The notes under the pieces were generated by a model. It was not told the DNA's origin, ran no database searches, and was given only the letters and a program-made list of their open reading frames with translations. Shown here one piece after another: positions 1-64,000 of a stretch of 64,000 nucleotides of DNA (positions are counted from its first letter, which is position 1; each line of letters begins with the position of its first letter). The position numbers and the translations under genes were made by a program. Source of the stretch: Chlorobiota bacterium (GTDB lineage: Bacteria; Bacteroidota; Ignavibacteria; OLB7); assembly GCA_016788565.1 (NCBI GenBank), contig JAEUSP010000114.1, forward strand, positions 1 through 64,000. Reading direction: 5' to 3'.

Positions 1-1
1 C

Positions 2-112
2 TACACAACGAAGGAGAAATTCCGGGAAGCGATACTGAATTTCTTCAAGAACATCGGGAACTACCGGACAGAGTTAGAAAGTCTTCTAACCCTGAATTTC
101 CACATACCCTAA
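2..112 (+). CDS. IS630-family transposase, C-terminal end (partial at window edge)
   Basis: The frame open from base 2 gives 36 residues and a stop. The residues EAILNFFKNIG and the end ESLLTLNFHIP resemble the C-terminal tail of IS630-family (Tc1/mariner-like DDE) transposases, which lies close to the right end of such elements. The catalytic part would be upstream of the window. The stop codon overlaps the last codon of the convergent ABC-transporter lipoprotein gene by four bases, so the element end probably lies inside or just past that gene's 3' end. Identification rests on a short tail only. No terminal inverted repeat could be matched because the other end is not visible. Confidence 0.65.
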   Translation, partial: YTTKEKFREAILNFFKNIGNYRTELESLLTLNFHIP

Positions 113-1140
113 TCCTTGCAATCCAATCTGGTTTGAGTATACTTCAACTCAACAAACCCGGCTGGCGGAGTAATCCCCAACGCTGCGGCGGCTTTTGGAT
201 TAAACACCCGTTTGCGCTCCACAACAAGCTCCAGCGGAGCAGATTTTAGGTCTCCCGATTTCAGATATTTTGCTGCCACCACGCCAGCCTGGTGTCCCCA
301 CTGATAAAAATCCGCGCCGTAGGCAATAAACGCACCACGCGCAACCAGCCCTGCCTCCGATGTCACCACCGGAATTTTCTTTTCGGTAGCCATGTTGTTC
401 ACCGTCTCGAAGCTGGCGAAAATGATGTTATCGGGGAGGGCAAAAAACACATCAATGTTTTTATCAATCAGCGAGGCCATGACTTGCTGGGTTTCGTTGG
501 AGTTGGTGACGGAGGCTTCCACAAGCTCCAAGCCAAGCTGCTGGCAAATGGCGCGCACGCGGTTCATGGCGTTCACGGAGTTCGGTTCGGAGCTGTTGAA
601 AATAGTCCCAACTTTTTTTGCATTCGGCAGCGTCTGCCGGATCAGTGCGACGCTGGTGTCAATATACTCTAAGGTCTCATAGACCCCGGATAAATTTGCC
701 GGGGCCACCGCTTTCCCTGATGAATCTGGCTTGGTAATTCCAGCGATTTCTGGGCTTGGGCCAACCATCATAAAAATTGGGGTGGTTTTTGTTTTCCCAA
801 CTGCGGCAATCATTGCCACTGTTGGGTTGGTGGCAATGGCATCAACTTTTTCGCCGATGAAATAATCCAAAATCTGGGGGATGTTGGCCTGGTCATTTTG
901 CGCGCTGCGGAAAATGATTTTCACCGTGCCGGAATCTTCGTTGAAACCGTTTTCTTTTAACGCATCAACAAACCCCTTCCGCGCCGCATCAAGCGTCTGA
1001 TCCTCAAACACTTGGATATAGCCGACGGTTGGCGTTTTTTTCTCTGATGGGCTTTTGTTGGCCTGATTATCCGATGACTCACTGGAACACCCAATAAGAA
1101 TCATCATTGCAGTTAAGGCAGATAGTATGGCAGGTTTCAT
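109..1140 (-). CDS. ABC transporter substrate-binding lipoprotein (PF04392-like)
   Basis: 343 residues. The N-terminus is a lipoprotein signal with a lipobox-like end (ILIGC, Cys about 18), followed by a Ser/Asn/Lys-rich linker. The body resembles the ABC_sub_bind (TrpX/YtrC-like, PF04392) family: the GYIQVFEDQTLDAARKGF strand-helix, an internal PIFMMVGPSPEIAG segment and a VGTIFNSSEPNS segment typical of the type I periplasmic-binding fold. Such proteins capture a small ligand outside the cytoplasmic membrane for an ABC importer. No permease or ATPase gene is adjacent, so the partner and ligand are unknown. It lies 37 bases after the gene at 1178-2674 on the same strand and may be co-transcribed with it. 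The C-terminus (KYTQTRLDCKD) lies against the IS630 end and may have been altered by that insertion. Confidence 0.8.
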   Translation of the reverse strand: MKPAILSALTAMMILIGCSSESSDNQANKSPSEKKTPTVGYIQVFEDQTLDAARKGFVDALKENGFNEDSGTVKIIFRSAQNDQANIPQILDYFIGEKVDAIATNPTVAMIAAVGKTKTTPIFMMVGPSPEIAGITKPDSSGKAVAPANLSGVYETLEYIDTSVALIRQTLPNAKKVGTIFNSSEPNSVNAMNRVRAICQQLGLELVEASVTNSNETQQVMASLIDKNIDVFFALPDNIIFASFETVNNMATEKKIPVVTSEAGLVARGAFIAYGADFYQWGHQAGVVAAKYLKSGDLKSAPLELVVERKRVFNPKAAAALGITPPAGFVELKYTQTRLDCKD

Positions 1141-1177
1141 GGTGTGAATCGTTGTTGGTTGATGATTGGTTCAGGGA

Positions 1178-2674
1178 TCAAAAACTATACTGCAACCCAG
1201 TGGACACTTGGGCAAATGAAAATGATAGGGAATGAGGAAACCCTCTAAGTAATGGAGGTGAGTTTGCAGTAAATCCTACATTGTCAAGAGTTTTGGATAC
1301 ATGAGACTCGAATCGTGAAATTAAAGAAATCTGATCGCTAAGGTAAAAGGAAAGTGCTGAACCAATGATTAAGGCAGGTGTTGTGTATATACGATCACCA
1401 GATAAAATTTCAGAAGGTTCATAAGGGTTGTTTTTTTCAACCAAAGGATTAACGATATCAGCAGCGATCCCTACATAAATTTGACAATCTGGTTGTGGTT
1501 GGTTAGATGTTACTACATAACTAATATAAGCTGCAGGAGAGTAGCTAAACACCTTATCTTGGAGATTCCCAGTACTAGTGTTCATTGTAAAAGTGACAGA
1601 CCCTCCCAGTCGAAAATACGATGAAAGATCAAAGTCTCCACCAATATTGACACCATACAGGCCAATAGCAATTGTTCTTGGCTCAACCCTGCTAATCACT
1701 GCTAATTTATAGTGATTTTTTTTGCTCGAAGGTATATATCCGAATGTCCCCCAAATACGTGTAGATTTTCTTTTAGCAGTGGTTAAAGGCCATTCGGAGT
1801 TTGGAGCAGAAACAAATTCTCCTATGGTTGAACGGTACTCATTTTTGGTCAATGGTAATAATTCAGGTGCTGGAGTATTAGTGAAAATACTTTGTGAAGT
1901 CAGTGTTTTTCCAGATGGAACAACTGTATTGCTATCCAAACGATCATCCGTAGTTGATAATTGAGTACCTGAAGTAAGCCATTGAGTTACCGTAAATAAT
2001 ATCACAGGGGTTTGAGTAAGTAAAATGTTTCCAAATTCGGAAGATGATTTTTCTTGTAATTGCACTAGGCTATTAATGGCGACCCCTGCGCCAATCAACC
2101 AACCAGCCCATCCATAATCAGGGCTGACTGTTTGGCGAATATCTTTCATCCGAAGTAGTTGGGCTGAAGTGATGGATCGCCAATGATAAGCGGAATCAAC
2201 GTGAAGCAGCAACAACGCGCTATCAGCAGCATACAGCAACTGCATCCTGTTCACCCGATTGTCGTTGGTGATGAACGTGTTAATCGCGCCTGATTCTGCG
2301 TTCCGTGGATAGGTGATCTCTTCGTTTCCTACCGGCTGAATTTTATTATAATCAATAGAGGGTTCAACATCGTTAACATTTTCAAAGTTGTCTAATAGCC
2401 TGATAAGTTCTGTTTTCCCAGCTTGTTGAAGGGAAAACATGGTGTCATTTGATGCTTTCTGAAAAAAGTACCGAATCTGAAATGAAATTCCAGAATCAGT
2501 CATCGTTGCTTGAGCCTCCTTAAATCCTGGGATTGTTGGGAACAATCCAAAATACTCACGCTCTGCCGAGTCAATAGTTAAGCCTATGCGGATCAGTGTG
2601 TCTTGCGCAGATGCTGAAATGTTTAGAAGGCATAGAAAAAAGGCAAAGGCGGCGTAAAAAGAAAAATGCTTCAT
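1178..2674 (-). CDS. Secreted or outer-membrane protein of unknown function, AT-rich
   Basis: 498 residues with a clear signal peptide (hydrophobic core AAFAFFLCLLNISA, cleavage after ASAQ). I do not recognise a family. The middle holds a short hydrophobic stretch (YGWAGWLIGAGVAINSL). The C-terminal third has alternating strand-like segments and ends in aromatic Phe, as outer-membrane beta-barrels do, so an outer-membrane location is inferred. A good ribosome-binding site (AGGGGAG) precedes the ATG. It lies 13 bases after lgt on the same strand. The sequence is visibly richer in A and T than its neighbours, which suggests a different history, perhaps horizontal transfer. Confidence 0.7.
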   Translation of the reverse strand: MKHFSFYAAFAFFLCLLNISASAQDTLIRIGLTIDSAEREYFGLFPTIPGFKEAQATMTDSGISFQIRYFFQKASNDTMFSLQQAGKTELIRLLDNFENVNDVEPSIDYNKIQPVGNEEITYPRNAESGAINTFITNDNRVNRMQLLYAADSALLLLHVDSAYHWRSITSAQLLRMKDIRQTVSPDYGWAGWLIGAGVAINSLVQLQEKSSSEFGNILLTQTPVILFTVTQWLTSGTQLSTTDDRLDSNTVVPSGKTLTSQSIFTNTPAPELLPLTKNEYRSTIGEFVSAPNSEWPLTTAKRKSTRIWGTFGYIPSSKKNHYKLAVISRVEPRTIAIGLYGVNIGGDFDLSSYFRLGGSVTFTMNTSTGNLQDKVFSYSPAAYISYVVTSNQPQPDCQIYVGIAADIVNPLVEKNNPYEPSEILSGDRIYTTPALIIGSALSFYLSDQISLISRFESHVSKTLDNVGFTANSPPLLRGFPHSLSFSFAQVSTGLQYSF

Positions 2675-2687
2675 GCGGACAACTCCC

Positions 2688-3551
2688 CTATTTTTTATTT
2701 ATGCGTTTTGCCGTTGCTGCTGGTTTTGGCAGGAACTCCTCCTTCGGTGCTGTTCGGTTGCGGTAGATCATTATGCTGCCAGCGGCAATCATCCCAACGG
2801 AAATCCACTGCGCTTGCGATAACCCAGCGTACAAATCGTTCAGCCGGATAAATTCAACCAGCAAACGCTCGATGCCTGCAAGAATCAAGTAAATGGCAAA
2901 TATCTGCCCAACCGCCATTGGCCGTTTGCGGATGCCCCACAGAAGGGCAAAAATTGCGAACGCCGCCAACGTCTCATACACTGGCGCAGGGTGAACGGGA
3001 ATATCCACCGGAACCGGTTGGCCGGGGAAAATTACCTGGTACAGATCGGCCAGTTGCGGGTTCTTCGCGCTCAGCGTGCTGACGGTTCCGTTTGGATAGG
3101 TCATTGCCCAGGAGGCATCGGTGGGGATGCCGTAATCGCCATCGCCGGCAAGCTGGCAGCCGATGCGGCCAATGCCGTAGGCCAAGATCAGCGAGGGGGC
3201 GGCGGAATCGGCAACGCGGATAAACGGTATTTTTTTCCGGCGCAGATAAATCCAAATGCTCAGGATTGCCAACAACAGCCCGCCGTAAAACGTCAATCCA
3301 GCCGAAGAGAAAAGCTCACCCATTGGGTCATCAAGAAATGCCCCGAAATTTTCGAACACGCTGAACAGCTTTGCGCCCACAACCCCGGCCACCAACGCAA
3401 GCAAGGTGACATTCCCCGACACTTCTTCGGGAAGCCCGCGGCGGGTGATCTCCCTGGCAAAAAAGTAGTTGGCAACAATAAACGCAATCCCCATCATCAG
3501 CCCGAAGCTGTGAACGGTGATGGGGCCAATCGAGAAAAGTTCTGGGTACAT
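2688..3551 (-). CDS. lgt: Prolipoprotein diacylglyceryl transferase
   Basis: 287 residues from the ATG giving MYPELFSIGPITVHSFGL. The frame is open 59 codons further upstream, but that part has no Lgt similarity, so the internal ATG was chosen. Lgt transfers a diacylglyceryl group from phosphatidylglycerol to the lipobox cysteine of prolipoproteins in the cytoplasmic membrane. Seen here: several hydrophobic segments, the GLTFYGGLLLAI region and the Lgt signature region GIGRIGCQLAGDGDYG. The signature has QLAGDGDYG where the enterobacterial form has asparagines and Glu; I believe this variant also occurs in Bacteroidetes/Chlorobi. It precedes the AT-rich envelope gene and the ABC lipoprotein on the same strand. 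Confidence 0.93.
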   Translation of the reverse strand: MYPELFSIGPITVHSFGLMMGIAFIVANYFFAREITRRGLPEEVSGNVTLLALVAGVVGAKLFSVFENFGAFLDDPMGELFSSAGLTFYGGLLLAILSIWIYLRRKKIPFIRVADSAAPSLILAYGIGRIGCQLAGDGDYGIPTDASWAMTYPNGTVSTLSAKNPQLADLYQVIFPGQPVPVDIPVHPAPVYETLAAFAIFALLWGIRKRPMAVGQIFAIYLILAGIERLLVEFIRLNDLYAGLSQAQWISVGMIAAGSIMIYRNRTAPKEEFLPKPAATAKRINKK

Positions 3552-3777
3552 GCCGACGGATGTTAGATTCTGTAGATTTCCTGCCAAACATAGGTGAAAT
3601 AGGGGAGTTTCGGGGATAGCCAGGGGTGAGTAAAATGTAAGGAATCCGAATAATGGTGGCGTGCATTGCTGGGCACTGCACGCCCGATGCCGATTGCTCC
3701 GCTCTACCGAATGTTGCGTTTGCTCCATGCTTGGTTATGTAGCTTGCCCCCACTTCGTACTTCATTAATCGTCCGTG

Positions 3778-4638
3778 ATGAACCGTTCTGCCAACGAACT
3801 CCGCTCCAATCTTGAATCGCTGATTGCCAGCTACGGCTCGGCAGTAGTTGGGTATTCCGCTGGGGTGGATTCCAGTGTGGTGGCGGCGGCGGCGTGGCAC
3901 GCGCTTGCCGGCAAAGCGTTGGCGGTGACTGCCGTCACCGAAACGATCACAACCGATGATCTTCTGCTTGCCGCGCAGGTTGCCGAGCAATTGGGAATCG
4001 CACATCAGTGGCTGTACTACAACGAGCTTGACATCCCCAACTACGCCGCGAACCCAACCAACCGCTGCTACTTCTGCAAGGACGCGCTCTACGTCCGGCT
4101 GCGCCAGGCTGCCGATGACGTTGGCTACAACGCCGTGCTGGATGGAAGCAATGCCGACGACGCTGGCGACTACCGCCCCGGCCGCAAAGCGGCGCAGGAG
4201 CAAGGGGTGAAATCGCCACTGTTGGAGCTTGGCATCACCAAAGCGGAGGTGCGCCAGTTGGCCACGCTGTACGGGCTGCCGAACCACGATAAGCCCTCGG
4301 CTCCGTGCCTTTCCTCGCGGGTTCCGTACGGCACGCGCATCACCCGCGAAATTCTGGAGAAGATTGCTGCGGCCGAGTCTGCGCTGCGGCGGCTTGGGTT
4401 CCGTGAGTTGCGGGTGCGGCACCACGACCAAGTGGCGCGGATTGAGCTTCCCCCCAGCGATTTCCAACGTGCGATTGAGCTTGCCCCCCAGGTGGATGAT
4501 GCCGTGCGTGCGGCGGGCTACGCCTACGTTTCGCTGGACTTGCGCGGTTTCCGGTCTGGGGCCTTGAACGAGACTCTATCCGAAACTCTTACCGAAACTC
4601 TTACTCAAATCCAACTCCCTTCTCAACTAACCACATGA
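3778..4638 (+). CDS. larE: ATP-dependent sacrificial sulfur transferase LarE
   Basis: 286 residues from the ATG; an in-frame GTG immediately upstream (3775) is an alternative start. LarE activates pyridinium dicarboxylate mononucleotide with ATP and donates sulfur from one of its own cysteines during synthesis of the nickel-pincer cofactor of lactate racemase-type enzymes. Visible: a PP-loop GYSAGVDSS (25-33; many relatives have SGGVDS, so the first Gly is Ala here), a CYFCK motif (97-101), LDGSNADD (121-128) and PSAPCLSSR, whose Cys177 matches the position of the sacrificial cysteine of the Lactobacillus enzyme. The C-terminal tail is an imperfect 12-base tandem repeat (ETLSETLTETL). The stop overlaps the larB start by four bases, so the two genes are translationally coupled. 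Confidence 0.92.
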   Translation: MNRSANELRSNLESLIASYGSAVVGYSAGVDSSVVAAAAWHALAGKALAVTAVTETITTDDLLLAAQVAEQLGIAHQWLYYNELDIPNYAANPTNRCYFCKDALYVRLRQAADDVGYNAVLDGSNADDAGDYRPGRKAAQEQGVKSPLLELGITKAEVRQLATLYGLPNHDKPSAPCLSSRVPYGTRITREILEKIAAAESALRRLGFRELRVRHHDQVARIELPPSDFQRAIELAPQVDDAVRAAGYAYVSLDLRGFRSGALNETLSETLTETLTQIQLPSQLTT

Positions 4639-5408
4639 CTCAGGAACAACTTCTTCAGCTGTTGCAGGCGGTTGGCAGCGGTGCGCTTTCGGCTGGCGCG
4701 GCGGCCCAGCAGATTCAGGGGGAAGGGCGTTCGGTGCAGGTGGATGAATTTGGGCGAGTGGATGTTGACCGCGTGCGGCGGCGCGGTTTCCCGGAAGCAA
4801 TGCTGTGCCAGTGGAAAACCCCGGAAGAAATTTTGGCGATTGCCGAGGTGCTGTTTCAGCATCACGGGCTTGCCTTCGGAACCCGCTGTTCGCCGGAAGC
4901 TGCGGCGGTGGTGCTGGGCAAACTGCCGGGTGAGTATCACCCGATTGCGCGAACCATTCGGATTGGCCAGCCGCTCCCACTCCGTTTTCCCGGGCGGGTT
5001 GCGGTGATTGCTGCCGGAACCAGCGACCGCCCCGTTGCCGAGGAAGCCGCCGTTACTCTAGAAACGTTTGGCGCGGCGGTGGAGCGCATCTACGACGTTG
5101 GCGTAGCGGGCTTGCACCGCCTGCTGGATCAGCAGCAACGGATTGCCGAAGCCACCCTGCTGATAGTTGCCGCCGGGATGGAAGGGGCGTTGCCAAGCGT
5201 GGTGGGGGGGATGTTCCCGCAGCCGCTGATTGCCGTTCCGGTAAGCGTTGGCTACGGGGCCGCGCTTGGCGGATTTACCCCGCTGATGGCAATGCTAACA
5301 AGCTGCGCCGGGGGAATCACCGTGGTGAACATTGACAACGGGTTTGGCGCAGGGCTGGCCGCGCTAACAATGTTGCAGGCAATCGAGCGGGGGGCCGGCG
5401 CGGGCTAA
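4635..5408 (+). CDS. larB: Nickel-pincer cofactor biosynthesis protein LarB
   Basis: 257 residues. LarB carboxylates and hydrolyses nicotinic acid adenine dinucleotide to pyridine-3,5-dicarboxylate mononucleotide, the first step of nickel-pincer cofactor synthesis. The N-terminal ~90 residues are the LarB-specific part (FGRVDVDRVRRRGFPEAM). The rest is the PurE/AIR-carboxylase-like domain, seen in VAVIAAGTSDRPVAEEA, RIYDVGVAGLHRLL, VAAGMEGALPSVVGG and VPVSVGYGAALGGFTPL. It starts inside the last codons of larE. LarC, the nickel insertase, is not in this window, and neither is a LarA-type racemase. Confidence 0.93.
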   Translation: MTQEQLLQLLQAVGSGALSAGAAAQQIQGEGRSVQVDEFGRVDVDRVRRRGFPEAMLCQWKTPEEILAIAEVLFQHHGLAFGTRCSPEAAAVVLGKLPGEYHPIARTIRIGQPLPLRFPGRVAVIAAGTSDRPVAEEAAVTLETFGAAVERIYDVGVAGLHRLLDQQQRIAEATLLIVAAGMEGALPSVVGGMFPQPLIAVPVSVGYGAALGGFTPLMAMLTSCAGGITVVNIDNGFGAGLAALTMLQAIERGAGAG

Positions 5409-5612
5409 CCGGTTGTCAGGAATCTGGGGACTGCTGGCCATCGTAGTTGCAGGGGGGGGAAGAGGTTTGGGAGAGATAAACTTCAAACTCACCTCTGTGC
5501 GTCATCGTTGCGGTAAACAGCGTTGGTGGGATTGGTGGCATCGGGAGTATCGTTGCACACAATCCAAAACGTCCCCAACGCATACACTCATCATTTCAAC
5601 CATACGCTGCCC

Positions 5613-6068
5613 ATGGTTTTTGTCACACGCAAAGCGCATTTTTCCGCTGCGCATCGGTTGTTCAATCCCACGTTTAGCCACCAGCAGAACGAGGCGATTT
5701 TCGACAAATGCAACAACCCAAGCGGACACGGCCACAACTACGTAATCGAGGTGACGGTGAAGGGGATTCCCGACCCGGAAACCGGATACGTGATTGACCT
5801 GAAACGATTGGCCAAACTGATGGAGCGGGAAATTCTTGACAAGGTAGATCACAAGCATCTGAACGTTGATGTAGATTTCTTGCAAGGGGTCATCCCCACC
5901 GCCGAAAATCTTGCAATCGTTTTTTGGGGTATCCTTGAACCGAAGATTGACTCCGGCACGCTCCACTCCATCAAGGTGTTCGAGTCGGACAATAATTTTG
6001 TGGAATACTTTGGCCAGCCGGTGGCCGTGCCACGCTTCAGCACCCAGCTTCAGGAGGCAGAAGCATGA
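5613..6068 (+). CDS. queD: 6-carboxytetrahydropterin synthase / PTPS-family protein
   Basis: 151 residues from the ATG giving [16 protein letters not shown]. The open frame extends 30 codons upstream without family similarity. The family converts dihydroneopterin triphosphate to 6-carboxy- or 6-pyruvoyl-tetrahydropterin, for queuosine or pterin synthesis. Zinc-site histidines are seen in FSAAHRL (H14) and SGHGHNY (H39, H41), with Cys33 six residues before the HGH as the likely catalytic cysteine. A VDHKHLN segment (catalytic His/Asp region) is also present. The next gene, folE, makes the substrate from GTP, and the two overlap by four bases, which strongly supports a shared pterin pathway. 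Whether the end product is queuosine or a pterin cofactor cannot be decided here. Confidence 0.87.
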
Positions 6069-6721
6069 GCGACAACGGGACCGCACGATGCCACAACCAC
6101 GCCAACCTTCTTCACGATGACAACGGACTATCCGACCCGGCCCCTGCCAAATTTGGAGTACGGGAACGGCTGGAAGAAATCGTCCATGAAACACTCCATT
6201 TGGTTGGCGAGGACCCAAGCCGCGAGGGGCTGATACGAACCCCGCACCGCGTTGCAAAAGCCTGGGAGTTCCTGACCAGTGGCTACCAGATGGACATTGA
6301 GCAGGTGCTGAACAACGCCATTTTTGAAGAACGCTACGATGAGATGGTGGTGGTGAAGGATATTGATTTCTTCAGCCTGTGCGAGCATCACATGCTCCCA
6401 TTTTTTGGGAAGGCGCACGTGGCCTACATCCCCAACGGCAAAATTGTTGGCCTTTCCAAACTGCCCCGCATCGTTGATGTTTTTTCCCGGCGGCTGCAAG
6501 TGCAGGAACGGATGACGCAGCAAATTGCTGAGACCATCCAGAGGTATCTTCAGCCGCTTGGTGTTGCGGTGGTCACCGAGGCATCGCACATGTGCATGAT
6601 GATGCGTGGCGTGCAAAAACAGAACAGCGCAACCACCGCCAGCGCGATGCTTGGTGTGTTCAAAAACCAAGTGGAAACCAGGGCGGAGTTTATGAACCTG
6701 ATTGCTGCGCGGCTTCACTAA
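6065..6721 (+). CDS. folE: GTP cyclohydrolase I
   Basis: 218 residues. It converts GTP to 7,8-dihydroneopterin triphosphate, the entry step of folate, pterin and queuosine synthesis. The zinc ligands of the family are visible: C106 and H109 in [10 protein letters not shown], and C177 in [10 protein letters not shown]. The substrate-binding strand [19 protein letters not shown] and the [13 protein letters not shown] helix are also typical. The N-terminal ~30 residues (His/Asn-rich) are variable. The start codon overlaps the stop of the preceding PTPS gene. The length fits the homodecameric bacterial type I enzyme. Confidence 0.96.
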
Positions 6722-6768
6722 CCTTCGGCAAACTTCTTCTTGGATGTCGCTACGTTATCATCGCAATC

Positions 6769-7401
6769 ATGGCAACCGCTCCCCCCACCGATTTTCTTGA
6801 ACAGCAACTGCGCCAGCAGTACGCCTGCACCGCCGTTGCTGGGGTTGATGAAGCAGGGCGCGGCGCGTTGGCCGGCCCGGTGGTTGCTGCCGCAGTGATG
6901 CTTCCGGTTGGGTGCGTGCCAGAAGGCGTTCGCGACTCCAAACTGATTCCGGAACCGGAGCGGGAGCGGTTGTACGATCTGGTCATCGAGCAAGCCGTGG
7001 CCTGGGGGGTTGGAGTTGTGAGCCACCGCGAAATTGATAGCATCAACATCCTTCGTGCCACCTTCCTGGCAATGCGCCAGGCGGTGCAGGACCTTGCGGC
7101 CACGCCCCACGCCTTGCTGGTTGATGGCCGCGACACGATTGATGCCGGAATCCCCTGCCGCGCAGTTGTTGGTGGCGACCGCCTGTCGGTTTCGATAGCC
7201 GCAGCAAGCATCATCGCCAAAGTCACAAGGGATCGGATGATGCGGGGGGCACACCAACAGCATCCACACTTTGGGTTCGATAGGCACAAAGGCTACGGGA
7301 CGGCGCAGCATCGCCAAGCAATCCAACAGCATGGCCCCACCAGCCTTCATCGGCTGACGTTTTTGGGGAAGGTGATGCAAGAAAAATTGAAGTTTGAGTA
7401 A
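6769..7401 (+). CDS. rnhB: Ribonuclease HII
   Basis: 210 residues from the ATG 47 bases after folE. The frame is open further upstream but overlaps folE and lacks similarity. RNase HII nicks RNA:DNA hybrids and removes misincorporated ribonucleotides from DNA. Visible: the first active-site motif AGVDEAGRGALAGPVVAAAV with D27 and E28, the RDSKLIPEPERERLYD segment, the LLVDGRDTI segment with the third acidic residue, and the SIAAASIIAKVTRDRMM helix. The C-terminal HKGYGTAQHRQAI motif is also typical. Same strand as folE and the following methyltransferase. Confidence 0.96.
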   Translation: MATAPPTDFLEQQLRQQYACTAVAGVDEAGRGALAGPVVAAAVMLPVGCVPEGVRDSKLIPEPERERLYDLVIEQAVAWGVGVVSHREIDSINILRATFLAMRQAVQDLAATPHALLVDGRDTIDAGIPCRAVVGGDRLSVSIAAASIIAKVTRDRMMRGAHQQHPHFGFDRHKGYGTAQHRQAIQQHGPTSLHRLTFLGKVMQEKLKFE

Positions 7402-7448
7402 CGCACCGAACGGCAACTGAATACGAACCAACCAACACGCACACTACC

Positions 7449-8195
7449 TTGTTTATCAACGGACGCAACGCAATTCTGGAAGCCCTTCGGTCGGGGAAAG
7501 GGCTGGAGAAGATTTTTATCATGTTTGGTTCGGAGGGTGAGCCGGTGAACCAGATACGTGCCGAGGCCAAACGGCTTGGCATCGCGTGCATTGTGGCCGA
7601 CCGTGGGAAGTTTCTGCAGATGGAAAAAGAAGCCGGCTTGGGCACACGTTCGCAAGGGGTGATTGCTCAGCTTCGGGAGATTGAGTATGAGGATATCGAG
7701 GCAGTGGTGGAGAACGCTTGGATTGACGGGCGCGCACCGCTGGTGGTGGCGTTGGATGGGATCACCGACCCGCGCAACATGGGGGCGATTATCCGCTCGG
7801 CTGAGTGCGCCGGGATTGATGCCCTGTTCTTCGCCAGGCGGAACTCTGCGATTGTGAACGACGTGGTGATGAAAACCAGTGCCGGCGCGGCTAATCATCT
7901 TCCGCTTGACCGTGTGGCAAACTTGGGGGATATGCTGCTGCGGCTGAAGAAATCCGGAATTGCAGTGGTTGGGTTGGATGGCCAGGCGACCACCACCTAC
8001 ACCCAGTATGATTTCACAACTCCAACGGTGATTGTTGTGGGAAGCGAAGGTGAGGGAATGCACGCCCGAACAAAAAATCTTTGCGACACCCTGATCTCGA
8101 TCCCGATGCAGGGGAAGGTGACTTCGCTGAATGCTTCGGTTGCTGCCGGGGTGGTTTTCTTCGAAGCCCAACGGCAGCGGCAAACAAAGAAGTAA
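7449..8195 (+). CDS. rlmB: 23S rRNA (guanosine-2'-O-)-methyltransferase RlmB-like (SpoU/TrmH family)
   Basis: 248 residues from a TTG start; this start gives the usual RlmB beginning (FINGRNAILEAL). N-terminal ~75 residues form the RNA-binding substrate domain, followed by the SPOUT methyltransferase domain. SpoU motifs seen: LDGITDPRNMGAIIRSAECAG (motif 1), VVGSEGEGMH (motif 2) and IPMQGKVTSLNASVAAGVVFFE (motif 3), which form the trefoil-knot SAM site. RlmB methylates G2251 in the peptidyl-transferase loop of E. coli 23S rRNA; the exact target here is inferred. Other TrmH-family targets are possible. Confidence 0.88.
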   Translation: MFINGRNAILEALRSGKGLEKIFIMFGSEGEPVNQIRAEAKRLGIACIVADRGKFLQMEKEAGLGTRSQGVIAQLREIEYEDIEAVVENAWIDGRAPLVVALDGITDPRNMGAIIRSAECAGIDALFFARRNSAIVNDVVMKTSAGAANHLPLDRVANLGDMLLRLKKSGIAVVGLDGQATTTYTQYDFTTPTVIVVGSEGEGMHARTKNLCDTLISIPMQGKVTSLNASVAAGVVFFEAQRQRQTKK

Positions 8196-8644
8196 TCGGG
8201 CTGATAGATTCTTCGAGGCTTTTTTCAAGGTAGTGTGCAAAAGCCACCGAACCCCGCCCTCCGCTCATGCTGAGCCCGTCGAAGTATGAGCGGGGCCACC
8301 GAACAAAGAAGCTACTGATGCCCACCTACTGCGCTCGCTAACGGTGGGTGAGCCATTTTTCGATATTGCTTCGACATCACCCTGGCCGCAACTGCCCGCG
8401 CGGCTGCGGCGTTCACCCGTCACGGTGGTTCCTTCACGTTGTGTGAAGGGGCTTCACACAACCCCCTACTTCCCGCCACAATTTCCGCCGCAATCCTTCT
8501 GGCACGGTCTTGGAGACTTTTGATGGAAGTGACGAAACTTTCATTGAAAATCTGGGAGCCGCGTATCGTCTTCACATCGTTCTACTTTCTGCAAGGCCAA
8601 GCCATTTGGTCATCGTTCAACAAATCAAACAGAAGGGAATCACG
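8196..8644. other. Intergenic region with a REP-like hairpin and a second hairpin
   Basis: No gene is seen. It holds repeat copy 8261-8293 (separate entry). A second hairpin has an 11-base perfect stem (8438-8448 and 8452-8462) around a three-base loop. It is not followed by a T run, so it is not a convincing terminator. The last ~140 bases should carry the promoter and leader of the small secreted protein that starts at 8645; no clear promoter motif was recognised. Confidence 0.7.
8261..8293 (+). repeat. REP-like hairpin repeat, copy 1
   Basis: The arms CCGCTCAT and ATGAGCGG form a perfect 8-base stem around GCTGAGCCCGTCGAAGT. The family is flanked on one or both sides by GCCACCGAA, seen here at about 8243 and 8295, and by an upstream GTGTGCAAA. 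Seven other copies occur in the window in both orientations, all in intergenic DNA. Confidence 0.9.
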
Positions 8645-9100
8645 ATGAAGAACATCACAGCAATCGCCGCAGCAGTGGCACTGTTCGTTGTTGCCACCGC
8701 AACCGCCAGTGCCCAAGTTACCGGGCCAAACGCCATCAGCGGCGTGTACGCTCAGCTTCGGAAACAAACAACGTATGCCGTGGAGATGCAAGGGGAGCAA
8801 GTGGTGCTGCGCGACCGCAACAACGGCCAGACAATCGTCTCGCTTCAGCAGGTCTCGCCGCAATGTGTGAAAGTGGTTGGCGAAGTGGGGAACATCAGCA
8901 ACGCTGCATCGGCAGCGCAAACGCTGGCCCGGATGTCACAAGTGAATTGTAGTTCTCGCGTTGGAACATGGAGTCTGGATGCCGGTTCGGGAAGCATAAC
9001 AATGCACCACAACCTGAACCCCCGGTTCCTTTCGACTTCGGCAATTGCCAACACTGCGGTGTTGTGCTGCGACGCGCTGCGCCGCACACGGCTTCTGTAA
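8645..9100 (+). CDS. Small secreted protein, unknown function (possibly YbjN-like)
   Basis: 151 residues from the ATG preceded by AGAAGGGA, a good ribosome-binding site. The frame is open upstream but without a plausible start. The signal peptide is clear (MKNITAIAAAVALFVV, cleavage near ASAQ). The mature part is about 127 residues. Its pattern (short strand, then a VNCSSRVGTWSLDAGSGSITM segment and NPRFLSTSAIANTAVLCCDAL) reminds me of secreted YbjN-type proteins, but this is only a weak resemblance. Four cysteines are visible in the mature protein, two of them adjacent (CC). Flanked by long intergenic regions, so it is probably transcribed alone. Confidence 0.6.
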   Translation: MKNITAIAAAVALFVVATATASAQVTGPNAISGVYAQLRKQTTYAVEMQGEQVVLRDRNNGQTIVSLQQVSPQCVKVVGEVGNISNAASAAQTLARMSQVNCSSRVGTWSLDAGSGSITMHHNLNPRFLSTSAIANTAVLCCDALRRTRLL

Positions 9101-9952
9101 CATTGGCAAGCACTTGGTAAACGCACTTGATGAATGATGCGCTACGGCTTTGACCTCAGATGATTACGCTACTGTGTTGGTTGTTCATGACACGTTGACA
9201 AGAAGGGGGCGGGGTTCCATATCCGCCCAAGGCTGACGAACCCGCGCTATGCCGGCAGGGTTGTGCGCTGCTATCCACCATTTTTTTTGCAGAGAGAGAG
9301 CAAGAGAGGATGGATTGCAGTTACCCAAGCACTGGCATTGCCGGGTTCATGTAGTCGGTATTGTTTTTTAGCTCACTGTGGGCTGATTGTGGCAATTCCG
9401 TCCCCTGTCAACAGCTTGTATTGATCCCCGCGTTTCCTTTTCTGCCACCGTTCCCATTGTCTCTACTGCGCAGAGAGCTTCCTTGCTACGTGCCGCGTTG
9501 ATCTACCTGGATTGATCTATCTGCTCTATCCTGCGGCACCGAACAGCAATCGCAATTTTCCTTCCATTCTCATAGCCGACGGCATGGCAGCTTTTGGGCT
9601 GCCCGATAGCGGTGCATGGCAACATGACTTGGCCTTACATGGGGAAAGGCCCCCGCAGTACAATCGTCCCCAGTCTTGGAGCTTGAAGGTGCAAACGGTG
9701 CTGCTGTTGGATAACCAGAGAGAGAAACCGAGGCCAGCAGCAGCCACGACGTGCGACGGCAGCCATTACACTCACGACATGATGATGGCCATTGCCGCCC
9801 CGAATGGCGTCACCGTTCTGTGGTTTGTGCTGATTCTATTTCAGTGCTGTTGGGGGTGTTTTTCCCAGCGGCCGCCACAACCCACAGACGGCGTAGCAGC
9901 CAGCAACCGGATGGAACACCCAAACACCGCAACAACATCACTTTGTATTGAG

Positions 9953-10003
9953 CCATCATAGCGATGAGGATTGTGTTCTCCTCATCGCTATGATGGTTTT
10001 TTT
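9953..10003 (+). terminator. Intrinsic terminator, perfect 18-base stem
   Basis: The arm 9953-9970 is the exact reverse complement of 9979-9996, with an eight-base loop and seven T residues directly after. This is the strongest terminator shape in the window. No clear gene ends before it, which raises the possibility of an unannotated small RNA or small protein transcript upstream. Confidence 0.92.
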
Positions 10004-10044
10004 CTCACCTATGGATTAGTGTGCAAATCCACCGAATCGCGTCC

Positions 10045-10087
10045 CCGCTCATGCTGAGCTACGTCGAAGTATGCGAAGTATGAGCGG
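10045..10087 (+). repeat. REP-like hairpin repeat, copy 2 (with internal duplication)
   Basis: CCGCTCAT (10045-10052) pairs with ATGAGCGG (10080-10087). The loop carries an eight-base tandem duplication (GAAGTATGC then GAAGTATGA), making it ten bases longer than copy 1. The flanking GTGTGCAAA and CCACCGA sequences are present. Confidence 0.85.
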
Positions 10088-10444
10088 AGCCACCGAGCCG
10101 AGAATCCACTGGTATTTCATCTACCGTCCTTCCCCCTTCGCATTTTGCCAGCCACCGTGGGGTGCTCAGAATCCAGAGTAGCCGACGGGCTTGTAACACT
10201 TCCAGCGTCATGGAGTCTTTATCTTCGGCCTGCAATACACAACACACTATGCTGCCAGCCTTGTGCGCTGAATGTTGGTAGCGGTGGTATTGCCGGTTGA
10301 TGTTCGTTCGGCAGCCGTTGCAATGTCACGGTTCCCTTTGCAGCTCGCGCTCCGGCCAAGTTCATCAATCAGCCAGCCCCCCAACCAACTTGCAGTACGG
10401 CGGATAGCGCGCTGTTGTGCTGCACGTGCCAATTCAATCAACCA

Positions 10445-11101
10445 ATGGCCAGACCTCCGATGGAACCAGACCACGGAGAGGGGACACAGTCACGTCGTGA
10501 CATTCACGACCAGGCATTGTTCGCTCGTTTTTGCGGCGGAGATCAAGGGGCGTTTCGGGAACTGTACTCCCGATACGAACGCCAGCTTCTGCTCTATTGC
10601 CAATATCTGCTGGGTGATACGAACGATGCCGAAGAAGTCTTTCAGGAGACATGGCTGCGTGTGCTGAACGTTTCAAGAAAAGGGGAGACTGTGGAGCACT
10701 TCCGCGCCCTGCTGCTGAAAATTGCCCGCAACACAGCACTGAAGCACTTGGGGCGGCGGAAAAATCAAAACCAACATATCCCGCTCAGCATTTTCGACCC
10801 TGAAGGAGAACGCTTGGCAGGAAGCGGGGAAGTGTACAGCGAACTTGATGAGCTTGTAACGCGGGCACTAAGCAAGCTGCCAGTGGTGCAACGTGAAGCG
10901 TTCGTTCTGCACTCCATGATGGGCTACACTTTCCAAGAAATTGCCGAGATGCAAAACTGCACCATGACCGGGGCCAAAACCCGTGCGTTCCGTGCCCGTG
11001 CGTATCTTCGCAAACTTCTTTCAAGCTGGCTGGCATTGTCGGAAGATGAACCGGAGACCAGCGATTCCGAACTTGAAGAAAGCAGAACGCCCCGATACTA
11101 A
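10445..11101 (+). CDS. RNA polymerase sigma factor, ECF (sigma-70) family
   Basis: 218 residues from ATG 10445; ATGs at 10415 and 10460 are alternatives. Region 2 is seen in FARFCGGDQGAFRELYSRYE and LLGDTNDAEEVFQETWLRV, the -10-recognition and core-binding part. Region 4 is ELVTRALSKLPVVQREAFVL followed by the helix-turn-helix GYTFQEIAEMQNCTMTGAKTR, which contacts the -35 element. The order and size match extracytoplasmic-function sigma factors. It is followed by a membrane protein gene placed where an anti-sigma factor is usual (27 bases downstream) and then two envelope genes, so it likely controls envelope or surface-protein expression, perhaps of its own operon. Confidence 0.93.
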   Translation: MARPPMEPDHGEGTQSRRDIHDQALFARFCGGDQGAFRELYSRYERQLLLYCQYLLGDTNDAEEVFQETWLRVLNVSRKGETVEHFRALLLKIARNTALKHLGRRKNQNQHIPLSIFDPEGERLAGSGEVYSELDELVTRALSKLPVVQREAFVLHSMMGYTFQEIAEMQNCTMTGAKTRAFRARAYLRKLLSSWLALSEDEPETSDSELEESRTPRY

Positions 11102-11128
11102 CCCCGAATATCTACATCAACGGCTACG

Positions 11129-12001
11129 ATGAACACGGCTGACATTATCACATCGTTTTTCAACAACGAACTCTCTGCCGAGCAAGAACGCCAGTTCCTG
11201 CTTTCGGTTGCCGCAAGCGATTCGATGCGGCTGGGACTGAAGTCCCACGTTATGCTTGATAAAATCCTGGCCGATAACGCCAGCGATCTTCATATTTCCG
11301 ACTCGGTCCGCAACACCATTTTTGCCGAAGCAGAATCGGTGCTGGCCAACAACACCGCCGGCAACGGAGCCAGCACAATCGGGGGAAGGAGCAGTGGTGG
11401 TGGTGCTTGGTGGCAGGGGGTGCGTGCGGCATTCTCGGCAAAGGTAGCGGCGGGGGGCGTGGCGGTTGCGCTTGCTGGGTTTGGGCTGGGGTATGCCACA
11501 CATTCCCAACTTGCCGATGCGTCGGTAGCTTCTTCACCGGTTCAGCCAATCGTTCCAGTCCCCATCACTCTGCGGGATCAATCCGATGCTGTTCCGGTTC
11601 CTTCTTCAACAACCTCAACCCCCACAAATTCCTTTGCCACGGCAAAGGAAGCACCACGCACCGCAGCCGCGTCGCGCACCGGATCGCGCCATTCTGCCCT
11701 CCGTTCTGTGGTGAGTCATTCAGCAGCAGCTACGCCCACACGTGATACGGCTCCTGCGGCAGCAACTCCATCGCTAACAACCCCAGCCCAGCTACCCGAA
11801 TTGCCTGCGCTACGCCAGGGTGAGGATTTGCTGCAATCAGCCGCCGCCGCAACAACCGACTCAATCAACAATCAATCATCGGTCCGGAGCTACGATGGCT
11901 TGCCCAACCAATTCCCCGATGTGCAGGTGAAAGCCAAACATAGCAAGCCGAACCGCGACTCCAACAACCAGAAACCTCAGGGATCAACCACAACGCCATG
12001 A
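11129..12001 (+). CDS. Single-pass membrane protein, candidate anti-sigma factor
   Basis: 290 residues. The N-terminal ~90 residues (MNTADIITSFFNNELSAEQE, with helical FLLSVAASDSMRLGLKSH) resemble the cytoplasmic N-terminal domain of anti-sigma factors, without the zinc HxxxCxxC motif. A single transmembrane segment follows (about 105-125, VAAGGVAVALAGFGLGYAT). The remaining ~165 residues are a low-complexity Ser/Thr/Pro/Ala-rich extracytoplasmic part. Position directly after an ECF sigma gene supports an anti-sigma role, which is an inference. The stop overlaps the start of the following OmpA-type gene by four bases. Confidence 0.65.
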   Translation: MNTADIITSFFNNELSAEQERQFLLSVAASDSMRLGLKSHVMLDKILADNASDLHISDSVRNTIFAEAESVLANNTAGNGASTIGGRSSGGGAWWQGVRAAFSAKVAAGGVAVALAGFGLGYATHSQLADASVASSPVQPIVPVPITLRDQSDAVPVPSSTTSTPTNSFATAKEAPRTAAASRTGSRHSALRSVVSHSAAATPTRDTAPAAATPSLTTPAQLPELPALRQGEDLLQSAAAATTDSINNQSSVRSYDGLPNQFPDVQVKAKHSKPNRDSNNQKPQGSTTTP

Positions 12002-14130
12002 TCCAGCCGCAGGCGTTCCGGCCGGGTTGGCAATGCCACCGCTGGAATAGGCTGTTTCCGTTAGCATTGCTGTTGTTGTGTGGGGGGCTGAACGCTGCGG
12101 CGCAGCCCGCTGACCCAGATATACCTCAATCGTCGGTGGGGGATTCCTCCCTCCGGCGATTTCGTTTTGGTGTTGCCGCCGGCTCGCAATTCTTGCTGTT
12201 CGACCCGTTGGATGTTTACCGAACTGGCGATGGATGCGGAACGTTTGTTGGCGATGTCGTCCGCCCGTTTGGCCGCCTCTATCTGGAAACCCCCGCCGAT
12301 TCCCTTGAGCAATTCTGGCTCACCTCCTCCCTGATCGTCCGTGATCTTTCTGCCACCATGCAGGCCACCCCTGTTGCCTATCCAGTTCGCAAACCCGGTG
12401 GGGGAGAGACGGAGGTGATAAAGCAAGACCGAATGGAGATGAGTTTGCTGAGCGTTGGTGCGCAGATTGGTCTGTTGTGGGAAGTGTTCCCGAACTGGCG
12501 CGTGGGGGCTGCCCCGGCCATTGCATGGTTAAGCAGCAGCAGCCAGCAGCAAACCGAGCAGATTGTGGAGCCGCTTGGATACGTCTTCTCCGAAACCAAC
12601 GGCAACACCCGCCCGGTTGACGGGAACAGGATAGATGTGAACCCCTTCCAGTTCGATTTCTCCGTTTGGGGAAGCGTGCGGCTTCCAATCGGGGAGCGGT
12701 TGGCGTTGCAGCCGGAGCTTGGGGTCACGCTTCCGCTGGTCTCCTTCAGCCGCGACATCCCGTGGAGCAGCGTTGCCCTATCGGCATCCATCGGTTTCAC
12801 CTACGAGCTGCTGGTGAAACGGGAAATTCCCCCCTCGTTCCCTCCAATCATTGACCCCGAACCGCCCCAGCCGCCCCGACCTCCCCAGCCACCAATTGCC
12901 ACTGGCGATACTCCATACCTTCGTGCCACCATCACGGCGCGCGGCATAGATGCCGAAGGGAAGGAGTACGACAATCCAATTATTGAGGTGGAGGAAGCCC
13001 GCTGGTCCGAAAGCATCCCGATTCTGCCGTATATTTTTTTCGATAGTGGCGCGGCAACGATTCCTGGGCGATACCAGTTGTTGGGGGATCGGAACGCAGC
13101 CGCAGCGTTTTCGCCTGATTCGTTGATTGGGGTGACGGCTCTAAGCCTTCACCAGCAGTTGTTGAACGTTATTGGCCAGCGATTGCAGCAAAATCCCGGC
13201 GTAAATCTTTCAGTAGTCGGAACCCGTTCGGCTGATGAAACCGCCAACCCCGAACAGCTTGGTCGCCAGCGTGCGCTTGCTGTCCGGCGATATTTGGCAA
13301 GCGTGTGGGGGATTGATTCGGCGCGTATTGCCTACACTGCCGCACCAGCCCCCGCTTCTCCATCAAGTGAGGAAACCGCCGCAGGCCGCCAGGAAAATCG
13401 CCGTGCCGAGCTTGTCTTCAGCGATGAAGCCGTAAACGCCCCCGTGGTGATCCGCCGGATGGCGCGGGTTGCCACTCCACCCGCCGTCTTTTTCTATCCT
13501 GAGTTTGTTAGCGATAGCTCCATTGCCGAATGGATCATCACCGTGCGGCAGGGGAGCAAGGTGTTGCTTCGGTTCGATGGCGACACGGCAACCGGGACCA
13601 TCCAACAGCGGAAATTGTGGTCGCTGGCTGATCTTCGGCTTACTCGTGATCTTACTCCAATCCTCTATCACCTTTCCGCCCGCGACGTAACCGGGCAAGT
13701 GACCGAAGCCGAAGGGGAATTTCACGTGAGCGAGCGGAGAAAAAGCCGGGAAGAAGGGGAGACGGAGGTGAGGGAGTTCAACATTGTGGGTTTCAGTTTT
13801 AACCAAGCCGAACTGCTTCCCAGGCACTACTTGCAGTTGCAGGAGATTGCGCGCCAGATTGCCCCGGGCGCGCAAATCCAGATTGATGGCTACACCGACC
13901 TGATTGGCGACCCCGACCGAAACAACCGCTTGGCAACCCAACGTGCCGACAACGTCCGCGACGCGCTGAACGGGATGATCCTGCGTGGCAGCGCGGCTCG
14001 CCCCGCAGCAATCGCCTCGGTTGGTCACCCCCCCGCCGAACACCCCTACGACGACTCCCTTCCCGAAGGACGAATGCTGAGCCGAATGGTGCGGTTGACG
14101 GTGAGTTGGCAGGCAAAGAGCGAAGAGTGA
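11998..14130 (+). CDS. Outer-membrane protein with two OmpA-like domains
   Basis: 710 residues: signal peptide (hydrophobic FPLALLLLCGGLNAA, cleavage about 35), a probable beta-barrel (about 45-275), a Pro-rich linker (PEPPQPPRPPQPP, about 287-300), a central OmpA-like domain (about 340-480, with FFDSGAATIP and GRQENRRAELVF) and a C-terminal OmpA domain (about 590-690, with FNQAELLPRHYLQLQEIA and IQIDGYTDLIG). OmpA domains bind peptidoglycan non-covalently, so the protein probably ties the outer membrane to the wall. The central domain keeps the fold signature but has unusual substitutions. Same architecture as the protein at 28058-30115. Start codon overlaps the candidate anti-sigma gene. 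Confidence 0.85.
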   Translation: MIQPQAFRPGWQCHRWNRLFPLALLLLCGGLNAAAQPADPDIPQSSVGDSSLRRFRFGVAAGSQFLLFDPLDVYRTGDGCGTFVGDVVRPFGRLYLETPADSLEQFWLTSSLIVRDLSATMQATPVAYPVRKPGGGETEVIKQDRMEMSLLSVGAQIGLLWEVFPNWRVGAAPAIAWLSSSSQQQTEQIVEPLGYVFSETNGNTRPVDGNRIDVNPFQFDFSVWGSVRLPIGERLALQPELGVTLPLVSFSRDIPWSSVALSASIGFTYELLVKREIPPSFPPIIDPEPPQPPRPPQPPIATGDTPYLRATITARGIDAEGKEYDNPIIEVEEARWSESIPILPYIFFDSGAATIPGRYQLLGDRNAAAAFSPDSLIGVTALSLHQQLLNVIGQRLQQNPGVNLSVVGTRSADETANPEQLGRQRALAVRRYLASVWGIDSARIAYTAAPAPASPSSEETAAGRQENRRAELVFSDEAVNAPVVIRRMARVATPPAVFFYPEFVSDSSIAEWIITVRQGSKVLLRFDGDTATGTIQQRKLWSLADLRLTRDLTPILYHLSARDVTGQVTEAEGEFHVSERRKSREEGETEVREFNIVGFSFNQAELLPRHYLQLQEIARQIAPGAQIQIDGYTDLIGDPDRNNRLATQRADNVRDALNGMILRGSAARPAAIASVGHPPAEHPYDDSLPEGRMLSRMVRLTVSWQAKSEE

Positions 14131-14286
14131 AGGGTGAAAGAGCTACTCCTTTGAAGGATGAGTGGCCCGGCTGAAAATCACCAATTCGTCATTGCAAGGT
14201 GAGGAGGTGACGGCCCAAATTCCACCAACCCGAAACAGCAGCACTGGCTGTGTGTTCTTCATTTCGCATATTCGGGCAACCTTTCT

Positions 14287-17200
14287 GTGCGAACACTTCA
14301 AGAACATACCGCAACCCAACATCCTATCGTGGTTTTGTGGCATTTCTGCCTGCTGGCGGCGATGATTGCTGCCGGCATTGCCATGCCAACCGCAGCCGTT
14401 GCGCAGGTGGCAACTTGGCTCCACCGCTCGGTCCCCGAACGGGGGCTGGCCAGCAGCAACACCCAGGTTGCTCTTGATGCTTGGGGGAACACTCACGTCG
14501 TGTGGGCATCGAACGACCCTGATCGTGCCGGTATCCAACTCTTCTACTCCACCGATGCTACCGGAACCTTCAGCCAGCCGGTGCAGTTCACCGATGCAAC
14601 CAACGGGACGGTGTTCGATTCGGCCACCGTGGTCACTGCGCCGTTTCAGTTCCGGTTGGATCAGAACGGCGCGGTTCATGCGGCCTTTATCGCCAACCGG
14701 CTGAACCACCTCTATCTGTTTTACACCACCAATCGCCAGCCTTCAACCGGTACGCCAGGGCGTTTTACCGTTGCCGATTCCCTTGCCGAAGTTACCCGGT
14801 ACGGAATGGCGGTGGATTCCGCAGGCGTGGCCCATATCGTCTGGATTGAGGAATTCCCGACCCGCTACGATCTCCGCTACCATTCCTCGGCGGACCCGCC
14901 CACGGTCAATACGCTGATTGCCAGCGTCCCCTGCGCCTGCCGCGTTGGCGACCCTTCAGTGAGCGTCAGCAACGATGCCATCCACGTGGTGTTCCGTGCC
15001 GATAGCGGTTCGCTCTACTACCTTCGGAAACCAATAACCGGCTCCTTTGGCGCGCCCGTGCTTGTGCCAACGCCGCAGTACAACGGGCGGCGATTCAGCA
15101 ACGGAACCGGCGACCTTCGCGTGGCTTCGGCGGTGGGGCCAACTGGCTCGGTTCATATTCTGCAACCTCATTACGATGCCGTGGCTGGCCACCGCTTACT
15201 CTATCTGGACAACGCCTCCGGCAGCTTCCGCTCCTTTTTTCTCACGGCCAAAACGGATACTTCGGCCCGTGCCTTCGCGCTGGCGTTCGATCATCAACAG
15301 CATCAGTTGGGGGCCGCGTGGACCCAGCATCAGTCGGCCACATCCAGCAGCGTCACGCTGTTCCAAACTCTGGCGGAAACTTCCCCGATGATGTGGGGTG
15401 TGTTGGGCGCGGCAACAAACCTGAACACCGCTTCGGCTGGAGCCCAGCCGCTACGTCGCTCCACCGGATCGCTCTTCCTTCGCAACGGGCGCGCGGTTGT
15501 CGGCTCGCTTGCGGGTTCGGACAACATCCGCTGGCGGCCCGCCTTCTACGACCGCAGCTCCATCACTCCATCCATCAGCTACCTGCTTCCCGATGCAGCC
15601 GCCCCCGGCATGAACGTTGTGGTGGAAACCTACGCCCCCTACCGCCAGCATGGAAGTTTCGGCCAAGATGGATTCCACCCCAACGTGGCCGAGCTTCAGT
15701 TGGTAAACGCGCAGGATACCAGCCGCGTGATCCTTGGCCCAACGGTGGTCAGTTGGGATGGGCGGCTGGCCTCCACTATGCTTTTTGTGAAAGCTGGCGC
15801 GGCGGTTGGCGCGGTTCCGGTGCGGATGCGGGTTGGGACTCAGTTCAGCAATGCCGACACCTTCTTTGTGGTGAAACCTCAGCAGCTTGGCGGAGCTTCC
15901 GGCCAGCTTTCCGGCGGAGGAGTTTTGGGTTCGGGGGGGATTTTTGCGGGGCCACGTTCGCGGCGTGGTGTGTTGGTGGTGGATTCATTAGTGCTGCTGA
16001 ACGGTGCTTTCACGGTGGACACAGCCGACACCGACCCGAACGCGCCGGGGAATCAAGGCTTCCTTCCGGTGACGATTCTTGCACGCGGCGGGGTGAGTAT
16101 CGCCCCAACAGCAACGCTCTCGGTTTCCGCTCCAAACCCCACTTCGGGCGCGCCCTCGGGAATGGCGGGGCCGGGGGGGGGCGGCGGCGGGTCGGGGGGA
16201 CAGATCAATGGGGGATCGGGCTACACCAGCGGCGGCGGGGCAAGCCTTTATTTGGGAACTGGTGGCAGTGGCCAGTCAATCGGGAGCGGCGGAAGCCGTT
16301 CCGGGATTTGGGGAGGCGGGCCATCGCTGAACGGAACGCCCGGCGGTGCAACCTATCCCAACGCTATGTCGGGCGGGGGGACGGGGCATCCGTTTGGTGC
16401 TTCGGCGTGGTACGGACGGATTAGCCGGAAGGAGCCAATCGAAAAAAACAGTGGCGGCTTTGGTGGCGGTGCTGGCGGCTCCATTCCACTTTCCGTTGGC
16501 GATTTATCGTGGGGTGGCGGTGGCGGCGCGTTCGGAACGCCCGGCGGTGATGGCGATAATTTCGGCAACGATAGCAGTGGCGGATACGTTGTCGGTTCTT
16601 CCCCCCTGGTTCCGCTTGCTGGCGGAAGCGGGGGCGGTGCGGCGTTTGCCCCGCCAACAAATATCACCAACGGCGGCGGCGGTGGCGGCGCGTTGCAACT
16701 GGTCGCCTACCAATCTATCAACCTTGCCGGGCGCGTTGCCGCTAACGGTGCCGATGGTGTGGCAAGCCAAAACCTCACCGGAGCCAGCGGTGGCGGCGGC
16801 GGTGCTGGTGGTGGGGTTTTGCTGGCTTCAAAAAAAGGGATACGGGTTTCCGGTTTGGCTCCGATGTCGGCGCGTGGTGGCCAGGGGGGGACCGGCGCAG
16901 CCGGATCGGGAAACAACGGCGGGAACGGCGGCGAGGGGCGCATCAGAATTGACGGCCAAACCGTGGGGAATCTATCCGTCACTCCAACCCCAGCCTACCG
17001 CGGGCCGGTGATCTTCGGCGGCGGCGCGTTCCAGGCCGCGCCGGGGGAAGCCGTGACCGGAAGCGGAATGCCTGGGGCAACCATTCATCTGTTCGTCCGC
17101 TCGGAATTTTCGCCATGGGATTTCAGCCAGCCGCTGGTTGCCACTGTTGGAAACGACAGTCTGTGGAGCCTGACGCTGGGGCCGGCGGCCAGCACTACTC

Positions 17201-19947
17201 CATTGTTCGTTGTGGCAATGCAGCAAGTCCCCAACCCCAGCCGTGCCGAGTTCCGGATGGAGCCGGACTGGGTGATGTCGGCGGCGGCTGGCGGAGTGGC
17301 GGGGCGTGCGGCCATTGCGCCGTTGCCCGACACGGTGGATGTTGGCTGCATCCCGTTTGATAGCTGCCGAACGTACAGCATTCCAATTCGGAACATTGCT
17401 GAGTACAGCGACCTTCTGATCGGCAACATCCAGATTGCTGGCGACACAGTTTTCACTCTTGAGGGGAACGATGGAGTGATCCTTGCTGGCGCGACCGGAA
17501 GCATTCGGGTTCGCTTCTGCCCCGATAGCACCAAGACGTTTTACGCCACGCTGACGGTTGCCACCAACACCGTGCCGGATACTCTCCGAACTATCGTCCT
17601 TCGGGGGTGCGGGCTGTCGGGAATCCTTACCTCCACCGAACCGACCATGCAGCTTGGCGAGCTTTGCCCCGGCACCTGCGTGGATACGGCCATCACGTTC
17701 CGCAACGTTGGGAACGCCCCACTGCAGATGAAGCAAATTTTGGGGGATAGCATCCGCATGACCGTGGCGGTTCTTTCCAACATCAGCTTCCCGTACTGGC
17801 TGAATCCGGGGGATTCCGTTCGCGTTCGGCTGCGGCTTTGCGTGCTGAAGATTGACCAAAACGGATCGCGCATCTACGCGCTGAACAATGCCATCGAGCC
17901 GATCTACTCCGAACTGGTGGTGTATGCCATCAATGCCGGCCCGGTTCCCGGCATCACCGATGTTGTTGATTTCGGAAACGTCACGCTTCCGGCAACCGAT
18001 TCCTGCATCACCCGCTCGTTCACCGTCACCAATCAAAGCGGGCGGTTTCCGTTGCGGATGATGGTTGGCCAGGTGAAGCTCCCCAATTTCACGCTTCTTT
18101 CCCCTGCCGTGCGCGATACCGTGATCCCGCCAAACGGAAGCATTGAGCTGGTCGGGAAATTTTGTGCCGACAGAACCGGGATTTTCCGCGACACACTTGC
18201 CCTTTCGTTCAGCTCGGAAGGATGCCGGCTTGACACCCTTGTGGCATGGGTTGGCACGGCTTCCTACGTTCGCCCGTTGCCCATTATTTCCCGCCCGATT
18301 CTTGGCGATACGCTTCGGTTTCCGGCCGCGGTTGTTGGCGTGGATGGCTTTGCTGATTCCGTGGTTATCCTGAACACCGGAAACGCCGTTGCGCGGATTC
18401 GCCAGCCAGCATTGATCCGCGAGGTTGGGACGGGGGTGCTGGAGTTGGAAATGGACAACGCGGCCCAGCCAACGTTCCCCTTCAACTTGCTGCCGAATCA
18501 ATCGGTGGCGATCAACCTGAAGTTCCGGCCAGCAACCCCGGGAAAAAAACAAGCCCTTCTGCTGCTGCAAGATTTCGATGGCTGGGCCGATACGGTGGTG
18601 ATTGTCGGGCAAGGGGTTGCCTCCAATATCCGGCTGAACCCCACGCTGCTCGATTTTGGCGACGTGCGCGTTGGCTCAGTCTCTGATAAAAAATTGGCCG
18701 AGGTTGCCAACACGGGGGATGCTCCCGAATCGGTGTGGCGGGTAAGCCGTTCCGGCGACACGAACGGGATTGCACGGGTTTCCATTTCCCCACTTCCCCC
18801 GCTTGATCTGCTGCCAGCACAAGCGAACACGCTGGCGTTGAACTATCAGTTTACTCCAACTGAGGAACGGCAGTATGAGGCGTTCGATACGGTGGTGTTT
18901 GCTGCGCGAACGCTGCTGCGGTTGCGCGGGCGCGGGGTGATGGAGCACGCCGCTGCCGACCAAGACACGATTGACTTCGGTTGCCAGTTTGCCGAAACAA
19001 CGGTGGATTCCACTGGCGCGATTCTGATCCGCAACACCGGAACTCACCCGCTAACGGTGGATAGCCTTCGGGTGGTGGAGGGAAGCCAGTGGTTCCAGAT
19101 GGTGGGGGAGACATCGGGGGTGATTCCGCCGCAGGGGACGGCTCAGTTTTCGGTTCGCTACATCCCGCACACCGGAGCGGCTTCCGGCAGAGTGAGGTTG
19201 TTCAGTTCGGCAGCCGAAGCGGTGGAGGTTCAGTTACGCGGCGACCTTTGTGCCGATACCCGGCGGCTTTCTATTTCCGTTGCCGAGACTTCGGGGGGGA
19301 TTGGTGAGAGGGCAATTATCAGCATTGGCATGGAGCTAACCGAGTCGTTGGGGTGGGACCTTCCCATCAGCATGACGCTTGCGTACAGCGATGACATCAT
19401 CACGCCGTTGTGGGATAGCGGGCCGATTCAGCAAGGGGCAATTCCCGGGGTGGTGGTCAGCAGTGGGGGCCAGGGGAAGATGAAAGTCAGCGGCCAAATC
19501 CCAGCGATGACCAGCACGGGGACGCTGCTGAAAATGCCGGTGCGGGTGCTGCTGGGTTCAACATGGTTCAGCCCGTTGCGGCTTACCGATGTGGCCGCAA
19601 AAGCTGCGGGCCTTGCCGTGCAAACCAAAAACTCACGGCTGGTGGTGCTGGATTGCGACACCACTGGCGGCATCATTTTTCAGGGGGAGTACGCGCTGGA
19701 TCAGAACGTCCCGAATCCGTTCAATCCAACCACCACCATCAGCTACCAGATTGCCCGCCAAGATCACGTTCGGCTAACGCTGTACGGCCCGATGGGAAGC
19801 CAGGTCGCAACGTTGATAGATGAAGTGCAGCCAAAGGGAATCCACCACTACCAGTTGAACTCCGCCATGCTTCCCAGCGGCGTTTATACCTACCAGTTGG
19901 AAAGCGGTCCCTTCCGAAAAACGCGGAGGATGGTGGTGATGGAGTAG
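14287..19947 (+). CDS. Giant T9SS-secreted surface protein (propeller, Gly-rich and ASPM/HYDIN-like domains)
   Basis: 1886 residues. The start chosen gives a long signal region (hydrophobic core about 14-35, cleavage near AVAQ 40); an ATG at residue 26 is an alternative. Order seen: residues 40-400, repeated strand units with TQVALDAWGNTHVVWAS and NGAVHAAFIANR patterns as in exo-sialidase-type propellers; about 617-890, extremely Gly-rich (GGGGGGSGGQ, GGNGGEGRIRIDG); about 1010-1620, several immunoglobulin-like ASPM/SPD-2/HYDIN-type repeats (for example LLDFGDVRVGS, DTIDFGCQF); about 1802-1886, a T9SS type A sorting domain beginning LDQNVPNPFNPTTTISYQI and ending GVYTYQLESG...RRMVVME. It is expected to be exported by Sec and displayed or released by T9SS. 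It follows the sigma/anti-sigma/OmpA genes by 156 bases. Confidence 0.88.
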   Translation: MRTLQEHTATQHPIVVLWHFCLLAAMIAAGIAMPTAAVAQVATWLHRSVPERGLASSNTQVALDAWGNTHVVWASNDPDRAGIQLFYSTDATGTFSQPVQFTDATNGTVFDSATVVTAPFQFRLDQNGAVHAAFIANRLNHLYLFYTTNRQPSTGTPGRFTVADSLAEVTRYGMAVDSAGVAHIVWIEEFPTRYDLRYHSSADPPTVNTLIASVPCACRVGDPSVSVSNDAIHVVFRADSGSLYYLRKPITGSFGAPVLVPTPQYNGRRFSNGTGDLRVASAVGPTGSVHILQPHYDAVAGHRLLYLDNASGSFRSFFLTAKTDTSARAFALAFDHQQHQLGAAWTQHQSATSSSVTLFQTLAETSPMMWGVLGAATNLNTASAGAQPLRRSTGSLFLRNGRAVVGSLAGSDNIRWRPAFYDRSSITPSISYLLPDAAAPGMNVVVETYAPYRQHGSFGQDGFHPNVAELQLVNAQDTSRVILGPTVVSWDGRLASTMLFVKAGAAVGAVPVRMRVGTQFSNADTFFVVKPQQLGGASGQLSGGGVLGSGGIFAGPRSRRGVLVVDSLVLLNGAFTVDTADTDPNAPGNQGFLPVTILARGGVSIAPTATLSVSAPNPTSGAPSGMAGPGGGGGGSGGQINGGSGYTSGGGASLYLGTGGSGQSIGSGGSRSGIWGGGPSLNGTPGGATYPNAMSGGGTGHPFGASAWYGRISRKEPIEKNSGGFGGGAGGSIPLSVGDLSWGGGGGAFGTPGGDGDNFGNDSSGGYVVGSSPLVPLAGGSGGGAAFAPPTNITNGGGGGGALQLVAYQSINLAGRVAANGADGVASQNLTGASGGGGGAGGGVLLASKKGIRVSGLAPMSARGGQGGTGAAGSGNNGGNGGEGRIRIDGQTVGNLSVTPTPAYRGPVIFGGGAFQAAPGEAVTGSGMPGATIHLFVRSEFSPWDFSQPLVATVGNDSLWSLTLGPAASTTPLFVVAMQQVPNPSRAEFRMEPDWVMSAAAGGVAGRAAIAPLPDTVDVGCIPFDSCRTYSIPIRNIAEYSDLLIGNIQIAGDTVFTLEGNDGVILAGATGSIRVRFCPDSTKTFYATLTVATNTVPDTLRTIVLRGCGLSGILTSTEPTMQLGELCPGTCVDTAITFRNVGNAPLQMKQILGDSIRMTVAVLSNISFPYWLNPGDSVRVRLRLCVLKIDQNGSRIYALNNAIEPIYSELVVYAINAGPVPGITDVVDFGNVTLPATDSCITRSFTVTNQSGRFPLRMMVGQVKLPNFTLLSPAVRDTVIPPNGSIELVGKFCADRTGIFRDTLALSFSSEGCRLDTLVAWVGTASYVRPLPIISRPILGDTLRFPAAVVGVDGFADSVVILNTGNAVARIRQPALIREVGTGVLELEMDNAAQPTFPFNLLPNQSVAINLKFRPATPGKKQALLLLQDFDGWADTVVIVGQGVASNIRLNPTLLDFGDVRVGSVSDKKLAEVANTGDAPESVWRVSRSGDTNGIARVSISPLPPLDLLPAQANTLALNYQFTPTEERQYEAFDTVVFAARTLLRLRGRGVMEHAAADQDTIDFGCQFAETTVDSTGAILIRNTGTHPLTVDSLRVVEGSQWFQMVGETSGVIPPQGTAQFSVRYIPHTGAASGRVRLFSSAAEAVEVQLRGDLCADTRRLSISVAETSGGIGERAIISIGMELTESLGWDLPISMTLAYSDDIITPLWDSGPIQQGAIPGVVVSSGGQGKMKVSGQIPAMTSTGTLLKMPVRVLLGSTWFSPLRLTDVAAKAAGLAVQTKNSRLVVLDCDTTGGIIFQGEYALDQNVPNPFNPTTTISYQIARQDHVRLTLYGPMGSQVATLIDEVQPKGIHHYQLNSAMLPSGVYTYQLESGPFRKTRRMVVME

Positions 19948-19996
19948 CGAATATAATCTCTGTTTCTCCGTTCTTTGATTTGGTGTTTTCTTAATG

Positions 19997-20130
19997 GTCA
20001 GTGGTCAGTGGTTAGTTGCAAGAATCAATTTGGCATTTGGTGTTTTCCAAGTGGTCATTAGTCATTAGTCATTAGTCAGTGGCAAGAACTGATTTGGTAT
20101 TCGGCATTTGGCATTCGACATTCGTCATTT
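19997..20130 (+). repeat. Period-7 arrays (GTCAGTG, GTCATTA and GGCATTC types)
   Basis: Three short heptanucleotide arrays in one intergenic region: GTCAGTG twice plus a variant (19997-20017); GTCATTA three times then GTCAGTG (20054-20081); and five units of G(G/A/T)(C/T)ATT(C/T) (20096-20130), which run over the last bases of prmA. All have a repeat period of seven. Confidence 0.85.
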
Positions 20131-20961
20131 CCCAAACACTGTTGCCACCCACTCATTTTCGCGGGCTTCGTCAATTGGGTGCAGGCCGTGGTTGGCGGCT
20201 GCGTCAAGCAGGCTTTGGTAGTCTTCGATCAGTACGCCGGAGGTGAGCAGCAGCGGGCTGTTCGCTCCCATCCGCTGCACAATTCCGGGGAGCAGTTGGA
20301 TGATGATGTTCCGATGAAGGTTGGCCAGGATAATATCGAACTCACCTTCAGCGATTTCTTCCAGCTCACACTGCCGAACGTCAATCTGGTTGGCCACGCC
20401 GTTCAGCGCAACGTTCTCAATGGTGTTGGCCACTGCCCACTCGTTGTTATCGAAGGCGATGGTTGCCGCCGCGCCGCGCAACGCCGCCACAATCGCCAGC
20501 ACCCCTGTTCCGGTTCCGATGTCCAGCACTCGCTTGGCGGCTGGGTCTAACTTCATCAGCAGCAGCGAGATCAGCCGTGTGGATTCGTGGTGTCCGGTTC
20601 CGAAGGACATTTTTGGGTCAATCACCACCTGCAGAGTTTGCTCATCGGATTGCTGCGGCTGCCAGCTTTGGGTGATAATCAGCCGTTCGCCAATCCGCAC
20701 CGGTTGCAGCGATGCCTCGAACTCCGCATTCCAGTTTTGTTCCTCCACGCGGGTTGCTTCAATCCGAATTTCGGTCCCTTCCGGCAGCCACGATTGCAGC
20801 GTTTCTATTGCTTGTGGCGTTGCCCCTCCTTCATCAAAGTAGAGGGTGATGCTGGTCTCTTCGTCCAATGTCCCCGTTATCTCTAGCGTGCTGCTGACGG
20901 CCAGAAGAAGCTCAAGCGTTTCGCGGTTGGCGTAGCAGGTTAGCGCGTCGTACTGTTTCAT
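20125..20961 (-). CDS. prmA: Ribosomal protein L11 methyltransferase
   Basis: 278 residues. PrmA trimethylates L11 using S-adenosylmethionine. The N-terminal ~110 residues form the L11-recognition part. The methyltransferase domain shows the PrmA hallmark MSFGTGHHESTRLISLLL, motif I VLDIGTGTGVLAIVAA, an acidic residue after strand 2 (AFDNNEWAV) and DIILANLHRNII (motif IV; the family has NxxxxPL or NL). The length is close to the usual 290. It is followed downstream by heptamer repeats and preceded by a MATE gene on the same strand, 26 bases upstream. Confidence 0.93.
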   Translation of the reverse strand: MKQYDALTCYANRETLELLLAVSSTLEITGTLDEETSITLYFDEGGATPQAIETLQSWLPEGTEIRIEATRVEEQNWNAEFEASLQPVRIGERLIITQSWQPQQSDEQTLQVVIDPKMSFGTGHHESTRLISLLLMKLDPAAKRVLDIGTGTGVLAIVAALRGAAATIAFDNNEWAVANTIENVALNGVANQIDVRQCELEEIAEGEFDIILANLHRNIIIQLLPGIVQRMGANSPLLLTSGVLIEDYQSLLDAAANHGLHPIDEARENEWVATVFGK

Positions 20962-20986
20962 GGTTGGTTAGAATGATTGTTGCGGA

Positions 20987-22342
20987 TCAAGGGTGCCCGG
21001 GCGCAAGCCGTTTGCGGACAAGCGTGCGGAACCGGAGTGAGTGAAGCAGTGCGGCAATGCTGAGGCCAATCGTCAGGCCCCACCACAAACCGTAGCCCCC
21101 CATATCAAGAACGAAGCAGAAGAGGAGGCCAGTTGGAAGGCCAAGAACCCAGTAGGCCACAAGGTTGGTTGCCATTGGGATTGTGGTGTCCTTCATGCCA
21201 CGCAGCGCGCCCATGGCGGTAACTTGCAAGCCATCGGAAAGCTGGAATGCGCCGGCAATCATCAGCAGCCCGCTGGCATAGTCCACCACCGCTTGGTCGC
21301 TGATGTACAGCCTCACAATCTGCTCCGAAAGGAGCACAAAGGTAAGCCCAGTAAGGCACATAAACGCTCCGCCGATTCCAACGCCAACCCAACCAGCAAG
21401 CGCGGCGGCGTGGGGGTCGCGCCGTCCCATGGCATTCCCCACCCGCGTGGTGATTGCGGTTGCAACGCCAAGCGGGGTCATAAACGTAAACGCGGCAACG
21501 CTGATGGCCACTTGGTGCGAGGCCACCGCCACCGTGCTGAGCATCCCCATCACAATGGAGGTCAGCCCAAACACCCCTTGCTCCATGCTGTTCCCCATGC
21601 CGATCGGTATCCCCAACTTCAGCAGTCCAATAATGCGTGCGGCCTCGGGGCGGCGTGCTTTTTTCAGGAAGTGATATTGCCGAAATTCTTCGGTGCGAAG
21701 CAGGTAGAACAGCAGGATTGCCAGCATGATGAAATTCACCGCAGCGGTGGCAATTCCCGCGCCCATCACCCCCATTGGGGAAATTCCAAGCCCGCCAAAA
21801 ATCAGAAGGTACGCCAGCGGAATGTTGATAAACGCACCGATGAACGAAATCACCATCGTCACCCGTGGCTTCCCCAATCCAACGGTGAAGGCGCGCAGGT
21901 TGGCGTAGATTAAGTTGGCAATCATCCCGATGCTTAACGCCCGAACGTACTGCTCGGCCAACGCGACAACGGGTGGCTCCTGCTTCAGCAGAAGCAGTAT
22001 CGGCCCGGCGTTCCACATGATGGCCATGCCAACAATCCAAAGGCCCCCCACAATCCAAAAACCTTGTCCGGTTGCGGTTCCAATTTCATCGTGATCTCCC
22101 GCGCCGTGGGCGTGGGCAACGGTTGGTGCAATCGCCGTCAGCGCGCCGTAGGCAAACACCATGAAGAAGTAGTAGAGTGAGTTGGTGATGCCGACAGCAG
22201 CCAACGCCTCCTGGCCAAGTTTGCCAACAAGGATGGTGTCGGCAATGCCCATGCTCATGCCGCCGATGTGATCTAAAATCACCGGAAGGGCCAGCGCAAG
22301 CATGGTGCGGATTTCGGTTCGTATGGGATGCGTGGTGGTCAT
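20987..22342 (-). CDS. MATE-family multidrug/Na+ (H+) antiporter
   Basis: 451 residues from ATG 22342; a TTG eight codons upstream (22366) is an alternative. The N-terminus LALPVILDHIGGMSMGIADTILVGKLG is typical of MATE exporters. About 12 hydrophobic segments are visible, as is the internal duplication of two six-helix bundles (second half begins about LKLGIPIGMGNSMEQGVFG). MATE proteins export drugs or metabolites in exchange for Na+ or H+ across the cytoplasmic membrane. The NorM-like subgroup is likely; the substrate cannot be told from sequence. The downstream neighbour is prmA. Confidence 0.92.
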   Translation of the reverse strand: MTTTHPIRTEIRTMLALALPVILDHIGGMSMGIADTILVGKLGQEALAAVGITNSLYYFFMVFAYGALTAIAPTVAHAHGAGDHDEIGTATGQGFWIVGGLWIVGMAIMWNAGPILLLLKQEPPVVALAEQYVRALSIGMIANLIYANLRAFTVGLGKPRVTMVISFIGAFINIPLAYLLIFGGLGISPMGVMGAGIATAAVNFIMLAILLFYLLRTEEFRQYHFLKKARRPEAARIIGLLKLGIPIGMGNSMEQGVFGLTSIVMGMLSTVAVASHQVAISVAAFTFMTPLGVATAITTRVGNAMGRRDPHAAALAGWVGVGIGGAFMCLTGLTFVLLSEQIVRLYISDQAVVDYASGLLMIAGAFQLSDGLQVTAMGALRGMKDTTIPMATNLVAYWVLGLPTGLLFCFVLDMGGYGLWWGLTIGLSIAALLHSLRFRTLVRKRLAPGHP

Positions 22343-22388
22343 AATAAAGAGGGCAGAAGCCAGCAAGTACGCGCTGGCGGAAGTTGCG

Positions 22389-23204
22389 TTACTGCAATCC
22401 GGTGGGGAGTTGTCGGGCGGCCTCCATCAACCGTTTCACCCTCTCGGCATCCACTGGCGCGGCAACGTTTCCCTCGTGTTTCAGCCAGCTTCCAACAATC
22501 GCGCCGTCGCATTCGGCAAGGATGTCGGTGATGGTGGTGTCGGTCACGCCGCTTCCGGCAAACACCGGTGCGTGTGTGGCGGCGCGTGTGCGCCGAAGCT
22601 CGTTGATTGCCACCCCCGCGCCGGTGCGGCTTCCGGTGACGATTAACGCATCGGCAAGGCCCCGCTCGGTTGCGTCGGCGGCAAGCTCTTCAATCGGGAA
22701 AGGGACAAGGGGAAGGGCGTGTTTTACGTTTACGTCGGCCATCACCTTCACGGCCACGCCCAGCGTTGTTCGGTAGTCAATTGTTCCGCGTGCGTTCCCT
22801 TCAATGATTCCCTGGTCGGTCACCATCGCAGCGGTATGGACGTTCACACGGATCATTGCGCCGCCACAGGCAGCGGCAATTCCAAGCGCGGCCAACGGGT
22901 CGTTCCGCAAAGCATTGATCCCCAGCGGAAGCTGCGTGGCGTGTTTCACTTGGGTAGCAATCAGCCCCATCAGCGCAATGGTGTGCGGCTCAAGGCCCGA
23001 TTTCCGGAAAGGGACATCGCCGTAATTCTCCACCATGATTGCGTCAATCCCCCCGGTGTGCAATGCTTCGGCATCGGCCATTGCGTGGTCAATAATCTGC
23101 TGCACCGATCCGCCGTACCGGGGTGTTCCCGGCATCGGCAGAAGGTGGATCATTCCGATGATTGCACGGTGGCGCAACGGCGCAAGCAGGCGTGGATAAC
23201 TCAT
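22389..23204 (-). CDS. BtpA/SgcQ-family protein (TIM-barrel fold)
   Basis: 271 residues. It matches the BtpA family (PF03437): IIGMIHLLPMPGTPRYGGS near the N-terminus, GIDAIMVENYGDVPF, LPLGINALRNDP, IRVNVHTAAMVTDQGIIEGNA and APVFAGSGVTDTTI. BtpA was first described in cyanobacteria as needed for stable photosystem I assembly; relatives in other bacteria (SgcQ) have uncertain metabolic roles. In this non-photosynthetic context no role is assigned. The gene ends 46 bases before the MATE ATG start on the same strand. Confidence 0.88.
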   Translation of the reverse strand: MSYPRLLAPLRHRAIIGMIHLLPMPGTPRYGGSVQQIIDHAMADAEALHTGGIDAIMVENYGDVPFRKSGLEPHTIALMGLIATQVKHATQLPLGINALRNDPLAALGIAAACGGAMIRVNVHTAAMVTDQGIIEGNARGTIDYRTTLGVAVKVMADVNVKHALPLVPFPIEELAADATERGLADALIVTGSRTGAGVAINELRRTRAATHAPVFAGSGVTDTTITDILAECDGAIVGSWLKHEGNVAAPVDAERVKRLMEAARQLPTGLQ

Positions 23205-23269
23205 TCGGTGTGTCTCAAGGTAGTATGCGAAGGAGGGAAACGGTAGATGGAAGAGCGCGGGCTTCGCTG

Positions 23270-23399
23270 TCCGGTGGCTCCGCTCATACTTCGACGGGGC
23301 TCAGCATGGGCGGAGGGCTGGGTCATTGGTCATTAGTCATTAGTCATTAGCGAGTTTCCGGCTTTGGCTTTTTTCACTCTTCCCATCTCACTCTTCACT
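23270..23399 (+). repeat. Duplicated block, copy A (four heptamers)
   Basis: 130 bases. It starts TCCGGTGGCTC, contains the hairpin repeat 23280-23313 and four heptamers (GTCATTG then GTCATTA three times, 23322-23349), then a tail ending CACTCTTCACT. Copy B is the same except for a few substitutions and two extra heptamers. Confidence 0.9.
23280..23313 (-). repeat. REP-like hairpin repeat, copy 3
   Basis: CCGCTCAT (23280-23287) faces ATGGGCGG (23306-23313). The sequence is the reverse orientation of copy 1, with GGTGGC on its left and one G-for-A change that leaves a G-T type pairing in the stem. Confidence 0.85.
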
Positions 23400-23457
23400 T
23401 TTTCCCCCAGAATTGGGGGGACGCGAAGCTCGCCAGAGCGAAGCAGGGGGGCGCGAG

Positions 23458-23601
23458 TCCGGTGGCTCCGCTCATACTTCGACGGGGCCCAGCATGAGCG
23501 GAGGGCTGGGTCATTGGTCATTAGTCATTAGTCATTAGTCATTGTGCATTAGCGAGTTTCCGGCTTTGGCTTTTTTCACTCTTCCCATCTCACTCTTCAC
23601 T
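23458..23601 (+). repeat. Duplicated block, copy B (six heptamers)
   Basis: 144 bases, exactly 14 longer than copy A. The whole length difference is two additional heptamers in the array at 23510-23551 (GTCATTG, GTCATTA three times, GTCATTG, TGCATTA). Its last bases overlap the stop codon of the ybaB gene. Confidence 0.9.
23468..23501 (-). repeat. REP-like hairpin repeat, copy 4
   Basis: CCGCTCAT (23468-23475) and ATGAGCGG (23494-23501) form a perfect stem. Same orientation as copy 3 and part of duplicated block B. Confidence 0.88.
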
Positions 23602-23938
23602 CTTCGCTTCGGCTCCCCAAACCCAATCCGGGAATATCGGGCATGAACCCGTCGGTGACCTCATTTAACCGTTGTGTGGCGGCTTCCCTTGCGGCCAGTG
23701 TTGCGCGATTCACTGCGGTGATGATCAGGTCCTCCAGCGTCTCCTTCTCGCTTGCTTGTAACATCGAAGGGTCAATCATCAATTTGGTGACCTCGCTGTA
23801 CCCGTTTGCTGTGGCGCGGACCATTCCACCGCCAGCTTCTTCAGTTATCAGAATTTGGTCGAAGGTTGCTTGCACCTCCTTCATCCGCCGCTGCATTTCC
23901 TGCATCTGCATCATGGCTTGCATCAGTTCGTTGGTCAT
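23597..23938 (-). CDS. ybaB: Nucleoid-associated protein, YbaB/EbfC family
   Basis: 113 residues from the ATG giving MTNELMQAMMQMQEMQRRM; the frame is open 24 codons upstream (Gln-rich) without similarity. YbaB/EbfC proteins are small dimeric DNA-binding proteins with a tweezer shape. Visible: the Met/Gln-rich first helix, the central VRATANGYSEVTKLMIDPSML (family G.G.V.V...G...), and the C-terminal LEDLIITAVNRATLAAREAA helix. It is not linked to dnaX or recR here, as it often is elsewhere. The final codons lie in the duplicated repeat block. Confidence 0.93.
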   Translation of the reverse strand: MTNELMQAMMQMQEMQRRMKEVQATFDQILITEEAGGGMVRATANGYSEVTKLMIDPSMLQASEKETLEDLIITAVNRATLAAREAATQRLNEVTDGFMPDIPGLGLGSRSEE

Positions 23939-24040
23939 TGTTGGCTTGGTTTGTTGTTGTTGGTTTTGTTTCGGGAGTATTTGCATCTGGAGCGGCTGTC
24001 GGGCTTTCAATCTTCAACGATGCACGCCCCCATCTGTGCG

Positions 24041-25432
24041 CTATTCAAACAGTGCACGGTGCGTTTGCTGCAATGCTTCGGTGGCGTGGTGTTCGGCAAC
24101 GCCAAGCAGGATGATGTGATCGCTTGAACCAGCCACCACAAAACTGATGGGGATAGCCCCCAACGCGGAAAGTGGAGTGCTGATAATTCCCGGCTGGTTC
24201 CGCAGTCCTGCGCCAATTAATCCGATCACTGCCATTTCTGGCATTAACTCCACCGCATAATTTGCTTCCAGCCCAGCCAGGATAACATCGCTGAACCCAG
24301 CCGACTCCACCGTGATGATTGCCCGCGCTTCGGCAACCGCAGCGCACTGCACCGTCAGGTTGTGCGCCGCAAAAGTCTCCAACGCTTTCTGGAATCCAAG
24401 CGATGTTGCGCGTGGGTCGCGTGGGCCAAGCATCACCGAAAGCATGCCCCGTTTCATGGTGATGGAGTGAATGCCGCAGGGAACCGAGGAGCCATCGGGA
24501 AGGATGCACGTGCCAGCGTCGTTGGGGCGGATGGAGTTTTTGATGACCACCGGAATCGCCCGCTCCACCGCCGGAACAATGGTATCCGGGTGGATCACCT
24601 TTGCGCCAAACCATGCCAGCTCGCGCGCTTCGGTGAAGGTGACGTGCGGCACAACCACGGCTTGCGGAACGGCACGGGGATCGGCGGTTAAAATCCCGCT
24701 AACGTCGGTCCAGATTTGAATTTCGGTGGCCCGCAATGCCGCGCCAACCAACGCTCCTGTGTGATCCGATCCCCCCCGGCCAATGGTGGTGGTGATGCCC
24801 TGCAACGTGCAACCGATAAACCCTTGTGCCACCACTACTTCGTGATGCTGCACCAGCGGAGCAAGGTGCTCGGCAACACGCGCGTCAATCTCCGGCATCA
24901 GCGGGCTGGCGTTCACGAAGTTGGAGTCGGTGATGATGAACTGGCGGCTGTCGGCAACCGCTGCATCCCAACCTGCGGCGCGGAACGCATCGCCAAGCAG
25001 CAGGCTGGAAAGCCGTTCGCCAAAACTGGCAAAAGCGTCCAGCATGCGCGGGGTAAGTTCCCCCAACAGCACCACGCCGCGAGCAAGTTGTTCAAGTTCA
25101 TCCAGCAGTGTCGTCAATCCTTCTTGGCATGAACGTTCCGGCGGCAACCCCAGAGCGTGCAGAATTTCCAGATGCCGTTGGCGAATCTCGCGCACGTTCT
25201 GCAGCGCACCGTTCAGGTCGCCAGCGCCGCAGCTGCGGGCGGTGGAAAGAAGCATGTCGGTGATGCCAGCGCACGCCGAGGTGACAACCACCGGGCGGTT
25301 GCCCCGCTCCCGCTGAACAATCCCCACCACACGGCGCATGGCTTCGGCATCTTTCACCGAGGTTCCGCCGAACTTCAGCACAACGGGCCGTTGCTTCGAT
25401 TTCGTGCGTTGCCTTGTCTTTTGCTTCGTCAC
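24041..25432 (-). CDS. lysC: Aspartate kinase
   Basis: 463 residues. It phosphorylates aspartate, the first step toward lysine, threonine, methionine and diaminopimelate. The N-terminal KFGGTSVKDAEAM motif (20-32) is the aspartokinase signature; the kinase domain continues to about residue 300 (FASFGERLSSLLL, ATEIQIWTDVSGILTADPR, ARELAWFGAKVIHP). The C-terminal part carries two ACT-like regulatory segments (MLSVMLGPRDP and AVIGLIGAGLRNQPGI), which suggests feedback control by an amino acid. Monofunctional, with no homoserine dehydrogenase fused. It overlaps the preceding gene by four bases. Confidence 0.94.
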   Translation of the reverse strand: MTKQKTRQRTKSKQRPVVLKFGGTSVKDAEAMRRVVGIVQRERGNRPVVVTSACAGITDMLLSTARSCGAGDLNGALQNVREIRQRHLEILHALGLPPERSCQEGLTTLLDELEQLARGVVLLGELTPRMLDAFASFGERLSSLLLGDAFRAAGWDAAVADSRQFIITDSNFVNASPLMPEIDARVAEHLAPLVQHHEVVVAQGFIGCTLQGITTTIGRGGSDHTGALVGAALRATEIQIWTDVSGILTADPRAVPQAVVVPHVTFTEARELAWFGAKVIHPDTIVPAVERAIPVVIKNSIRPNDAGTCILPDGSSVPCGIHSITMKRGMLSVMLGPRDPRATSLGFQKALETFAAHNLTVQCAAVAEARAIITVESAGFSDVILAGLEANYAVELMPEMAVIGLIGAGLRNQPGIISTPLSALGAIPISFVVAGSSDHIILLGVAEHHATEALQQTHRALFE

Positions 25433-26169
25433 GGTTGTTGCTCACCCTCCTCATCTGCCGCCTCGTTATCGAAGTCATCATCGTCGTCATCCCCCTGCTC
25501 CATTTCCCGCTCAGCGTCGTGGCCAGTTTGATCGGCGGTGTGGTAGGCAGTGCTGTTCCCCATCATATCCATTTCTGGTGTGGGAAGTTCATCACTCTCT
25601 TCGGGGACGGTCAGCAGCAGCGCGCCTTCGGAGATCAGCCAAAGAACCATCCGCTTGGCTTCGGCCAGCGAAACGCCGTACATGTAAGCGAACCGCCAAA
25701 GGTCAATCGGCCCGCGCCAGACCTCCACCATGAAGGCTTGATCCATGGTGAGCCGCCCGTTTGCGGCAACAACATCCAGCGCGGCATCCACCATCAATTT
25801 CCCTTCGTCGTGGGTGATGTTGTGGCTGCTGAAAATGAAGTTCTGTTGCTCGGCAAGGTCGCAAATCAGGAAGCCGCGCCGCCCGGGAAGAAGGTCGTTC
25901 AGATAACCGAGACTGACGATGTACGGCTCCTGGTCGCCCCCCCACAAGTCATCCCAAACGGGGGCATCATGTTGGCGCAGCCATTCAAAAAATTGTTGTT
26001 CCCGTTGGGGAAGCCGGATAAGTGTGTTGCTGCCAAATCGCGCAAGCAGTTCTTGGGCTTGTTCGGCGGAAAGTTCGCGCATCTCGTCATCGCTGATTTC
26101 AGCAATGTGGACGGCAAGGTTGGCCGGGTCCAGCCGGCCTATCAGCAGGGAAAACGTGTCGGAATTCAT
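25429..26169 (-). CDS. Unknown protein with very acidic C-terminal tail
   Basis: 246 residues from the ATG giving MNSDTFSLLIGRL; an upstream start at 26247 is possible but adds an unlikely Arg/Gly-rich leader. No signal peptide or membrane segment, so probably cytoplasmic. The body is helix-rich (SDDEMRELSAEQAQELLARF, a middle part with MVDAALDVVAANGRLTMDQAFMVE). The end is strongly acidic (GDDDDDDFDN). I do not recognise the family. The stop overlaps the lysC start by four bases, so the two genes are coupled. Confidence 0.7.
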   Translation of the reverse strand: MNSDTFSLLIGRLDPANLAVHIAEISDDEMRELSAEQAQELLARFGSNTLIRLPQREQQFFEWLRQHDAPVWDDLWGGDQEPYIVSLGYLNDLLPGRRGFLICDLAEQQNFIFSSHNITHDEGKLMVDAALDVVAANGRLTMDQAFMVEVWRGPIDLWRFAYMYGVSLAEAKRMVLWLISEGALLLTVPEESDELPTPEMDMMGNSTAYHTADQTGHDAEREMEQGDDDDDDFDNEAADEEGEQQP

Positions 26170-26388
26170 CGGCGGCAAAATACCATGCGCCCCAATTCCA
26201 ACAAGGTTTGGAAGCGTTAGCACCCCGCCCAACCGCCGCCGCAGCATTGTGATCCTCCCAACTCTTACCTAATCTTACACGCCGCGCCGCATCAGAACGG
26301 TTGGCGGTTCGTCGGGGGGAATGGAGTGAGGAAGTGGAATAAAAAATCACTCACGATTGCAACCAACTCACATCCCCCATGTAACCAA

Positions 26389-26457
26389 CCACTGACCACT
26401 GACCACTGACCACTGACCACTGACCACTGACCACTGACCACTGACCACTGACCACAC
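26389..26457 (+). repeat. Period-7 array CCACTGA, nine perfect units, next to a start codon
   Basis: Nine identical CCACTGA units occupy 26389-26451, followed by CCACAC and then the ATG of the TPR gene at 26458. The array therefore occupies the entire region where a ribosome-binding site would be, and no Shine-Dalgarno sequence is present. On the other strand it translates as a repeated SGQWSVV peptide, which is an artefact of the seven-base period. Confidence 0.95.
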
Positions 26458-27957
26458 ATGACCCGCCCACTGCTTCCCCTCCTTCTCCTGATTGCCACCG
26501 CGCCGGTTGCGGCCACTGCCGATGAGATTGATCGCTTGGTTCAGCAAGGGATCGAGCAACTCTACAGCGTGCAGTTCGATGCCGCCGCCGCCAGTTTCGA
26601 CCAAGCAATCAAGGCTGATCCCACCGACCCTCGCGGGCATTTCTACCGTGCGAACGTCCATTTGTGGAGCTACCTGTTTGCGCGGCAGCAAGCGCAATCG
26701 CTGCTCTATTTCAACGCCAGCGACCGGGTGATTAGGGTGGCCGAAGCGCGGCTGAAATCGAACCCCCGCGACCACCGCTCGCGGATGTTTTTGGGGATGA
26801 CCTACGGCTACCGCGCCATTGCCAACGCCCGCGCCGAGAACCTGATGTCCGCCGCACTATCGGCCAAAACCTGCTACGACCAGTTGACCGAAGTGGTGAA
26901 AGCGGATCCAAAATTGGCCGATGCCCAGTTGGGGTTGGGGATATTCCATTTCATCTTCGGCTCGGTCCCAAAAGCTGCGGGAGTGTTGGCCGGGTTGGGT
27001 GGGGTGAAAGGTGATGCGCAGCTGGGATTGCGCGAAATTGAAAACGCCGCCGCACGCGGTTTCTACTTCCGCAACGATGCCAAGCTGGCACTGGCATTGC
27101 TGAATATCTACTACCGTGATGACTTCAAGGCTGGCGAAAAAACGCTGAATGAAATGGCGCGGAAATATCCCAAGAATGTGGCGATCCTGTACGCGCTGGG
27201 CAATGTATATCTGGATCAGGAGCAGCCGGAAAAAGCGGTGATCTATCTGGATAAAGTGACGCAACTGGGGAACGTTGATTTCCGCACCATCAACGACTTC
27301 AGCTACCAGCGTTGCGGCATGGCCTTCTTCACCCAGAACAATTTCCCACGCGCCAAAACCTACCTGCAAAAATTCCTTCGCCGAAGCGATGAGAAAATTC
27401 TGAAAGCCTACGCTTGGTATCTGCTGGGTGTCTGCTTCGAGATGGAGGGGGCGCGGGGCGATGCCGTGGCGGCCTACCAGCGCGCACTGAAAAGCCCCAA
27501 CTACGGCACACCGGAAGACATGGTGGGGCACCGCCGCGCAAAAATGCTGATTGCCACACCGCTAACCCCGAACGACATGGAGGCGATTCGGGCATTGAAC
27601 AACGCCACCGCAAGCAACTTTGATGGAGCCATTTCCACAGCCAACGCCCTGCTTGCCCGCAGCAACCTTACCCCGGCGCAACGGGCGCAAGCCCACTACG
27701 CCATTGGCCAGGGGTTGCAGGGGAAGAAGCAGTTCGCAAAAGCGATTGAATCCTACCGGAGCGCGGTTTCGGTTGGGAAGCACCCGGAAACTTGGGTGAC
27801 ACCGTTCGGTTTTCTTCACCTTGCCGAGTGCTACCTGGCGTTGAACGACCGCACCAACTGGCGAAAAAACATCGAGACCGCCAAAACATTCCACGGCTAC
27901 GACAACGAGAAAATGCTCCGTTTCCAGATTGAGCGGGATGTGACGATGATTGATTGA
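26458..27957 (+). CDS. Secreted tetratricopeptide-repeat protein (TTC39/IML2-like)
   Basis: 499 residues. The signal peptide is clear (MTRPLLPLLLLIATAPVAATA). TPR units follow, for example QLYSVQFDAAAASFDQAIKA, HFYRANVHLWSY and a C-terminal group (AYAWYLLGVCFEMEGARGDA, AHYAIGQGLQGKKQFAKAI). The central pattern KADPKLADAQLGLGIFHFIFG resembles bacterial relatives of the TPR39/IML2 family, which I recall as a periplasmic or outer-membrane TPR group; confidence in that is moderate. It precedes a dual-OmpA protein on the same strand by about 100 bases, so the two may act together in the envelope. Its translation start sits directly behind a heptamer array. Confidence 0.82.
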   Translation: MTRPLLPLLLLIATAPVAATADEIDRLVQQGIEQLYSVQFDAAAASFDQAIKADPTDPRGHFYRANVHLWSYLFARQQAQSLLYFNASDRVIRVAEARLKSNPRDHRSRMFLGMTYGYRAIANARAENLMSAALSAKTCYDQLTEVVKADPKLADAQLGLGIFHFIFGSVPKAAGVLAGLGGVKGDAQLGLREIENAAARGFYFRNDAKLALALLNIYYRDDFKAGEKTLNEMARKYPKNVAILYALGNVYLDQEQPEKAVIYLDKVTQLGNVDFRTINDFSYQRCGMAFFTQNNFPRAKTYLQKFLRRSDEKILKAYAWYLLGVCFEMEGARGDAVAAYQRALKSPNYGTPEDMVGHRRAKMLIATPLTPNDMEAIRALNNATASNFDGAISTANALLARSNLTPAQRAQAHYAIGQGLQGKKQFAKAIESYRSAVSVGKHPETWVTPFGFLHLAECYLALNDRTNWRKNIETAKTFHGYDNEKMLRFQIERDVTMID

Positions 27958-28057
27958 TTGATTGGTGGATGGAGTTGGAATAGATGCCGCCGCTGCGGGG
28001 AAAAAAGGGGCGGTGGTTTCCACAGATGTTCGCTTCGTTTCCGTTACTTTGCCCCGC

Positions 28058-30115
28058 ATGAAAACGGAGCTGCTCCCCACAACCGTGTTGAATGTTTTGG
28101 CGAATATCTTGGCACTGATGGCCACCGCTTCGGTGCTATCGGCCCAGCCAATTCCCGCCGAACCCCGTCCGGCTTATGGCATTTTTGGCGATGTGAGCCT
28201 GAATATCCACGAGGCGGAGTTCGCCAACCTTCCCGGAATCCCAAGCTGCTGCCCCCGCTACGAAAGTGGAACCGGGTTGGGGCCTTCGGTTGGGCTGTTC
28301 TACGAACTGCCGCTGGGTGGGCAGACGTTACTCTATTTGCGTGCCGGATATTTTTCCCACAGTGCCACGCTTGCCACCACCGAACAAACCACCGTCATTG
28401 TTGGGAACGAAGCGCGCGATGGAAAGTTCGAGCACCGGATTGATGCTTCGCTTGCCTCGGTTGCGATCGAGCCACTGTTTGGCGTGCGCCCTGCTTCGGC
28501 GCTGACGCTGCACATCGGTGGGCGGCTGGGGGCGGTGATTGCCAAGCAATTCAGCCAGCAAGAAACCATTGTGAAGCCGGAGGATGTTGGCGTGTTCGAG
28601 AACGGACGGCGCACCCGCAACGACACCACCGCCGAAATCCCCAATGCCTCCGCAACCGAGGCCGCAGCGGTTGCCGGGCTTAGCTACCAGCTTCCGCTCA
28701 ACCGCCAGCGAACGTTGTTCCTTCAGCCCGAACTCTTCTTTTCGCTTGGCCTTCTGAACGTTGCAACCGATGTTGATTGGAACACCGGTGGAATCAGATT
28801 TGGAGTTGCGTTAAAGTACCGCCCGGCAACCGAGCCAGTGATTGCCGCCACCACCCCCGACTCTCCTCCGGAAACCGAACCACCCACGCCTGGTGCGGAA
28901 TCCCCCGCAGCCGGGCCAGCATTAACCGCAGCCATTGTTGCTGCCGGCGTGGACCACGACGGAACCGAACGCCCAGTGGCCAGCATCCGCACCGAGGAAT
29001 TCATCGCCACGTCACTTCGCCCCTTGTTGAACTATCTCTTCTTTGACGAAAACTCCAGCACGCTTCCCGAACGCTACGCTCGGATTCCGGCTGAGATGAC
29101 GGAGCAATTCCAGATTGAGCGGCTGTATAATTTGGAGACGCTTCCCACCTACTATCACTTGCTGAACATCATTGGCAGGCGGCTGCGCCAGCATCCCGAA
29201 GCTAGGATCACCATCACCGGTTGCAGCCCCGAACAGCCAGTTCAGCCGAACGCCGACGGGCTTGCAACGCGCCGTGCCGAATCGGTTCGGGAATACCTTA
29301 CTCAGGTTTGGGGAATCGCTTCCGGGCGGATGAGCATTGCCGCGCTAACCATGCCGGAGAAGCCCTCGAACCCCACAGAACTTGATGCCGAGCTTGATGG
29401 CATTGCCGAGAACCGCCGCGTGGAGATCACCGCAAGCATCCCGCAGATTCTGGAGCCGGTGGTGACAACCGACACCATCCGCACAATCAACCCGCCAGTG
29501 GTTCGGTTCCGGCCAACCGTTGTGGCCGAATCGGGGGTGTTGAACTGGCAAGTACGCGCCACGCAGCAGGGGAAATTGCTCCGGCAATTTGGCGGGATTG
29601 GAAGCCCACCGGCATTGCTGGATTGGAACATCGAGCAGGAGCAACACACCGTTCCCCGCAGCAACGCGGCGTTGCGGTATCAGTTGTTGGTGGAGGATTT
29701 GAAAGGGGGGAAGCGTTCGGCAGAAGGGGAGTTAGCGGTGGAGGAATTAACCGTTCAGAAAAAACGAACCCAGCGGATTGCCGACCGGGAAATTGACCGC
29801 TACAGCCTGATCCTTTTCGACTTCGACCGCGCCGAGCTGAACGACGCGAACCGCAGGATTAGTGAGTTCATCCGTGGGCGCATCACCCCTGCGGCAACCG
29901 TCACCATCGCCGGCTACACCGACCGGATTGGCCAGGCGGAGTACAACCAGCAGCTATCGGCCCAGCGTGCCCAAGCAACAGCAGAAGCATTGGGGGCACG
30001 CCCCGACCAAGCCGCCGGGCAAGGCGAGACCACCACGCTGTTCAACAACGACCTTCCCGAAGGGCGGTTCTACTCCCGCACGGTGACGGTTGTGGTGGAG
30101 GCACCGGTGAAATGA
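28058..30115 (+). CDS. Outer-membrane protein with two OmpA-like domains (paralogue)
   Basis: 685 residues from the ATG giving MKTELLPTTVLNVL; the frame is open 32 codons upstream. Signal peptide to about residue 30; probable beta-barrel 30-255; Pro/Glu-rich linker (SPPETEPPTPGAE); central OmpA-like domain about 320-475 (LFFDENSSTLPERY, LLNIIGRRLRQHPEARITI, ENRRVEITA); C-terminal OmpA domain about 570-680 (LILFDFDRAELND, VTIAGYTDRIG, LSAQRAQATAEAL). Same layout as the protein at 11998-14130, with conserved blocks such as the linker position and both OmpA domains, so the two are paralogues. It probably anchors the outer membrane to peptidoglycan. Confidence 0.87.
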   Translation: MKTELLPTTVLNVLANILALMATASVLSAQPIPAEPRPAYGIFGDVSLNIHEAEFANLPGIPSCCPRYESGTGLGPSVGLFYELPLGGQTLLYLRAGYFSHSATLATTEQTTVIVGNEARDGKFEHRIDASLASVAIEPLFGVRPASALTLHIGGRLGAVIAKQFSQQETIVKPEDVGVFENGRRTRNDTTAEIPNASATEAAAVAGLSYQLPLNRQRTLFLQPELFFSLGLLNVATDVDWNTGGIRFGVALKYRPATEPVIAATTPDSPPETEPPTPGAESPAAGPALTAAIVAAGVDHDGTERPVASIRTEEFIATSLRPLLNYLFFDENSSTLPERYARIPAEMTEQFQIERLYNLETLPTYYHLLNIIGRRLRQHPEARITITGCSPEQPVQPNADGLATRRAESVREYLTQVWGIASGRMSIAALTMPEKPSNPTELDAELDGIAENRRVEITASIPQILEPVVTTDTIRTINPPVVRFRPTVVAESGVLNWQVRATQQGKLLRQFGGIGSPPALLDWNIEQEQHTVPRSNAALRYQLLVEDLKGGKRSAEGELAVEELTVQKKRTQRIADREIDRYSLILFDFDRAELNDANRRISEFIRGRITPAATVTIAGYTDRIGQAEYNQQLSAQRAQATAEALGARPDQAAGQGETTTLFNNDLPEGRFYSRTVTVVVEAPVK

Positions 30116-30199
30116 TGGTGGGGGAGGGTGAAGGAAAAGTGGAGAGAGAGCATCTTCGAGTATAGCGTGCAAAGTATGAGCCGAGCCACCAGCTAAAAA

Positions 30200-30227
30200 A
30201 ACCACAGAGGCACAGAGATCACAGAGG
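30200..30227 (+). repeat. CACAGAG-type short repeat
   Basis: CCACAGAGG, CACAGAG and CACAGAGGG occur at about ten-base spacing. From memory, very similar repeats often flank GxxExxY genes or remain after their loss in other genomes; no such gene is next to this copy. It resembles, but is not identical to, the inverted-repeat arms at 36750 and 37236. Confidence 0.55.
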
Positions 30228-30287
30228 GAAGAGAAAGAGAGGTTGGCGTATTTATGGATTGTGTGCAAAAGCCACCGAAGTGCGCCC

Positions 30288-30341
30288 CCGCTCATGCTGC
30301 CGCTCATGCTGAGCTTGTCGAAGCAGTCGAAGTATGAGCGG
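30288..30341 (+). repeat. REP-like hairpin repeat, copy 5 (rearranged)
   Basis: The left arm CCGCTCATGCTG is present twice in tandem (30288 and 30300), and the loop has an internal duplication (GTCGAAGCAGTCGAAG). The right arm ATGAGCGG is at 30334-30341 and GCCACCGAAC follows. The flanking GTGTGCAAAAGCCACCGAA lies at about 30261. Confidence 0.85.
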
Positions 30342-30429
30342 AGCCACCGAACCCAGAAGCCGCCGATCTTCCACCTACCGTTTTCGTCTTTCGCTGGCTA
30401 ACGATGAACCTCAGCTTTTCCCCACCCAG

Positions 30430-30476
30430 CAAAACCAGAACGCCCGGCCACGGCAAGCAAGCCGTAGCCGGGCGTT
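30430..30476 (-). terminator. Terminator-like hairpin after the gene at 30496
   Basis: AACGCCCGG (30439-30447) pairs with CCGGGCGTT (30468-30476), with an inner stem ACGGC/GCCGT. Read on the reverse strand it is followed by CTGGTTTTG, a weak U tract, 20 bases after the stop codon. Confidence 0.7.
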
Positions 30477-30495
30477 GTTCAGTGTTGCAGAGCAT

Positions 30496-31143
30496 CTACA
30501 GCCCAATCGTTCCCATGATCGGTTTCAGGTAGTCCCACCCTTCGCTTCGCATATCGGACCAGCTGAATCCATCTTGGTCGTTGCCGGGCATGATAAAGAC
30601 GGCATCGCCGATGGAGTAATCAAAGTCAATGTAGTTCACCGCGTCAATCAGCGTCTGGAAGCCGGAGGGGGTGAAGTAGTCATCTTCGGTGATTCCCTCC
30701 ACCATCTCCATGAACTGCGTCAGGCTGGGGGTGTATTCCAGAATAAAGGCCAGCGTCACCACCACGTAATCTTTTTCGCTGCTCATCCGGTAGGCTTCGT
30801 CCACCTCACGTCCAAGCTCTTCCGGGGCGGTGGCGGCGGTTGCTTCAATGCCAGCTACCCAGTCGTCGAACTCGGCGGTGGCATCGTCGGCATCGGTGAT
30901 GTAGTCCCAGTGGCCGTACTCAAAAAAGTGGATATTCTCACGAAGCACCGCTGTGATCCGCTTGTAGAACATGAACTTTTCGCCCGGGGATTCGGTGGGC
31001 ATCTGCTGGTTGATAACGTTATAGAGTTGCGCCCGCAGCGTGTCCTCACCATAGACGTTAATCACACACTGGATTCCAAAGAACAAGGGATCCCCTTCGC
31101 GGCGGCGGTTGAAGAGGTTGGAGAAAAATCCGCGACGGTTCAT
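30496..31143 (-). CDS. Conserved-looking cytoplasmic protein, unknown function
   Basis: 215 residues, no signal peptide although the N-terminus is Arg-rich (MNRRGFFSNLFNRRREGD), which might be membrane-associating. The body is acidic and aromatic-rich, with MFYKRITAVLRENIHFFEYGHWDYITDADD and a VVVTLAFILEY helix. I do not recognise the family. Its start overlaps the stop of the Tat-type lipoprotein gene by four bases, so the two are translationally coupled and are likely to act together. Confidence 0.7.
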   Translation of the reverse strand: MNRRGFFSNLFNRRREGDPLFFGIQCVINVYGEDTLRAQLYNVINQQMPTESPGEKFMFYKRITAVLRENIHFFEYGHWDYITDADDATAEFDDWVAGIEATAATAPEELGREVDEAYRMSSEKDYVVVTLAFILEYTPSLTQFMEMVEGITEDDYFTPSGFQTLIDAVNYIDFDYSIGDAVFIMPGNDQDGFSWSDMRSEGWDYLKPIMGTIGL

Positions 31144-32471
31144 CCGCTGTACCCCCTTCCGCTGCTGCGCCCGTACGAGCCACTGCTTCCGCTACGAATG
31201 CCGGTGGTGCGTCCGGTTCCATCCACCCGTGTGGAGACGCGCCCGAAGCCGCTTGGCCGCTGCTTCCCAACGCCGCTGCCGCCACCAACCGTCCGCCCGC
31301 TGAACATGGTTGGGCGGCGTGCGGGTGAGTAGGTGCTGCCGCGCAGCCCGGTGGCCGGAAGCCTTGAAGCTGCGGGAATGCCGGCACCAATAAACACCGG
31401 ATAATGGTAGAAAAACCACGGCGAGAAAAACGGGCTTCCGCCGTAGTGATAGACGGTGTGATGTGTTGTTGTTGTTCCCCCGCCGGCAAGCGCGGCTGCC
31501 GAATCGGCTTGCTGCTCCTTGGGGTCGGGGGTGAAATCCGAAAGGGCGATCATCGAGACGTTGATCCCTTTTTCCTTGTAGCTGGCAAAATCGTCGTTCA
31601 GGTCGTCCCGCTCGGCCGTGACCCCTTTGTCGGGAACGGCGTAGATCACGTTAGTGGTTTTCATCCCTTGCAGCTTATCGGCGGTGGGGATTTTGGCCAC
31701 GTAGCGGTTATCGAACTGAGTATCGGGGTCAACGTCGGCAGCAATCCGGTTGGCATCCAGCACCAGCACACCGGGGGCATTTGCCGGGCGTTTTGCCGCT
31801 TTTGCCGAGACCTCGGCAGCGTAGTAGAGCATGGCCCCCAACGTCTCGTGTGATTTCACCACACCAAGCGGATGCGGCCAATTATCGAAGGTGATGACGG
31901 GGTCGGCAACGTCGGCGATTGCGGCGGCGTATGCCACGGCTTCCGGGCCGGGGATATCCACCACAATCATGGTGGTTTCGGGGTTCTTGGTTTTCTGCAG
32001 AATCTCCCGCATCCCTAACCCGCGTGAGTAAGCGGTGCGCATCGCAGGGGTAAACACCGGCCCAATTTCCCCTTTCAGCGACGGCTGATCCAACGCTTGC
32101 ACCAGGGTTGGAACGGTGTACGGTTGCCATGCGGAGTTCTTCACCCCCCAGGCTTTCAGCAACGCGGCGGAGGTGTTGAAGTTGGACCAATCCATGGTCC
32201 CCTGGCTATCGGTGCTGGTTTTTCCGGTGAAGGTCAATTTTTTATCGGTCGAGCCAGCGTTCCAGCCTTCTTTTTTCTGAAGCTCAATGGCATCTTGTTG
32301 GACTTCGGTCGAGCCGTCGTCGGCATCCTCGGAACCATCGCCGCAGCCAACAACGCCAACGCCAGCGGCAACCGCCAGCGAGGCAATTCCAATTTTCGCG
32401 ATAGTCTTGTTTGCTTCCCGGCGCGTCAGCATCTGCTGCCACCACGGGGCATCGTGTTCGTTCGTATTCAT
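31140..32471 (-). CDS. Tat-type lipoprotein of unknown function
   Basis: 443 residues. The N-terminus has a twin-Arg motif (LTRREANKTIAKIGIASLA) followed by a lipobox-like VGVVGC (Cys about 43), so export by Tat and lipid anchoring are inferred. The middle is alpha/beta in pattern (TTMIVVDIPGPEAVAYAAAI, GVLVLDANR), perhaps a Rossmann-type domain. The C-terminal ~110 residues are low complexity: aromatic FFSPWFFYHYPVF then Gly/Ser/Arg-rich to the end (SGSSGSYGRSSGRGYSG). No family recognised. Such Gly/Ser-rich tails occur on surface-exposed lipoproteins. A candidate promoter lies at 32533. Confidence 0.7.
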   Translation of the reverse strand: MNTNEHDAPWWQQMLTRREANKTIAKIGIASLAVAAGVGVVGCGDGSEDADDGSTEVQQDAIELQKKEGWNAGSTDKKLTFTGKTSTDSQGTMDWSNFNTSAALLKAWGVKNSAWQPYTVPTLVQALDQPSLKGEIGPVFTPAMRTAYSRGLGMREILQKTKNPETTMIVVDIPGPEAVAYAAAIADVADPVITFDNWPHPLGVVKSHETLGAMLYYAAEVSAKAAKRPANAPGVLVLDANRIAADVDPDTQFDNRYVAKIPTADKLQGMKTTNVIYAVPDKGVTAERDDLNDDFASYKEKGINVSMIALSDFTPDPKEQQADSAAALAGGGTTTTHHTVYHYGGSPFFSPWFFYHYPVFIGAGIPAASRLPATGLRGSTYSPARRPTMFSGRTVGGGSGVGKQRPSGFGRVSTRVDGTGRTTGIRSGSSGSYGRSSGRGYSG

Positions 32472-32532
32472 ACTTGTTCTTGGTTGTTCCTGTGTGGGGA
32501 TTACAAGCCGCCCCTAACGACTGACGACCGCC

Positions 32533-32540
32533 CAAAGATA
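32533..32540 (-). promoter_or_regulatory. Candidate -7 element TATCTTTG
   Basis: Matches TAnnTTTG, the -7 box of Bacteroidetes promoters, about 60 bases upstream of the start at 32471. No TTTG is found at the exact upstream spacing, so support is partial. Confidence 0.4.
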
Positions 32541-32610
32541 CGGCCTGCCGTTTGGAAAATTGTGAGAAGAGTGAGTGCCAGTAAAAAATTAACTTGCTCC
32601 CCTGCTGAAC

Positions 32611-32652
32611 CTCATAAAAAACACACGGCTTGCCAGTTGTGGCAAGCCGTGT
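32611..32652 (-). terminator. Intrinsic terminator after the vWA/OmpA gene
   Basis: ACACGGCTTGCCA (32623-32635) and TGGCAAGCCGTGT (32640-32652) form a perfect 13-base stem with a four-base loop. On the reverse strand it is followed by GTTTTTT, 33 bases after the stop of the gene at 32686. Confidence 0.9.
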
Positions 32653-32685
32653 TGGTTCAATCCAGAGGTGTTATCTCACCGTGCC

Positions 32686-35523
32686 TTACCGCACAATCCT
32701 GAACTCCACCCTTCGGTTCAGTGCTCGCCCTTCTTCGCTGTCGTTGCTGGCGATTGGGGCGGTTTCGCCGTACCCGCGCGAGCTTAGCCGGCGGCGGTCA
32801 ATGGCTTGCGTCACCAAGTAATCCATCACCGATTTTGCGCGCCGGTCCGAAAGGTTCAGGTTGTAGGCATCGTTCCCTTGCGCGTCGGTGTGCGCGCCAA
32901 CTTCAATCCGCACCGATGGGTTCTCCTTCAGGAATTTCACCAGCCGGTCAAGTTCGGTCATGCTCTCCGGTTTCAGGTCGGCTTTGTCGTAGTCGAACAG
33001 CACGTTCCGCAGCACAAACGGTGTGGTGTCGGTAACGCTGAAGGCGCGGGTGACGCGAAGATTCTGCACAGCTTTGGACCCCGGCTCAACGTCGCGTGCG
33101 TCGAACGCTTCGGTGAATCCATCATATCCGCTGGCCGATGGAGTCAGGCGGTAGTTCAGCCCAGGGGTGATTTCGGTTTCGTAGTAGCCGCCGGCATCGG
33201 TCTGCAAGGTGGCCAGCTCCTTCCCGATTGCGGCATCTTCCACCTTCACCTTTCCTGCCACAATCTTTCCGTTCTCATCAAAAATTCTTCCCGATAGCAC
33301 TGTGGCCAGCCGCTCCATCACAAAATCCCGAACCACGGTGTCGCCGGGCTTGATTCTGCTTAAATCAATATCGCCGCTTGCTGGGCGGAACCGCTCGGCG
33401 TTTAGGCGTGCCGATAGCTTCACGGGTTCATCAATGGTGAGTTGGTAGCTCCCGTCGGTTTGGGCAGTGTTTGCGTCGGCGTAGCGGCGGCCATTGGCAT
33501 CGGTCATCAGAAGCTCGGCAGCAACAGGCCGCCCAGTTTTTGCTTCCGTCACCCGCCCGCGAAGCACCGCTGGGATTGCTGGCGGCGCAGCTTCCTCCTG
33601 CTTCAATTTCGACTCATACACCAGCTTGTAGGTGGTGGTGATGTCGGTTCCAAGCTCATCCAGGATGGAGTTGAAAGAGCTTTGGATGTCGTACTCGCGC
33701 CCCAACGTTAGCCGTGTGGTGATGGCGTTGTTGTTGCGGCACGGGTTCTGGATGGAGTACAGGCGCGCCCCTTTATCCCACAGCATCTCCGTCAAATCCG
33801 ATTCCGTTAGCCGAGAATTTTCCTGCATCACCCAGTCGTCGGTAATCATCACCAACACTCGTTGGGCATCGGGGCGGAACCGCATGGAAGCGGCTTCGCG
33901 AATGGCAAGCGAACTGATCTCATCCCCGCCGATTGCTGCGGCTTGGTCGGCAAAATCGCGGAAGCGGTCAAGGTCGTTGGTGGGGTGGAGGGTGTCGTAG
34001 ATCATGGAGCCATACAGCACCCCGCCGATGCGGTAGTCAGCACCACGGGCCTCCATGTTCTTCACGAAACTTTGGACGTTGTTCCGCACAGCGTCAATCT
34101 CATCACCCATGCTGCCGGAGCAATCAATCATCAGCACAATATCCACCGGAACGCTGAGCGTGGCATCGGTTGGCTGCACCGAGACGATGCGGATGGAGGT
34201 GTCGCGGAACTGGAAATCGTTGATCCCCAAGCCAGGAACGTTTCGCCCGTTGCCGTCGGCCACTTGCATCACCACCGAGACCAGCGGGAACTTGCTGTTA
34301 TCCACGCTTTGCACGCCGATGGAGTAACCCTGTTTGGAAAGGATTGCCAGCGAGTCGCCGCTTTTTAGCTCGCGGCTGCGGGCTTGCTGGCGCAGGTAGT
34401 ACCGGTTGGCAATCGCGCTGAAAATCTGGTCATCACGTGGCGAAATTTGCTCCAATTTTTGGGCAAGCCGCAGGTAGTCGTTGCCAGATTTGCGAAGCTC
34501 GTTCACGATTGCGCCGGGGGTTGCAAAGCGGGTGTCGCCGCCGGCAACGCACGATTTCACCAGGGCATTGGCCGAAGGTCCGGCATCGGTGGTGGCGGTG
34601 CTGTACTCCAACCCGACCGGAGTGTAGGAGTTTTCAGGCTGCCAGCGGTTGCTGGCAACGGGGTCGTAGTAGCCGCCGCTGCTGGTGCGCGAGGTGTTGG
34701 AGTAGCGGGCGAACAGGTTTGCGCCGGTGTAGGCATCGGTTCCATCAAAATCCCAATCGGTCAGTGCGCCCACGGTCAAGCGGTTGGGGATGATTTCAAC
34801 GCCGATGCGCAGGTCTTTATCGGTAAGGTTGTAGGTGGCACTCATCGCCAGCCCGCCATCGGAGAAGTTCAGCCCCGCAGTGAGCTTTGTGGTCCATGAT
34901 GATTTCCCGTTGGCGGTGTCGTCGGGGTCGCTTAGCGCAATGATTCCGAAATGCCCAACTTCGCCAACAAAGGTTCCATCTAACCCTAACCTGATGCCCC
35001 GATCCCCCGCGCCACCAAGGTTGTACAAGGATGCGCCAGCGATAAAATCTTCGGTCGCCACCCATGTTCCCGACAAGGTGTACTCGGCTTCTTTCAGAAG
35101 GTCGCTGCCGGGGATGTCGAACAGATGTGCGGCAACGCCTAATTGAATATCATCATCTATCGGCAGGCCAAACCCGGCGTAGTAGGTTGCGTGGTCGGTG
35201 GTGTCCCCCCCGATTGTTCCGGTTGTTCCCAGCGCAATCGGCCCCACTTTCCCGTAGATGCCGAAGGGGACTTTCTCCAGCGCGAATTTTCTATCCAACC
35301 CAAACCCCGCAAGGAAATCGTAGGAGCGGAAGCTGGTGACGGTTCCCAACATTGCGGGGTTCCAGCCAACGGCGGTTGCGTCGTTGGCCAGCGCGTAACG
35401 GCGGTTGGTGAGTTGCTCCGGTGTGGCTGGTGGGGCGGGTTGGGCAACAAGTTGGGGAGTTGCTACGGCAAGCAGTAAGCAGGTAAGCAGTAGAAATGAA
35501 GCAACGGAAGAGCGAGTGAGCAT
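32686..35523 (-). CDS. Outer-membrane protein: beta-barrel, vWA, carboxypeptidase-regulatory-like and OmpA domains
   Basis: 945 residues from the ATG giving MLTRSSVASFLLL; an ATG 12 codons upstream is possible. Signal peptide to about residue 28. The first ~330 residues look like a barrel resembling PorV/FadL-type proteins (ALANDATAVGWNPAML). A von Willebrand A domain follows (about 455-620) with the metal-binding DCSGSMGDE start (DxSxS). Two Ig-like carrier domains come next (VLRGRVTEAKTGRPVAAELL; LSGRIFDENGKIVAGKVKV). The C-terminus is a complete OmpA domain (about 830-945, VLFDYDKADLKPESM, VGAHTDAQGND, LSDRRAKSVMDYL). The mix suggests a cell-wall-attached outer-membrane scaffold that binds a protein partner through vWA. 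Confidence 0.87.
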   Translation of the reverse strand: MLTRSSVASFLLLTCLLLAVATPQLVAQPAPPATPEQLTNRRYALANDATAVGWNPAMLGTVTSFRSYDFLAGFGLDRKFALEKVPFGIYGKVGPIALGTTGTIGGDTTDHATYYAGFGLPIDDDIQLGVAAHLFDIPGSDLLKEAEYTLSGTWVATEDFIAGASLYNLGGAGDRGIRLGLDGTFVGEVGHFGIIALSDPDDTANGKSSWTTKLTAGLNFSDGGLAMSATYNLTDKDLRIGVEIIPNRLTVGALTDWDFDGTDAYTGANLFARYSNTSRTSSGGYYDPVASNRWQPENSYTPVGLEYSTATTDAGPSANALVKSCVAGGDTRFATPGAIVNELRKSGNDYLRLAQKLEQISPRDDQIFSAIANRYYLRQQARSRELKSGDSLAILSKQGYSIGVQSVDNSKFPLVSVVMQVADGNGRNVPGLGINDFQFRDTSIRIVSVQPTDATLSVPVDIVLMIDCSGSMGDEIDAVRNNVQSFVKNMEARGADYRIGGVLYGSMIYDTLHPTNDLDRFRDFADQAAAIGGDEISSLAIREAASMRFRPDAQRVLVMITDDWVMQENSRLTESDLTEMLWDKGARLYSIQNPCRNNNAITTRLTLGREYDIQSSFNSILDELGTDITTTYKLVYESKLKQEEAAPPAIPAVLRGRVTEAKTGRPVAAELLMTDANGRRYADANTAQTDGSYQLTIDEPVKLSARLNAERFRPASGDIDLSRIKPGDTVVRDFVMERLATVLSGRIFDENGKIVAGKVKVEDAAIGKELATLQTDAGGYYETEITPGLNYRLTPSASGYDGFTEAFDARDVEPGSKAVQNLRVTRAFSVTDTTPFVLRNVLFDYDKADLKPESMTELDRLVKFLKENPSVRIEVGAHTDAQGNDAYNLNLSDRRAKSVMDYLVTQAIDRRRLSSRGYGETAPIASNDSEEGRALNRRVEFRIVR

Positions 35524-35989
35524 AACGGAACGTTGGTACTTGGTTGTGTTGTGGGGCAATTATACGAAGCTGCTGCTGATTGAGCGGCAAATGGAGTTGC
35601 GCGCCGCACCGCTACCGAAAGCCGAAAAATTCTGTTGCCCCCATGACTTTTTGCGACGTTGCCAGATCATCAATGCAACACAGCCACAACAACAAATTTG
35701 AGAGAGTGAGCAAGAGAGTCACTGAGAGGGTAGAGAAAAATTTTCCTGTTACCGATAGTTGTTGAAACAAGAATTGGTTGTTGGTGTTGTTGTCCAGCGT
35801 GCGGCGTTCAGACTCTACAGGTGCCGCACGCTGCTACGCGGAACCGATGATCTGTGCTGCTCACTAACGCACGGGCTTCGGTACTTTCACACAACAACTG
35901 GCACACATCAGCTGGCACACAACAGCCGAGCAACGTTGCTCAACAACTGGCAGATCAACACACACGCATCCTTTTCACTGACCGATCCA
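35524..35989. other. Divergent intergenic region upstream of the Rieske gene
   Basis: No gene is seen. An 11-base perfect stem (CAGCGTGCGGC 35795-35805 and GCCGCACGCTG 35823-35833) encloses a 17-base loop and has no T run, so it may be a regulatory hairpin in the Rieske leader. Near 35890-35960 ACAACAACTGGCACACA-type sequence recurs imperfectly three times. The reverse-strand gene should have its promoter here; ATTATAC at about 35560 gives a sigma-70-like TATAAT on the reverse strand, but this is weak. Confidence 0.55.
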
Positions 35990-36736
35990 ATGGAACAACA
36001 GAAGACACTATCTCGCCGGGGATTTCTGGCGCGTGCAATGGCGGCAACGGTGTTTGCCACGGTGGGGGGGAACGAAGTATTGGGGAGGATTTTCCCGAAG
36101 CTGAACCGCACAGCTAACAGCGGGATTTTCTCCGTTAGCTTGGAGCAGTTCACGGTGCTTCAGCAAGTGGATGGCTCGGTTCGGCTTTCGATTGCTGGGC
36201 TGAATCACAAGGTGTTGGTGACGCGCGTTGCCGAATCGGAGTTCACGGCGGTGTCGGAAGTCTGCACCCATTCCGGTTGTGCGATTGGCAATTATGATGT
36301 TGCCAACAAACGATTCCAATGCCCTTGCCACGGCTCCCGTTTTGCTGCCGATGGAAGCGTGCTTCGCGGCCCGGCTCCGCGTTCGTTGGATAGCTACCCG
36401 GTGCAGTTCGATGTCGCGGCCAATATGGTGCATCTGGAGATTGCGGGGATATCTGCCGCGCCGGATGAGCAGGGTGCGGCGGCGTATTTGGCTCCGATTG
36501 CTATCAACAATGGCACGGCAACGGTCCGCTACGGGCTGGCTGCGCCGGCACAAGTTTCCATCACTATCTGGACGGTGGCCGGGCAGAAGGTGTTGGTGCC
36601 GGTGGAACAAACTCAAGAGGCTGGGGAGCATACGGCGGTGATTGCTGTTGGTCAGTTGCCAGCGGGTAATTACCTATGCCGAATCCAGACTTCCGATGGG
36701 TTCTCGGCGGCGGAGAAGTTTGTGGTGGGGTGGTGA
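35990..36736 (+). CDS. Tat-exported Rieske [2Fe-2S] protein with C-terminal T9SS-like sorting domain
   Basis: 248 residues from the ATG giving MEQQKTLSRRGFLARAMAA; the frame is open 77 codons upstream. A twin-arginine signal (SRRGFLARA) precedes a Rieske domain of bc1/b6f type: CTHSGC (C92, H94, C97) and CPCHGS (C111, C113, H114), giving two Cys and two His cluster ligands plus the two Cys of the usual disulfide. Residues ~178-248 look like a T9SS type A sorting domain (VRYGLAAPAQVSITIWTVAG, LPAGNYLCRI, FVVGW end). So the cluster is probably inserted in the cytoplasm, exported folded by Tat and then passed to T9SS or the cell surface. No cytochrome b gene is adjacent. The combination is unusual. 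Confidence 0.82.
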   Translation: MEQQKTLSRRGFLARAMAATVFATVGGNEVLGRIFPKLNRTANSGIFSVSLEQFTVLQQVDGSVRLSIAGLNHKVLVTRVAESEFTAVSEVCTHSGCAIGNYDVANKRFQCPCHGSRFAADGSVLRGPAPRSLDSYPVQFDVAANMVHLEIAGISAAPDEQGAAAYLAPIAINNGTATVRYGLAAPAQVSITIWTVAGQKVLVPVEQTQEAGEHTAVIAVGQLPAGNYLCRIQTSDGFSAAEKFVVGW

Positions 36737-36749
36737 GAGGAAGAAGAGG

Positions 36750-36793
36750 TTCACGCAAAGACGCAAAGGGGGACACGCAAAGGACGCGAAGAA
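36750..36793 (+). repeat. Left arm of 44-base inverted repeat around the GxxExxY gene
   Basis: TTCACGCAAAGACGC begins the arm. The 44 bases match the reverse complement of 37236-37279 at 40 of 44 positions. The arm overlaps the 3' end of the GxxExxY gene. The units CACGCAAAG and GACGC recur inside it. Confidence 0.92.
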
Positions 36794-37194
36794 GAAAGGG
36801 GAAAGAAGGGGGGGGATGAATGGCTGTTGATGATGCGGTGGATGTCATTTTTTAGGGTTGGGGTGTTGAAATTTATGAGGAGGTCAAGTTTGTGGCCGGA
36901 AAGGCGTAGGTAGGTGAGGGGTTGGGCAAAATGTACGGGAGCCAGATTTTCCACGGCTTTTATTTCGACGATCAATTTTTGCTCAACCAACAGGTCTATG
37001 CGATACCCAGCTTCCAGAAAAACCCCCTTGTACACAAGCGGGACAGGCACGTGCTCTTGAACATGAAGCCCACGTACGCGAAGCTCGTAAACAAGCAGCC
37101 GTTCATACACCGATTCCAGCAGCCCCGGCCCAATTGCGCGATGAATATCTATCGCCGCACCAATAACCGCATACGATGCCTCATTCGCAGTCAT
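36751..37194 (-). CDS. GxxExxY protein (PD-(D/E)xK nuclease-like fold)
   Basis: 147 residues. The family signature GLLESVY (24-30, G-x-x-E-x-x-Y) and the YRIDLLVEQKLIVEIKAVE region (D67, E77, K79; a D-x9-E-x-K arrangement as in PD-(D/E)xK nucleases) are seen. The function of the family is not established to my knowledge; nuclease-type activity or nucleic-acid binding is inferred from the fold. About the last 20 residues (SSSRPLRVPLCVFA) are encoded by the inverted-repeat arm, so the native end is probably near NDIHRIINS. The gene is enclosed by the two arms, which looks like a small mobile or formerly mobile cassette. Confidence 0.88.
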   Translation of the reverse strand: MTANEASYAVIGAAIDIHRAIGPGLLESVYERLLVYELRVRGLHVQEHVPVPLVYKGVFLEAGYRIDLLVEQKLIVEIKAVENLAPVHFAQPLTYLRLSGHKLDLLINFNTPTLKNDIHRIINSHSSPPFFPLSSSRPLRVPLCVFA

Positions 37195-37235
37195 AAAATT
37201 TCTCCATACCCCGGTTGATTTTCTCTTTCTTCTCT

Positions 37236-37279
37236 TTCTTCGCGCCCTTTGCGTGTCTTCCTTCGCGTCTTTGCGTGAA
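37236..37279 (-). repeat. Right arm of 44-base inverted repeat around the GxxExxY gene
   Basis: Reverse complement of 36750-36793 with four mismatches. It lies between the GxxExxY start codon and the 3' end of the protease gene (stop at 37297). T/C-rich sequence flanks it. Confidence 0.92.
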
Positions 37280-37296
37280 CTCTTCCTCCCCTTCTT

Positions 37297-40200
37297 CTAT
37301 TTCACCAACGCCAACAACGCATACTTCGTCGCCGTGCTTGCCCGAACCTGCACCACGTAGCTTCCCGCCGGCAACGGCGAAGCATCAAACGGAATCTCAT
37401 TCGACCCCGGGTTTGCTGTCCCTTCAAACACCTTCAGTGCCTGCCGCCCCGATGGGTCGAACAGCGTCACCTGGGCATCCACCGCACGCGGCACTTGGAA
37501 GCGAATTGTCCCGCCGGACTTCGTCGGGTTTGGGGTGACGGCCTCCACAAACACGCTATCCTCGAACGTTGGCGCGGCTGGCGACTCGCCACGAGTGAAC
37601 CACCGCGCATGGAACACCGGTTGCTCCGGAGTCAGCTTTAAGAACGAGAGCTGATTGTTCGAGCGGGTGTAGAACAGGAACGCTTGCTGCGATTGCGTCG
37701 TGAAGCATATCTGCCGGTCGTCGGGGCTGAACGTTGGGCGGTCGGCATCGCGAATCGGGTTCCCCTGGATATTGAAGTTTTGGATGCTCAGCCCTTGCTG
37801 GGTGTTGGTTGCAAAGTTCACCAGCGTCACATCTTCCACATCGCCAATCACGTTGAACGCCAGCACATCGGGGTCGGTGTTGCTGTAGGTGACGTTCCCC
37901 ACGCTAACATCCCCGGGCTGGGCGGGGATAAGGTTGTAGATCAGATCTGCGCTAAAATCAATCTCATACATGCTCCAAAACGATGTCGTCCCGCCCGCGA
38001 TATCCAACTGGCGGAAGGCATCGAACGCAAGTTTTGGCAACTGCAAGTTTGGCGACCACGAGACCACATCGGGGAATTGGATGGACTCATCGGTGATGCC
38101 GCTTTGTGTGGTTTGCGGTTTCAGTTGCACCACACTGAGCCGGTTGGTTGCCACCTCGAAGAAATAGAGGTTCGGGTCTTTCTCGTAGGCCGAAACCAGT
38201 GCCACAAAACTTTCATCGGGGGTAACGGATGCGTTCCAAATATCTGGGCCGCTTCCGTTGGCGTTGATCCGCAGATCGGGGAAGGTGCTGACTTGCCCCG
38301 TGTTGATATCAACGTTGGCAAGCTGCTGCTGGGTGTTCACAAACCAGATTCGCGAGCCGTTGCGGCCGGTGCTCAGTTGGCTGCGATCCACGTTGTTGCC
38401 GTCGCGGTTGACGCGCGCCACGGCGTTGTCGAACAGTTGCACACTGCTGGCATCAACATCCAACAGGCCAATCGTTCCATTATCCAGCATGAACGCAATC
38501 ACCGAGTTTGTTCCTTGCGCTGGCGGGACGTTGTTGTTGCCGCTGTTGTTGCCACCGCTGTTGTTCCCGCCGCCGCTACTGCTTCCTCCATCATCGGTTC
38601 CAATGCCCACTGCGGCAAACGATTTCCGCACGGCAGCGGCCTCGGCTCCATCGCCGTGCAAATCTTTTGCGGCTTGCAGCACTGCGTTGCGGCAGTCAAT
38701 AAAATTGCTGTTGCGGGTTAGGTAGTTGGTCAGTGCGCGGTAGTAGATTTTCTCCACTTTCTCCCGTCCAATTTCCTGGATCAACAACGCCGCCGCGCGG
38801 TTTGGGATGCCGCTGTTGATGTGAACTCCACCATTGTCATTATCCAGCCCAAGCTGGCGGAACTGGTTCATGTGTGGCGGCTGCGGGCTAATCACATTGT
38901 TGTTGTCGGGGTTCAGCATATCGCGCAAGGCAACCCCAAACTGTGTGCGGGTGATGTCTTCACCAATAAAAAAATCATCCCGATCCACCATCAGCCCAAA
39001 CACATCAGCGAAGGACTCGTTCAAGGCTCCGGATTGATTTTGATAGATGAGGTTCGCGCTGTGCTCAATCACCCCGTGGGTCATTTCGTGCCCGGCAACG
39101 TCCAGCCCGCCAGCAAGTGGAGTAAACGCTTGGTTCCCATCGCCGTAGGCCATCACCCGCCCGTTCCAGAAAGCGTTGTCCATCGGCTGCCCTTCTTCGG
39201 TGACGTGGATGATGGAGACGATGGACTCATCCTTGTCATCAATGGCGTTGCGGTTGTGGGTGTTCTTGTAGTAATCGTACGTCACCTTTGCGTTGGCGTG
39301 CGACGAAACCGAGGAACGGTCGCCCCACGTGTTGTTGGCCGAGGTGACGTGCGATAGCTGCACGTTTTGCGTAAGGTCATTGTTCCCAGCGCTGATGGTG
39401 ATTGCTCCGCCGGCTGGGTTATCGGGAAGCTGGGATTTTGCTTGGTTGAAATTGGGGAGATCGAACAGCAAGTAATGGATGTTATCGGTGTGCTGATACA
39501 CCCGGAAGGATTGCGTCTTCCCGTTCAGATCGGTGGCCGTGGCGTTCTTGAATCCAGCAGCCGCAACTCCCTGCGCCGATTGCACCGCTGGTGATTTCCC
39601 AGCTGGCAGCCCACGAACAAACTCACTCACCCGTGGCGGTGCGGCATTCCCCGCTGGCGGGACAATGCTGCAATGGCGTGGAATCCGGTTCAGGATTGCG
39701 CCGTTGCTGGCATCCACCAAGTAGGTGAAATGCTCGATCAAATTTGGATAAATCGCCACTTCCCACGCCAGCCGCATCGCCCCATCGGCGGTTGGGAACA
39801 ACACCAACTTGGCCGTTGGCGGATCGAACTTCAGCACGGTTGCTGCATCTGCTGGCAACGGCTCCCACCGGCCTTTGCTTCGCAGATCGGCAATGGTTGC
39901 TTCAATGGCGTTGCTGCCGGAAATGCTTGCTGTGGTTTGGGCGGCAACGGGTGTTGGCTCGTAGGTTCCGTTGATAACGTAGGCGGCTCCATCCGGCGTT
40001 GCATGAACGTACAAATCACGCCCCCAAACCGGAATGTTCTGCCACGTTTGTGCAAACCGGAAGTGAGTGAAACCCTCCGGGTCGGTGGTGATGCTGAGCG
40101 GCGTTAGCTCCTGCTGTGGATTGCGCAGCTTCAACAACTCCCGATAACTCTGCAGCAGTCCCAATGCCGAACGTGATGCCGATTGCAGCCCGCCCCCATG

Positions 40201-40596
40201 CTGATGTTTCGGGTCCTGCACTTGGATGTTTCCCAACGCTCCTTCCAGCCAACGCACGGTTCCATTTTCTGCACGCTGCGCCGTTAGCCGTAGCACGGTT
40301 TCGCGCGGGGTGGCAGTGGTGTCGTCATTGTTGCGGGGAAGTTGCTGGCGTGGTGTGGTTGCAACGGTGCGGCGTTCCGGCAAGCCATACGGGGTGATTG
40401 TTGCAGGCGACTGCACCCCAACACCCAACGGAGATTTCTGCGGCGAACCGAAAAGAGGAAGTCCTTCTGGCCGGCCCTGCATGGTGCGCAGATCCACCGC
40501 CGGTTTGGATTGTTCGCGCTGTTGTGCCGCAAGCGGGGTAGCAACGGCAGCAAGCAGAAGAAGGCCAAGCGATGCAGAAATCAGCGAGCGGTTCAT
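37297..40596 (-). CDS. Secreted M4-family (thermolysin-like) metalloprotease with T9SS sorting domain
   Basis: 1099 residues from the ATG giving MNRSLISASLGLLLLAAVA; the frame is open 28 codons upstream. Signal peptide to about residue 24 (cleavage PLAAQ). An FTP/PepSY propeptide follows (LSITTDPEGFTHFRFAQTWQNIPVW). The peptidase M4 domain contains the zinc motif HEMTH (503-507) and the third ligand Glu in ALNESFADVFG (E527), plus the WNGRVMAYGDG region. After a Gly/Asn-rich linker comes a ~280-residue TolB/beta-propeller-like region. The end (about 1015-1099, VTPNPTKSGGTIRFQVP, LPAGSYVVQVRA) is a T9SS type A sorting domain. It degrades extracellular protein; the zymogen propeptide is likely removed after secretion. 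Confidence 0.92.
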   Translation of the reverse strand: MNRSLISASLGLLLLAAVATPLAAQQREQSKPAVDLRTMQGRPEGLPLFGSPQKSPLGVGVQSPATITPYGLPERRTVATTPRQQLPRNNDDTTATPRETVLRLTAQRAENGTVRWLEGALGNIQVQDPKHQHGGGLQSASRSALGLLQSYRELLKLRNPQQELTPLSITTDPEGFTHFRFAQTWQNIPVWGRDLYVHATPDGAAYVINGTYEPTPVAAQTTASISGSNAIEATIADLRSKGRWEPLPADAATVLKFDPPTAKLVLFPTADGAMRLAWEVAIYPNLIEHFTYLVDASNGAILNRIPRHCSIVPPAGNAAPPRVSEFVRGLPAGKSPAVQSAQGVAAAGFKNATATDLNGKTQSFRVYQHTDNIHYLLFDLPNFNQAKSQLPDNPAGGAITISAGNNDLTQNVQLSHVTSANNTWGDRSSVSSHANAKVTYDYYKNTHNRNAIDDKDESIVSIIHVTEEGQPMDNAFWNGRVMAYGDGNQAFTPLAGGLDVAGHEMTHGVIEHSANLIYQNQSGALNESFADVFGLMVDRDDFFIGEDITRTQFGVALRDMLNPDNNNVISPQPPHMNQFRQLGLDNDNGGVHINSGIPNRAAALLIQEIGREKVEKIYYRALTNYLTRNSNFIDCRNAVLQAAKDLHGDGAEAAAVRKSFAAVGIGTDDGGSSSGGGNNSGGNNSGNNNVPPAQGTNSVIAFMLDNGTIGLLDVDASSVQLFDNAVARVNRDGNNVDRSQLSTGRNGSRIWFVNTQQQLANVDINTGQVSTFPDLRINANGSGPDIWNASVTPDESFVALVSAYEKDPNLYFFEVATNRLSVVQLKPQTTQSGITDESIQFPDVVSWSPNLQLPKLAFDAFRQLDIAGGTTSFWSMYEIDFSADLIYNLIPAQPGDVSVGNVTYSNTDPDVLAFNVIGDVEDVTLVNFATNTQQGLSIQNFNIQGNPIRDADRPTFSPDDRQICFTTQSQQAFLFYTRSNNQLSFLKLTPEQPVFHARWFTRGESPAAPTFEDSVFVEAVTPNPTKSGGTIRFQVPRAVDAQVTLFDPSGRQALKVFEGTANPGSNEIPFDASPLPAGSYVVQVRASTATKYALLALVK

Positions 40597-40701
40597 GGCA
40601 GAAGTAGGAAGGAAGTTTGTGAAATCGGACCGGCACGGAAACCGGGACGAATATGCGAAAAAGAACCGCTGGCGGTTCATGGCCCCGGAAATTGTCGTTG
40701 G

Positions 40702-41661
40702 CTACTGGCGGTGGGGGAGTGGGCGGCTATCGGAAAGGTCCAACTCCTTCGGCGCGCTGTTGTTTTTCTGGTGGTCGTCTTCCTCAACTGAGGTTGCCAG
40801 CGGAGCAGTGGTGAAGCTGCGGCTTACAGAAAACGGCCCACGTTTCCCACCATTTAGGGCGCGCACACGCCAGTGATATTTTTTCGACCCGCGCACCAAA
40901 TTCCTGAAAATAGCCGACGTGGAAAGCACTGAATCTTTGAAGACCAATGCCGAAAAATCAGGGGTGTTGGAAAGCTGAACTTCGTACATGATTGCCCCTT
41001 CCACCGCGCCCCACCGGACTTGCTGCGTTGCGGTAACGTTCATGGTGTCGTCCGATGGCGTGCGCAGTTCGGTGATGGCCGGGGTGGCCGTATCGGTTCC
41101 GATTCGGGCAATCACCATGGCAATTTTTTGCTGCGGAATTTCGGTTCCAGTTTTCACCGGGGAACGGACGATGCTGTCGGCTACCTCCATCCCAGCAATC
41201 ACCCTGCCATAAATTGAGTATCGCTTATCCAAGGATGGCGATGCCGCCACACAGATAAAGAACTGCGATGTTGCGCTGTTGGGGTCATCATCGCGGGCAG
41301 CCGAAAGGATGCCACGTTGGTGCGACAGCTTGCTGAACTCCGCCGGAACCGTCTGCTGCGACGGGTCGCCCATGCCCCATGTTGATTCATCACCGCTGCG
41401 GGTGTTGGGGTCACCCCCCTGAATCACAAACCCCGGCACCACACGGTGGAACGCAGTGCCGTCAAAAAATCCAATCCCCACCAGGCTATCGAAATTGGCA
41501 ACGTGCTTGGGGGCAATGTCGGGGAACATCTCCACCGTGATTGTTCCCAACGGCGCGCCGCTGCGGGTAACGCTGATGGTGTACAATGGTTTGCCGGTCT
41601 GGGCAATGGCCGGGCAAGCAATGGAAAAAAGCAGAGCAATCAGGCAAAAGGGACGGTGCAT
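40702..41661 (-). CDS. Secreted cyclophilin-type peptidyl-prolyl isomerase with Fn3-like tail
   Basis: 319 residues from the ATG giving MHRPFCLIALLFSIACPAIA; the frame is open 92 codons upstream without similarity. Signal peptide, cleavage near AIAQ. Cyclophilin domain residues ~25-185: GFFDGTAFHRVVPGFVIQGGDP (catalytic Arg in FHR, GGDP loop), SATSQFFICVAASPSLD and YGRVIAGMEVADSI. A fibronectin-III-like domain follows (VRWGAVEGAIMYEVQLS, KYHWRVRALNGGKRGP). The tail (EEDDHQKN) is charged. It should fold proteins in the periplasm or on the surface. It precedes the M4 protease by about 100 bases on the same strand, so co-transcription is possible. Confidence 0.92.
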   Translation of the reverse strand: MHRPFCLIALLFSIACPAIAQTGKPLYTISVTRSGAPLGTITVEMFPDIAPKHVANFDSLVGIGFFDGTAFHRVVPGFVIQGGDPNTRSGDESTWGMGDPSQQTVPAEFSKLSHQRGILSAARDDDPNSATSQFFICVAASPSLDKRYSIYGRVIAGMEVADSIVRSPVKTGTEIPQQKIAMVIARIGTDTATPAITELRTPSDDTMNVTATQQVRWGAVEGAIMYEVQLSNTPDFSALVFKDSVLSTSAIFRNLVRGSKKYHWRVRALNGGKRGPFSVSRSFTTAPLATSVEEDDHQKNNSAPKELDLSDSRPLPHRQ

Positions 41662-41965
41662 TGTGATAGCAGAAAGTTGAGTAGATGTTGAGCAGATATT
41701 GCAGAACCGCAGCAAACTACATTTTTGCGTTGGGTTAGTGTCGAGAACAGTAGGCAGATTTTTCAACTGATGTTTTTTCAACTGATGATAGCAGGCGCAA
41801 CCGTCTCGTTCTCGAAGAAGAAGCCCATGCCCAACCTCCATTTCAAGCCCTTCGCCAAATGGTAGCCGTGTGGAAACTGCATGGAAATTGTGTGGAACTC
41901 TTCTCCCTCCCCGTGCTATCTTGCTTCTGCAAATCATCTAACATCTACCCAACTATCAATCAACT
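41662..41965. other. Divergent intergenic region between cyclophilin and TonB-receptor genes
   Basis: No gene is seen. TTTTTCAACTGATG occurs twice in tandem (about 41759-41788). No cobalamin or other riboswitch motif was recognised although the receptor downstream would be a candidate. CTATCTTGC at about 41925 resembles the TAnnTTTG box, but with one T missing. Confidence 0.5.
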
Positions 41966-44026
41966 ATGCGATTTCTTGCCACAATGCTGCTGGGGGTGTG
42001 CGGTTCCGTTAGCCTGCTGGTTGCACAGCAGCGCGACACCACAAAAGCCCCGTTGGACACGTTAAAAACGTACCGCCTGGGCGAGATTGTTGTTCGTGGG
42101 GAACAGGAAGCAACGGCTTCCACCAGCACGGTGCAGCGAATCTCAGCCGCAAAAATTCTTGCCAGCGATGCCCCCACTGCTGACCGCCTTGCACTCATCA
42201 TGCCGGCAACCCGTGTGCAGTCCAACTCACGCGGGGAAGCAATCCTCTACATGCGTAACGCCGGCGAACGCCAGACCGCCATTTTTCTGGATGGCGCGTT
42301 AATCAATATCCCCTGGGATAATCGCTTGGACCTAAGCCTGATCCCGATGAACAGCATTGGCGGGGTGACGCTCTCGCAAGGGGTGGCTTCGGTGCTCTAC
42401 GGGTCGAACGTCTTGGGGGGGGCTGTGGAGTTTGTCTCGCAGGAACTTCCCACCCCCGGCTACCTGACCGACATCGGTGTTGCTGGGGGGAACGATGGCT
42501 ACTACTCAATCCAGGCAATGCACACCGGAAATTTGGGGACGTTTAACTACATCGCTTCGGCCAACCTGATGCGGCGCGACGCGCTCTCGTTCCCCGATAG
42601 CTCCGTATTCCAGGCCGATGGCGAAACTCCATTTCTGCACAACCAATTCAACGCCGACCAACGGACGAACACCGACTCCAGAATCTTCAACGCCTACGCC
42701 CGTGGCGAACTGAAGCTGGCCGAGCAGGCCTCGTTGGGGCTTTCCACTTCGTTCATTGATGCCAGCAAAGGGGTTGCGCCGGAAGGCCACGTTCCCGATG
42801 CGCGGTTCTGGCGATATCCCAAGTGGCGGAACCTTTCGGTGGTGCTGAACGGCGATGCCCAGTTTGGCAGCGATAGCCAGTGGGATTTGCGGGGCGCGGT
42901 GTGGGCAACGTCGTTCGGCCAAACCATTGACCAATTCGATGATGCCACCTACACTTCGCGGAACACAAGCCAAGAAGATGAAGACATGACGTTGGGAAGC
43001 CGCGTTGTGGTTGGCCACACCATCGGCGATGGCGACGTGACGATTACCGCTGCCTTGAACGCCTTGCAATCGGCACACGACCAGCGCGATAACGAGGTGG
43101 ATTCCACCGGAACGGTAATCCCAGCACCAACGGCGCAATACAAGCAGCAGAACATCAGCACCGGGGTTGAGGCCACGGTGAAACTGATGCCGACGCTGCA
43201 AGCCGTGGCAGGGATTGGATACGACATGATGAGCACCCCGCTGGCGGGGGATAAACCGGAGCGGGATCCATTCACCGATTGGAGCGGAACACTAGGGCTA
43301 CGGTGGCAGGCAAGCGATGCTGTGGCCGCACGCGTTTCGGCTGGCCGCCGCACCCGATTTCCAACCATGCGCGAATTGTTCGGGGAGGCGCTTCGTCGGT
43401 TCCTTGTGAACCCCGACCTGAAGCCCGAAGATGCAGTCCTGTTGGAGCTTGGTGCCGAAGGGAAAATGGAGGGCGGGCAGTGGTCGCTGACGGCGTTTGC
43501 CAGCGATGTGAGCAACACCATTGACCAACGGAACATTGACACGCTGGGCGGACGCAAACGCCAACGCATCAACCTGTTGGGAAGCACCACCTACGGTGCC
43601 GAATTGACCGGCGGAGTTCACCTTCTGGAGCGGCTGAATTTGGATGGACATTTCACCTACATGCACACCCGCGCCAGGGTGGCATCCAGCACCGGGGCCG
43701 ATTCCACATCGTACATTTCCGAGAAGCCGGAGTATGTGGGGACTATCGCTGCATCCTACAACTTCCCGTTTGGCCTAACCCCGGCTGTCGAGCTTCAGCT
43801 AACCGGCCAGTCGTTCACGCTGAACGACGACAACCGTTTTATCGCGCTTGGGGCATCGGGGTTGGTGAACGCACGGATTTCCTGGCAGTCCACCATTCCA
43901 AGTTTGGGAAGCGTCACCACGCTGTTCGTTCGGGTGAACAACATTGCCAACACGGCAGTGCTTCCGCAGCTTGGTTTGCCGGCTGCCGGACGTGAGTTCC
44001 AAGCCGGATTGCGCGCATCGTTCTGA
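41966..44026 (+). CDS. TonB-dependent outer-membrane receptor
   Basis: 686 residues. Signal peptide (FLATMLLGVCGSVSLLVAQ). The plug domain has YRLGEIVVRGEQEA (TonB-box-like start), SAAKILASDAPTADRLALIMP, GEAILYMRNAGERQTAIFLDGALI and LSQGVASVLYGSNVLGGAVEF, all typical of the conserved plug. The barrel follows and the protein ends LPQLGLPAAGREFQAGLRASF with the terminal Phe needed for BAM insertion. It transports iron complexes, cobalamin or another large ligand using TonB energy; the ligand is not evident. There is no TonB, ExbB or ABC system next to it. Confidence 0.93.
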   Translation: MRFLATMLLGVCGSVSLLVAQQRDTTKAPLDTLKTYRLGEIVVRGEQEATASTSTVQRISAAKILASDAPTADRLALIMPATRVQSNSRGEAILYMRNAGERQTAIFLDGALINIPWDNRLDLSLIPMNSIGGVTLSQGVASVLYGSNVLGGAVEFVSQELPTPGYLTDIGVAGGNDGYYSIQAMHTGNLGTFNYIASANLMRRDALSFPDSSVFQADGETPFLHNQFNADQRTNTDSRIFNAYARGELKLAEQASLGLSTSFIDASKGVAPEGHVPDARFWRYPKWRNLSVVLNGDAQFGSDSQWDLRGAVWATSFGQTIDQFDDATYTSRNTSQEDEDMTLGSRVVVGHTIGDGDVTITAALNALQSAHDQRDNEVDSTGTVIPAPTAQYKQQNISTGVEATVKLMPTLQAVAGIGYDMMSTPLAGDKPERDPFTDWSGTLGLRWQASDAVAARVSAGRRTRFPTMRELFGEALRRFLVNPDLKPEDAVLLELGAEGKMEGGQWSLTAFASDVSNTIDQRNIDTLGGRKRQRINLLGSTTYGAELTGGVHLLERLNLDGHFTYMHTRARVASSTGADSTSYISEKPEYVGTIAASYNFPFGLTPAVELQLTGQSFTLNDDNRFIALGASGLVNARISWQSTIPSLGSVTTLFVRVNNIANTAVLPQLGLPAAGREFQAGLRASF

Positions 44027-44050
44027 TAACCAGCAGTGGCCGAATACACA

Positions 44051-44094
44051 CAAGCGGTGGCATCGGGTTCTTCCCAATGCCACCGCTTGCTTTT
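44051..44094 (+). terminator. Intrinsic terminator after the TonB receptor
   Basis: CAAGCGGTGGCAT (44051-44063) and ATGCCACCGCTTG (44077-44089) form a perfect 13-base stem with a 13-base loop, followed by CTTTTG. It lies between convergent genes. Confidence 0.85.
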
Positions 44095-44116
44095 GTCTTC
44101 TGAAGCCACCTTCCGC

Positions 44117-44557
44117 CTACCGCACCACGTCCGGCTTCAGCATTTTCTCCACTTCCTCAATGTGCCCTGTCTCCTCCTGAATTTGCATTTCCAAAAACAG
44201 CCGCAGCCCCAGCTGCTCCGGCATTGCCTCGATGTCGCGAAGCAGATCGGCGTATGCTCCCCATGCTTCTTTCTCAAGATGCAGCGCGGCCCGCAGCATA
44301 TCGTTCAGTGTGTCGAAGGCCCAGGGGAATTTGTCGGCGGCTGGGAAGGTGAGTGGCGTGCCCCCTAACGACGTGATTTTATCACCCACCAACGTTGCAT
44401 GGGCAACCCCTTCGTTTGCTTGCTCCCGCAGCCAGCTCACGATGGGAATCATCGAGTGGCCGTAGATGAAGTAGGAATAATGGAGGTACATCATCGTGCC
44501 GGAAAGCTCCAGTGCCAGAATGCTGTTTAAGCGTTCGCAGATTTGTTCGTTGGTCAT
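44117..44557 (-). CDS. Ferritin-like / bacterioferritin-family protein
   Basis: 146 residues from the ATG giving MTNEQICERLNSILALEL; the frame is open upstream without similarity. The four-helix pattern has acidic and His residues at di-iron spacings: ALELSGTMMYLHY (E), REQANEGVAHATLVGDKI (E..H), LHLEKEAWGAYADLL (E) and EMQIQEETGHIEEVEKML (E..H). This matches bacterioferritin and related ferritin-like proteins, which oxidise and store iron or detoxify peroxide. The haem-binding Met of bacterioferritin cannot be confirmed. It converges with the TonB receptor, which fits an iron theme only loosely. Confidence 0.87.
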   Translation of the reverse strand: MTNEQICERLNSILALELSGTMMYLHYSYFIYGHSMIPIVSWLREQANEGVAHATLVGDKITSLGGTPLTFPAADKFPWAFDTLNDMLRAALHLEKEAWGAYADLLRDIEAMPEQLGLRLFLEMQIQEETGHIEEVEKMLKPDVVR

Positions 44558-44611
44558 GGCTGCTGTTGAATTTGTGAGTTGATTCCCGGTCGGCTGCTGG
44601 CCGGGCTGCGG

Positions 44612-44619
44612 CGAAGATA
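44612..44619 (-). promoter_or_regulatory. Candidate -7 element TATCTTCG
   Basis: One mismatch to TAnnTTTG, 55 bases upstream of the ferritin-like gene. Low confidence without the upstream TTTG box. Confidence 0.25.
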
Positions 44620-44778
44620 CGAACAACAGCCGCTGAACAATGGCCGCCACCGCACACTTTTTCGGATCAGATATTGGCTGGCTGATTCCGGTGAGTTAGC
44701 TTGTGGCGAAGGGGATTGCCGTACCTCCATCTGGCACTATCCAACCGGCTTCGCACTCTTCCCAACAATCCAGCAATC

Positions 44779-45660
44779 ATGCACATCGGACCATACCACG
44801 TTCACCTGATTGAAACTTGCCGATTCGCCTTGGATGGCGGCGCAATGTTTGGCGTTGTTCCAAAAAATCTGTGGGCCAAAGCCTATCCCCACGTTGATGA
44901 GCACAACCGAATTGCCATGGCTGCGCGGGCGTTGCTGATTCGGGGGGAAGGAAGGGTGATTGTGGTGGATGCCGGGTGTGGCCAGAAAATGGGGGAGAAG
45001 CTGCAAAGCATCTACGCGCTTGATAACAGCCAATACACGCTGTCCAACGGGCTGGCCGAACATGGGGTTCGCCCGGAGGATGTCACCGATTTCATCTACA
45101 CTCACCTCCATTTCGACCACGCCGGCGGAAGCACCCGGATTGATTCCGCAGGGCAAGCCGTTCCCACCTTCCCGAACGCCCGGCATTACGTCCAACGCCA
45201 GCAGCTTGCTTGGGCCAGAAATCCCACCGATAAAGACCGCGCCAGCTTCATGCCAGAAAACTGGGAGCCGGTGGCCGAGCATGGATTGCTGCAAGAGCTT
45301 GACGGCGATGGAGAATTGTTCCCGGGGATTGAGCTACGGGCCATGCACGGCCACACTCGCGCAATGCAGCTTGTGGTTGTGCGGGATGATTCCGCTGCGA
45401 CCAGCCAACCGGCGGGGCTTGTCTATTGTGCCGATTTAATCCCCACCCGCGCCCACCTTCCCTTCCCCTACGTGATGGGCTACGACAACTTCCCGCTGGC
45501 CTCACTCCAAGAAAAACAGACGTTCATCCCGGAAGCCTACGAGCGCCGTTGGCTGCTCTGCTTCGAACATGATGCGTTCACCGACGCGGTGCAGATTGCG
45601 CCCGGGAAAAAAGGGTTTGAAGTTGCCAGCGAACAGCAGTTGCGCGTTGCCCACCGCTAA
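44779..45660 (+). CDS. Metallo-beta-lactamase-fold hydrolase
   Basis: 293 residues from the ATG giving MHIGPYHVHLIETCRFALDG. The zinc motif THLHFDHAGG (H109, H111, D113, H114) is complete, with VIVVDAGCGQK (strand before) and LRAMHGHTRAMQ (His ligand), YCADLIPTRAHL (Asp). Proteins with this arrangement include AHL lactonases and many other hydrolases; the N-terminus (SxFxLDGG.MFG) also resembles this quorum-quenching-lactonase group, but the substrate is not established. It overlaps no gene and is 20 bases before the HPr gene, so the two may be co-transcribed. Confidence 0.87.
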   Translation: MHIGPYHVHLIETCRFALDGGAMFGVVPKNLWAKAYPHVDEHNRIAMAARALLIRGEGRVIVVDAGCGQKMGEKLQSIYALDNSQYTLSNGLAEHGVRPEDVTDFIYTHLHFDHAGGSTRIDSAGQAVPTFPNARHYVQRQQLAWARNPTDKDRASFMPENWEPVAEHGLLQELDGDGELFPGIELRAMHGHTRAMQLVVVRDDSAATSQPAGLVYCADLIPTRAHLPFPYVMGYDNFPLASLQEKQTFIPEAYERRWLLCFEHDAFTDAVQIAPGKKGFEVASEQQLRVAHR

Positions 45661-45680
45661 CGTTTTTTGCCGATTGATCC

Positions 45681-45950
45681 ATGCTTGTAAAAACCGTCAC
45701 CGTCCGCAACCGTGCTGGGATTCACACACGCCCGGCGGCCACCATCGTGAAGAAGGCTTCGCAGTACCGCTGCGAATTTTTTATTGTGAGGGATGGCTTC
45801 CGCATCAACGGGAAAAGCATCATCGGGGTGATGATGCTTGCCGCCGAGCAAGGTGCCGAACTTCAGCTGGAGTTCGACGGCCCCGACGAAGCCGCCGCCG
45901 CCGCCGACCTTGCAGGATATTTTGAGAGGAAGTTTGATGAGGAGTTTTAG
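45681..45950 (+). CDS. ptsH: HPr-family phosphocarrier protein
   Basis: 89 residues. The active-site region NRAGIHTRPAA contains His15, phosphorylated by enzyme I or a PtsP-like protein, and the NGKSIIGVMML region has Ser46, the HPr kinase site in organisms that use it. The length is exactly that of HPr. No enzyme I, enzyme II or HPr kinase gene is adjacent, so this could be a regulatory HPr of a truncated phosphotransferase chain. Strand order and spacing suggest co-transcription with the metallo-hydrolase gene. Confidence 0.93.
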   Translation: MLVKTVTVRNRAGIHTRPAATIVKKASQYRCEFFIVRDGFRINGKSIIGVMMLAAEQGAELQLEFDGPDEAAAAADLAGYFERKFDEEF

Positions 45951-45962
45951 GGGGGACGCTGG

Positions 45963-45976
45963 AATGCCGAATGCCG
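45963..45976 (+). repeat. Two AATGCCG heptamers
   Basis: AATGCCG twice in tandem just after the HPr gene, followed by the related AATAGAA. Same unit as the arrays near 53.7-54.1 kb. Confidence 0.6.
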
Positions 45977-46022
45977 AATAGAAGAGTGAAAAATCTTGAA
46001 GCCGCCCCCCGAACTCAGCCCT

Positions 46023-46055
46023 CCGCTCGTGCTGAGCCTGTCGAAGTATGAGCGG
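46023..46055 (+). repeat. REP-like hairpin repeat, copy 6
   Basis: CCGCTCGT (46023-46030) faces ATGAGCGG (46048-46055), one mismatch in the stem, loop GCTGAGCCTGTCGAAGT. GCCACCGAAC follows. A reading frame open through this copy is continuous with the flippase gene downstream but is not part of it. Confidence 0.88.
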
Positions 46056-46132
46056 AGCCACCGAACGTGGAAGTCCCGCTCCCCCGGTTGTACCGAGATT
46101 TTTCACGTCCCGTTTCCCACCGCTGCTTCTGC

Positions 46133-46140
46133 TAACTTTG
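46133..46140 (+). promoter_or_regulatory. Candidate -7 element TAACTTTG, adjacent to the flippase start
   Basis: Matches TAnnTTTG and ends five bases before the TTG at 46146. If used, transcription would begin at or next to the start codon, giving a leaderless messenger. Confidence 0.35.
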
Positions 46141-46145
46141 CGCGC

Positions 46146-47471
46146 TTGCAACTCTCCAAACATATCGGGACCGCTGCGTGGTCTGCTGCCGATAAAGCAC
46201 TCTACGTGCTGATTGGCCTTGCCTTCATCCTTCCGCAAAAGGTGATTGGCGAACATAATTGGGGGGTGGCAACGCTGGCGCAAGCGGGGCTGACAATCAT
46301 CTACATGCTCTCGGATGGATTCGCCCTGCAAGCGTTGGTGAACTTTGGGATGACCGAGTCGCGCCGCCGCCAAGCACTCACTATCTCGGCAGCGTTGCAC
46401 GTTGGGTTCATCACGCTCGGCACCGCCTTGGTTTATTTTGGCCGAACATGGTGGGCCGGGTTTCTGAACGAGCCTGATCTGATCCCGACGCTGGAGCTGT
46501 TCCCCTTGGTCGCGCTCGGTTTTTTGCTGCGGAACTACTTCCTGAAAATTTCCCAACTCCACATTGATACCCGCGCCACCTTCCTGATTGATGCGGCGTG
46601 GATTGGAACCACGGTGCTGCTGGTGCTGCATGGCTGGATGAACGCCTGGATGAACACCGCCGAAGATATGATGCTGATTAGCGCGGCATCCGCCGGGGCT
46701 TCGTCGCTGATGGGGTTGATCCTTTACGCTCGCCGAATCCGTTTCACCCGCACGATTGACCGCGAATTGTTCCGCGAAATGATGCGGTTTGGCCGAACGC
46801 AGATGCTTTCGGCAGGAACCCTGGCGCTGCAAACGCAGGGGGATTACCTTCTGCTGAAGCTGTTCGTCAGTTCGTCGGTGGTGGGCAACTATGATGCCGC
46901 AAAAAAACTGTTCCGTGGGTTCGAGGCCCTGCGCGATGCTGGCTCGCTGTTTGTCTATCCGGCGGTTGCGCGGCTGAAATCGCAGGGGCGCGAAGGGGAG
47001 ATGGTGTTGCTGGTGGAGAAGATGATCGGCTTTATGACGTTGCTTGCCGTGCCGGTGGTGGTGGTGGTCTGGATTGGCCCAACGGCGGAGTTGTTCGATC
47101 TGATTTACCGTGGCAAGTATCAGCAAGCGGCGTTCATCTTCCAACTGATGTGCCTTGCCGGATTGGCAATCCCCTTCAGCATGAACATCAACGTGCTGAA
47201 CGGCCTAAGCCAGGCCCGAACACTGCTGCGGGTGATCCTGATGTCGGCAGCGATTTTCTTTTTAAGCGGTTTGGCGTTGGTCCCCATGCTTGGCGTTCAC
47301 GGCATGGCCATCACCATTGTCATCAGCTATGTTGCGCTTGGCCTGTTCAGCACCCGTGCGGTCAAGAAATACGTTCCGTTCAGCATCCGCGGCGCGTTTG
47401 GCCGCTGGCGCGATGCCGTGGAGTTTATCCGGCGACAGTGGAGGAAGAACGGAGGGAAAGCAAACAAGTAG
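46146..47471 (+). CDS. Polysaccharide biosynthesis / O-antigen flippase-like membrane protein
   Basis: 441 residues from a TTG. The frame is open 50 codons upstream through repeat copy 6, but that part translates the repeat. Start is uncertain; no good ATG is near. About 12 hydrophobic segments are visible, with the Wzx-type pattern: HIGTAAWSAADKALYVLIGL at the start, VATLAQAGLTIIYMLSDGFALQALVN, GRTQMLSAGTLALQTQGDYLLLKLFVSSSVVGNYDAAKKL and the final IVISYVALGLFSTRA. The family flips undecaprenyl-linked saccharides across the cytoplasmic membrane. The short charged tail is usual. No other polysaccharide genes are adjacent on the same strand. Confidence 0.85.
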   Translation: MQLSKHIGTAAWSAADKALYVLIGLAFILPQKVIGEHNWGVATLAQAGLTIIYMLSDGFALQALVNFGMTESRRRQALTISAALHVGFITLGTALVYFGRTWWAGFLNEPDLIPTLELFPLVALGFLLRNYFLKISQLHIDTRATFLIDAAWIGTTVLLVLHGWMNAWMNTAEDMMLISAASAGASSLMGLILYARRIRFTRTIDRELFREMMRFGRTQMLSAGTLALQTQGDYLLLKLFVSSSVVGNYDAAKKLFRGFEALRDAGSLFVYPAVARLKSQGREGEMVLLVEKMIGFMTLLAVPVVVVVWIGPTAELFDLIYRGKYQQAAFIFQLMCLAGLAIPFSMNINVLNGLSQARTLLRVILMSAAIFFLSGLALVPMLGVHGMAITIVISYVALGLFSTRAVKKYVPFSIRGAFGRWRDAVEFIRRQWRKNGGKANK

Positions 47472-47527
47472 TTCGTACCAATTCAAAAAAGAACATATGC
47501 TTTTATAGTAAAATTTTAACGAAAACC

Positions 47528-47535
47528 TATCTTTG
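47528..47535 (+). promoter_or_regulatory. Candidate -7 element TATCTTTG
   Basis: Perfect TAnnTTTG, 39 bases before the start of the repeat protein gene, in AT-rich DNA with TTTTATAG at 47501. The upstream box is not exactly spaced. Confidence 0.45.
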
Positions 47536-47574
47536 CGCCGAAATTGACTACCAATACCACATATCACGGTCATC

Positions 47575-49737
47575 ATGCTGAAACATATACTGCTCACTGG
47601 GCTGGTTGCCATAACCGTTTCTGGCGTTGCGCAAGCGCAATCCTCTGCTCCAATTGTGGATCCTCAAGGTCGCATGGGAGTAGGTACGCTACAACCAGAC
47701 CCCTCTTCAATTCTTGATCTTAGTTCAACGCAACGAGGTGCGTTACTGCCACGCTTGACCGATGCCCAGCGCAACGGGATTGCAAATCCTGCAAAGGGCT
47801 TGGTGTTTTTCAATCTGGATTCTAATGAGTTCCAGTTCAACTTTGGAACACCAGGTTTTCCCTTGTGGATGCCGATCCTTGATTCTTCCAATATCGGAGA
47901 CTTCGGTTGGGCACTGCTTGGGAACGGAGGGACAAACCCGGCGGTGAATTACATTGGAACGACAGATGCCCAAGATTTTGTGGTTCGCACTAACGCAACC
48001 GAACGGATGCGAATCCTCTCGGGTGGGAATGTGGGGATTGGTATCTCAGGCCCAGCGGCAAAACTTCACGTCAATCAGATGGGGCTTGATGATGCTGGGC
48101 GTTTTGAGATCGCCAATGCTGCATCCGCCTCAAATGCTTTATTGGGAAGCACTAACGGCACTGGTGTTGGTGTGTTGGGTCTTCACTCAGCAACCAGTGG
48201 GACAGCCGCAGGGGTGCGTGGCGAATCGAACTCGACTGATGCAATGGCGATGGGTGTGTCTGGGGTTATTAATTCTACTGCTCCTGGCGGCTTCTCTGCT
48301 GGTGTTCGCGGCATCAACAACGGAACTGGTGCATTTGGAGTTGGTGTCTATGGCTCGCAAGCCGGAAGCGGGTGGGGCGTGTATGGAACTACGCCAAGCG
48401 GCATTGGCGTTCGTGGCACCAGCACATCAGGGTACGCAGTGTACGGGCAGCGTGGTGCTGGTAGCGGTATTACTCTTGGGCAAATTGAGGCGATTCGTGG
48501 TGATAACACTGACGGGCCCGGCGTTGCAGGCACATCGAACACAGCGGTTGGTATCTATGGAACTAGTACCACAAGCCACGGTGTTTGGGGTGTTGGCCAA
48601 ACAGCAGCAACTGCTGGTGTCTTGGGTCGCAACGATGTTGTTGGTGGTTATGGTGTACGGGGGGAAAGCTTTGGCGGTGGGATTGGTGTGCATGGAACCA
48701 GCCAGACCGGAAACGCCAGCCAGTTTGAAATCACTAACGCAGCCAGCACAGCTGATGCTGTTCAAGCAAACCAAGCAGGTTTAGGGCGTGGTGTCTATGC
48801 TGTCATTAACAATACATCGAACATTGTTGCGGCAGTCCGTGGCGAAACCAACGGCGGCGGTTACGGGCTGTTTGGCCAAGCCACCGGAAACGGTAATGCA
48901 GGGTTCTTCCAAATCAACAACGCAGCCAGCAACAGCAGCACGGTGAACGTCACAACCAACGGCTTTGGAAGCGGCATTACGGTTCAATTAACCAACGCAT
49001 CAAACGGAGGACGTGGGATTGATGTGATGCAAAATGGTGAGGGTACAGGGGTGTTTGCAACCAGTGCTGGCGGCTTCGGTGTGTGGGGTATCAGCAGCGA
49101 CATCAGTGCTGCTGGGGTGATTGGCGACAACACCTTTGGCGAAGCCGTGGTTGGCCGCAACCGTAGCGGCAACGGCGTTGGTGCCGTGGTGGGCCGCAAT
49201 GACAGCAGCGGCTACGGTGTGCGTGGGTTCAACACCAAAAACGGAATCGGTGTGATAGGCCAAGCTGGCATCAGCGGCGGTACTGGCGTTGGCGGGCGTT
49301 TTGAGAACGTCAACGCTGCAAACAGCAACGATGCTCTTCAAGCGGCAACCAACGGAACGGGATGGGCTGGCAACTTTACCAATGTTAATAATAGCAGTGC
49401 CACACGTGGCGTGCGTATTACAACAACGGCAGGCCAAGGGGGGAACGCATTGACCGTTAATAACGGTACCGTGGCGTTCTCGTACCAACATCCTTATGCA
49501 TCCAACACAGTAGTTGACGACGCTACTCTTGTGGTCACCACAGCCGGCAACGTTACCATCCCAACAGGCGCACCACTTGTTGATGGCGCTCATGTCTGGG
49601 TGGTAAACAACGCTGGTGCGGTTGTCACCGTGACAAACACAACCGCGGGCGCATTCAACATCAACCCAGGACGTGCTGTAGAGCTTCTGTTCGTTAGCAC
49701 AGTTAGCGGAGCCAATTGGATTCCAGTACAACCATAA
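47575..49737 (+). CDS. Large secreted protein with Gly/Val-rich beta-strand repeats
   Basis: 720 residues. Signal peptide (MLKHILLTGLVAITVSGVAQA). The N-terminal part DPQGRMGVGTLQPDPSSILDLSST is a common opening of Bacteroidetes surface-repeat proteins. From about 170 on, units of GVRG, GVYG and GVWG recur every 15-25 residues (for example GVGVYGSQAG, GVRGTSTSGYAVYG), giving parallel beta-type repeats like a fibre. No T9SS sorting domain or membrane anchor is visible. A surface fibre or matrix role is inferred. It and the following small gene are transcribed together from a candidate promoter at 47528. Confidence 0.8.
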   Translation: MLKHILLTGLVAITVSGVAQAQSSAPIVDPQGRMGVGTLQPDPSSILDLSSTQRGALLPRLTDAQRNGIANPAKGLVFFNLDSNEFQFNFGTPGFPLWMPILDSSNIGDFGWALLGNGGTNPAVNYIGTTDAQDFVVRTNATERMRILSGGNVGIGISGPAAKLHVNQMGLDDAGRFEIANAASASNALLGSTNGTGVGVLGLHSATSGTAAGVRGESNSTDAMAMGVSGVINSTAPGGFSAGVRGINNGTGAFGVGVYGSQAGSGWGVYGTTPSGIGVRGTSTSGYAVYGQRGAGSGITLGQIEAIRGDNTDGPGVAGTSNTAVGIYGTSTTSHGVWGVGQTAATAGVLGRNDVVGGYGVRGESFGGGIGVHGTSQTGNASQFEITNAASTADAVQANQAGLGRGVYAVINNTSNIVAAVRGETNGGGYGLFGQATGNGNAGFFQINNAASNSSTVNVTTNGFGSGITVQLTNASNGGRGIDVMQNGEGTGVFATSAGGFGVWGISSDISAAGVIGDNTFGEAVVGRNRSGNGVGAVVGRNDSSGYGVRGFNTKNGIGVIGQAGISGGTGVGGRFENVNAANSNDALQAATNGTGWAGNFTNVNNSSATRGVRITTTAGQGGNALTVNNGTVAFSYQHPYASNTVVDDATLVVTTAGNVTIPTGAPLVDGAHVWVVNNAGAVVTVTNTTAGAFNINPGRAVELLFVSTVSGANWIPVQP

Positions 49738-49765
49738 CTAACAGAGTATTGTAAGGAAAACAACA

Positions 49766-50131
49766 ATGAAACAATACCTTGTCATGGTTGGGTTGCTATG
49801 CGCAGGGGCTTCGCTTGCACAAGCGCAGTCGCCAACTGGTCTTGCATCCGATACTCCGGCTCCTGCAATCCAAAGTACGCCGTCGGCCGATGCTTCAAAA
49901 TCTGGGGCTTCGTTGCTTTCAACTCCAGCTGCAACTCCTTCAGCTTCGGCAGTGCCGTCGGCCAGTGTGGTGTCGGCTCCAGTTTCCTCAGCCGCGCCTT
50001 CTGCGGTTGAGTTGAAAGTTGCTGCTCCTTCAGCTTCGACAGTGACGTTAAGCAGCGATCAGGCTGCAGTTACGCCAGCGGCAGTTCGTGCAGAACAAGC
50101 TCCGCAAGTCTCAACTTCCGCTCCGAAGTGA
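49766..50131 (+). CDS. Small secreted Ser/Ala/Pro-rich protein
   Basis: 121 residues with a signal peptide (MKQYLVMVGLLCAGASLAQA) and a good ribosome-binding site (TAAGGA). The mature ~100 residues are almost entirely Ser, Ala, Pro, Thr and Val (SAVPSASVVSAPVSSA), so probably unstructured and possibly a spacer or matrix component. No family recognised. It is 28 bases after the repeat protein and ends before a terminator, so the two form a two-gene unit. Confidence 0.6.
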   Translation: MKQYLVMVGLLCAGASLAQAQSPTGLASDTPAPAIQSTPSADASKSGASLLSTPAATPSASAVPSASVVSAPVSSAAPSAVELKVAAPSASTVTLSSDQAAVTPAAVRAEQAPQVSTSAPK

Positions 50132-50168
50132 GTAGAGGCGTGTAGCCACAAACCAATGAACAATATTA

Positions 50169-50208
50169 CCGGGCAAGCAATACCTCTCCGTTGCTTGCCC
50201 GGCTCTGT
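50169..50208 (+). terminator. Terminator-like hairpin after the small secreted protein
   Basis: CCGGGCAAGCAA (50169-50180) and TTGCTTGCCCGG (50191-50202) form a perfect 12-base stem with a ten-base loop, followed by CTCTGTTT. The U tract is interrupted. Confidence 0.75.
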
Positions 50209-50357
50209 TTCGCGCTCTTCAATTGGTTGCAGATGGTTCCCATCACTACGTCGCACAACCATTGCTTGTAATTTGCTGATGGATCCAACGGGAAATTTAG
50301 AGTGCTGCACTAAGCCCATGCAGAGCGTGAATACCTTCCATCAACGAACGATCAACT

Positions 50358-50427
50358 CCCGACTTCCAACAACCGATCCCCGATTCCCGATTCCCGATCC
50401 CCGACTCCCGACAACCGACTCCCGACC
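50358..50427 (+). repeat. Period-7 array CCCGA(C/T)N, ten units, ending at a start codon
   Basis: Units CCCGACT, TCCAACA, ACCGATC, CCCGATT (twice), CCCGATC, CCCGACT, CCCGACA, ACCGACT and CCCGACC run without gap to the ATG at 50428. No Shine-Dalgarno sequence is available between array and start. Confidence 0.93.
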
Positions 50428-52569
50428 ATGCTTCAAGCAATCCAATACCAAAAAACTGGCGAGCTTCACGTGAAAGAACTTCCGGCCCCGGAACTGAAAC
50501 CTGGGATGATCCTGGTTCGCACCGCTGCCTCGCTGATCTCTGCCGGAACCGAGCGCACCTCGGTCGCAACCGCGCAAGCCTCGATGCTCACCAAAGCCCG
50601 CACCCGCCCCGATCTGGTGAAGCAGGCGATGGATATGGTGAAGAAAGAAGGGCTGATGAACACCGTGGAAAAAATCCGCACGCGGCTGGATAGCTACAAG
50701 GCGTTGGGCTACTCCGCCGCCGGTGTGGTGGTGGCCAGCGCGTGCGATGGCTTTGCCCCCGGCGACCACGTTGCTTGCGCCGGTGCCGGCTACGCCTCCC
50801 ACGCCGAAGTGATTGCCGTCCCGAAAAATCTTGCCGTAAAAATCCCCGATGGAGTCAGTTTTGAACAAGCTGCGTTCACCACGTTGGGGGCAATCGCGCT
50901 GCAAGGCGTTCGCCAGGCAAAAATCTCGCTGGGTGAGTCGGTGGCGGTGGTTGGGTTGGGGCTGCTTGGCCAGCTAACCGTGCAGCTTCTGAAAGCCGCC
51001 GGCTGCCGTGTGATTGGGCTGGACATCAACGAAAGTCTCTTCCCCGCTGCACGCCAGTTTGGTGCCGATGCCGTTGCCAACAGCAGCGGCGGCGCGGCCC
51101 AGGCAATCGAAAGTTTCACTCGCGGAATCGGTGCCGATGCCGTGATTATCACCGCCGGAACCAACAGCAACGCCCCGATGGAGCTTGCCATTGCTTCAGC
51201 GCGGAAGAAGGGGCGGGTGGTGGTGGTTGGCGCGGTGGGAATGGACATCCCGCGAGCCGGATTTTTTGAGAAAGAGTTGGAGATCACCATTTCATGCAGC
51301 TACGGCCCGGGCCGCTACGATCCCACCTACGAGGAGGAAGGACACGATTACCCCGTGGCCTTTGCGCGCTGGACCGAAGGGCGCAACCTTCAGGCAATCC
51401 TTGATTTGATGGCTTCCGGAAGCCTGGATGTTCAGCCGATGATTACTCACCGATTCCCGATCACCGAAGCGGGGAAGGCCTACGACATCATCACCGGAAA
51501 AACGCCCGAGCCGCACATCGGGATCATCTTGCAGTACCCCGAACGGAAAGAATCGCTGGTGCGGACGGTGCTGGTGCATCCGGCAAAACCGGTGGCCGGG
51601 GCGTTGGGGGTTGCCTACATCGGCGCGGGAAATTTCGCCCAAAGTTATCTGATCCCTCCAACCCAAAACGCTGGTGCGCGGATGATTGCGGTGGCCACTT
51701 CCACAGCGGTGAACGCCCGCTCCGTTGCCGAAAAATTTGGCTTCCAGCAAGCCACCACCGACGTTGATGCGGTGCTTGCCAACCCAGAAATTGATGCCGT
51801 CTTCATCGCCACCCGCCACGACACTCACGGCGATTACGTGGCCCGTTCGTTGCAGGCCGGAAAGCAGGTGTTTGTGGAGAAACCGCTGGCGATTAATCGG
51901 GAGGAGCTTGGGCGAATTCGCGAGCTGGCCGAGCAAGGGCGCGACCGTGTGATGGTGGGTTTCAACCGCCGTTTCTCCAAGCCGCTGGTGGATATGCGGA
52001 AGATCTTTGCCAACTGTGGCGAGCCGTTGGCAATGATCTACCGCGTGAACGCTGGGTTCATCAAGCCGGATAATTGGATTCAGGCCCCGGCGCAAGGTGG
52101 GCGCATCATCGGTGAAGGATGCCACTTCATTGACTCCATGCAGTTTATGGCTGGCGGTGCGCGCCCGGTCAGTGTCCACGCGGCGGCAATCGGAAGCGAC
52201 AACACGCAGGTGCGGAACGCCGACAACGTGGCGATCACCATCCGCTTCAGCGATGGCTCCATCGGGACGCTACTCTACCTTGCCAACGGCGATCCTTCGG
52301 TTTCCAAAGAATACTTCGAGGTGTTTGGCGGGGGGATGACGGCGATCATGCAGAACTTTGCGACGGTGGCAACCTCACGCGGGCGCAAAACAAAAGTGGA
52401 GAAATACAACGGCGACAAAGGCCACAGCCAGGAAGTAGCGCAAACGATTGCAGCGATGAAATCTGGGGGGCCAATGCCGATCAGTTTCCAAAGTCTGCAC
52501 GACACAACGCTGGCCACGATTGCCGCGTTGGAGTCGTTGGCAACGGGGGCGGTTGTTCAGGTCGCATAG
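50428..52569 (+). CDS. Fused zinc-type alcohol dehydrogenase / Gfo-Idh-MocA oxidoreductase
   Basis: 713 residues, two nucleotide-binding enzymes in one chain. N-terminal ~370 residues are MDR-type alcohol dehydrogenase: LPAPELKPGMILVRTAASLISAG, GYSAAGVVVASACDG, GDHVACAGAGYASHAE, and the NAD site VAVVGLGLLGQLTVQLLKAAG. The usual zinc-ligand Cys cluster is not obvious. The C-terminal ~330 residues are Gfo/Idh/MocA: LGVAYIGAGNFAQSYLIPP (NAD site), EIDAVFIATRHDTHGDY, QVFVEKPLAINREELG (catalytic-Lys region EKP). Such fusions occur in surface-polysaccharide gene clusters, where they oxidise sugars or related compounds; substrate unknown. No cluster is adjacent here. Confidence 0.9.
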   Translation: MLQAIQYQKTGELHVKELPAPELKPGMILVRTAASLISAGTERTSVATAQASMLTKARTRPDLVKQAMDMVKKEGLMNTVEKIRTRLDSYKALGYSAAGVVVASACDGFAPGDHVACAGAGYASHAEVIAVPKNLAVKIPDGVSFEQAAFTTLGAIALQGVRQAKISLGESVAVVGLGLLGQLTVQLLKAAGCRVIGLDINESLFPAARQFGADAVANSSGGAAQAIESFTRGIGADAVIITAGTNSNAPMELAIASARKKGRVVVVGAVGMDIPRAGFFEKELEITISCSYGPGRYDPTYEEEGHDYPVAFARWTEGRNLQAILDLMASGSLDVQPMITHRFPITEAGKAYDIITGKTPEPHIGIILQYPERKESLVRTVLVHPAKPVAGALGVAYIGAGNFAQSYLIPPTQNAGARMIAVATSTAVNARSVAEKFGFQQATTDVDAVLANPEIDAVFIATRHDTHGDYVARSLQAGKQVFVEKPLAINREELGRIRELAEQGRDRVMVGFNRRFSKPLVDMRKIFANCGEPLAMIYRVNAGFIKPDNWIQAPAQGGRIIGEGCHFIDSMQFMAGGARPVSVHAAAIGSDNTQVRNADNVAITIRFSDGSIGTLLYLANGDPSVSKEYFEVFGGGMTAIMQNFATVATSRGRKTKVEKYNGDKGHSQEVAQTIAAMKSGGPMPISFQSLHDTTLATIAALESLATGAVVQVA

Positions 52570-52627
52570 CCCTGTCCGCCAGCCAGCCAGTTCCGAATCG
52601 CAGAAAACAGATTCACTGAAAACATCA

Positions 52628-52676
52628 CGCCAGCCAGCACTCTCCTCTCTCTCACATTCTGGAGTGCTGGCTGGCG
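52628..52676. terminator. Hairpin between convergent genes
   Basis: A perfect 15-base stem (52628-52642 with 52662-52676) and 19-base loop lie between the fused oxidoreductase (+) and the gene at 52704 (-). T tracts are poor on both sides, so it may be a bidirectional or Rho-assisted terminator. Confidence 0.6.
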
Positions 52677-52703
52677 TTGATGTTGGTTTCCCTTTCGTTG
52701 TCG

Positions 52704-53528
52704 TTACTCAATTCCCGGCGCGGCAACCGGTGCTATTCTGCGCGTTGCTGTTGTGGTGTCCACCTCTATCTGTGCTGGCTGAGTTGCTATGGCTGGTGCT
52801 ACCAGTATGGATTCCACAGTTATCGGAGCCGTGACGATCTTCAGCGGCATGTCCAGAACCCCTCGTTGTACCCGTTGAACTTGGCTTGGGGATGCCGGGC
52901 GTTGCCCCTCTTTCTCCGCCACAACCACCCGGCTTGGGCGGCGGGAATTGCGGCTTGGAGAATCAACATCAACCGCTGGTGCTTGAATTGCCACAACTTC
53001 CTCGTAGGTCAGTCCTGAGTTTTTTATCCACTCGTTCAGTTCCGGCGCATCAATCTGGCGGATGGCTGCAAAGTGGTAGCGGCTGTTGATTTGTTCGGCA
53101 GCCTTGCGCCCCAGCGATTGCTCCACCAAATAACCGACGGCGCAGATATTCCCATCCAAGTCAATAAACACCGGCTCCCACGCGCCGGGGTGTTCGTAGT
53201 TGATGGGGTACTCGCCACGCTGCCAATAATCGCGCAGGCGGTCAAGGTTGCGGGCGCGTTCGGCTTGCAGTTCTGGGGTCATCCAGCTTGCATCGTGGCG
53301 GCGCAGCAGCGACTCCACCGCTTGCAGCCGGCGAGTGTGGTTGCCATGTTGCAGCGCAAGATCGTCCCGAATTTCTGGAGAAAGTTGGTTGAATTGAATA
53401 TCGGTGGTGATGATTGTTGAAGGGCGGTTGCCGATGATTTCCGGCGCGGGATTTGGCGTGGTGCTGCCGAAAAACGATGCCAGCGAAACTACGCCAGCAG
53501 CAAGTGCGGATACGATTGGAATGTTCAT
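52704..53528 (-). CDS. Secreted protein with an unnamed conserved domain
   Basis: 274 residues with a possible N-terminal signal (PIVSALAAGVVSLASFFG) and a strong ribosome-binding site (AAAGGAG). Residues ~90-185 contain a pattern that I have seen in many hypothetical proteins: RLRDYWQRGEYPIN, then EPVFIDLDGNICAVGYLVEQ, then WIKNSGLTYEEVVAIQAP. The final motif (sGLTyeEvaaIQ) and the invariant-looking ID.DG..CAVG are the memorable parts. I know of no assigned function. The C-terminal ~85 residues are Arg/Pro/Ser-rich then low complexity. Convergent with the preceding fused oxidoreductase. Confidence 0.7.
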   Translation of the reverse strand: MNIPIVSALAAGVVSLASFFGSTTPNPAPEIIGNRPSTIITTDIQFNQLSPEIRDDLALQHGNHTRRLQAVESLLRRHDASWMTPELQAERARNLDRLRDYWQRGEYPINYEHPGAWEPVFIDLDGNICAVGYLVEQSLGRKAAEQINSRYHFAAIRQIDAPELNEWIKNSGLTYEEVVAIQAPAVDVDSPSRNSRRPSRVVVAEKEGQRPASPSQVQRVQRGVLDMPLKIVTAPITVESILVAPAIATQPAQIEVDTTTATRRIAPVAAPGIE

Positions 53529-53672
53529 GGTCTGCGTCTCCTTTCAGTTGTGTGGATCAAAATTTCTGGTTTGTACTGCTTCCATCAGCACAAACTGCTT
53601 TCACGACGCAGGGGCTGTTGTGGCGTAACATTGGAGCGGGGGGGATGAAAAAAGCCGAGGGTGAACGGGTAG

Positions 53673-53707
53673 AATGCCAAATGTCAAATGCCGAATGCCG
53701 AATGAAG
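53673..53707 (+). repeat. Period-7 array AATGCCG/AATGTCA, five units
   Basis: AATGCCA, AATGTCA, AATGCCG twice and AATGAAG (53673-53707), in the same unit family as the arrays inside the tandem duplication downstream. Confidence 0.85.
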
Positions 53708-53772
53708 AGTGAGGAGAATAGAGGGTGAGTGAAGAATGCCGAATATCACAATGGAGTTTTCGCCGAACCTCA

Positions 53773-54000
53773 CCCTCCGCTCATGTTGAGCCATCGGAAT
53801 GCCGAATGCCAAATGTCGAATGCCAAATCAAGAATGAAGAGTCTTGGAGTCCTCACCGAATCCAGCCCTCCGCTCATGCTGAGCCCCGTCGAAGTATGAG
53901 CGGAGCCACCGAACGGCGAAGTCTCCACCGATACTCAGCGGTTAATTTTTCGGCAAGCTCACTCTTCGGCAATCATAGTATGGCTGGTTCACCACAGCAT
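53773..54000 (+). repeat. Tandem duplication, copy 1 (228 bases)
   Basis: Begins CCCTCCGCTCATGTTGAGCC, contains an AATGCC(G/A) array at 53798-53832, the hairpin repeat at 53870-53903 and the tail ACTCAGCGGTTAATTTTTCGG to CACAGCAT. The next base starts copy 2. Confidence 0.93.
53870..53903 (+). repeat. REP-like hairpin repeat, copy 7
   Basis: CCGCTCAT (53870-53877) and ATGAGCGG (53896-53903), perfect stem, loop GCTGAGCCCCGTCGAAGT. GCCACCGAAC follows. Confidence 0.9.
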
Positions 54001-54235
54001 CCCTCCGCTCATGTTGAGCCATCGGAATGCCGAATGCCGAATGCCAAATGTCGAATGCCAAATCAAGAATGAAGAATAATGGAGTCCCCTCCTAATCCAG
54101 CCCTCCGCTCATGCTGAGCCCCGTCGAAGTATGAGCGGAGCCACCGAACGGTGAAATCTCCACCGATACTCAGCGGTTAATTTTTCGGCAAGCTCACTCT
54201 TCGGCAATCATAGTATGGCTGGTTCACCACAGCAT
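54001..54235 (+). repeat. Tandem duplication, copy 2 (235 bases)
   Basis: Same organisation as copy 1 and nearly identical. It is exactly seven bases longer because its heptamer array (54026-54067) has one more AATGCCG. A few substitutions cluster around 54075-54095. Confidence 0.93.
54105..54138 (+). repeat. REP-like hairpin repeat, copy 8
   Basis: CCGCTCAT (54105-54112) and ATGAGCGG (54131-54138), perfect stem, in copy 2 of the tandem duplication. Confidence 0.9.
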
Positions 54236-54281
54236 CCATCGCGGTTTTTCTGGGGGCGGTTGTTCAACAAACACGTCATCA

Positions 54282-54772
54282 CCATCCACACTCGCCGGGG
54301 ATACGCTCCCAGAGTTAGCGACAACTCTCCTGACTACGGTCGCCAACAACGTACGCGACCACTTGCCGAGTGTCACGACATTGGGCGATCCAGACCCACT
54401 GCTTATTCTCGCTTTTTTGCACAAATGACCATAATTCATCCAACTCCAGCGTTGGTGATGCTGGGGCCGGAGCCAGCGTTTCGGTTAAGGGTGGGAGTTC
54501 GTTGGCTTTTTTTTTATCCACGTGCTGACCCTGTTTCGTGCCGCACCGAACGTGCGAGTGAGTCCTCGCAGGCTGGAGCGTTCCTGATAGGCATGGAGGA
54601 TTGCTTGGCGTTGTTCCGGGGTGTAGCCATTCGTTTGAGGGTTCTTTCGGCTGTTGCGGTGGCAATCGTTGCAGTGGTAGCGTTGCTTCCCGTTGTTGGT
54701 CAGCCCATTACGGGTAATCCGCATACTCTGGCAATGCCGACATCGAAGGGTCGTTGTTACCATGATGACCAA
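54282..54772 (-). pseudogene. IS1-family transposase remnant (InsA + InsB frames, truncated)
   Basis: The first frame (54485-54772) matches InsA: CRHCQS...CNDCHRNS zinc finger, then GYTPEQRQAILHAYQERSS and a helix-turn-helix ending RVSTWIKKK. The second frame resumes with the DDE-domain sequence LELDELWSFVQKSENKQWVW and VVGDRSQESCR. The change of frame is -1 and occurs at a run of nine A on the reverse strand (54506-54514), as expected for IS1-type programmed frameshifting. After SCR an in-frame TAA (54315-54317) interrupts, followed by LWERIPGECG, still IS1-like, then homology ends. So the element is dead: nonsense mutation plus loss of the 3' part. Confidence 0.85.
54506..54514 (-). other. 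A9 slippery run of the IS1-type frameshift
   Basis: Nine A residues on the coding strand: codons ATA AAA AAA AAG in the InsA frame become GAT AAA AAA AAA in the InsB frame after a -1 shift. The A-run location, at the end of the InsA helix-turn-helix, fits the fused InsAB' product. Confidence 0.75.
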
Positions 54773-54883
54773 ATTACAAATCCTCCCTGGGTATGACCCA
54801 CTACCCGATAGCCTTCTTTTTCAGCATCTCAACTGGTGTGTTCGGGCTAAAATACAAGCCTCTGCCAGTATGCTCAAATAAAA

Positions 54884-54956
54884 GGAGAATGCGAAAATCC
54901 TTCATCTGCCATGCCCGTGAAAGCAGGCATTTATTTTATCGAACTTCGCAAACTCC
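54884..54956. repeat. Palindromic element A
   Basis: Left end GGAGAATGCGAA and right end TTCGCAAACTCC are inverted with two mismatches. Inside, ATGCCCGTGAAAGCAGGCAT forms an imperfect hairpin. 73 bases long. Confidence 0.8.
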
Positions 54957-55008
54957 AATATTCTGAGTATATATCAGGGTAAAATTCACCGCTTGCAAGT
55001 GTTATCCA

Positions 55009-55128
55009 GTTATACTCCAAACAGAATGGTTTGCGAAAAATCTAGTCGTTGTCATTCCCGCGAAAGCGGGAATCCATACCATAACTAGCTGAGTAGAATT
55101 TCGCAAACCAATTTCATCCGAGTATAAC
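55009..55128. repeat. Palindromic element B with dRS3-like core
   Basis: GTTATACTC (55009-55017) is inverted at 55120-55128; TGGTTTGCGAAA (55027-55038) is inverted at 55099-55110. The core ATTCCCGC-GAAA-GCGGGAAT (55054-55073) is a perfect 8-base stem with a GAAA loop. The core fits the ATTCCC-N8-GGGAAT pattern known as dRS3 in Neisseria, and similar sequences are found in other bacteria. Confidence 0.85.
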
Positions 55129-55200
55129 CGCATCTTTCTTGAAATCCCTAAAGTTCATATCCATCTATATTGCCTTATTATCTGTGGCACATTCGAATAA

Positions 55201-55297
55201 TAAGGAGTTTGCGAAATCCAACGGATTATAGATGCGCAGGTCTATTGGCTTTCATTTTCGTGGGGATGATCGCCAATAGATTTTCGCAAACTCCTTA
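55201..55297. repeat. Palindromic element C, perfect 16-base ends
   Basis: TAAGGAGTTTGCGAAA (55201-55216) is exactly inverted at 55282-55297. A second perfect inverted pair lies inside: TCTATTGGC (55241-55249) and GCCAATAGA (55272-55280). Could fold into a long hairpin; 97 bases, with TAA/TTA at the outer ends. Confidence 0.9.
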
Positions 55298-55365
55298 AGT
55301 CCGAACATCAAAACAGCAACCCATGCCGTTGACAAGTACTCCTGAAAATAGCGCTGAGCAAGTCT

Positions 55366-58300
55366 CTACACATCCAGATTCCTCACATACCGTGCGTTCC
55401 GTTCGATGAACTGGCGGCGTGGCTCCACCGAATCCCCCATCAACGTCTCGAAAATGTGCGAGGCGTGCTGGGCGTTTTCAATCGTCACCTGCTGCAAGGT
55501 GCGGGTTTCGGGGTTCATGGTGGTGGCCCACAACTGCTCGGGATTCATCTCCCCCAATCCCTTAAATCGGCTGATGACAATGCCATCGCGGGTGCGGCCA
55601 ATTTCTTCGTATTCTGGTTCCTCGGTTCCTTCCTCAACGTGGGTAGAAGCGTTGGTGTCCTTCCGAAGTCGCTTCAAAATTTCATCACGTTCGGCATCAT
55701 CGTAGGCGTAGTATTCACCTTTCCCTTTTTTCACCTTGTAGAGCGGCGGCATGGCCAGATAGATTTTCCCCTGCTCAATCATCTCCCGCATGTAATTGAA
55801 GAATAACGTCAGCAGAAGGGTGCGGATGTGTGCGCCGTCCACGTCGGCATCGGCCATCAGAATTACTTTCCCGTAGCGTGCTTTGCTAATATCCAGCGTC
55901 TCGCCAAAACCAACCCCAAGCGCGGTGAAAATCGCACGAATTTCTTCGTTCTCCAGCACCTTGTTAATTCGCGCTTTTTGCACATTCAGCACCTTGCCGC
56001 GCAACGGAAGAATTGCTTGCGTGCGGCGGTCGCGTGCGGACTTAGCGCTGTTGTGCACAAACACACCGTCGGCCAGAGCAAAATTATGAGTGCCGGGAAC
56101 TTCAAGATCATAAACGTCCATTTGCTCAGTCAATCGTTCAATTTCAACTACGCGATGGTTGTAATTATGAACCGCTTCAATTGCTGTTGTGGCATTATTA
56201 TCGAAATAACGCTGGCAGAAGGTTTCAAAGCTCAACAAGGATTTGTCGCGAGAGTTGATGCGATGCTCACGATAAGCAGAAATATCTACTATGCCGTGCG
56301 TAACCTCAATCTGCTTTAATGCAGAAAGGGTTTTGTTGTAGTAGGTACGATTTAGCGCTGCATGGCGTTTTTCACGAAACTCAGGAGTCCATTGTTCTGC
56401 GGTTTTCTTCCGCCGCCAATTTTTTAACTCAGGATTCTCCCATTGCTTTTTTGCAGCTTCCGAACGTTCAATAGCTGCTTCGGGATGATGTTGATAAAAT
56501 GCCCGAGTACGCGCTGCCTGAAGTTTCCTATTCTCCTCATTGCTCCAATATCCTTGCTGAGCTTCCATCAGTTGCTCTTGGTTGATGCGGCGATACTCAG
56601 CGTTTGAGTTGTAATATGCTCGCCAGCGATCAGTCATAAATTGCTTGTACTCTGTATTTGCCCATTGCGCTTTTGCTTGTTTGGATAACATCTCTCGCGT
56701 GGCTGGTTCCTTCATTCGCGCACTCATTTTGCTACGGTATTCAGGAGTTGCCCGGGTTGCACGCCATTTTTCTATTGCGTCACTATGATGAAGAGTAAGT
56801 GCAGCGTGGCGGCGATGCAATGCAAGGTGTTCATCCGCTTTCATACGGACGATGTTTGTTGGGTTGTTATTCCGCTTATTAAAATCTTTGTGATGACAAT
56901 GTTCACCGTCATCGTTTTTATAGTTTTTCTTCCAAATGTTATACCAATCAGCCAGTTTATGCGTGAACAGCCAAGAATCTGATTTGGGATTCCAAACCAT
57001 TTCATATCCATTAATGGTGATTCCTGGTTGTGTCATATCGGAGAATTTTCGATATAACGGCATTAGCGAGTCGTCGGGGGTGATATCAGCTGCGGCCTTG
57101 TAGCTACCATCACGCAGCATAAATCGGTGATCTGGAGTGCAAACGATTTGTTTGCCATTATCCAACGTGATCCGAATTACGTCAGCGTTGGATTTTGTGA
57201 GCCTCACGTTGATAATGCGCTCAATCCCCACCGTTCCGTCATGGCGAATGGTGTAGCAAAAATTCTCTTTCCCAAGATTCTGTTCGTGGATCAACTCCAA
57301 GAAATTAAGGTGGCGACCATCTGCAAGGGCAACTTGCGTATCACCGGAAAAACACCCACCGGCACTATCCCCCTCCACCAAAAAAATCTCACAATGTTCG
57401 GGGTCTTCAATGGAGCAATCGGCAAGTTTTCCGGGGAGCGTCATTGTCTCCATTGCATTTTTTCGCCGCACAAGCTCGCGTGATTTTCGGGCAGCTTCGC
57501 GCGCTTCGGCTGCGGAAAATACTTTGTCAATAATTGCCTTCCCAACTTTTGGATTCTCCTCCAAATACTGAGTAAGCACATCGCCAAAAATGGAGCGGAC
57601 AATGCCGTCAACTTCGCTGTTGCCAAGTTTGGTTTTGGTTTGCCCCTCAAATTGTGGCTCGGCTACTTTCACGGAAATTACCGCAGTAAGCCCCTCGCGG
57701 AAATCTTCACCAGTCAAAGTCAGCTTCTCATTTTTCAGAAGCTTATTTTTTTGCGCGTATGCGTTCAGCGTGCGGGTTAAAGCCGAGCGAAAACCGCTAA
57801 CGTGCGTTCCCCCTTCGTGGGTGTTGATGTCGTTCACGTAGCTGAAAACATTTTCGCTGTAGCCGCTGTTGTATTGGAAGCAAATTTCAACGGGGGTGTT
57901 TTCTTTTTCGCCGGCAATCATCACTGGCTTAATCATGGCTGTGCGGGTTCCGTCAATATATTTCACGAAACCAACCAAGCCATCTTTGTAATGGAAAACC
58001 TCACTGATCCCATATTCCCGCTCGTCGGTCATGGTGATGGTGACGGTGGGGTTCAGGAATGCAAGCTCGCGCATACGCTCGGCAAGCGTATCCCAGCGGT
58101 ATTCGGTGCTTTTGAAAATGCTGGAATCGGGGCGGAACCATTGGGTGGTTCCGGTTTCTTTTTTGGATGATGTTCCAATTTCAATAACATCCCCCTGCGG
58201 AATTCCCTGGCGATATTCTTGCCGATACATTTTTCCGTCGCGCTTAATTGTGGAGATCATGTGTTCCGACAAAGCGTTCACCACCGAAACGCCCACGCCG

Positions 58301-58674
58301 TGCAGCCCGCCCGAGACTTTGTAGGCATCTTTATCGAATTTCCCGCCAGCGTGAAGGATCGTCATCACCACTTGCAGCGTGGAGATTTTTTGGGTTGGGT
58401 GCATTCCCACCGGAATACCCGAGCCGTTATCGGTAACGGTGATGGAGTTATCCTTGTGGATGGTGACGGTTATGGTGTCGCAGCGTCCGGCAAGGGCTTC
58501 GTCAATGGAGTTATCAACAACCTCATACACAAGGTGATGAAGCCCACGAACACCAATATCGCCGATATACATTGCTGGGCGTTTCCGCACCGCCTCAAGG
58601 CCTTCCAGCACCTTGATGCTATCCTCGCTGTACCCATTCCCGTTGGTCGTTTTCGTAACGTCGTGATCTGCCAT
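55366..58674 (-). CDS. gyrB: DNA gyrase subunit B with intein
   Basis: 1102 residues before splicing, 667 without the intein. N-terminal ATPase: GLEAVRKRPAMYIGD, the EVVDNSIDEALAG Bergerat motif, TDNGSGIPVG and GGLHGVGVSVVNALS. TOPRIM: EGDSAGG then (after the intein) SAKSARDRRTQAILPLRGKVLN, MADADVDGAHIRTLLLTLFF with the metal-binding DADVD, and the C-terminal SRFKGLGEMNPEQLW. The intein (residues 441-875) lies in the catalytic EGDSAGG-SAK motif, so splicing is needed for function. GyrB makes negative supercoils with GyrA (not in window). Gene order is dnaN, recF, DUF721, gyrB on the reverse strand. Confidence 0.97.
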   Translation of the reverse strand: MADHDVTKTTNGNGYSEDSIKVLEGLEAVRKRPAMYIGDIGVRGLHHLVYEVVDNSIDEALAGRCDTITVTIHKDNSITVTDNGSGIPVGMHPTQKISTLQVVMTILHAGGKFDKDAYKVSGGLHGVGVSVVNALSEHMISTIKRDGKMYRQEYRQGIPQGDVIEIGTSSKKETGTTQWFRPDSSIFKSTEYRWDTLAERMRELAFLNPTVTITMTDEREYGISEVFHYKDGLVGFVKYIDGTRTAMIKPVMIAGEKENTPVEICFQYNSGYSENVFSYVNDINTHEGGTHVSGFRSALTRTLNAYAQKNKLLKNEKLTLTGEDFREGLTAVISVKVAEPQFEGQTKTKLGNSEVDGIVRSIFGDVLTQYLEENPKVGKAIIDKVFSAAEAREAARKSRELVRRKNAMETMTLPGKLADCSIEDPEHCEIFLVEGDSAGGCFSGDTQVALADGRHLNFLELIHEQNLGKENFCYTIRHDGTVGIERIINVRLTKSNADVIRITLDNGKQIVCTPDHRFMLRDGSYKAAADITPDDSLMPLYRKFSDMTQPGITINGYEMVWNPKSDSWLFTHKLADWYNIWKKNYKNDDGEHCHHKDFNKRNNNPTNIVRMKADEHLALHRRHAALTLHHSDAIEKWRATRATPEYRSKMSARMKEPATREMLSKQAKAQWANTEYKQFMTDRWRAYYNSNAEYRRINQEQLMEAQQGYWSNEENRKLQAARTRAFYQHHPEAAIERSEAAKKQWENPELKNWRRKKTAEQWTPEFREKRHAALNRTYYNKTLSALKQIEVTHGIVDISAYREHRINSRDKSLLSFETFCQRYFDNNATTAIEAVHNYNHRVVEIERLTEQMDVYDLEVPGTHNFALADGVFVHNSAKSARDRRTQAILPLRGKVLNVQKARINKVLENEEIRAIFTALGVGFGETLDISKARYGKVILMADADVDGAHIRTLLLTLFFNYMREMIEQGKIYLAMPPLYKVKKGKGEYYAYDDAERDEILKRLRKDTNASTHVEEGTEEPEYEEIGRTRDGIVISRFKGLGEMNPEQLWATTMNPETRTLQQVTIENAQHASHIFETLMGDSVEPRRQFIERNARYVRNLDV
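56050..57354 (-). mobile_element. GyrB intein with HNH homing endonuclease, 435 residues
   Basis: Starts at Cys441 (CFSGDTQVALADGRHL, block A), ends VFVHN with the terminal Asn, and is followed by Ser, all needed for standard splicing. Block B lies in the IVCTPDHRFMLRDGSY region (TxxH-like). Between about 150 and 185 is an HNH nuclease motif: HCHHKDFNKRNNNPTNI. From ~195 to ~330 come four or five repeats with W(x)NPEYR or WANTEYK patterns, which resemble the DNA-binding repeats of HNH homing endonucleases. The position and block sequences match the intein known from the cyanobacterial (Synechocystis) GyrB. The intein region is more AT-rich than the exteins. Confidence 0.95.
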
Positions 58675-58733
58675 TAGCTTGGTTGTATGATTGGTTGTTG
58701 TTGACTGCTGTTGTTGCTGTACTCTGCCAGATA

Positions 58734-59012
58734 TTACCGCACCACAATTTCCTGCACTACCTCTGCGCCGAATCGTTCGTTTACTTTCTCTTTTATTTCT
58801 TCACGGCGGAGCATGATTTCGTTCCGCCAGGTCGCGCTTTGCACGCTGATGAACATTGTCCCTTTATCAATTCGATCTACGGTTGCGTGTTTGGCAATGG
58901 TTTCGCCAACGATTTCCACCCAATAGGTGGGTACCGATTGTTCTTTCAGCTTCCCGTCAAACCCGCTATCGCGAAGCCATTGTTGAATAATTGCACCGAT
59001 GGAGTTTGGCAT
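58734..59012 (-). CDS. DUF721 / DciA-like protein
   Basis: 92 residues. Pattern of the DUF721 family: SIGAIIQQWLRDSGFDGKLKE, then WVEIVGETIAKHA, MFISVQSATWRNEIMLRREEI and a final small strand. In many bacteria DUF721 (DciA) helps load the replicative helicase, and its gene is often near dnaN, recF or gyrB, as here. Whether this copy loads a helicase is not shown. It lies 59 bases before gyrB and 27 bases after recF. Confidence 0.87.
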   Translation of the reverse strand: MPNSIGAIIQQWLRDSGFDGKLKEQSVPTYWVEIVGETIAKHATVDRIDKGTMFISVQSATWRNEIMLRREEIKEKVNERFGAEVVQEIVVR

Positions 59013-59039
59013 AAAAAATAAATTTCAGATGCGTTGGAT

Positions 59040-60230
59040 TTACAGGCCTATTTCCACTTCATCGCCAACATCACTCGATGATGATGCCGCTATTTTTTGC
59101 TCCATAATTTCCCCTTTCATCACCTCAATATTCGCCTCCGACTCTCCTAAATTTCTTCCACGGAGGAAGGGGAGAAGGTCGAAGGAAACGACGGTGAGAA
59201 ATACTTGTGCAAGGTTGCGGGTAAGGTCATACACCCGCTCGGCACGGTGGGCATCAAGTTCCCCAAAAATGTCATCCAACAAAATAATTGGCGTTTCGGC
59301 GCACTGGCGGGCAAGGTAGTGGAACTCGGCCACTTTCAGCCCAATTAACAATGTTTTGTGCTGCCCCTGGCTTGCCGATACCCGAACATCGCCGCCGTTA
59401 ATTTCCATCCGAACGTCGTCGCGGTGGGCACCGAACAGGGTTGCGCCGCGCCGCTGTTCTTCGGCAAGCACTTGCTTGCTTCGCAGCCACAAAGCGTCGC
59501 GATAATCGGCAACGGATGCGCGTGGCTCGCGGACGCAATCGGGCTGGTAGCGGATGCTGACCTCATCGGCCCCGTCGGCAACGTCGCCTGCGGTTTGCCG
59601 CAGCAGCGGCTTGAACTCCTCGATAAACTGCGTCCGCTCCATCATGATGTGGGCGGCGCGTTCAATCAGCCCTTCATCGTAGGTTTCAATCAAGTTTCGG
59701 TCAACCGAGCGGCGTTGCTTCAGTGCGGTTGCCAGCACTGCGTTGCGCTGTTTCAGGATGCGGCGGTAATGGAGTAAATCCTCCAGATACCGCCGCTTTG
59801 CCTGCGAGATCACCATATCAATAAATCGCCGCCGCTCCCCCGGCCCGCCGCCGCTAATTGCCTTCATATCTGGGGAAAGCACCACCGTGGGAGCCGAGCC
59901 AATTACCTGCGTGGCATTCCCCGCTGGCGAGCCATCCAAGCGGATGGTTTTGCCAACGTTCGGGTCGTAGCGGACATCGAACCGGCGCGTAACGCCATAA
60001 TCGCTGACCCCCTCCACCGACGACTCGAAGAACTTCTCCCCCCGCCGAATCAAGCTGGCATCTTGGGTTCCAACAAAAGAACGGGTCAGGGTGCAGACCG
60101 AAATCGCCTCAAGGATCGAGGTCTTCCCCTGACCGTTCATGCCGGTGATGATGTTCACCCCATCGGCGGCCATCAGTTGGGTGGCCGTGTGGTTGCGGAT
60201 ATTTTGGAATGTGAGGCGACGGATACGCAT
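59040..60230 (-). CDS. recF: DNA replication and repair protein RecF
   Basis: 396 residues from the ATG giving MRIRRLTFQNIRNHTATQL; the frame is open 73 codons upstream but does not resemble RecF. RecF loads RecA at single-strand gaps with RecO and RecR. Walker A GMNGQGKTS (30-38) is seen, with VVLSPDMKAISGGPGERR (family signature FSPEDL..IKGGP..RR), the SASQGQHKTLLIGLKVAEF ABC-type signature, and Walker B PIILLDDIFGELDAHR. The C-terminal ~40 residues are acidic. It follows dnaN with a 23-base gap. Confidence 0.95.
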   Translation of the reverse strand: MRIRRLTFQNIRNHTATQLMAADGVNIITGMNGQGKTSILEAISVCTLTRSFVGTQDASLIRRGEKFFESSVEGVSDYGVTRRFDVRYDPNVGKTIRLDGSPAGNATQVIGSAPTVVLSPDMKAISGGGPGERRRFIDMVISQAKRRYLEDLLHYRRILKQRNAVLATALKQRRSVDRNLIETYDEGLIERAAHIMMERTQFIEEFKPLLRQTAGDVADGADEVSIRYQPDCVREPRASVADYRDALWLRSKQVLAEEQRRGATLFGAHRDDVRMEINGGDVRVSASQGQHKTLLIGLKVAEFHYLARQCAETPIILLDDIFGELDAHRAERVYDLTRNLAQVFLTVVSFDLLPFLRGRNLGESEANIEVMKGEIMEQKIAASSSSDVGDEVEIGL

Positions 60231-60253
60231 TGGGCCAATCAGCGCAAGTAGAA

Positions 60254-61372
60254 TTAGGAGTTCAGCCGCACCGGCATCAGAAGCATCAGCACTTCTTGGC
60301 CGTTGGATTTGCCGTACGGAGAAATCAGCGACGGGCGAAGCGGCGTTGAAAAATCGAAGGCTACTTCGTCCGATTCGATGCGGTCCAGTGCTTCGCGCAT
60401 GAATTGGGAGTTGAACCCGATCTCCATTTCTGTTTCGCTGTAATCGCACGGCACATTCTCGAACGCTTCCCCGCCGGTGTCCACGTCCTCGGCTTGGATG
60501 CGAAGCGCGTTGCCGGCCAGCTTCAGCCGAACTTGGCGGGTTTGCGAGTTGCTGTACAGGCTGACCCGTTTCACCGAGCCTAAAATGTCGTCGCGGCGGA
60601 TCACCATTCGTTTGTCGTTGGCCTGCGGGATCACGCTTTCGTAGTTGGGGTAGGTTTCATCAATCAACCGTGCGGTGATGGTGGTGGCCCCGTCGGTGAA
60701 ACGGACGTGCGTGGCGTTTGCTTCCAGGGTCATCTGCTCGGCACTGAAGGCTTTGTGAACTAATTGGAGAGCTTTTGGGGGGACAATCACATCAACATCG
60801 TTGGCGATTTGGGGCTGCATTTCGTGGTCAATAATTCGCACTAACCGGAAGCCATCGGTGGCAACCGAGCGGATTTCGTTGGGGCGGAACTGGAACAGCA
60901 CCCCGGTCATCGCCGGGCGGAACTCATCGCTGGAACAAGCGAAGCTGGTGCGATCCACCATGCCGCTAAATTTGGCCGATGGCAGGGTGATGGTGATCTT
61001 GGGATCGAACGCCGCAAGCTGTGGGAACTCGCCAGCATCCATCCCACTTAAGCGATACTCACCGCTGCTGGTGTTGAGCAAGGTGCGTTTGCTGTTCATG
61101 TCGGCATCCAGCGTCAGCTCGCCAAGCTCCAACGCCCGAACGGTATCCACCATGCGGCGCGCCGGAAGCAGCAAGGCCCCGTTGCGTTCGCCACGGACTT
61201 CAAGGGTGGTGGTCATGGTGATGTCCATATCGGTGGCGGTCAGCGAAAGGATGGAGCCTTCCAGCTGAAGCAGGATATTCTCAAGGACAGGCATTGGCGA
61301 ACGTTGCGGGATTGCGCTGGAGATACGGCTGAGCGCTTGCGCAAGCTCTTTCACGGGGACGGTAAACTTCAT
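60254..61372 (-). CDS. dnaN: DNA polymerase III sliding clamp, beta subunit
   Basis: 372 residues, the usual size, with three clamp domains of similar size. N-terminal MKFTVPVKELAQALSRISSAIPQRSPMPVLENILLQ and the C-terminal EVLMLLMPVRL end (family ends YMVMPMRL) are typical. DnaN tethers polymerase to DNA and recruits other clamp-binding proteins. It is the first gene of the reverse operon dnaN-recF-DUF721-gyrB. A Bacteroidetes-type promoter lies at 61420-61450. dnaA is not adjacent. Confidence 0.96.
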   Translation of the reverse strand: MKFTVPVKELAQALSRISSAIPQRSPMPVLENILLQLEGSILSLTATDMDITMTTTLEVRGERNGALLLPARRMVDTVRALELGELTLDADMNSKRTLLNTSSGEYRLSGMDAGEFPQLAAFDPKITITLPSAKFSGMVDRTSFACSSDEFRPAMTGVLFQFRPNEIRSVATDGFRLVRIIDHEMQPQIANDVDVIVPPKALQLVHKAFSAEQMTLEANATHVRFTDGATTITARLIDETYPNYESVIPQANDKRMVIRRDDILGSVKRVSLYSNSQTRQVRLKLAGNALRIQAEDVDTGGEAFENVPCDYSETEMEIGFNSQFMREALDRIESDEVAFDFSTPLRPSLISPYGKSNGQEVLMLLMPVRLNS

Positions 61373-61419
61373 GGTTCAGTTTGCGGTTGGAAGTTGGAAA
61401 ATGGTGTTCAGAAAGTGCT

Positions 61420-61450
61420 CAAAAGTACGAAACGGAGGGGGGGCGGCAAA
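61420..61450 (-). promoter_or_regulatory. Bacteroidetes-type promoter upstream of dnaN
   Basis: On the reverse strand TTTG (61447-61450), 19 bases, then TACTTTTG (61420-61427), which fits TTTG-N19-TAnnTTTG exactly. It lies about 48 bases from the dnaN start. A second TAnnTTTG match, TAGCTTTG (61447-61454), overlaps the upstream box. Confidence 0.7.
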
Positions 61451-61706
61451 GCTATTTTTTGATTGGCGGAAGCTGTTACACCGGGCCGGGCAATCGCGGA
61501 AGGAATCGCTGTTTTTTTGCTGAAATAGAGGTTCCCCTCCGCAACCAAACGCTGGGCTGAAGGCGAAGGTGAAAGATTGGAGTCCCGTTCGTGCAAGGGG
61601 GCACTTCGCCGTGAGGTTGCCAACAGACAACCCCAGCAGAGCCGTGTTCCCGACTCACGTTTCCGCCTGTCACGTTTCCGGCGTTCCCCCAGCGTTTCGG
61701 CTTTTG

Positions 61707-61714
61707 TAGCTTTG
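61707..61714 (+). promoter_or_regulatory. Candidate -7 element TAGCTTTG upstream of carA
   Basis: Matches TAnnTTTG, 44 bases before the carA ATG. The upstream TTTG is not at the expected distance. Confidence 0.4.
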
Positions 61715-61758
61715 CTCAATTTGTCCAAAGCAACAACCTCCAACTTGCGTATCTGCCG

Positions 61759-62934
61759 ATGACCTCCCGACCAAAAGCAAAACTGGCATTAGAAAATGGA
61801 GTTGTCTTCACCGGACGTGCCTTTGGCGCGACCGACCGCGAAGCAACCGGCGAAGTGGTGTTCAACACCTCCATCACCGGCTACCAGGAAATTTTGACCG
61901 ACCCCAGCTACAACGGCCAGATCGTCACGATGACCTACCCGCACCAGGGGAACGTTGGCGTGAACAGCCACGATGTTGAGTCCCGCGCAGTGCAAGCCGC
62001 CGGGTTTGTCACCCGCGAGGCCGCACGGCTACGCTCCAACTGGCGCAGCCAGGCCGACCTTGATGAGTATCTGCGCCAGAACGGCGTAATCGGCATTGAA
62101 GGGCTTGACACCCGCCGCCTTGTCCGAATCCTTCGCGAGGAAGGGGCAATGCGGGGAATCATTTCCGCAACCGACCTTGACGATGCCAGCCTTCTTGCGC
62201 GCGCACGCGCACTCCCCAGCATGGCCGGCCTGGACCTCACCAAAAACGTCACCTGCGATGCCCCCTACGTTTGGAGTTCGTTGGACGAAAGCGGATATCG
62301 GCTTCCCGGGGGGGGGGGCGATTTGGGCGACCGCCAGTTCCATGTTGTGGTGGTTGATTACGGGGTGAAGCACAACATCTTGGAGCGGCTTTCGGCGTTT
62401 GGATGCCGCCTGACGGTGGTTCCATCGAACGCTACCGCCGCCGAAATTTTAGACCTGAACCCCGACGGCATCTTCCTCTCGAACGGCCCCGGCGACCCCG
62501 ACGCGGTGAAATACACGATTGAAACGATCAAAGAACTTATCGGCAAAAAACCAATTTTCGGCATCTGCTTGGGGCATCAACTGTTGGCGCTTGCGCTTGG
62601 GGGGAAAACGTTCAAGCTGAAATTTGGGCACCGCGGGGCCAACCACCCAGTGCAAAATTTGCTGACGGGGTTCAACGAGATCACCAGCCAGAACCACGGT
62701 TTTGCGGTTGATTTGGACTCGATGCAGCATCTGCCAATCGAGCTTACTCACGTCAATCTGAACGACCGCACCTCGGAGGGATTCCGGCACAAGGAGCTTC
62801 CGCTGTTTTGCGTGCAGTATCACCCCGAAGCCGGCCCCGGCCCGCACGATGCCGATTATCTGTTCCGTGATTTTGTGGCGATGATGCAACGGGAGCAAGA
62901 AAAAGCGCAGCCGAGTGAGGTGATGGAAGCATAA
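61759..62934 (+). CDS. carA: Carbamoyl-phosphate synthase, small (glutaminase) subunit
   Basis: 391 residues. The N-terminal CarA domain shows KLALENGVVFTGRAFG, EVVFNTSITGYQEILTDPSY and GNVGVNSHDVES. The class I glutamine amidotransferase has the catalytic Cys in FGICLGHQLLALALGG, and the His and Glu in FCVQYHPEAGPGP. It supplies ammonia to CarB for carbamoyl phosphate, used for pyrimidine and arginine synthesis. CarB is not in the window. The following thiolase begins 34 bases later. Confidence 0.97.
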   Translation: MTSRPKAKLALENGVVFTGRAFGATDREATGEVVFNTSITGYQEILTDPSYNGQIVTMTYPHQGNVGVNSHDVESRAVQAAGFVTREAARLRSNWRSQADLDEYLRQNGVIGIEGLDTRRLVRILREEGAMRGIISATDLDDASLLARARALPSMAGLDLTKNVTCDAPYVWSSLDESGYRLPGGGGDLGDRQFHVVVVDYGVKHNILERLSAFGCRLTVVPSNATAAEILDLNPDGIFLSNGPGDPDAVKYTIETIKELIGKKPIFGICLGHQLLALALGGKTFKLKFGHRGANHPVQNLLTGFNEITSQNHGFAVDLDSMQHLPIELTHVNLNDRTSEGFRHKELPLFCVQYHPEAGPGPHDADYLFRDFVAMMQREQEKAQPSEVMEA

Positions 62935-62968
62935 GCATGAACAATCCACTGACAACACATAACTAACC

Positions 62969-64000
62969 ATGCCAACCGTAATTCTTTCAGCCGCACGCAC
63001 GCCCATCGGGTCGTTCGGCGGGTCGCTCAGTTCGATTTCTGCCCCGCAGCTTGGGGCGGTTGCAATCAAAGCCGCGCTGGAACGCGCTGGCGTTGCTCCA
63101 GAAAATGTTGAAGAAGTCATAATGGGGAATGTGCTGACCGCTGGCGTTGGCCAGTCGCCGGCGCGCCAGGCCGCGCTTGGTGCGGGCATTCCGAACACCG
63201 TTCCAACGCTCACCATCGGGAAGGTCTGCGGCAGCGGAATGAAAGCGGTGATGCTTGCCGACCAAGTGATCCGCGCCGGCGATGCCAACGTGATTGTGGC
63301 CGGTGGCCAGGAATCCATGTCCATGGCCCCCTACTTGTTGCCGAACGGACGCTACGGCTACAAATTTGGCGATGGCAAAATCCTTGACTCGATGCAGTAC
63401 GACGGCCTAACCGATGCCTACGATAACGTGGCAATGGGCGTTGCCGCCGATGCGTGCGCGGTTACCTGCAACATCAACCGCAACGACCAAGATGCGTTTG
63501 CAATCGAAAGCTACCGCCGTGCACAGGCTTCGATTACCGAAGGGCGATTTAAGGAGGAAATTGCGCCGGTGACGATTAAGGAGCGGAAAGGGGAAACGGT
63601 GGTGGATACCGACGAAGATGCGTTCAAAACGAACTTCGATAAAATCCCAACGCTGAAGCCGGTGTTCACCAAAGATGGAAGCGTGACCGCTGCCAACGCC
63701 AGCACCATCAACGACGGCGCGGCTGCGCTGGTGCTTGCCAGCGAAGAATATGCCGCTGCGAACGGGCTGAATCCGATTGCCCGAATCGTTGCGCAAGCCC
63801 AACACGCCCACGCCCCGATGGAGTTCAACACGGCCCCCGTTACGGCAATCCGCCGTGTGCTGGATAAAGCTGGATTGACGGTGGAGGATATTGATCTGTT
63901 CGAGGTCAACGAAGCGTTTGCCGTCACCGCGCTGGCCGCAAAAAACGAGCTTGGATTGCCTCACGAAAAACTGAACGTCAACGGTGGCGCGGTCGCGCTT
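62969..64000 (+). CDS. Acetyl-CoA acetyltransferase (thiolase), partial at window end
   Basis: 344 residues seen; the frame runs off the window. The N-terminal MPTVILSAARTPIGSFGGSLS, catalytic Cys87 in IGKVCGSGMKAVML, and AGGQESMSMAPYLLP are typical of biosynthetic thiolases (AtoB/PhaA type). The C-terminal part starts NEAFAVTALAAKNELGL and NVNGGAVAL; the second active-site His and Cys lie just past the window edge. It condenses two acetyl-CoA or cleaves acetoacetyl-CoA. It follows carA by 34 bases; no metabolic link to CarA is evident. Confidence 0.95.
   Translation, partial: MPTVILSAARTPIGSFGGSLSSISAPQLGAVAIKAALERAGVAPENVEEVIMGNVLTAGVGQSPARQAALGAGIPNTVPTLTIGKVCGSGMKAVMLADQVIRAGDANVIVAGGQESMSMAPYLLPNGRYGYKFGDGKILDSMQYDGLTDAYDNVAMGVAADACAVTCNINRNDQDAFAIESYRRAQASITEGRFKEEIAPVTIKERKGETVVDTDEDAFKTNFDKIPTLKPVFTKDGSVTAANASTINDGAAALVLASEEYAAANGLNPIARIVAQAQHAHAPMEFNTAPVTAIRRVLDKAGLTVEDIDLFEVNEAFAVTALAAKNELGLPHEKLNVNGGAVAL

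Follow-up and report, generated by a model that had tools for sequence, protein, structure and literature searches.

A Rieske protein with a Tat signal peptide and a T9SS sorting domain as a candidate surface electron carrier in a Chlorobiota bacterium

Gene and protein modules

The window, i.e. the whole stretch of 64,000 nucleotides that was analysed, contains on its forward strand a Rieske-T9SS fusion gene (35990..36736) that encodes 248 amino acids plus stop. The protein starts with a Tat signal, which is followed by a Rieske domain and a C-terminal T9SS type A sorting domain. Taken separately, both the Rieske domain and T9SS cargo are known kinds. A longer open frame is present from TTG 35759, but ATG 35990 is the likely start because the orthologue from the same genus (G001:C15:16257-17012), which is 84% identical across the whole length, begins at the corresponding Met. 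The AlphaFold2 model of the whole protein has a pLDDT of 80.4, with a flexible linker between the Rieske domain and the tail (residues 156-162, 36455..36475), the pLDDT being below 50 at residues 155-161. The original prediction that this ORF combines a Rieske domain, a Tat motif and a T9SS-like tail is thus borne out by profiles and motifs.

The Rieske domain comprises residues 40-155 (36107..36454), as defined by the PF00355 profile and the structural model. In the Pfam profile search, which the original prediction had proposed as a check, PF00355 matches residues 66-137 with an E value of 6.4e-15 and 55.3 bits, i.e. far above the cut-off of 20.3. Both cluster boxes are complete, as had been claimed, and can be identified by direct reading and by aligned columns: box 1, CTHSGC (36263..36280), provides the ligands Cys92 and His94 as well as Cys97 of the disulfide, and box 2, CPCHGS (36320..36337), provides the ligands Cys111 and His114, the disulfide partner Cys113, and Ser116. 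Judging from these motifs, the domain probably carries a [2Fe-2S] cluster. A moderately high potential is to be expected, given the disulfide and Ser116, but with Phe118 at a position where Tyr is usual. The best fold match of the Rieske model is the Rieske protein from Chlorobaculum tepidum (8hn2; Z 12.8, rmsd 3.2, 109 aligned residues).

The Tat signal peptide spans residues 1-32 (35990..36085). Its motif SRRGFLA, with the twin arginine at residues 9-10 (nt 36014-36019), fits the S-R-R-x-F-L-K consensus, and the twin arginine is kept in 30 of 31 aligned members of the family; the Tat motif noted in the original prediction is thus present, with the short TAT model TIGR01409 narrowly missed (15.1 bits, cut-off 16.7). 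The h-region is short and weakly hydrophobic, its best 19-residue hydropathy being 1.06 as compared to 1.57 in the tailless Rieske protein of the same genome and 1.08-1.21 in three other proteins of this genome with a Tat signal and a T9SS tail. A signal-peptidase-I-like site (VLG|R) would place the cut after residue 32, and 24 of 30 members have a [V/L/I]-x-[G/A] site that signal peptidase I could accept 23-26 residues past their first Arg. The low hydropathy together with the peptidase-like site favours cleavage over a role of the signal as membrane anchor.

The T9SS type A sorting domain forms the C-terminus (residues 163-248, 36476..36733) and is defined by TIGR04183, the structural model and dN/dS values. 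TIGR04183 matches residues 175-246 with 26.7 bits (cut-off 23), in line with the original assignment of residues ~178-248 to a T9SS type A domain. PF18962 scores 25.0 bits, below its gathering cut-off of 27, because the tail has a degenerate version of motif A (usually QNYPNPF) in its first part; the LPAGNY motif and the C-terminal strand are kept. Modelled alone, the tail is a seven-strand Ig-like sandwich (pLDDT 86.8), so that the structural prediction, also suggested at the outset, yields a Rieske domain and a confident Ig-like tail. A fold search with the tail finds the T9SS tail of mirolase (8qb1; Z 9.0, rmsd 2.1, 76 aligned residues), tied with many other Ig-like domains, and a PDB sequence search with the tail profile gives weak matches (E 0.015-0.1), among them mirolase, gingipain, Por-sorting-domain chains and FlgD. 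As T9SS type A tails, that of RgpB among them, are seven-stranded Ig-like domains themselves (PMC4804311), fold comparison does not separate a T9SS tail from an ordinary Ig-like domain; the modelled fold is consistent with a T9SS tail but not specific, and it is the sequence profile that makes the identification. The original prediction had named an ordinary Ig-like tail as a finding that would speak against it. The tail is indeed predicted to be Ig-like, but since T9SS tails have the same fold it is the TIGR04183 score that distinguishes the two, and with this score above the cut-off and matches in 29 of 31 members the sequence profiles favour a T9SS tail over an ordinary Ig-like domain.

About 150 T9SS tails were scored in the genome, among which the tail of the Rieske protein ranks about 100th, and with so many tails a stray tail would by itself not be improbable. 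When the window gene is compared with its orthologue in G001, a single pair, our own script for the Nei-Gojobori method yields dN/dS values of 0.178 (Rieske domain) and 0.197 (tail). By this comparison the two regions are under similar purifying selection, and the tail is not decaying.

Conservation and variation of the fusion

With a profile built from ten full-length members, 42 loci with full-length matches were found, which belong to 38 genomes (out of 391 from the class) and 10 families; the numbers of loci and genomes are lower bounds, with six candidates scored per genome. Among 297 genomes sampled elsewhere in the phylum a single one (G464) has a full-length match. As the Tat-Rieske-tail order recurs across 10 families and at least 38 genomes, we reject a chance fusion. 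A single-protein search of public genome contigs returned a single locus, which belongs to a MAG with the title 'Armatimonadetes bacterium isolate SJ842' (L147, JADZEY010000015.1). This title looks wrong for the nearest public genome, and the genome from the same genus contains SprA and T9SS tails.

The individual modules are well conserved. All four cluster ligands are kept in 28 of the 31 aligned members, as judged by aligned column, and TIGR04183 and PF18962 each match 29 of 31 at E<=0.01; the canonical PNP motif of the tail is kept by most relatives. The disulfide cysteines Cys97 and Cys113 always go together: 15 members have both, 16 have neither, and none has only one of them. The exceptions among the ligands are paralogues. 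In one of them (G004:C10; L100:8429-9262) both histidine ligands and the twin arginine are lost, the canonical QNYPNPF tail being retained, and this joint loss, a single case, is what one would predict if Tat is used because of the cluster. In two paralogues from G002 one histidine ligand is missing, but the twin arginine is retained. Taken together, these three paralogues suggest that a normal cluster is not essential for the scaffold to persist. An odd Rieske variant occurs in G003 (L161:7969-8913): a long insertion precedes box 1, and the boxes have the unusual sequences CPHNAK and CREHAL.

The Rieske tree, based on 105 columns, is poorly resolved. The fusion requires 7 label changes as compared to 29 in shuffles, and a single clade is not rejected (p-AU 0.49); one origin of the fusion is thus possible, but not shown.

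Genome context and neighbouring genes

Components of both export machines are encoded in the genome: TatC (G000:C80, 222.4 bits) as well as SprA, PorV-family proteins and PorU, all three with scores above the cut-offs. The genome also contains a respiratory-type pair of Rieske protein and cytochrome b (G000:C119), in which the Rieske protein has no tail, and a further Rieske match, at C25, that belongs to a ring-hydroxylating oxygenase.

The window protein shares the cluster boxes including the disulfide, and the closest fold, with the Rieske subunits of bc1/b6f complexes (PetC; C. tepidum 8hn2). Unlike these, it has a T9SS tail and no cytochrome b neighbour, no match to cytochrome b being found within ~8 kb in the window or in the examined relatives, whereas the cytochrome b of this genome has a Rieske protein of its own. 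Moreover, the equivalog cut-offs for bc1/b6f Rieske proteins are missed by far (NF045928, 65.9 versus 250; TIGR01416, 49.0 versus 97.4), and on these grounds we reject an assignment as respiratory Rieske subunit. The best profile matches among solved structures are the stand-alone Rieske proteins PetC3 from Synechocystis (5cxm, E 9e-20) and kuste4569 from Kuenenia (9rk4, E 1e-16), which are small single-domain Rieske proteins like that of the window, but have no T9SS sorting domain. Our literature search found no paper on the redox potential of PetC3.

The window gene stands alone between genes for an OmpA/VWA protein and a T9SS-tailed M4 protease, both on the opposite strand. Just downstream, also on the opposite strand, lies a gene for a small, GxxExxY-like protein of 147 aa (36751-37194). 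Elsewhere in the window (31140-32471, reverse strand) a protein of 443 aa without Pfam match resembles a lipoprotein in an N-terminal segment (VGVVGCGDG) and is rich in Gly and Ser at the C-terminus.

Neighbourhoods were compared at 28 loci, the window included. At 12 of these, from six families (f1, f15, f24, f27, f29, f30), nuoE (PF01257), a gene for a cytoplasmic subunit of complex I, lies on the same strand and adjoins or overlaps the fusion gene; in L165:7445-10178, L167, L162 and L155 it does so apparently apart from other complex I genes. In family f19 one or two genes for MauG-family di-haem proteins are in line with the fusion at all six loci, and a second, tailless Tat Rieske gene is found at five, the sixth locus reaching the contig end. 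The nearest curated model for these MauG-family genes is TIGR04039 (MbnH family; E ~1e-78), with scores under its cut-off. The f19 genes for MauG/MbnH-like enzymes, Rieske-T9SS protein and tailless Rieske protein form an operon-like set (L163:5739-9300, L158:5836-9235, L160:344-3790, L164, L156), where the Rieske-T9SS protein has no disulfide and the tailless Tat Rieske has a lipobox-like cysteine. Additionally, a lipoprotein of the EB_dh haem type is encoded near the fusion at four loci, and three f10 loci have an M1 peptidase as neighbour instead. Among the neighbourhoods examined, no redox neighbour was found at the window gene, at its G001 orthologue or at the G004:C36 tandem.

Elsewhere the genome encodes a T9SS-tailed multihaem cytochrome of 664 aa with six CxxCH motifs (G000:C26:47164-49116; L195, L007). 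In G003 its orthologue is transcribed divergently beside the Rieske-T9SS gene, and relatives of it are found in 6 of 17 genomes that carry the fusion.

The genome further encodes three DUF1501 (PF07394) proteins with a Tat signal and a T9SS tail (G000:C130:133160-134722, C104:27359-28891 and C27:2146-3711; L138, L139, L145). They share the targeting modules with the Rieske protein, but their domain is unrelated and of unassigned function, and we know of no cofactor for it. Each of their genes comes after a second long ORF that resembles a conserved partner gene. The combination of Tat and T9SS, which the original prediction called rare, is thus rare as far as the literature is concerned, but not unique in this genome.

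Possible export route and function

With the type A cargo of the T9SS, e.g. the gingipain RgpB, the window protein shares the seven-strand Ig-like C-terminal domain, and its genome provides SprA, PorV and PorU. Reviews describe Sec as the route by which T9SS cargo reaches the periplasm (PMC9127263, PMC9251779), whereas the window protein has a Tat signal and the ligands of an iron-sulfur cluster. The T9SS moves folded cargo (PMC9251779). Our literature search found neither a description of a T9SS sorting domain on a Rieske protein nor a report of a Tat-exported T9SS cargo.

Based on our findings, and on family knowledge for the individual steps, we infer that the window protein is probably a surface Rieske electron carrier that is assembled for Tat and exported by the T9SS, a reading in which we have moderate confidence. 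The [2Fe-2S] cluster would be inserted into the Rieske domain in the cytoplasm and the folded holoprotein would be transported across the inner membrane by Tat, where the signal may be cut, probably at VLG|R, resulting in a soluble periplasmic holoprotein. The T9SS would then recognise the Ig-like tail and move the protein, still folded and with its cofactor, through SprA-PorV onto the cell surface, and PorU could take off the tail there. On the surface the Rieske protein may carry single electrons from one redox protein to another, or exchange them with an acceptor or donor outside the cell, and the T9SS-tailed multihaem cytochrome would be the best candidate partner in this genome. Several observations speak against a surface carrier: motif A is lost, PF18962 stays just under its cut-off and the tail has a low rank in the genome; no redox gene lies next to the window gene or its nearest relatives; some paralogues have lost one (two in G002) or both (G004) histidine ligands; the reviews cited above give Sec as the cargo route; and by fold comparison alone a T9SS tail is not distinguishable from other Ig-like domains.

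Alternatively, the protein might stay in the periplasm or inner membrane in a respiratory role, with the Tat signal serving as an anchor as in bc1/b6f Rieske proteins and the tail being a decaying or repurposed Ig-like domain. The bc-type fold match, the degenerate motif A with the PF18962 score below cut-off, the many ordinary Ig-like domains in the fold searches and the nuoE neighbours in relatives, which tie the family to respiration, agree with such a role, but we consider it unlikely, as the tail and the Rieske domain evolve at similarly low rates, most relatives have the canonical PNP motif, the h-region is less hydrophobic than that of the tailless Rieske and precedes a conserved peptidase-like site, and it is that separate, tailless Rieske which adjoins cytochrome b. 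Even less can be said for a surface protein without redox function, in which the Rieske fold would be reused as stable scaffold or adhesin: in three of 31 members one or both histidine ligands are missing and the tail is kept, but the full set of four in 28, the disulfide pair that is kept or lost as a unit and the complete set in the window protein make this highly improbable.

If the protein is a surface Rieske carrier, its partners may be of different kinds. In a narrower form of this reading, the Rieske protein and the T9SS-tailed multihaem cytochrome would carry respiratory electrons to or from minerals or partners outside the cell. The presence of the cytochrome in the same genome and the divergent gene pair in G003 are in favour of it, but the two genes are unlinked in this genome, relatives of the cytochrome are restricted to 6 of the 17 genomes and other relatives of the fusion have different redox neighbours, so that we regard this strict form as rather doubtful. 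The extracellular electron transfer put forward in the original prediction thus gains from the redox neighbours in relatives and the tailed cytochrome in the genome, but not from the window locus itself, and is offered here only tentatively. The f19 loci, with MauG-family genes in line at all six and the second, tailless Rieske at five, point to another possibility: on the surface or close to it, the Rieske protein might trade electrons with oxidoreductases such as the MauG/MbnH-like di-haem enzymes, which could serve, e.g., protein or peptide modification or peroxide removal. As this arrangement is found in one family only and none of these genes is present at the window locus, such a partnership seems unlikely for the window protein.

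What appears to be new is the combination of Tat signal, Rieske domain and T9SS tail, conserved as a family of which no description was found.

The usual electron carriers outside cells are haem proteins. The Tat-Rieske-T9SS family predicts that there are also iron-sulfur electron carriers outside cells and that the T9SS accepts folded, cofactor-loaded Tat cargo as well, and its recurrence in dozens of related bacteria suggests that the T9SS may carry finished metal proteins to the outside. It is conceivable, although we put this forward with clear reservation, that we are dealing with a conserved family of surface Rieske proteins that are assembled in the cytoplasm, pass through Tat and then the T9SS with the cluster in place, and form an extracellular electron-transfer layer. 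If true, this layer would, in bacteria with a T9SS, include iron-sulfur proteins and not only haem proteins.

Follow-up and report, generated by a model that had tools for sequence, protein, structure and literature searches.

Organization of the locus

The window, which is the whole stretch of 64,000 nucleotides analysed (contig JAEUSP010000114.1 of a Chlorobiota bacterium, genome G000 below), carries three adjacent palindromic elements, A, B and C, between the remnant of an IS1-family insertion sequence and gyrB. The features of this region are listed here by position in the window.

54315-54805, minus strand: IS1-family remnant (InsA plus the first part of the DDE domain), with the end GGTAGTGGGTCA at 54794-54805
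54869-54971, plus strand: element A, a 103-bp MITE of subfamily A bounded by TATGCTC...GAGTATA, with TA at each end
54869-54896, plus strand: left terminal inverted repeat of A
54911-54930, plus strand: decayed REP hairpin of A, ATGCCCGTGAAAGCAGGCAT, assigned by its match to the REP consensus relative to shuffles
54944-54971, minus strand: right terminal inverted repeat of A
55011-55126, plus strand: element B, MITE of 116 bp with TATACTC/GAGTATA ends and TA as its target site
55011-55038, plus strand: left terminal inverted repeat of B, TATACTCCAAACAGAATGGTTTGCGAAA
55051-55075, plus strand: REP core of B, GTCATTCCCGCGAAAGCGGGAATCC, of CGTC-1/dRS3 type (TGTC tag, stem of 8 bp, loop GAAA, CCA tail)
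55099-55126, minus strand: right terminal inverted repeat of B
55201-55297, minus strand: element C, probable diverged relative with arms TAAGGAGTTTGCGAAA; the coordinates run from arm to arm, arms included
55255-55269, minus strand: REP-like remnant of C, TCATCCCCACGAAAA, in reverse orientation (p 0.002 against shuffles)
55366-58674, minus strand: gyrB with an intein, 68 bp from its stop to the inner arm of C

The clustering of A, B and C would reflect an accumulation of insertions in the stretch beside gyrB. The IS1 remnant, to which the cluster had been linked in the preliminary description, is indeed its neighbour but not its parent. On contig C91 (~19462-19555) a B copy is split by an IS1-type mini-element of ~93 bp with ends GGTAGTGG...CCACTACC, which is flanked by an 8-bp duplication, not by TA; this duplication and the GGTAGTGGGTCA-type ends identify IS1 as a separate family. 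The window also holds a direct duplication of 209 bp with 96% identity (53797-54005 and 54032-54240), adjoining arrays of GAATGCC-type 7-mers. The intein of gyrB is recognized by a Pfam Intein_splicing match, and the 667-aa gyrB of a sister genome of the same genus (G001, record JADZEY01) has none.

Ends and boundaries of the elements

The ends described as common to the three elements are real. With at most one mismatch allowed, the window contains the motif GAGTTTGCGAAA 3 times against an expectation of 0.52, and 0/100 shuffles attain 3 occurrences; its exact form has just 4 occurrences genome-wide. The boundaries proposed initially hold for the arms of C, which are perfect over 16 bases (55201-55216 and 55282-55297) as first described, and had to be moved from 54884-54956 to 54869-54971 for A and from 55009-55128 to 55011-55126 for B. 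The new bounds of A were adopted because the outer ends, which lie 15 bases past the former limits on both sides, are common to its copies when these are compared. Folded as DNA, B (z -7.2) and C (z -7.3) are far better than their shuffles, and A is weaker (z -2.2, for the span 54873-54971 that is slightly short of the element).

Copy number of the B and A subfamilies

The genome-wide search for further copies that had been proposed at the outset was productive. The pair TTTGCGAAA...TTTCGCAAA spaced by 40-70 is found at 82 places of the genome, which are intact B-type places, and at 0 in the reversed control. BLAST of the region against its own genome gives ~40 long matches, most of them with the start and end points of B, and the flanks of the copies read have the shared limits TATACTC...GAGTATA with unrelated DNA outside. 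Exact left ends of B type number at least 93 in a hand count among the matches listed; the 87+87 end matches obtained at ≤3 mismatches do not serve as an estimate of copies here, since this tolerance also admits some right ends. The abundance of the family in this genome is about a hundred copies. The distinct copies read (87 loci from the motif, end and BLAST searches and from further stretches read) have TA at both ends in 85/87 cases, the ends having been part of the copy-finding criteria. Their length is 116 bp in 57/87 and 103-228 bp in the rest, interrupted copies included, and their terminal inverted repeats are of 28 bp. B is a recent copy and contains no ORF of 60 aa.

Element A has three further copies in the genome, on contigs C91, C48 and C137, the one at C91:18683-18784 with 93% identity. 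Its right end TTCGCAAACTCCAATATTCTGAGTATA can be aligned with that of B. A is a second, more diverged subfamily. An element on contig C34 of G001, whose A-type ends enclose an intact REP hairpin close to the consensus (2 mismatches), bridges A and B.

Target site and transposition

On contig C128 one copy is nested in another. Removal of the inner copy (116 bp, leaving one TA) restores the host element without gaps at 113/116 consensus positions, which demonstrates an exact TA target duplication; the flanking duplication looked for on the basis of the preliminary description is proven at this one place only. The favoured setting of the target is G-T-TA-A-C, as judged from raw counts at 85 flanks without background or base-composition correction (position -2 is G in 35 and -1 is T in 47; +1 is A in 38 and +2 is C in 39). 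B combines the attributes of a MITE, being short and non-coding, with terminal inverted repeats and a target-site duplication, and the TA duplication seen at the nested copy is the one that characterizes MITEs of the IS630/Tc1-mariner type.

Identity and distribution of the REP core

The dRS3-like core assigned to B at first reading was confirmed: ATTCCCGCGAAAGCGGGAAT is present once in the element and is expected 0 times from shuffles. CGTC-1 REPs, to which dRS3 of Neisseria belongs, are described with TGTC as a frequent variant of their tag, a stem of 8 bp starting with AT, a 4-base loop and a CCA tail (PMC3733652, Di Nocera et al. 2013). The core GTCATTCCCGCGAAAGCGGGAATCC has all of these characters, from its C/TGTC tag to the CCA tail. 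CGTC-1 REPs are predominantly arranged as head-to-head dimers; in G000 each shell, as the DNA delimited by the terminal inverted repeats is called here, has a single unit.

The cores of the three elements had been regarded as unrelated, which is contradicted by comparison with the REP consensus. The hairpin is perfect in B, decayed in A, where 0/2000 shuffles match the consensus as well as the core does, and a remnant in C, whose reversed core matches it with p 0.002 against shuffles. C shares inner arms with A, and its positions 55256-55291, read in reverse orientation, align over 36 bases with the left half of B in other copies (78-81%, with E values of only 0.27-6). The similarity of its outer ends to those of A or B does not exceed that of shuffles (p 0.2 or more), and no further copy of C was found in the genome. 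From these sequence comparisons C is probably a decayed single-copy relative of the A/B family. The early proposal of MITEs or REP-type elements applies to A and B in both its terms at once, as they are REPs in a MITE shell, and extends to C as a probable member only.

With ≤2 mismatches the REP core is found 120 times in G000, and it is present in 16/61 genomes examined. Among the matches listed for G000 (65 of the 120, all exact), 62/65 hairpins lie in shells, 50 of them in places with paired TTTGCGAAA ends and 12 in shells with altered ends or arms; the remainder are one in a decayed shell and two in a tandem array. In this array, on contig C80, shell-less hairpins are positioned at 59201 and 59327 in a unit of ~126 bases. 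In relatives the hairpin is arranged as head-to-head pairs in 14/20 loci fetched; paired TTTGCGAAA ends were found in 0/20 of these loci and one near-match end in 2/20. One relative (G041, contig C21) has dense alternating REP hairpins with two stem variants, CCCGC and CCTGC. Another CGTC-tagged palindrome also occurs as payload of shells with ends of this kind in G000, on contigs C127 and C38 and, in changed form, on C120.

Invariance of the core and exchange between copies

Conservation along the element was assessed in 43 full-length copies collected by searches that ignore the core (paired ends, left ends, and stretches chosen from left ends). Variable sites amount to 0/25 in the core, 17/56 in the inverted repeats and 21/35 in the arms, the difference between core and inverted repeats having a Fisher p of 0.0009 for sites that are not independent. 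In a wider set of 57 copies, minority letters are 0/1425 in the core versus 120/3192 in the ends. In longer copies the core is enlarged, either by a small inserted hairpin of 21 bases that precedes GCGAAAG, or by 20 bases that follow GCGGGA, or by the two together, and these enlargements occur on more than one arm background. All four combinations of letters are present at 68/153 informative site pairs, so that copies have probably exchanged parts. Given this probable exchange, the invariant core could result from homogenisation by gene conversion among copies instead of selection on the hairpin. A more speculative proposal, which is conceivable but rather doubtful, is that CGTC REPs spread in this genus because the hairpin is a needed working core of the TA-specific shell, acting for example in the pairing of ends or in the marking of a strand; it would account for a core that is invariant amid drifting arms and for CGTC palindromes that are interchangeable.

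Candidate transposases

A transposase supplied in trans would act on the terminal inverted repeats (28 bp, TATACTC...TTTGCGAAA), inserting the shell at TA and duplicating this dinucleotide. The autonomous element with the same ends that the preliminary description had envisaged was not found in the part read of the draft genome; the absence of a parent is weak because the draft has 137 contigs and was only partly read, and a multi-copy parent element may be missing from the assembly. A looser scan for ends gave 162 matches, of which 4 have no right end within 260 bp. One of the four is completed by a longer stretch and another is the opposite end of a copy already known; the other two are a shell with another payload and a relic beside a fragment that resembles IS66 by eye. 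Following these four ends did not reveal a transposase gene belonging to any of them.

The TA ends suggest IS630/Tc1-mariner. G000 gives no match to the IS630 DDE_3 domain (PF13358) at a threshold of E 0.01, nor does G001 give one. A search of G000 and 20 relatives found this domain in 4/21 genomes with ten matches, and the six IS630 loci taken from these four relatives have no shell-type ends. An IS630 parent was rejected, as neither G000 nor G001, the two genomes with shells, gave a DDE_3 match.

The search for DDE_Tnp_1 (PF01609) in five genomes identified four matches in G000, two of which are complete IS5_4 elements with other ends and were discarded as parents. Mobilisation of the shells by an IS5-type insertion sequence of G000 (NCBIfam IS5_4) deserves consideration for the element at C119:145988-146872, whose ends GACTTCCTGCGAAAGT share TGCGAAA with the shell and have TA on both sides, and which has a relative with ends GACCTCTTGCGAAAGT on a cyanobacterial plasmid. 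The outer TACTC block of the shell has no counterpart there, the repeat length of 28 bp is not matched either, and G001 has shells yet no PF01609 match at E 0.001. Since TGCGAAA and TA are what it shares with the shell, this element is a candidate and no more, and its role as mobiliser is unlikely. Note that it has two overlapping frames. Searches of IMG/VR returned 0 exact left ends and 0 relatives of the IS5 transposase.

CGTC REPs "apparently lack a dedicated transposase" (PMC3733652). The genome encodes one Y1 (RAYT-like) transposase (C137:35586-35927), a finding which, with the CGTC-1 type of the core and the shell-less head-to-head pairs of the same hairpin in relatives, is what would be anticipated if A, B and C were REP or REPIN elements moved by this RAYT, the outer repeats being incidental. 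In such REPINs the same hairpin flanks the RAYT gene. The surroundings of this gene carry a different repeat, CCCAGGGCGTTGCCCTGGG, and no REP core hairpin was seen in the 3-kb stretch around it (C137:34500-37500). The nested insertion, moreover, comprises a whole 116-bp shell with its TA duplication, and shells contain 62/65 of the exact hairpins among the matches listed. Mobilisation by a RAYT is, on these grounds, very improbable. The CCCAGGGCGTTGCCCTGGG palindromes around the gene are likely a REP family of their own.

Relation to gyrB expression

All three elements fold strongly as RNA, as would be expected if they were kept as RNA or DNA structures such as 3' stabilisers, RNase III sites or terminators, with C terminating gyrB. 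In 56 copies, 25 lie between tandem genes, 15 between convergent and 7 between divergent ones, 4 inside an ORF, and 5 lack two neighbours; this bias of gene context is weak, is given without length control and relies on mechanical ORF calls. The possible use of C as gyrB terminator, considered in the preliminary description, was not upheld. C has no T-run, the one terminator-like match near gyrB (55330-55312, minus strand) is at chance level (0.7 expected), and no such element is present downstream of gyrB in G001, the one same-genus gyrB locus examined. Maintenance of the elements for their structure is quite improbable, and a role of A, B and C in gyrB expression is not shown. The only Rfam match, to FtrB, is below threshold (22.8 bits versus 66) and this identity was rejected.

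Interpretation

The best explanation, to which a probability of about 0.87 is given, is that A, B and C are one family of transposase-less MITEs that carry a REP hairpin and insert at TA. It is directly supported by the many copies, their defined ends, the nested TA duplication and the invariant core; we infer the acting transposase and the means by which the core is kept. As the core is a CGTC-1 (dRS3-type) REP, the REP in this genus travels as a passenger of a TA-specific MITE shell and may also be one of its working parts.

Comparison with known systems

Correia elements of Neisseria start with TATAG and duplicate TA, and in these bacteria dRS3 and Correia are separate repeats, whereas here the REP forms the core of the MITE. 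Correia/NEMIS and other TATA-ended bacterial MITEs are also small and non-coding with inverted ends and strong folding, but their end sequence differs from that of the shell described here (PMC10969869, PMC4853749). In Coxiella burnetii, a likeness is provided by QMITE2, the shorter copies of which are REP elements; it has direct repeats of 7-9 bp instead of TA, and its REP is traced to the GTAG class and not to CGTC (PMC5896051).

In the open-access library searched we encountered no TA-duplicating MITE with a single CGTC-1 REP as its invariant core. Comparable arrangements are those of Anabaena variabilis and Halothiobacillus neapolitanus. REP dimers occur in these bacteria inside long palindromes (GTAG-15 in TATAGGA...TCCTATA in the former, CGTC-1 in the latter), and empty palindromes are reported as not found (PMC3733652). 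As in the present family, a longer palindrome encloses the REP; the dimers differ in lying within unrelated palindromes that are described as targets, and mobility of the whole unit is not described in the available part of that source (PMC3733652).

CGTC-1 REPs, dRS3 included, have the same tag, AT-stem, loop and CCA tail as the core, and they are mostly naked head-to-head dimers with no transposase (PMC3733652), in contrast to the single unit in a mobile TA-flanked shell found here. The invariance of the core next to variable arms is surprising, since passengers of MITEs should drift. The genome provides material for comparison in its roughly one hundred copies, one cleanly nested insertion and several variants of the core. 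PMC3733652, in which CGTC-type REPs, dRS3 among them, were defined, leaves open the route by which they multiply; this genome offers a concrete one, as the spread of its CGTC REPs seems to take place within a TA-specific MITE.
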